Origin: Candidatus Woesearchaeota archaeon CG10_big_fil_rev_8_21_14_0_10_32_24
GTDB taxonomy: Archaea > Nanobdellota > Nanobdellia > Woesearchaeales > GW2011-AR9
Assembly: GCA_002763025.1 (NCBI GenBank)
Contig: PCYG01000036.1
Coordinates: 1 to 12,564, forward strand
Direction of reading: 5' to 3'
DNA: 12,564 bases
Part shown: positions 1-12,564 of the stretch, piece by piece
How positions within the stretch are numbered: position 1 is the first letter of the stretch
Layout of the letters: each line of letters starts with the position of its first letter
Position numbers and translations under genes: made by a program
Notes under the pieces: generated by a model
What the model saw: the letters and a program-made list of their open reading frames with translations, nothing else
Told to the model about the DNA's origin: nothing
Database searches by the model: none

Positions 1-8
1 AAGAAAGA

Positions 9-16
9 TTTATAAA
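9..16 (+). promoter_or_regulatory. TATA box for the first gene
   Basis: TTTATAAA is preceded by a purine-rich BRE-like stretch. Other TATA boxes in this window lie about 24-27 bp upstream of the start codon. Applied here, transcription would begin near position 39, just before the ATG at 43. This argues against the ATG at 16, which overlaps the box. Confidence 0.55.
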
Positions 17-42
17 TGAACTACAGAAATTCTTACTTTCCT

Positions 43-555
43 ATGACAAATGATTTTATTTTTTCAGAACAAAATAATGTGGTTGCTTTATATCTTGTAA
101 ATCGTCATATTGAAGATATGGATGATTTTAACCAAGCCGGGAAACCATTTTTATTTCAATTAAATGGTGGGAGTTTAAATGATACCATTACAAACCTTCC
201 TGTGTATGTTGGAAGAGAACAAGAATTAGAAGAATTAATTCAAGGAAGGCATGTTAAAAGAGAAACTGATCTTGTATTATATCCTGTGCCTTTCTCTTGT
301 CCTTCTGAACGTCAAGCTGACATTTTTCGTTATCTTGTTAACAAAGATATGACTCCACGCCAAAATCCTGATATTCGTTTAGATTTAGAAGAATTTAAAA
401 AAACTTTAAACAGATATGATAATGGAATGATTCGTGCAGATGCTTTAGTACGTGCTAATACAGAAAAACTTCCTGAAATATCTCAATTAGGAAATGTTGA
501 ATCTTCAAAACCAAATATTCTAGACTACTTACGAAGATATATCCCTTTTTTATAA
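43..555 (+). CDS. Hypothetical soluble protein, about 170 aa
   Basis: I do not recognise this protein. The frame is open from an ATG at 16 (179 aa), but a TATA box covers 9-16, so the in-frame ATG at 43 (170 aa, starting MTNDFIFSEQ) is the better start. There is no signal peptide, no membrane segment and no clear catalytic motif. The protein is mildly acidic. It has an acidic helical stretch (VYVGREQELEELIQ), a CPSERQADIFRYLV segment that looks helical, and a C-terminal part rich in Arg, Leu and Tyr ending in YLRRYIPFL. Its stop codon overlaps the end of the convergent downstream gene by 6 bp. Codon use resembles its neighbours, so it is probably a resident gene, perhaps lineage-specific. The promoter is at the very edge of the window, so an upstream start outside the window cannot be fully excluded. 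Confidence 0.75.
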   Translation: MTNDFIFSEQNNVVALYLVNRHIEDMDDFNQAGKPFLFQLNGGSLNDTITNLPVYVGREQELEELIQGRHVKRETDLVLYPVPFSCPSERQADIFRYLVNKDMTPRQNPDIRLDLEEFKKTLNRYDNGMIRADALVRANTEKLPEISQLGNVESSKPNILDYLRRYIPFL

Positions 556-1026
556 TAATTGGTAAAAAGAAACAAATTCTTTTTCTGATATTGTTAAACC
601 AGCTTCTAAGAAATATTTGGCTAAGAGAAAAGCATCTTTGTTCATATCATCCGTTTTTGCAAATTTATGTAAACGATTCATTGTGAAACTACATAAATAT
701 CCTTCGTTTAACTTAATTACTGCTTCTTTTTGATTCTTCTTTTTTAAAGTTAAATTTTTTGGACAAAAATGTAGCTCTTGGAATGAATAAATTTCTTTAT
801 TTTCTTTAAACCCTGCAGGTTTTAATTCGCGAAGTAACATTTCTTGTAAAAATTCTTTCTTTGTTTTACCAACAACCACATATTTTTCGTTATCTTGTTG
901 TTCTACTGTGTGTATTCGTCCTAAATATTGTTTTACACGTTGTCTTGGTCCCTGTTTGGTTGATTGGCTTTCTACGAGATATGCATAAGGTTTGTTACTT
1001 ATTTTTTTAATACGTATATACACCAT
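550..1026 (-). CDS. Small basic conserved hypothetical protein, 158 aa
   Basis: The first 40 residues (MVYIRIKKISNKPYAYLVES, then KQGPRQRVKQYLGRI) follow a pattern I recall from short uncharacterised DPANN proteins. The same pattern, a beta-rich YIRxKKxxxxxYxYLVES followed by QxxxKYLG, opens several transposases of the IS4/IS1634 type. No DDE catalytic core follows and the protein is only 158 aa, so it is not a transposase itself. The middle carries a lysine cluster (LTLKKKNQKEA), and the C-terminal half looks helical (FLLAKYFLEAGLTISEKEF). No membrane segment is present. The start ATG at 1026 lies 24 bp from the centre of a TATA element shared with the divergent gene at 1076, so the mRNA is probably leaderless. 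The 3' end overlaps the preceding convergent gene by 6 bp. A nucleic-acid-binding role is possible from the charge but is inference. Confidence 0.75.
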   Translation of the reverse strand: MVYIRIKKISNKPYAYLVESQSTKQGPRQRVKQYLGRIHTVEQQDNEKYVVVGKTKKEFLQEMLLRELKPAGFKENKEIYSFQELHFCPKNLTLKKKNQKEAVIKLNEGYLCSFTMNRLHKFAKTDDMNKDAFLLAKYFLEAGLTISEKEFVSFYQLL

Positions 1027-1045
1027 ATTATGTTAATATGAAAAG

Positions 1046-1054
1046 TATATATAT
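1046..1054. promoter_or_regulatory. Symmetrical TATA element shared by two divergent genes
   Basis: TATATATAT is centred at 1050. The ATG of the leftward gene begins at 1026 (24 bp away) and the ATG of the rightward gene at 1076 (26 bp away). The 49-bp gap between the two start codons contains no second TATA-like sequence of comparable quality, so one palindromic box probably serves both directions. Confidence 0.6.
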
Positions 1055-1075
1055 TTGTTTTGGTCTTTCTTAATT

Positions 1076-1390
1076 ATGGTGGGGATTAATAGTTGTTGTA
1101 TAGAATGTAATCACATAATTACAAATCCTATCTGTGCGAGTTGTCTTTCAGAAGAAATGGTTCTGCTTGTGTCTGAAACACGTCCAGACCTAGCACAAAA
1201 TATTAGGGGTTTCCATTTTGATGGAGATGTCCATTGTATCAAATGTAATGAAAGTATGGGTTTATGTGCTCATTGTTTTTCTAAAGATATTTATGAATAC
1301 ATTAAAGAGAATGATTCTGTATTAGCAAAAGAATTTGTGAATCGATTTGATTTTGATTTAAGGAGAAATTTGGCCAGAGATGCTTTTTAA
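1076..1390 (+). CDS. Small protein with four CxxC knuckles, probably zinc-binding
   Basis: This 104-aa protein has nine cysteines, eight of them in four CxxC pairs: C8/C11, C20/C23, C54/C57 and C64/C67. The pairs fall into two groups of four, separated by a helical linker. That spacing suggests two structural zinc sites, as in zinc-ribbon or treble-clef modules. The C-terminal third (YEYIKENDSVLAKEFVNRFDFDLRR) is charged and helical. I do not recognise a named family, although small double-knuckle proteins like this are common in DPANN genomes. The open frame extends upstream to a TTG at 1055, but that lies in or beside the TATA element. The ATG at 1076, 26 bp from the TATA centre, fits a leaderless start. 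Its stop overlaps the convergent membrane-protein gene by 3 bp. A role in binding nucleic acid or protein is inference only. Confidence 0.75.
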   Translation: MVGINSCCIECNHIITNPICASCLSEEMVLLVSETRPDLAQNIRGFHFDGDVHCIKCNESMGLCAHCFSKDIYEYIKENDSVLAKEFVNRFDFDLRRNLARDAF

Positions 1391-2808
1391 TTACAATTCT
1401 CAAAAATCTCATTTGCAAGTAATGTGAATTTAATATTACTATTTGCAGGGTGTGTGATAATTTTACTTTTTTGTCCTTGTTCTAGTGTAATAATTTCTTT
1501 ACTAAGAAGGCTGATTTTAGATTTTTTTTCGCCATTTTCATTAATAATCGTAGTTGGCCCTAATTTAGATATTTCAAAAACCGTTTGTGCATTTTCTTCA
1601 ATACAATGACTTGGTGCGTCTAATAAATTCCATGTTAAACCTCCTGCTGCAGTATAACCATCTTGCCCCGGTTTATGAAAATACGTTTCTCCATCACTAG
1701 TAACGGTTTCAACAGAATAATATGTACATCTCTTACTGCAAATATCACTTCCTTTATAGATATCTTTCACATATCCACATTTATTATTTATACATACTTT
1801 ATCTGCTGAACAGTCATTGTTATCTGAACAGACTGCTTTATCTTGTGCAGCTTTATTTAATTGATAGATGTCAATATCATCACATACTTGGTTCTGGTTT
1901 ACATCCTGACAACATCCATCTCCTGTTGGGTTCAAGATTAAACCATCTTCACAAATAATATCTGTTGTAAGGACACTTGTTTTTGTATCAACAGTTTGTT
2001 GAATTTTGATCGCTTGTCCAACAGAACCACTTAAACTAAACATACCCACAATGATAATCACAACTCCAATTACACTAATCATGATTACTTTTTTTTTATC
2101 TGGACCTTGAGCTTTTTTATAAGATTGATAATTAGTTTTCATTGTAGATTTGTATGCATGATGGATATCTTTCTCCTCCCATCCAGCTTGGACCAGGTTT
2201 TGTTTAATATGTTCAAATTTCTTACCTTGTTTAATGTGATTAGTGATATAACTGGCTACCTGAGGGTGAACTTTATTATTAAAGAGGCCATTACTAAAAA
2301 TTCCTTTTTTCTTAGCATACACTATTCCTCCTATGACTGTTACGACAATTAAAAAAATAATGAATGCAAGAAATGTATTAAACGACTGCGTACCTTCCAA
2401 TTCTGTTTTTACTTCTGTTAAATTTTCTTTAGTTGTATCAAGATTCTTTTGTAATCCCGCTAAACCTGTTGATACAGATCCAATATCTTGTTTTATTCCT
2501 TGTTCAAGAGAATTTTGTTGTGAATTAATGATATCAACATCATTTTTTATTGTAGAAACTTTATAATCCAATGTTTGGAGATCTGTTTGTAATATATAAA
2601 TTTGACTTTCTAAAGAATTTATTTTTAATTCTAATAATGCAATTTTTTGTGTATTTGGATTAACAGTAACATTTGCAGCGGGGGGTGTAACGGTCGTATT
2701 TGTTGTAGCATTAGAAAGTGGTTCATCATCTGGTGCTAAAGCTGTAGGGAGAGATAAAACTAATATCATAATTACTACAAAGAGTATTACAAACTTCTTA
2801 TTTACCAT
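1387..2808 (-). CDS. Two-pass surface protein with coiled coil and cysteine-rich C-terminal domain, 473 aa
   Basis: I recognise no named family, but the architecture is clear. Residues 1-25 are a signal peptide or anchor (hydrophobic VILFVVIMILVLSLPTALA). A Thr/Pro/Asn linker with several N-glycosylation sequons follows (about 32-50), then a coiled coil (about 55-140). The first membrane helix is about 145-164, followed by KKK. A short helical domain at about 181-226 (HPQVASYITNHIKQG ... LVQAGW) resembles a repeat I recall from DPANN membrane proteins. KKK then precedes the second membrane helix (241-262). The positive charges put residues 165-240 in the cytoplasm, and the coiled coil and C-terminal domain outside. 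The C-terminal domain has 12 cysteines, including the GDGCC...VCDD and CxxxxxCxxxxxCxxxxC patterns, so six disulfides are possible. Its TATA box is about 43 bp upstream, unlike the leaderless neighbours, which implies a leader of roughly 17 nt. A role in envelope structure or host contact is inference. Confidence 0.85.
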   Translation of the reverse strand: MVNKKFVILFVVIMILVLSLPTALAPDDEPLSNATTNTTVTPPAANVTVNPNTQKIALLELKINSLESQIYILQTDLQTLDYKVSTIKNDVDIINSQQNSLEQGIKQDIGSVSTGLAGLQKNLDTTKENLTEVKTELEGTQSFNTFLAFIIFLIVVTVIGGIVYAKKKGIFSNGLFNNKVHPQVASYITNHIKQGKKFEHIKQNLVQAGWEEKDIHHAYKSTMKTNYQSYKKAQGPDKKKVIMISVIGVVIIIVGMFSLSGSVGQAIKIQQTVDTKTSVLTTDIICEDGLILNPTGDGCCQDVNQNQVCDDIDIYQLNKAAQDKAVCSDNNDCSADKVCINNKCGYVKDIYKGSDICSKRCTYYSVETVTSDGETYFHKPGQDGYTAAGGLTWNLLDAPSHCIEENAQTVFEISKLGPTTIINENGEKKSKISLLSKEIITLEQGQKSKIITHPANSNIKFTLLANEIFENCN

Positions 2809-2847
2809 CTTTCACTCTTTTTTCTTACTAAAGAGATTTTTTTTAAG

Positions 2848-2855
2848 TTTATATA
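2848..2855 (-). promoter_or_regulatory. TATA box for the cysteine-rich surface protein
   Basis: On the minus strand this reads TATATAAA. It lies 43 bp from the ATG at 2808, so the mRNA should carry a short leader. Just before the start codon the minus strand reads GAGTGAAAG, at best a weak Shine-Dalgarno. Confidence 0.55.
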
Positions 2856-2879
2856 TGTTTCTTTTGATTGAGAGGAAGA

Positions 2880-2887
2880 TTTATATA
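2880..2887 (+). promoter_or_regulatory. TATA box for serS
   Basis: TTTATATA is preceded by a purine-rich BRE-like GAGGAAGA. Its centre is 26 bp upstream of the serS ATG, which predicts a leaderless or nearly leaderless mRNA. It lies back to back with the divergent promoter at 2848-2855. Confidence 0.65.
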
Positions 2888-2909
2888 AATAAACGAACTT
2901 TCCAAAGCC

Positions 2910-4187
2910 ATGTTAGATATTAATTTTGTACGTGAACATTTTGCCCAAGTGAAGGCTAATGAAGTTAAGAAAAATCAAGATCCTGAAGTAGTAGATTCTG
3001 TGTTGGTATTAGATTCTCAATGGAGGGAAGGCAAGGCAAACGTTGAAAAGTTGAAACAAACAAGAAATATTGTTTCTGAAGAAATTAATAAGGCAAAGAA
3101 AGCAAAAGACGAAAAAACTGCGCAGAATAAAATTAAAGAAATGCAGGTTGTTGCATCTAACATTAAAAAACTTGAAGAGGATGTTGAAGAATCTTTACGT
3201 CAAAGAGATATTGAACTTTGTAAGTTAAGTAATATTATGCATGATTCTGTTCCAGATGGTAAAGATGACACAGAAAATGTTGAGATTAAAAAAATAGGTA
3301 AACTTCCTGAATTTGATTTTGACGTTAAAAATCATGTAGAATTATGTGAATCTCTTGGTATTGCTAATTTTGATAAGGCTTCCGATGTGTCGGGAAATGG
3401 TTTTTATTATTTACAAGGTGAATTAGGTTTATTAAATCAAGCATTAATTCAATTTGCAATTCAATTTATGCATACACGAGGTTATCGTTATTTGGAACCA
3501 CCGTTAATGGTGAGGAAAGAAATTCTTGGTGCTGCGATTGATGTAGGTGAGTGGACTCAAACGATTTATTCTGTAGCGAATGAAGATTTGGCATTAATAG
3601 GTACAAGTGAACATGCAATTTTGGGTTATCATAATAAAGAAGTTTTTGAAATGAAAGATTTACCAAAAAAATATTTTTCTTATTCTATGTGTTTCCGAAA
3701 AGAAATTGGGGCACACGGTATTAATGAGAAAGGATTATGGCGAACTCATCAATTTAACAAAGTAGAACAGTTTATCTTCTGTAAACCTGATGAAAGTAAT
3801 CAGTTATTTGATGAACTTCTTAAGAATTCAGAAGAAATCTTAAAACAATTAAAATTACCATATAGAGTATTAGAAATTTGTAGCGGCGATTTAAGTACAT
3901 GGAAACATCGTAGTTATGATGTTGAAGTTTGGCGTCCTACTACAAAAGATTATGGGGAAATCATGTCTTTATCTAATTGTACTGATTATCAAGCACGAAA
4001 GTTAGGGATTAAATTTGTGAATCCAGAGAATAAACGAGAAGTGGTTCATACATTAAATAATACAGCTCTCGCGACTTCAAGGATAATGGTTGCAATTCTA
4101 GAAAATTGTCAAACAAAAAAAGGAACTGTTAAGGTTCCTAAAGTTCTTCAACCTTTTATGTGTGGTATTACAGAGATTGGGAAATAA
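2910..4187 (+). CDS. serS: Seryl-tRNA synthetase
   Basis: This cytoplasmic class II enzyme activates serine with ATP and charges tRNA-Ser. The 425-aa length is normal for the common SerRS type, as distinct from the rare methanogen type. Residues 1-110 form the N-terminal antiparallel coiled-coil arm that grips the long variable arm of tRNA-Ser (MLDINFVREH ... charged heptads to LSNIMHDSVP). The catalytic domain follows: a motif 1 region around 190-210 (GYRYLEPPLMVRKEILGAA), the serine-site TSEHAI at 232-237, motif 2 at 261-283 (CFRKEIGAHG ... GLWRTHQF) with its ATP-binding arginines, and motif 3 at 383-395 (NNTALATSRIMVA). The mature end is PKVLQPFM. A TATA box sits 26 bp upstream of the ATG, so the mRNA is probably leaderless. 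A tRNA-Ser(UGA) gene lies about 8 kb downstream in the same window. Nothing unusual is seen in the catalytic residues. Confidence 0.97.
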   Translation: MLDINFVREHFAQVKANEVKKNQDPEVVDSVLVLDSQWREGKANVEKLKQTRNIVSEEINKAKKAKDEKTAQNKIKEMQVVASNIKKLEEDVEESLRQRDIELCKLSNIMHDSVPDGKDDTENVEIKKIGKLPEFDFDVKNHVELCESLGIANFDKASDVSGNGFYYLQGELGLLNQALIQFAIQFMHTRGYRYLEPPLMVRKEILGAAIDVGEWTQTIYSVANEDLALIGTSEHAILGYHNKEVFEMKDLPKKYFSYSMCFRKEIGAHGINEKGLWRTHQFNKVEQFIFCKPDESNQLFDELLKNSEEILKQLKLPYRVLEICSGDLSTWKHRSYDVEVWRPTTKDYGEIMSLSNCTDYQARKLGIKFVNPENKREVVHTLNNTALATSRIMVAILENCQTKKGTVKVPKVLQPFMCGITEIGK

Positions 4188-4208
4188 GTGTTTTAAATTC
4201 CCACAAAC

Positions 4209-4216
4209 AATATAAA
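4209..4216 (+). promoter_or_regulatory. TATA box for orc1/cdc6
   Basis: AATATAAA is centred about 26 bp before the cdc6 ATG, matching the spacing of the other leaderless genes here. It gives cdc6 its own promoter even though serS ends only 51 bp upstream. Confidence 0.55.
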
Positions 4217-4238
4217 CAACACCTTCTTCTAAATTAGA

Positions 4239-5306
4239 ATGTCATTGTTTAAAGATATGCTTAGAAGTGGAGAATCTTTATTTAGAGATACTTTGTTTTT
4301 AGGATATGATTTTCAACCAAAAATCTTGTATGGGAGAGAGAATGAACAACAGCGGTTTGCTGTTGCAATTAGACCACTATTGCAAGGACAAAATGGCCGT
4401 AATGTATTTGTATATGGTGCTCCTGGTATTGGAAAAACTACTGCTTGTAAACATGTTCTAAGAGAATTGGAGGAAGAAACAGATGAAGTCATCCCCATTT
4501 ACATAAATTGTTGGAAGGAAAATACAACATATAAGGTATTCTATCGGATTTGTCAAGATTTAGGTTATAAATTTATTCAGCATAAGAAAACAAGTGAATT
4601 ATTTACTTTAATTAAGGATAAATTGAATAAAGGGAGTGTTGTATTTATTTTTGATGAAATTGATAAATTGGAAGACACGGATTTTCTTTATACCATATTA
4701 GAAGATGTTTATCGGAAATCTATTCTTCTTCTTACAAATTATCGTGATTCTTATTCAGAGATGGATGAGCGTATTAGAAGTAGGTTAAATCCAGAATTTT
4801 TATATTTTAGATCTTATAATCAAACAGAAATTGCAGGTATTTTAAAACAACGAAGAGATTATGCATTTGTTCCAGGAGTATGGGATGAAGAAGCTTTTGA
4901 TGAACTTGTAGAAAAATGTGTTGAAACAAAGGATGTTAGAATAGGATTATATTTAATGAAAGAAGCAGGTACATTTGCTGAAGATAAAAGTTCTAGAAAA
5001 ATTGGATTGGAACATGTTGCACAAGCAGTGAAGAATGTTGATAATTTCCATATTAAACCAAATGAAGCATTGGAAGAAGATTTATTGTTTGTTTTAGAAA
5101 TCGTAAAAAATAATAGTGGAAAAAAAGTAGGGGATCTTTATAATACATTCATTGAACAAGGTGGTGAAATGAGTTATAAAAGTTTTCATAGGCGTATTAC
5201 AAAATTAAGTGAAGGAAAATATATTGGTACTGAAAAGATTTCTGGCACTACAGGAAATACAACAATTGTTAGTTATTCATCTGTGAAGAAGTTAACGGAT
5301 TTTTAG
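4239..5306 (+). CDS. cdc6: Orc1/Cdc6-type replication initiator AAA+ ATPase
   Basis: Proteins of this family bind archaeal replication origins and load the MCM helicase. The 355-aa sequence shows Walker A GAPGIGKTT at 60-68, Walker B VVFIFDEID at 134-142, sensor 1 LLLTN at 163-167, an arginine-finger region DERIRSRL at 176-183, and a sensor 2/lid segment KDVRIGLYLMKEAG at about 221-234. Residues from about 275 form the C-terminal winged-helix DNA-binding domain (KKVGDLYNTF ... YKSFHRRITKLSEGKYI). It is somewhat shorter than many archaeal Orc1/Cdc6 proteins (about 400 aa), with a short N-terminal extension. Such genes often lie beside an origin, but no recognisable ORB repeat is visible here. 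The last 38 bp overlap the 3' end of the convergent nnrE gene. The ATG at 4239 is about 26 bp after a TATA box. Confidence 0.92.
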   Translation: MSLFKDMLRSGESLFRDTLFLGYDFQPKILYGRENEQQRFAVAIRPLLQGQNGRNVFVYGAPGIGKTTACKHVLRELEEETDEVIPIYINCWKENTTYKVFYRICQDLGYKFIQHKKTSELFTLIKDKLNKGSVVFIFDEIDKLEDTDFLYTILEDVYRKSILLLTNYRDSYSEMDERIRSRLNPEFLYFRSYNQTEIAGILKQRRDYAFVPGVWDEEAFDELVEKCVETKDVRIGLYLMKEAGTFAEDKSSRKIGLEHVAQAVKNVDNFHIKPNEALEEDLLFVLEIVKNNSGKKVGDLYNTFIEQGGEMSYKSFHRRITKLSEGKYIGTEKISGTTGNTTIVSYSSVKKLTDF

Positions 5307-5916
5307 TTAATCCAATATCTACAATCATTGTTTTATCTTCTAAATGCATTAAACCTGCTTTAATATCATGTAATGCAATTACCAATTCAACATCACAACT
5401 TTTACTGCCTTCTCCTGTGTCAGGATTTAAGCCAGAAGGTACATCAATAGAAACTTTGATTCCTTCTAATTGGTTAAAAAAATCAATGCCAAACGCAATT
5501 GGTTGTCGGACTTCTCCCACAATTCCTGTACCTAATAAGGCATCTAATAAAACTAATTGGTGATTTTTTTGAAATTGGAAATTCTTTAAATCTTCTGCTG
5601 AATGAACATGCACAACCGTTACGGCATCTTTAATTTTATCATAATTTTCTTTTGTTTCTTCTGAGAATTGTTCTTCTGAACCAAAAAGTAATATTAATGT
5701 AGGGCAAATTTCTAAACATTCTCGTGCTGCTACAAAACCATCACCAGCATTGTTGCCTGTTCCTGCAAAAATCACGAGATGTTTATCGGATAAATCATAC
5801 TTTTCATTAAGAACTCTACATATTTCTTTACCTGCATTTTCCATCAAATTAAGAGGGAATGTTCCTTTCTTTGAAGCTGCACGTTCCAATGCGATCATCT
5901 CTTTGGTTGTGATCAT
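5269..5916 (-). CDS. nnrE: NAD(P)H-hydrate epimerase, stand-alone YjeF_N domain
   Basis: The enzyme interconverts the R and S forms of hydrated NADH and NADPH, a damage-repair step that lets the partner dehydratase NnrD regenerate NAD(P)H. At 215 aa it is a single YjeF_N (Rossmann-like) domain. Visible motifs are LMENAG (24-29), the nucleotide/potassium-site GTGNNAGDG (52-60), DALLGTG (125-131) and SIDVPSGL (156-163) with the conserved Asp158. The C-terminal ADP/ATP-dependent dehydratase domain, fused to NnrE in many archaea and bacteria, is absent, so NnrD would have to be encoded elsewhere or be missing. The typical K-x-G segment appears as HDIKAGL. The start ATG is 26 bp from a minus-strand TATA box. 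The 3' end overlaps cdc6 by 38 bp. Confidence 0.92.
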   Translation of the reverse strand: MITTKEMIALERAASKKGTFPLNLMENAGKEICRVLNEKYDLSDKHLVIFAGTGNNAGDGFVAARECLEICPTLILLFGSEEQFSEETKENYDKIKDAVTVVHVHSAEDLKNFQFQKNHQLVLLDALLGTGIVGEVRQPIAFGIDFFNQLEGIKVSIDVPSGLNPDTGEGSKSCDVELVIALHDIKAGLMHLEDKTMIVDIGLTKNPLTSSQMNN

Positions 5917-5938
5917 ACATGTTAGAGAGACTTAATTA

Positions 5939-5946
5939 TATTTATA
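5939..5946 (-). promoter_or_regulatory. TATA box for nnrE
   Basis: On the minus strand this reads TATAAATA. It is centred about 26 bp before the nnrE ATG at 5916, which predicts a leaderless transcript. Confidence 0.6.
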
Positions 5947-5974
5947 GTTTATTGTTTTGTAATAATAGAAATCC

Positions 5975-5982
5975 TTTTAAAA
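5975..5982 (+). promoter_or_regulatory. Probable TATA-like box for the PIN-like gene
   Basis: TTTTAAAA is centred about 25 bp upstream of the GTG at 6004. It is weaker than the other boxes, but the spacing matches them and supports GTG as a leaderless start. Confidence 0.45.
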
Positions 5983-6003
5983 AGAGTTTTTTAACATAAA
6001 ATA

Positions 6004-6831
6004 GTGGGGATTTTAATTGATGATTATAAAGAAAAGGTACCTTTAGAGGATATTGTTGAAAAACATGAATTGGTGTTATTTGATTCAAATGTTATCATCC
6101 CTGTGAATACTCTTTCAGATTTATTTTATGATGTAAATAATTATCTTGAATTTGGTTCATTTTATGATTTATTAAATAATGCGTTTCAATCATTTCAATC
6201 TAGAAGGGATTTTTTAAATAGTCATGAAAATGCTGTTTTTGTAAAAGGAGTTAAAGATGAACTAGGAAATTTTGCTGTTGTTTTAAGTAAGTTTTTAAAT
6301 AAATTTCAAAGATGTAAGACTAATAGAAATTATGGGGTTCATTATAGAGACCTTAAACACAAAAGTAATCCAAGAACAGTTCGAAGAAGTAATCACGATA
6401 TTTCTTATATCCAAACATCTCATGATGCGTTAGCTATTTTAAATAATTATTATTTGGGCGTACAAGAATGTGTGCAGTCTCTTAATCTTTATGAAGGAAA
6501 TCGGATCATTATTCCAAAACTTAAAGGTAAATTTTTTTCAGATGTAAATTATTCTATTATTGAAGCTGCTATTGGTTCTGTTTTTAAAGACCATCAAAAT
6601 GTTGGTATTGTGACACGTAATAGTAATCTTACGAGAATTTTACATTTTACTCTGGGTTATTTATCTCATTCTCGTCAAGATCTTTTTGAGAAAGCAAACA
6701 ATGATATTACTTTATATTTCATGGATCCCCTAGGAATTGAACCCGTTGGATTTAAAATTAATTTTGAATTACAACAAGAAAACAATCCCTGCAACTATGA
6801 ACCCAATAATAGAACCGGCGATAACTTGTAA
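6004..6831 (+). CDS. PIN-like nuclease-fold protein, 275 aa
   Basis: The beta1 strand and first acid of a PIN domain are visible as LVLFDSNVIIPV (Asp27). A helix follows with VKGVKDEL (Glu86 as second acid), then FFSDVNYSIIEAAIG (Asp180 as third acid ahead of a helix), then the strand GIVTRNSNL, which matches the usual TxDxDL element but has Asn206/Asn208 in place of Asp. PIN proteins are Mg-dependent RNases, often toxins or RNA-processing factors. This one is twice the usual toxin size, with inserted helices between 45 and 75 and a basic loop at 100-130. The start is GTG, chosen because a TATA-like box lies about 25 bp upstream; the nearby ATG at 6019 is out of frame. The last 63 bp overlap the convergent DUF212 gene, so the C-terminal tail NNPCNYEPNNRTGDNL is probably non-essential. 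No antitoxin gene is adjacent. The family call is moderate. Confidence 0.6.
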   Translation: MGILIDDYKEKVPLEDIVEKHELVLFDSNVIIPVNTLSDLFYDVNNYLEFGSFYDLLNNAFQSFQSRRDFLNSHENAVFVKGVKDELGNFAVVLSKFLNKFQRCKTNRNYGVHYRDLKHKSNPRTVRRSNHDISYIQTSHDALAILNNYYLGVQECVQSLNLYEGNRIIIPKLKGKFFSDVNYSIIEAAIGSVFKDHQNVGIVTRNSNLTRILHFTLGYLSHSRQDLFEKANNDITLYFMDPLGIEPVGFKINFELQQENNPCNYEPNNRTGDNL

Positions 6832-7176
6832 AGGTGTATGGCCCATTGCAAAATGTGTGTCTTTCTTCATCTTTAATTTCTTAATTACTTGCTGAAGCAA
6901 TAATCCTTCTTCACCAACTGTTCTTCTGACACCATACGCATCTCTTAATATTACCATTGCAAATACTAAAGCAATCGCAAATGTTGTGGATGTACCTTCA
7001 ACAAGATAAATGATTGTTGCGAGAGAAACTACAAATGCTGAATGTGATGAGGGCATACCACCAGTTACAAAAAGATCACGCCATGCAAGAGATTTATGTT
7101 TAAACCAAAGTGCAATTAATTTTACTAATTGAGCTCCAAATCCTGCAAATAACACTGCTAAGAGAATCTTGTTCAT
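6769..7176 (-). CDS. Divergent PAP2 family (DUF212) integral membrane protein
   Basis: This 135-aa protein matches the DUF212/YuiD-type family of divergent PAP2 (phosphatidic acid phosphatase-like) proteins. The signature blocks are all present: TGGMPSSHSAF (38-48, analogous to the PSGH motif), DAYGVRRTVGEE (79-90) and GHTPLQVIAGSIIG (112-125, with the second His). Hydrophobic segments at about 2-22, 44-60, 63-77 and 117-135 predict three or four membrane helices. Full length is normal for this compact family. The substrate is unknown; a lipid phosphate or prenyl phosphate is a family-level guess. A minus-strand TATA box lies about 25 bp before the ATG. Its last 63 bp overlap the convergent PIN-like gene. 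Confidence 0.88.
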   Translation of the reverse strand: MNKILLAVLFAGFGAQLVKLIALWFKHKSLAWRDLFVTGGMPSSHSAFVVSLATIIYLVEGTSTTFAIALVFAMVILRDAYGVRRTVGEEGLLLQQVIKKLKMKKDTHFAMGHTPLQVIAGSIIGFIVAGIVFLL

Positions 7177-7196
7177 GTGATTAGAATATTTTTTTA

Positions 7197-7204
7197 GTTT
7201 ATAA
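7197..7204 (-). promoter_or_regulatory. TATA box for the DUF212 gene
   Basis: On the minus strand this reads TTATAAAC. It is centred about 25 bp before the ATG at 7176. The roughly 80 bp between this box and the mutL box contain only a small TTCCTT/AAGGAA inverted repeat (7208-7213 and 7222-7227). Confidence 0.55.
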
Positions 7205-7288
7205 GGTTTCCTTTTTCTTGTAAGGAAGAATTATTTCTATGAATTAGGGATTATGTGGTTGTTATTAAAATGTTTCTATCACCAAAAT

Positions 7289-7297
7289 AAATATATA
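7289..7297 (+). promoter_or_regulatory. TATA box for mutL
   Basis: AAATATATA is centred 27 bp upstream of the mutL ATG, in line with the leaderless spacing seen across the window. Confidence 0.55.
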
Positions 7298-7319
7298 CTC
7301 TTAAATCTCCAAAAATAAG

Positions 7320-9122
7320 ATGTCAGAAATTAATATTCTCTCTGAAGATCTCATTAATAAAATCGCAGCAGGTGAGGTAGTGGAAAGGCCGGCTTCTGTG
7401 GTTAAGGAACTTATAGAAAATGCATTAGATGCAGATGCAACTAGTATTATAGTTGAAATTAAAAATTCTGGGCAAGATTTGATTCGGATTACGGATAATG
7501 GGAAAGGCATGAATGAAGTAGATGCTAGAAAATCTGTGTTACGGCATGCAACAAGTAAATTGAAAACAGTAGAGGATTTATTTTCTATTGGGACATTAGG
7601 ATTTAGGGGAGAGGCACTTGCAAGTATTGCAGCGATCTCACAATTTTCTTTAATTACAAAACAGAAAGATCAATTAGAAGGATTTAATCTTGTGTTAGAA
7701 GGTGGTCAAGTTATTAGTGAAGGTGCAATTGGATGTGATCAAGGTACAACAATTGAAATTCGTAATCTCTTTTTTAACACGCCTGTGCGGAAAAAGTTTT
7801 TGAAAACAGATGCCGTAGAATTACGCCATATCATTGATGTTGTGACGCATTATGCATTATTGCATGAGTCTGTTGATTTTAAATTGACACATGAAAATCA
7901 TGAACTCCTGAATGCTCCTTCCATGGGAGATCAGCGAAGTAATATTGCATCAATTTATGGTATTTCCATTGCAAAAGAATTGTTGGAAATAGATTATGAA
8001 GATGATCTTGTAAGAATTGAGGGTTTAATTTGTAAACCTTTGAATTCACGTAATGATCGGAATCAACAAGTGTTGTTTGTCAATAATCGGTGGGTGAGGA
8101 GTAAAGAATTAACGGATGCAGTTTATGAGGGATATAAATCTCGTTTGTTTGTAAATAAACATCCTATTTTTGTTTTAAGTTTAACATTAAATCCTCATAA
8201 TGTAGATGTTAATGTTCATCCACAAAAGATGGAAATTAAAATCGAACAGATTAATGAAGTGAGTAAAGTAGTAACGCAATCTGTAATTAAAACCTTAGAA
8301 AAACATAATTTAATTCCTTTAATGGATGTTGAATCAGAAGCATTAACAATGGGAGCTGAAGTTCGTAAGACCTATACTTTTGAACCCTCTCAACAAACTA
8401 CGTTAAAAGTTGAAGAAACAACAGCTTCGTATTCTGATTCTTATGACCTTGGTTCTTACGTTACACCAGAAGAAGAAGTCATTGAAAAAGGAGATTATAA
8501 TAAGATTTCTGAACCTGTTAAAGAAGTAGAACAGATTGTGGAAAAATTACCGCACATGAAAATTTTTGGACAAGTTCATAAAACATTTTTTGTGGCTGAA
8601 ACTGAAGGAGGTGTTCTTTTTATTGATCAACATGCAGCTCATGAACGTGTGATGTATGAAAAATTCATGAAACAATTTAAAGATGCATCTGTGAGTGTGC
8701 AAGAATTATTGCAAGGTGGCGTGTTAGAATTAACTGCTGCAGAAAAGGTGTTAGTGGAAGAAAATATTGAAGAATTATCAGTGATGGGTTTTAGTATAGA
8801 ACCATTTGGTGGTAATACATTCATTTTAAAATCCGTACCTTCCGTATTTGGAAGATTACAATCGCGAGATTTATTTCAAGTGGTATTACATGAATTAGTT
8901 ATTGGTCGGAATACGCTTCAGGAATTGAAAGAACTCATTATCACAAGAATGGCTTGTCGTTCAGCAGTTATGGCTGGCGACGAATTAACAATTAATGAAA
9001 TGACAAAGATCTTATCAGATTTACAAAAAACAGATTTCCCTTATACCTGTCCACATGGACGTCCAACGATGATTAAAACTGAAGCTTTTGAGTTAGAAAA
9101 AAAGTTTAAGAGATGTGGCTGA
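7320..9122 (+). CDS. mutL: DNA mismatch repair protein MutL, endonuclease type
   Basis: MutL couples mismatch recognition by MutS to strand incision and excision. The 600-aa sequence has the N-terminal GHKL ATPase: IAAGEVVERPASVVKELIEN (15-34), DNGKGM (59-64), ATSKL (77-81) and GFRGEAL (94-100). The transducer domain follows, with NPHNVDVNVHP at 291-301. A low-complexity acidic linker spans about 335-410. The C-terminal dimerisation domain carries the complete nicking-endonuclease set: DQHAAHERVMYE at 436-447 (the DQHA-x2-E-x4-E motif), ACRSA at 545-549 and CPHGRP at 577-582. It is therefore the incising type found in most bacteria other than E. coli. MutS/MutL is patchy in archaea and usually ascribed to transfer from bacteria. 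No mutS is in the window. A TATA box lies 27 bp upstream of the ATG, and a mobile-element insertion starts 15 bp after the stop codon. Confidence 0.96.
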   Translation: MSEINILSEDLINKIAAGEVVERPASVVKELIENALDADATSIIVEIKNSGQDLIRITDNGKGMNEVDARKSVLRHATSKLKTVEDLFSIGTLGFRGEALASIAAISQFSLITKQKDQLEGFNLVLEGGQVISEGAIGCDQGTTIEIRNLFFNTPVRKKFLKTDAVELRHIIDVVTHYALLHESVDFKLTHENHELLNAPSMGDQRSNIASIYGISIAKELLEIDYEDDLVRIEGLICKPLNSRNDRNQQVLFVNNRWVRSKELTDAVYEGYKSRLFVNKHPIFVLSLTLNPHNVDVNVHPQKMEIKIEQINEVSKVVTQSVIKTLEKHNLIPLMDVESEALTMGAEVRKTYTFEPSQQTTLKVEETTASYSDSYDLGSYVTPEEEVIEKGDYNKISEPVKEVEQIVEKLPHMKIFGQVHKTFFVAETEGGVLFIDQHAAHERVMYEKFMKQFKDASVSVQELLQGGVLELTAAEKVLVEENIEELSVMGFSIEPFGGNTFILKSVPSVFGRLQSRDLFQVVLHELVIGRNTLQELKELIITRMACRSAVMAGDELTINEMTKILSDLQKTDFPYTCPHGRPTMIKTEAFELEKKFKRCG

Positions 9123-9137
9123 TGAAAATTAAGCTCA

Positions 9138-9145
9138 TTTAACCC
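9138..9145 (+). repeat. Left copy of 8-bp direct repeat (target-site duplication)
   Basis: TTTAACCC is directly adjacent to the left terminal inverted repeat of the element at 9146. The identical octamer occurs at 9426-9433, directly outside the right terminal repeat. Two such copies abutting perfect inverted repeats are what a staggered-cut transposition leaves. Confidence 0.8.
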
Positions 9146-9425
9146 GTAATACTTTAGAGAACTTTGCAAAATAGATGTTTTGAAAAAACACAAGGGCTAA
9201 AATTCATAAATTTCTTTGTTTTAGGAAGTGGCTTTCATGTAAAAGTGAATTATTCAAAGTTCTCTTTAGCAAAATGAAGCAGAGATAGCACCGACTCACT
9301 TTTCTGCTGGTAAGATTGCACTGCGGGCACCCCGTAAGGGGCTTCCCCCACCCGCAAAGAAATGTTAGAGTCGATAAACGTTCATAAATTGGTGCTTTCT
9401 CTGCTTCAGAACACTAAAGTATTAC
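9146..9425. mobile_element. 280-bp non-autonomous (MITE-like) element inserted between mutL and psmB
   Basis: The element is bounded by perfect 12-bp terminal inverted repeats, GTAATACTTTAG (9146-9157) and CTAAAGTATTAC (9414-9425). These are flanked at once by perfect 8-bp direct repeats TTTAACCC (9138-9145 and 9426-9433). No open frame of useful length lies inside, so any transposase must act from elsewhere. Without the element and one repeat copy, the mutL-psmB spacer would be about 98 bp, like other spacers here. Terminal repeats starting GTAA with 8-bp duplications are typical of the IS66 family; assigning this element to IS66 from such short ends is inference. The interior is not a simple hairpin but folds into two large arms (9156-9265 and 9276-9407). 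The insertion ends 6 bp upstream of the psmB TATA box and may influence that promoter. Confidence 0.75.
9146..9425 (+). ncRNA. Candidate structured RNA inside the mobile element
   Basis: Transcribed from the plus strand, the element folds into a closed three-way junction. P1 is the 12-bp terminal repeat. P2 is AGAGAACTTTG/CAAAGTTCTCT (9156-9166 with 9255-9265, 11 bp), enclosing smaller hairpins at 9176-9190 and 9197-9224. P3 is GAAGCAGAGA/TCTCTGCTTC (9276-9285 with 9398-9407), then a U-U mismatch, then AGCACC/GGTGCT (9287-9292 with 9391-9396), GACTC/GAGTC (9293-9297 with 9368-9372), TGCGGG/CCCGCA (9322-9327 with 9351-9356) and a CCCC-GUAA-GGGG cap. The GNRA loop exists only on the plus strand, which favours that orientation. 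It lacks the conserved motifs of SRP RNA, RNase P RNA, 5S and tRNA. No good TATA box lies at the expected place, so expression is uncertain; the fold could instead serve DNA hairpin formation. Confidence 0.4.
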
Positions 9426-9429
9426 TTTA
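9415..9429. repeat. TAAAGTA/TACTTTA palindrome next to the psmB promoter
   Basis: TAAAGTA-T-TACTTTA is a perfect 7-bp dyad with a 1-bp centre. It is formed where the right terminal repeat of the mobile element meets the flanking TTTAACCC. It ends 10 bp upstream of the psmB TATA box, a typical activator position, but it may simply be a by-product of the insertion. Confidence 0.4.
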
Positions 9430-9433
9430 ACCC
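9426..9433 (+). repeat. Right copy of 8-bp direct repeat (target-site duplication)
   Basis: This second TTTAACCC abuts the right terminal inverted repeat at 9425. It pairs with the copy at 9138-9145 as the duplicated target of the inserted element. Confidence 0.8.
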
Positions 9434-9439
9434 AAAAGA

Positions 9440-9447
9440 TTTATAAG
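9440..9447 (+). promoter_or_regulatory. TATA box for psmB
   Basis: TTTATAAG is preceded by the BRE-like AAAAGA. The centre is about 65 bp before the psmB ATG, so transcription should start near 9470 and leave a leader of about 40 nt. This differs from the leaderless neighbours. Confidence 0.6.
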
Positions 9448-9495
9448 TATAGAGCACATTCCAATCATAAAACAAGAGGTTGAAAAAACTTTTCT

Positions 9496-9501
9496 AGGGT
9501 G
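9496..9501 (+). promoter_or_regulatory. Shine-Dalgarno site for psmB
   Basis: AGGGTG resembles the archaeal GGAGGTG consensus and ends 7 nt before the ATG at 9509. It fits the presence of a leader on this mRNA and supports the chosen start. Confidence 0.5.
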
Positions 9502-9508
9502 TTAAAAT

Positions 9509-10138
9509 ATGGATCAATTAAAAACAGGTACTACAACAGTAGGCATTGTCTGTAAGGATGGTATTGTTCTTGCAGCTGATATGAGAGCAACCGTGGGTCA
9601 CATGATTGCTGATAAACGAGCAGATAAAGTGCATATCTTAAATGATGATTTTGCTGTAACATGGGCAGGATCCGTTTCAGAAGCACAGCTGATTACAAAA
9701 TTAATTCGTGCGGAATTAAAATTAAAAGAAATTCGTACAAATAAAAAAACTAATGCGAAAGAAACCGCTAATTTACTTGGTGGATTAATTTACTCAAGTA
9801 TTAGGCGGCCAAGTATGTTGCCAGGAATTGCACATTTTATTCTTGGAGGTAAGGATACAGATGGTCTTCATCTTTATGATTTATTTCCTGATGGAAGTGT
9901 TACTGAAGTTCCAGACTATGTATCATCTGGTTCAGGAAGTGTCTTTGCATATGGTGTATTAGAAACAAGATACACCAAGGATATGTCTGTAAAAGAGGGT
10001 ATTGAACTTGTAAAATTAGCAGTAAATACAGCTTTACAAAGAGATAGTGCATCAGGTAACGGAATTAACATTGTTGTGGTTAATCCAACTGAAATAAAGA
10101 ATGTCTTTAGAAAAGAAGTCGCAATGACTTTGTATTAA
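9509..10138 (+). CDS. psmB: 20S proteasome beta subunit (threonine protease)
   Basis: This subunit forms the inner catalytic rings of the archaeal 20S proteasome, which degrades unfolded proteins. The 209-aa precursor begins with a very short propeptide, MDQLKTG, cut before Thr8 to expose the catalytic N-terminal threonine (TTTVG). Taking Thr8 as Thr1, Asp24 and Lys40 fall exactly at the family's Asp17 and Lys33. The later catalytic elements are GSGS (about 141-144) and RDSASGNG (178-185), holding the conserved Asp179 and Ser182. Length is normal. A TATA box lies about 65 bp upstream, an AGGGTG Shine-Dalgarno 7 nt before the ATG supports the start, and the leader lies next to the inserted element that ends at 9433. 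T-rich tracts after the stop look like an archaeal terminator. No alpha subunit gene is in the window. Confidence 0.95.
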   Translation: MDQLKTGTTTVGIVCKDGIVLAADMRATVGHMIADKRADKVHILNDDFAVTWAGSVSEAQLITKLIRAELKLKEIRTNKKTNAKETANLLGGLIYSSIRRPSMLPGIAHFILGGKDTDGLHLYDLFPDGSVTEVPDYVSSGSGSVFAYGVLETRYTKDMSVKEGIELVKLAVNTALQRDSASGNGINIVVVNPTEIKNVFRKEVAMTLY

Positions 10139-10139
10139 A

Positions 10140-10165
10140 TTTTTTTATTTTATTAAACTCTTTTT
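10140..10165 (+). terminator. Oligo-T terminator after psmB
   Basis: Three T-rich tracts follow the psmB stop: T7 at 10140-10146, TTTT at about 10148-10151 and T5 at 10161-10165. There is no hairpin. Such U-rich tracts are the known site of archaeal intrinsic and aCPSF1-assisted termination; aCPSF1 itself is the next gene. Confidence 0.55.
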
Positions 10166-10210
10166 GAGATAACCTACATCACAAGAAAAAATATTAAATT
10201 AACAAACAAC

Positions 10211-10230
10211 AAAAATTCTTGAGAATTTTT
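10211..10230. repeat. Perfect 9-bp dyad upstream of the aCPSF1 gene
   Basis: AAAAATTCT-TG-AGAATTTTT is a perfect 9-bp inverted repeat with a 2-nt centre. It lies 93 bp before the aCPSF1 start and just upstream of the likely promoter. It could be a regulator operator or a weak terminator hairpin; being AT-rich, chance is possible. Confidence 0.4.
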
Positions 10231-10263
10231 AGTGTTTTTGAAATACATTAAATTAATCAAAAT

Positions 10264-10280
10264 AAATAAAATGGCAAACA
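10264..10280 (+). repeat. First copy of a 17-bp direct repeat in the aCPSF1 leader
   Basis: AAATAAAATGGCAAACA occurs here and again at 10316-10332, 52 bp later. The second copy contains the aCPSF1 start codon, so the leader carries a duplicate of the gene's own translation start. Sequence after both copies keeps weak similarity (AAAGAAATTA), which suggests duplication of a slightly longer segment. Confidence 0.75.
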
Positions 10281-10321
10281 CAAAGAAATTAACATTTCTT
10301 AAGTTTGCCTCATACAAATAA
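10271..10321 (+). CDS. 16-codon upstream ORF (possible leader peptide) before aCPSF1
   Basis: The frame encodes MANTKKLTFLKFASYK and stops with TAA one base before the aCPSF1 ATG (TAA-A-ATG). It starts with the same Met-Ala-Asn as aCPSF1 because the start region is duplicated. The close coupling would allow re-initiation. Whether it is translated depends on the transcription start: a promoter at about 10243-10256 would include it, while one at about 10261-10270 would exclude it. No strong TATA box decides the question. Confidence 0.35.
   Translation: MANTKKLTFLKFASYK
10273..10309 (+). promoter_or_regulatory. Leader hairpin with competing pairing at the aCPSF1 start
   Basis: GGCAAAC (10273-10279) pairs with GTTTGCC (10303-10309), and inside it AAGAAAT (10283-10289) pairs with ATTTCTT (10294-10300) around a TAAC loop, giving 14 bp in total. 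The same GTTTGCC can instead pair with the second GGCAAAC at 10325-10331, which includes the G of the aCPSF1 start codon. The two pairings exclude each other, as in a translational switch. Confidence 0.5.
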
Positions 10322-10332
10322 AATGGCAAACA
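10316..10332 (+). repeat. Second copy of the 17-bp direct repeat, over the aCPSF1 start
   Basis: This is an identical copy of 10264-10280 and contains the aCPSF1 ATG (10323-10325). It also supplies the second GGCAAAC that can pair with GTTTGCC at 10303-10309. Confidence 0.75.
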
Positions 10333-12212
10333 TATTAAAAGAAATTACGAAAGTTTTACCGGAAGGTGTTGTAGCAGAAGCTACATTTGAAGGTGCAAAT
10401 ATTATTATTTACACGAAGGATAGAGATTATTTTCTTGATAACAAGGGTACAATCCGTGGAGCAGTAAAGGAGTTCAAAAAAAGAATTGAATTACGGTCAG
10501 ATCCCTCTTTATGTATGGCTATGGAAAAGGCAGAAGCTGAGATTAAAAAAATGATTCCTAAAGAAGCGGGTGTGCAGGAATTTATTTTTGATCCCCCACG
10601 TTCTATTGTGATTATTCATGCAGATAAACCAGGATTAGTAATTGGAAAACAAGGTGATCTCTTACGTGAGATTGCAGAAAAAACTGCATGGGTTGCAAAA
10701 GTAAAACGTATGCCTCCTATTCAATCAAAATTAATTGATAGTGTCCGTTCTGTTCTTTATGAAGATGCAGTTGGACGAAAAAAATTCTTGAGTAAAACTG
10801 GTCACCGAATTTATGATGGATGGTTACGTGGAAAAAAACATGAATGGGTACGATTATCTTGTCTTGGTGCATCCCGTCAAGTTGGACGAACCTGTTTTTT
10901 ATTACAAACTCCCGAATCTAGAATTGTGATTGATTGTGGTATTGATCCAGGAGAAGAAGGAACTGAAACGTATCCTTACTTAGATGCACCAGAATTTAAC
11001 ATTAGTGAAATTGATGCAGTTGTTGTCACACATTCTCATTTAGATCACTCAGGTTTAATTCCTTACTTATTTAAATTTGGATATGAAGGTCCCGTTTATT
11101 GTACATTTCCCACACGGGATGTGATGGCACTTTTACAATTAGATATGATTAAAATCCAACGTGCAAAAGGTCAAGAACCAATTTATAAAAGTGAAGAAGT
11201 ACGAAAAATGGTCCTTCATACAATTTGTTTAGATTATGACGAAGTGACAGATATTACACCTGATGTAAGATTAACATTGTATAATGCAGGGCATATTCTT
11301 GGAAGTTCTATTGTTCATTTTAATATTGGAAATGGATTACATAATTTTGCTTATACGGGAGATTTGAAATATGGTCATACGAATGTTCTTGAACCGGGAA
11401 ATACCCAATTTCCTCGTCTTGAAACGTTAATGATTGAAGCAACGTATGGGGGAAAAGAGAATTTTGCAAATGAAAAGGAAGCAGACCAATATATGGTTGA
11501 TGTTATTAAAAGTACATTTGAGCGTGGTGGAAAAGTTTTAATGCCAGTTCTTGGTTCAGGAAGAGCACAAGAGGTAATGGTGATTATTGAAAGATTAATT
11601 AGAGAGAAAAAAATACCTGCCGCAAATGTGTTTATTGATGGAATGTTATGGGATATTACTGCAATTCACACTGCATATCCGGAATATTTAAACCGAAATT
11701 TACGACAAGAAATATTCCATAAGGGAAATAATCCTTTCCTCTCTGAAATTTTTAAACGTGTAGGTTCAAGTAAAGAACGTCAAGAGCTTATTCATGATGG
11801 TGTTCCAGCTTTAATTCTTGCAACATCAGGAATGATGTCCGGTGGTGCCTCCGTAGAATATTTTAAACAACTTGCAGGAAATAAGAATAATTCTATTATT
11901 TTTAGTTGTTATCAACCACCAGGAAGTCTTGGGCATAGAATTAGGTCTGGAGAGAAAGATATCATGTTTGGTGATGGTGGTCAGAAAGATATTGTGACTG
12001 TAAATATGGAAGTACATAAAGTAGAAATTACGGCACATTCCGAGAGGCGACAATTAATGAATTACATTAAAAGATGTAATCCACAACCACGTAAAGTGAT
12101 TGTTGTTCATGGGGAAGCAAGCAGATGTTTAGATTTTGCATCGTCAATTCATAAATCTTATAGAATTGAATCAGTTGCACCGAAGAATCTTGAAGTAATT
12201 AGGTTAAAGTAG
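10323..12212 (+). CDS. fttA: aCPSF1/FttA, KH-metallo-beta-lactamase transcription termination ribonuclease
   Basis: This is the archaeal CPSF73-like nuclease that cleaves nascent RNA at U-rich sites and terminates transcription. The 629-aa protein has two N-terminal KH modules (about 1-70 and 71-145; the second carries VIGKQGDLL with a GxxG at 108-111). The metallo-beta-lactamase core has THSHLDHSG (236-244, the zinc-binding HxHxDH), GHILGSS (323-329), TGD (345-347) and EATYG (372-376). A beta-CASP insertion spans about 385-550. The closing motifs are TAHSERRQL (570-578) and VVHGEASRC (594-602). Length matches the family. The frame is open to a TTG at 10305, but the ATG at 10323 (MANILKEITKVLPEG) matches the family's usual beginning. 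The leader holds a duplicated start, a short ORF and alternative hairpins, so translational autoregulation is possible. Confidence 0.95.
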   Translation: MANILKEITKVLPEGVVAEATFEGANIIIYTKDRDYFLDNKGTIRGAVKEFKKRIELRSDPSLCMAMEKAEAEIKKMIPKEAGVQEFIFDPPRSIVIIHADKPGLVIGKQGDLLREIAEKTAWVAKVKRMPPIQSKLIDSVRSVLYEDAVGRKKFLSKTGHRIYDGWLRGKKHEWVRLSCLGASRQVGRTCFLLQTPESRIVIDCGIDPGEEGTETYPYLDAPEFNISEIDAVVVTHSHLDHSGLIPYLFKFGYEGPVYCTFPTRDVMALLQLDMIKIQRAKGQEPIYKSEEVRKMVLHTICLDYDEVTDITPDVRLTLYNAGHILGSSIVHFNIGNGLHNFAYTGDLKYGHTNVLEPGNTQFPRLETLMIEATYGGKENFANEKEADQYMVDVIKSTFERGGKVLMPVLGSGRAQEVMVIIERLIREKKIPAANVFIDGMLWDITAIHTAYPEYLNRNLRQEIFHKGNNPFLSEIFKRVGSSKERQELIHDGVPALILATSGMMSGGASVEYFKQLAGNKNNSIIFSCYQPPGSLGHRIRSGEKDIMFGDGGQKDIVTVNMEVHKVEITAHSERRQLMNYIKRCNPQPRKVIVVHGEASRCLDFASSIHKSYRIESVAPKNLEVIRLK

Positions 12213-12226
12213 AAATAACCTAAATA

Positions 12227-12234
12227 TTTATAAA
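12227..12234 (+). promoter_or_regulatory. TATA box for tRNA-Ser
   Basis: TTTATAAA is centred about 31 bp before the mature tRNA 5' end, predicting a transcript with a 5' leader of only a few nucleotides. It lies 15 bp after the aCPSF1 stop codon. Confidence 0.6.
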
Positions 12235-12261
12235 ACAGCTTCTTTCTTTAGGTTTAGTTAC

Positions 12262-12362
12262 GCCAACATCGCATAATCTGGTATTGCGCTGGTCTTGAAC
12301 TCATCACCAGAATCGAAAACCAGTTCCTTTTGGAATTCCCGGTTCAAATCCGGGTGTTGGCG
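12262..12362 (+). tRNA. tRNA-Ser(UGA) with an 18-nt intron
   Basis: The acceptor stem is GCCAACA (12262-12268) with TGTTGGC (12355-12361), followed by discriminator G12362, the base expected for archaeal tRNA-Ser. The D arm is GCA/TGC with a GG-containing loop. The anticodon stem is CTGGT (12289-12293) with ACCAG (12319-12323); the spliced loop reads CTTGAAA with anticodon TGA at 12296-12298. A long variable arm, TTCC-TTTT-GGAA (12324-12335), marks a class II tRNA, and the T arm is CCCGG-TTCAAAT-CCGGG. The intron (about 12300-12317) sits at the canonical 37/38 site. CCA is not encoded. A TATA box lies upstream and a T5 tract follows. The cognate enzyme SerRS is encoded in the same window. Confidence 0.9.
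12300..12317 (+). other. tRNA intron, 18 nt
   Basis: The intron falls between nucleotides 37 and 38. TTGA of the exon can pair with TCGA near the intron 3' end (12313-12316), leaving short bulges at both junctions, as in a bulge-helix-bulge splicing substrate. The intron contains a second ACCAG (12306-12310), which could mispair with the CTGGT half of the anticodon stem. The exact cut could shift by one nucleotide without changing the anticodon. Confidence 0.8.
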
Positions 12363-12367
12363 TTTTT
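12363..12367 (+). terminator. T5 terminator after tRNA-Ser
   Basis: TTTTT begins directly after the discriminator base G12362, as is usual for archaeal tRNA genes. Confidence 0.5.
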
Positions 12368-12383
12368 CTCCATGTTCAACGCC

Positions 12384-12413
12384 AGCGGTCCCTCACAGGG
12401 CCACAACGCTTTT
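12384..12413. repeat. GC-rich hairpin downstream of tRNA-Ser
   Basis: AGC (12384-12386) pairs with GCT (12408-12410), enclosing GG-(T)-CCCT/AGGG-CC (12387-12393 with 12397-12402) around a CAC loop, and TTTT follows. The stretch is clearly richer in G and C than the coding regions. It may be a terminator hairpin or part of an inserted element's end. Confidence 0.4.
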
Positions 12414-12539
12414 AAACGGATTTCTCGGAGGAATATAATATGGGAATCCACAACTATGACCGAAAGTATCTTCAAGTGATTTTAAATATACGCTGATTTC
12501 ATCATCCATTGCACCAATAATGCCTATTTTCTTTGTCAT
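12393..12539 (-). pseudogene. Truncated N terminus resembling 5'-methylthioadenosine/SAH nucleosidase
   Basis: The frame starts MTKKIGIIGAMDDEISVYLK, which closely follows the conserved opening of MTA/SAH nucleosidases (IGIIGAMxxEI). Similarity lasts about 25 residues (to about 12465). The remaining 23 residues, ending at a stop at 12393, lack the expected FYxG...GxGKV continuation in any frame. A purine-rich GGAGAT lies upstream of the ATG. It looks like a gene start cut off by a rearrangement, insertion or assembly join. The match is short, so the family call is moderate. Confidence 0.45.
12440..12496 (+). pseudogene. Possible truncated N terminus of a tyrosine recombinase (integrase)
   Basis: A canonical GGAGG (12427-12431) stands 8 nt before an ATG whose frame reads MGIHNYDRKYLQVILNIR and then stops. 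IHNYDxxY is, to my recollection, a frequent opening of archaeal tyrosine integrases. These use tRNA genes as attachment sites, and a tRNA-Ser ends 78 bp upstream. The frame breaks where the antisense nucleosidase fragment begins, so it would be a remnant. With 18 residues this remains tentative. Confidence 0.3.
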
Positions 12540-12564
12540 TTTCTAATATCTCCGTTTCACCATG

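Follow-up and report, generated by a model that had tools for sequence, protein, structure and literature searches.

Between mutL and psmB on a 12,564-nucleotide stretch of DNA from Candidatus Woesearchaeota archaeon CG10_big_fil_rev_8_21_14_0_10_32_24 (contig PCYG01000036.1; the whole stretch is hereafter the window) lies a block bounded by inverted repeats, and the locus raises the question of whether this block is a mobile element, how it is built and which transposase could have moved it. A reading made from the letters alone (the sequence-only reading) had proposed a single MITE-like element with IS66-family traits, mobilised in trans. An IS66-type MITE family, with a second element nested in the copy at this locus, is well supported by the analysis described here.

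An inserted block upstream of psmB

The block lies between mutL (7320-9122, forward strand; Pfam DNA_mis_repair and MutL_C) and psmB, which encodes a proteasome subunit (9509-10138, forward strand; Pfam Proteasome). Its borders are letter-perfect: the terminal inverted repeats GTAATACTTTAG (9146-9157) and CTAAAGTATTAC (9414-9425) pair at 12 of 12 positions and the 8-bp TTTAACCC abuts both on their outer sides (9138-9145 and 9426-9433), exactly as the sequence-only reading had described. The same reading had called this arrangement very unlikely by chance, and an 8-bp direct repeat abutting a 12-bp perfect inverted repeat, with a spacing of 60-400 bp, was found once in the window and in none of 20 Markov-1 shuffled windows. 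Excision of 288 bp leaves a mutL-psmB spacer of 98 bp, which agrees with the earlier estimate of about 98 bp. No ORF of at least 60 aa is listed within 9123-9508, so the block is non-coding, as had been claimed, and the MITE that bounds it (hereafter MITE A) is without an IS66 transposase gene. Directly after the insertion, AAAAGATTTATAA looks like the psmB core promoter and may serve as such.

A dispersed repeat family and an empty site

The host genome (G000; 775,796 bases in 84 contigs, 77% complete) was searched with the 296 bases of the block and its flanking duplications. The search gave 123 matching pieces, and 40 of 69 first-look candidates were scored. Among the 40 pieces with E < 1e-30, 38 (all except the window and contig C16) fall within query positions 118-296, the right part of the block, and MITE A copies at this threshold are 81-100% identical over the matched stretch. 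The exact 12-mer GTAATACTTTAG occurs 73 times at 51 loci, 22 of which have two exact ends and 29 one; many of the one-ended loci are cut off by an assembly gap or a contig end, or their partner end has changed. With up to one mismatch allowed, there are 87 matches versus 10 for the backward control. With about 50 loci in 776 kb, a copy occurs every 15 kb or so of the assembly.

Target-site duplications (TSDs) were scored at the 28 copies with both ends read (seven contain assembly gaps; one-ended copies were left out), and they match at 8/8 positions in 21 copies, 7/8 in six and 5/8 in one, versus a maximum of 6/8 in 756 swapped flank pairings; the further copies with different 8-bp flanks for which the sequence-only reading had suggested a search do exist. 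Thirteen full-length 168-bp copies differ from their consensus at only 1-8 of 168 positions (a fourteenth copy, 167 bp long, was not counted), and the burst of MITE A therefore looks recent. A subfamily of 198-205 bp carries another inner segment (L053, L058 and L064). By simple ORF calling on the loci of the 28 copies, 25 of the 28 insertions do not fall in an ORF of at least 80 aa, versus 79% of positions drawn at random from these loci that do.

psmB was matched in 44 of the 49 genomes of the family, own included (43 relatives), and the locus was compared with the window for 30 relatives (30 loci including our own, plus stretches of G002 and, again, of G001). DNA of the element was matched at none of the psmB loci of these 30 relatives; the own genome alone matched. 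The sequence-only reading would have been abandoned had relatives carried the same sequence in this spacer, and no match to it was found in the 30. The mutL flank was matched by DNA in seven relatives only (G001, G002 and, partly, five others). In G002, of the same genus, the site is empty: it reads CATTTAACCCAAAAGATTTATAA with one TTTAACCC, the flanks being 88% and 95% identical, and this provides the empty site that had been proposed as a check. In G001 (same genus; L221), too, a single TTTAACCC is present, and before it stand some 450 bp of different sequence that look like a small ORF. The block is thus a genuinely mobile element, and MITE A has the following features of a MITE: it is short and non-coding, has terminal inverted repeats and TSDs of constant length and variable sequence, and occurs in many copies with an empty site.

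A second element within the first

The sequence-only reading was right about a MITE with a TSD, and wrong about its being one 280-bp unit. The 280 bp consist of two nested elements, namely MITE A of 168 bp (9146-9156 plus 9269-9425) and element B of 108 bp (9157-9264), which together with 4 bp of TTTA give the full length (168 + 108 + 4 = 280). B has the ends GAGAACTTTG and CAAAGTTCTC and is flanked by its own duplication TTTA at 9153-9156 and 9265-9268. It severs the left terminal repeat of MITE A, the left part of which, GTAATACTTTA, stands at 9146-9156 (forward strand); the remainder, up to the right terminal repeat, occupies 9269-9425 (forward strand) and is delimited by the genome-wide copies. 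Without B and one TTTA, MITE A in the window is exactly 168 bp long and differs at 2 of 168 positions from the consensus of the 13 other full-length 168-bp copies. Its terminal repeats are bipartite and extend to 23 bp, GTAATACTTTAG-N5-TGAAGC, with the inner halves TGAAGC at 9275-9280 and GCTTCA at 9403-9408 (both forward strand).

Query positions 7-128 of the 296 bases have one other long match in the own genome, on contig C16, where B stands alone (a 113-bp match, 98%, flanked by TATT/TATT). A 6-bp duplication CTTTAG for B was discarded, since the C16 copy is compatible only with the 4-bp reading. Three other MITE A copies in the own genome, read by eye, contain three insertions that differ from one another in kind and position: a piece bearing two short hairpins (L018, 1374-1653), an insertion with 19-bp inverted ends CCAATGTCATTAAGTTAAG and the 8-bp duplication TGCAATCC (L029, 1510-1820), and one with the 5-bp duplication TTTAT (L030, 25-283). 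The most plausible course of events is that the 168-bp non-autonomous, IS66-type MITE A inserted upstream of psmB, duplicating 8 bp of target, and that the small, unrelated element B (108 bp, 4-bp duplication) later inserted in its left terminal repeat.

Two other accounts of the block were weighed. That the 280 bp are a single larger MITE, with the 168-bp copies as its deletion derivatives, would fit the single pair of ends that bounds the block in the window; it is highly improbable, given that the left insert is bounded by inverted ends and a 4-bp duplication of its own and stands alone in C16, that the three other copies bear different insertions elsewhere in the element, and that no further 280-bp composite was found among the 40 of 69 own-genome candidates scored. 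The block might also be a conserved structured non-coding RNA gene or a psmB leader, with the repeats as its basal stem, and it does fold much more strongly than shuffled sequences (z -5.9 as RNA and -6.0 as DNA, with a strong fold on both strands) and contains a covarying core. Set against this are the lack of any match to the block at the psmB loci of the 30 relatives, the empty G002 site, and the scattering of about 50 copies with different 8-bp flanks; Rfam, moreover, gave for 8900-9700 three matches, all far below cut-off and none relevant. A feature specific to psmB is already refuted by these data, and we leave the RNA or leader account virtually no probability. Nested elements, of which the outer is MITE A, are the reading retained below.

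A covarying core shared by differently ended elements

Within MITE A lies a structured core (9322-9356, forward strand), TGCGGG-CA-CCCCGTAAGGGG-CTT-CCCCC-A-CCCGCA, the outer stem of which covaries between elements. The interior piece at about 9322-9356 also matches genomes without MITE A ends. In 27 representatives selected for similarity in the core, a constant CCCCGTAAGGGRC-NN-CCCCC is framed by a stem, both arms of which change together: the mean perfect stem is 5.6 bp within a sequence versus 2.8 bp with arms swapped between genomes, and a stem of at least 5 bp is formed by 20 of 27 representatives versus 35 of 634 swaps (seven fall below 5 bp, L094 with 1 bp). With three poorer cores added (L037, L079 and one in L147, none with a stem above 3 bp), the counts become 20/30 versus 42/798, and with one core per genome (the first listed) 8/13 versus 6/156.

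The core loci are the window (9322-9356), L252-L271, L048, L089, L094, L247 and L251. The ends around the core are GTAATACTTYAG in G000, G023, G011 and nzgw59 and GTATGTATTAAG in G002. G002 has two core copies with perfect 8-bp duplications and the ends GTATGTATTAAG (both) or GTATGAATTAAG/ATATGGATTAAG; because of the ends of these two copies, the core occurs within different ends in one genus. It is also found in repeats without recognised ends (G028, G039, G041 and G008). A scan for terminal inverted repeats with TSDs over 27 core loci (MITE A left out) recovered five versus 1 of 162 shuffles: two in G002 and one each in G023, nzgw59 and G011, with none passing in the other 22. Rfam, applied to 16 core loci, gave nothing for the core; the only hits were a tRNA and a weak match overlapping it, in L265. 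We tentatively entertain, without favouring it, the idea that the core is a selected cargo or signal, folding as RNA or single-stranded DNA, that might outlive its transposase by moving into new ends. A covarying core common to differently ended elements in any case poses the question of what is selected in these mobile hairpins.

Related ends in other genomes

The pattern GTAATACTTTAG-N5-TGAAGC, with up to two mismatches, was found in 43 of the 352 genomes of the order, 14 of which have at least five matches; a lone match may be due to chance, as the backward control gives scattered ones and, in one genome, 12. Eight MITEs of G023, G029, G044 and G011 have similar ends and other interiors; of their TSDs, four are perfect over 8 bp, three match at 7/8 and one at 6/8. 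One MITE of G044 has GTAATTGTTTAG at one end, GTAATACTTTAG at the other and an 8-bp TSD. A 188-bp element is common to G029:C38 and the Woesearchaeota contig JACPCC010000053.1.

In the named genome collection, the exact bipartite pattern occurs on 21 contigs (6 Woesearchaeota, 4 other archaea, 6 Phycisphaerae, 1 Sedimentisphaerales, 2 Deltaproteobacteria, 1 Streptococcus and 1 Microcoleus), and the Streptococcus and Microcoleus matches are probably chance. Paired ends with 7/8 duplications were found in four bacterial loci (pairs of at least 7/8 being reported). The deltaproteobacterium G355 has a multi-copy element with the ends GTAACACTTTAGCTC or GTATCACTTTAGCTC, read in six edge loci, which stops at contig ends; the frame reading into those ends is an IS66 C-terminus (14 matches, 13 over cut-off). 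At L103, L104, L107 and L110 of G355, the opposite end of this multi-copy element starts with an ORF (MESVVFRYRCRDIEPQD...); no Pfam or NCBIfam family is matched by its first 60 residues at E 0.01. A GTAACAGTTTAG pair 1492 bp apart in G355 (L189), with an IS66 C-terminus inside, was rejected as the flanks do not match. Ends of the MITE A type are absent from five bacterial IS66 loci (L171-L173, L175 and L176; G352, G353 and G354), of which L171 is a complete 2448-bp element of a different IS66 type, with ends GTAAGGT and an 8-bp duplication.

IS66 transposases as probable movers of MITE A

The IS66 profile PF03050 matches 43 of the 352 genomes of the order (38 over cut-off). It is present in 13 of the 43 genomes with MITE-type ends versus 30 of the 309 without (Fisher p 6e-4), and in 6 of 14 MITE-rich genomes versus 37 of 338 others (p 0.003), both p-values being uncorrected for kinship. 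A complete element, its 12-bp ends and its 8-bp TSD both perfect, is present at five of 30 IS66 loci retrieved from this archaeal order. These five are ISBst12-like, with ends of the form GTA...AG (GTAATTGGTTAG, GTAATCATTCAG, GTATGTGATTAG, GTATGTGCATAG or GTATTTGTTTAG), a length of 1299-1637 bp and one large transposase ORF of 413-464 aa, a description that allows a small upstream ORF (there is one in G189); their proteins score 206-282 bits against the 180-bit NCBI IS66 cut-off. Pairs with 7/8 duplications at L121, L131 and L146 have poor ends and were taken as chance, and 22 of the 30 loci gave no pair.

In four records, namely L092 (a Woesearchaeota contig; IS66 domain E 3.6e-5), L238 (1.4e-4), L235 (0.0038) and L225 (3.3e-7), an exact GTAATACTTTAG end directly adjoins an IS66 C-terminus. 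All are incomplete: L092, L238 and L235 break at contig ends, and L225 is decayed. The search for a full-length transposon with the same ends, suggested by the sequence-only reading, led to these fragments, and no complete IS66 element with GTAATACTTTAG at both ends was found. Among 20 stretches around MITE-type ends or IS66 hits, six match the IS66 profile, only two of them (L235 and L238) beside an exact end. Inspection of the surroundings of single ends for an autonomous element, in 12 loci from the named collection and in G011, showed no transposase-like ORF among those listed. Contigs break at MITE-type repeats in L235, L238, L092 and several own-genome contigs, and autonomous copies may be under-represented.

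In G189, an IS66 transposase is split over contig ends, with its N-terminal part on C24 and its C-terminal part on C8; the ends are GTAATTATTCAG and GTAATACGTTAG, and the same flank AATTAACA stands on both parts. A small ORF, which we take to be AbrB-like from its look, precedes the transposase gene on C24 (L242). In the own genome, PF03050 has no match and an intact transposase was not found. An IS66-like C-terminus lies at C10:7370-7484, inside which contig C10 ends (end sequence GTAATTGTTTAGGTTTTTGAAAC). This fragment shares 26 of 34 residues with L092 (score 129 versus 40 for the best of 1000 shuffles), is weak by the archaeal IS66 protein profile (E 0.017) and is not reported at E 1 in a six-frame HMMER scan; its end GTAATTGTTTAG matches the MITE A end at 10 of 12 positions. 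PF03050 is likewise without a match in 8 of the 14 MITE-rich genomes, among which the archaeal IS66 profile finds G199 (1.5e-6) and, weakly, G029 (0.014) and the own genome, and nothing in the other five.

Several IS families produce 8-bp duplications, and MITE A could have been moved by one of these (e.g. IS1 or IS1595), its likeness to IS66 ends being convergence; the lack of an intact IS66 transposase in the own genome would agree with this. Such a mover is improbable, though, in view of the four records in which exact MITE ends abut IS66 C-termini and of the higher share of IS66 carriers among genomes with MITE-type ends. Of these families, the one searched for, IS1, was rejected as mobiliser: its profile PF03400 matches 4 of 20 genomes at E ≤ 0.1 (3 over cut-off) and has no match in the own genome. 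Very probably, MITE A is an IS66-type MITE moved by an IS66 transposase of ISBst12 type, with the unrelated B nested later. Such a transposase, with its one large ORF, would recognise the 23-bp ends and act in trans by the usual DDE chemistry, leaving 8-bp duplications. The earlier proposal of an IS66-like element mobilised in trans is supported by IS66 elements and fragments with matching ends, by the varied 8-bp flanks and by the empty site. Being non-coding, MITE A is an IS66-type derivative and not an IS66 element.

Relation to known elements

No prior report of this MITE family in DPANN or Woesearchaeota was found in the open-licence literature searched. "Possibly a new archaeal family", as the sequence-only reading put it, holds to that extent and does not extend to the mechanism class, IS66/ISBst12, which is known; as far as searched, the family is ordinary in kind and new in lineage. 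In a small DPANN genome, a non-autonomous IS66-type transposon seems to have undergone a recent burst, with elements nested in elements, and contigs ending in these repeats may bias completeness estimates of such genomes.

The main text of a review of prokaryotic MITEs (PMC10969869) does not mention IS66, DPANN or nested elements; the MITEs of Sulfolobus and Haloquadratum are archaeal, as is MITE A, and the lineages differ. MITE A resembles the IS66/ISBst12 group in its 8-bp TSD, GTAA start and 20-30-bp ends. IS66 ends are described as 20-30 bp long, starting with GTAAGCG and flanked by 8-bp repeats (PMC11946415); MITE A does not have this start, and ends of the type of ISDge4 are closer. ISDge4, a transposing element of the ISBst12 group from Deinococcus geothermalis, encodes 449 aa; its ends are GTAACTGCTCAGCA and GTGACTACTCAGCA, and it has an 8-bp repeat (PMC12898284). 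MITE A shares with the ISBst12 group ends of the form GTAA....TYAGCA, and transposases of the family occur in the same archaeal order; unlike ISDge4, it is without a transposase gene, is 168 bp long with a hairpin interior, and has the 12-mer GTAATACTTTAG instead of GTAACTGCTCAG. A burst in a symbiont genome is described for MITECca01 of Cardinium, an IS982-derived MITE of 240 bp in 169 copies (PMC9769881), which, like MITE A, is short, non-coding, the dominant repeat and mostly intergenic, and is attributed to a parental IS of a known family. The two differ in that MITECca01 has an IS982 parent, whereas MITE A is IS66-type, is 168 bp long and has about 50 copies, its parent being represented at most by a possible fragment.
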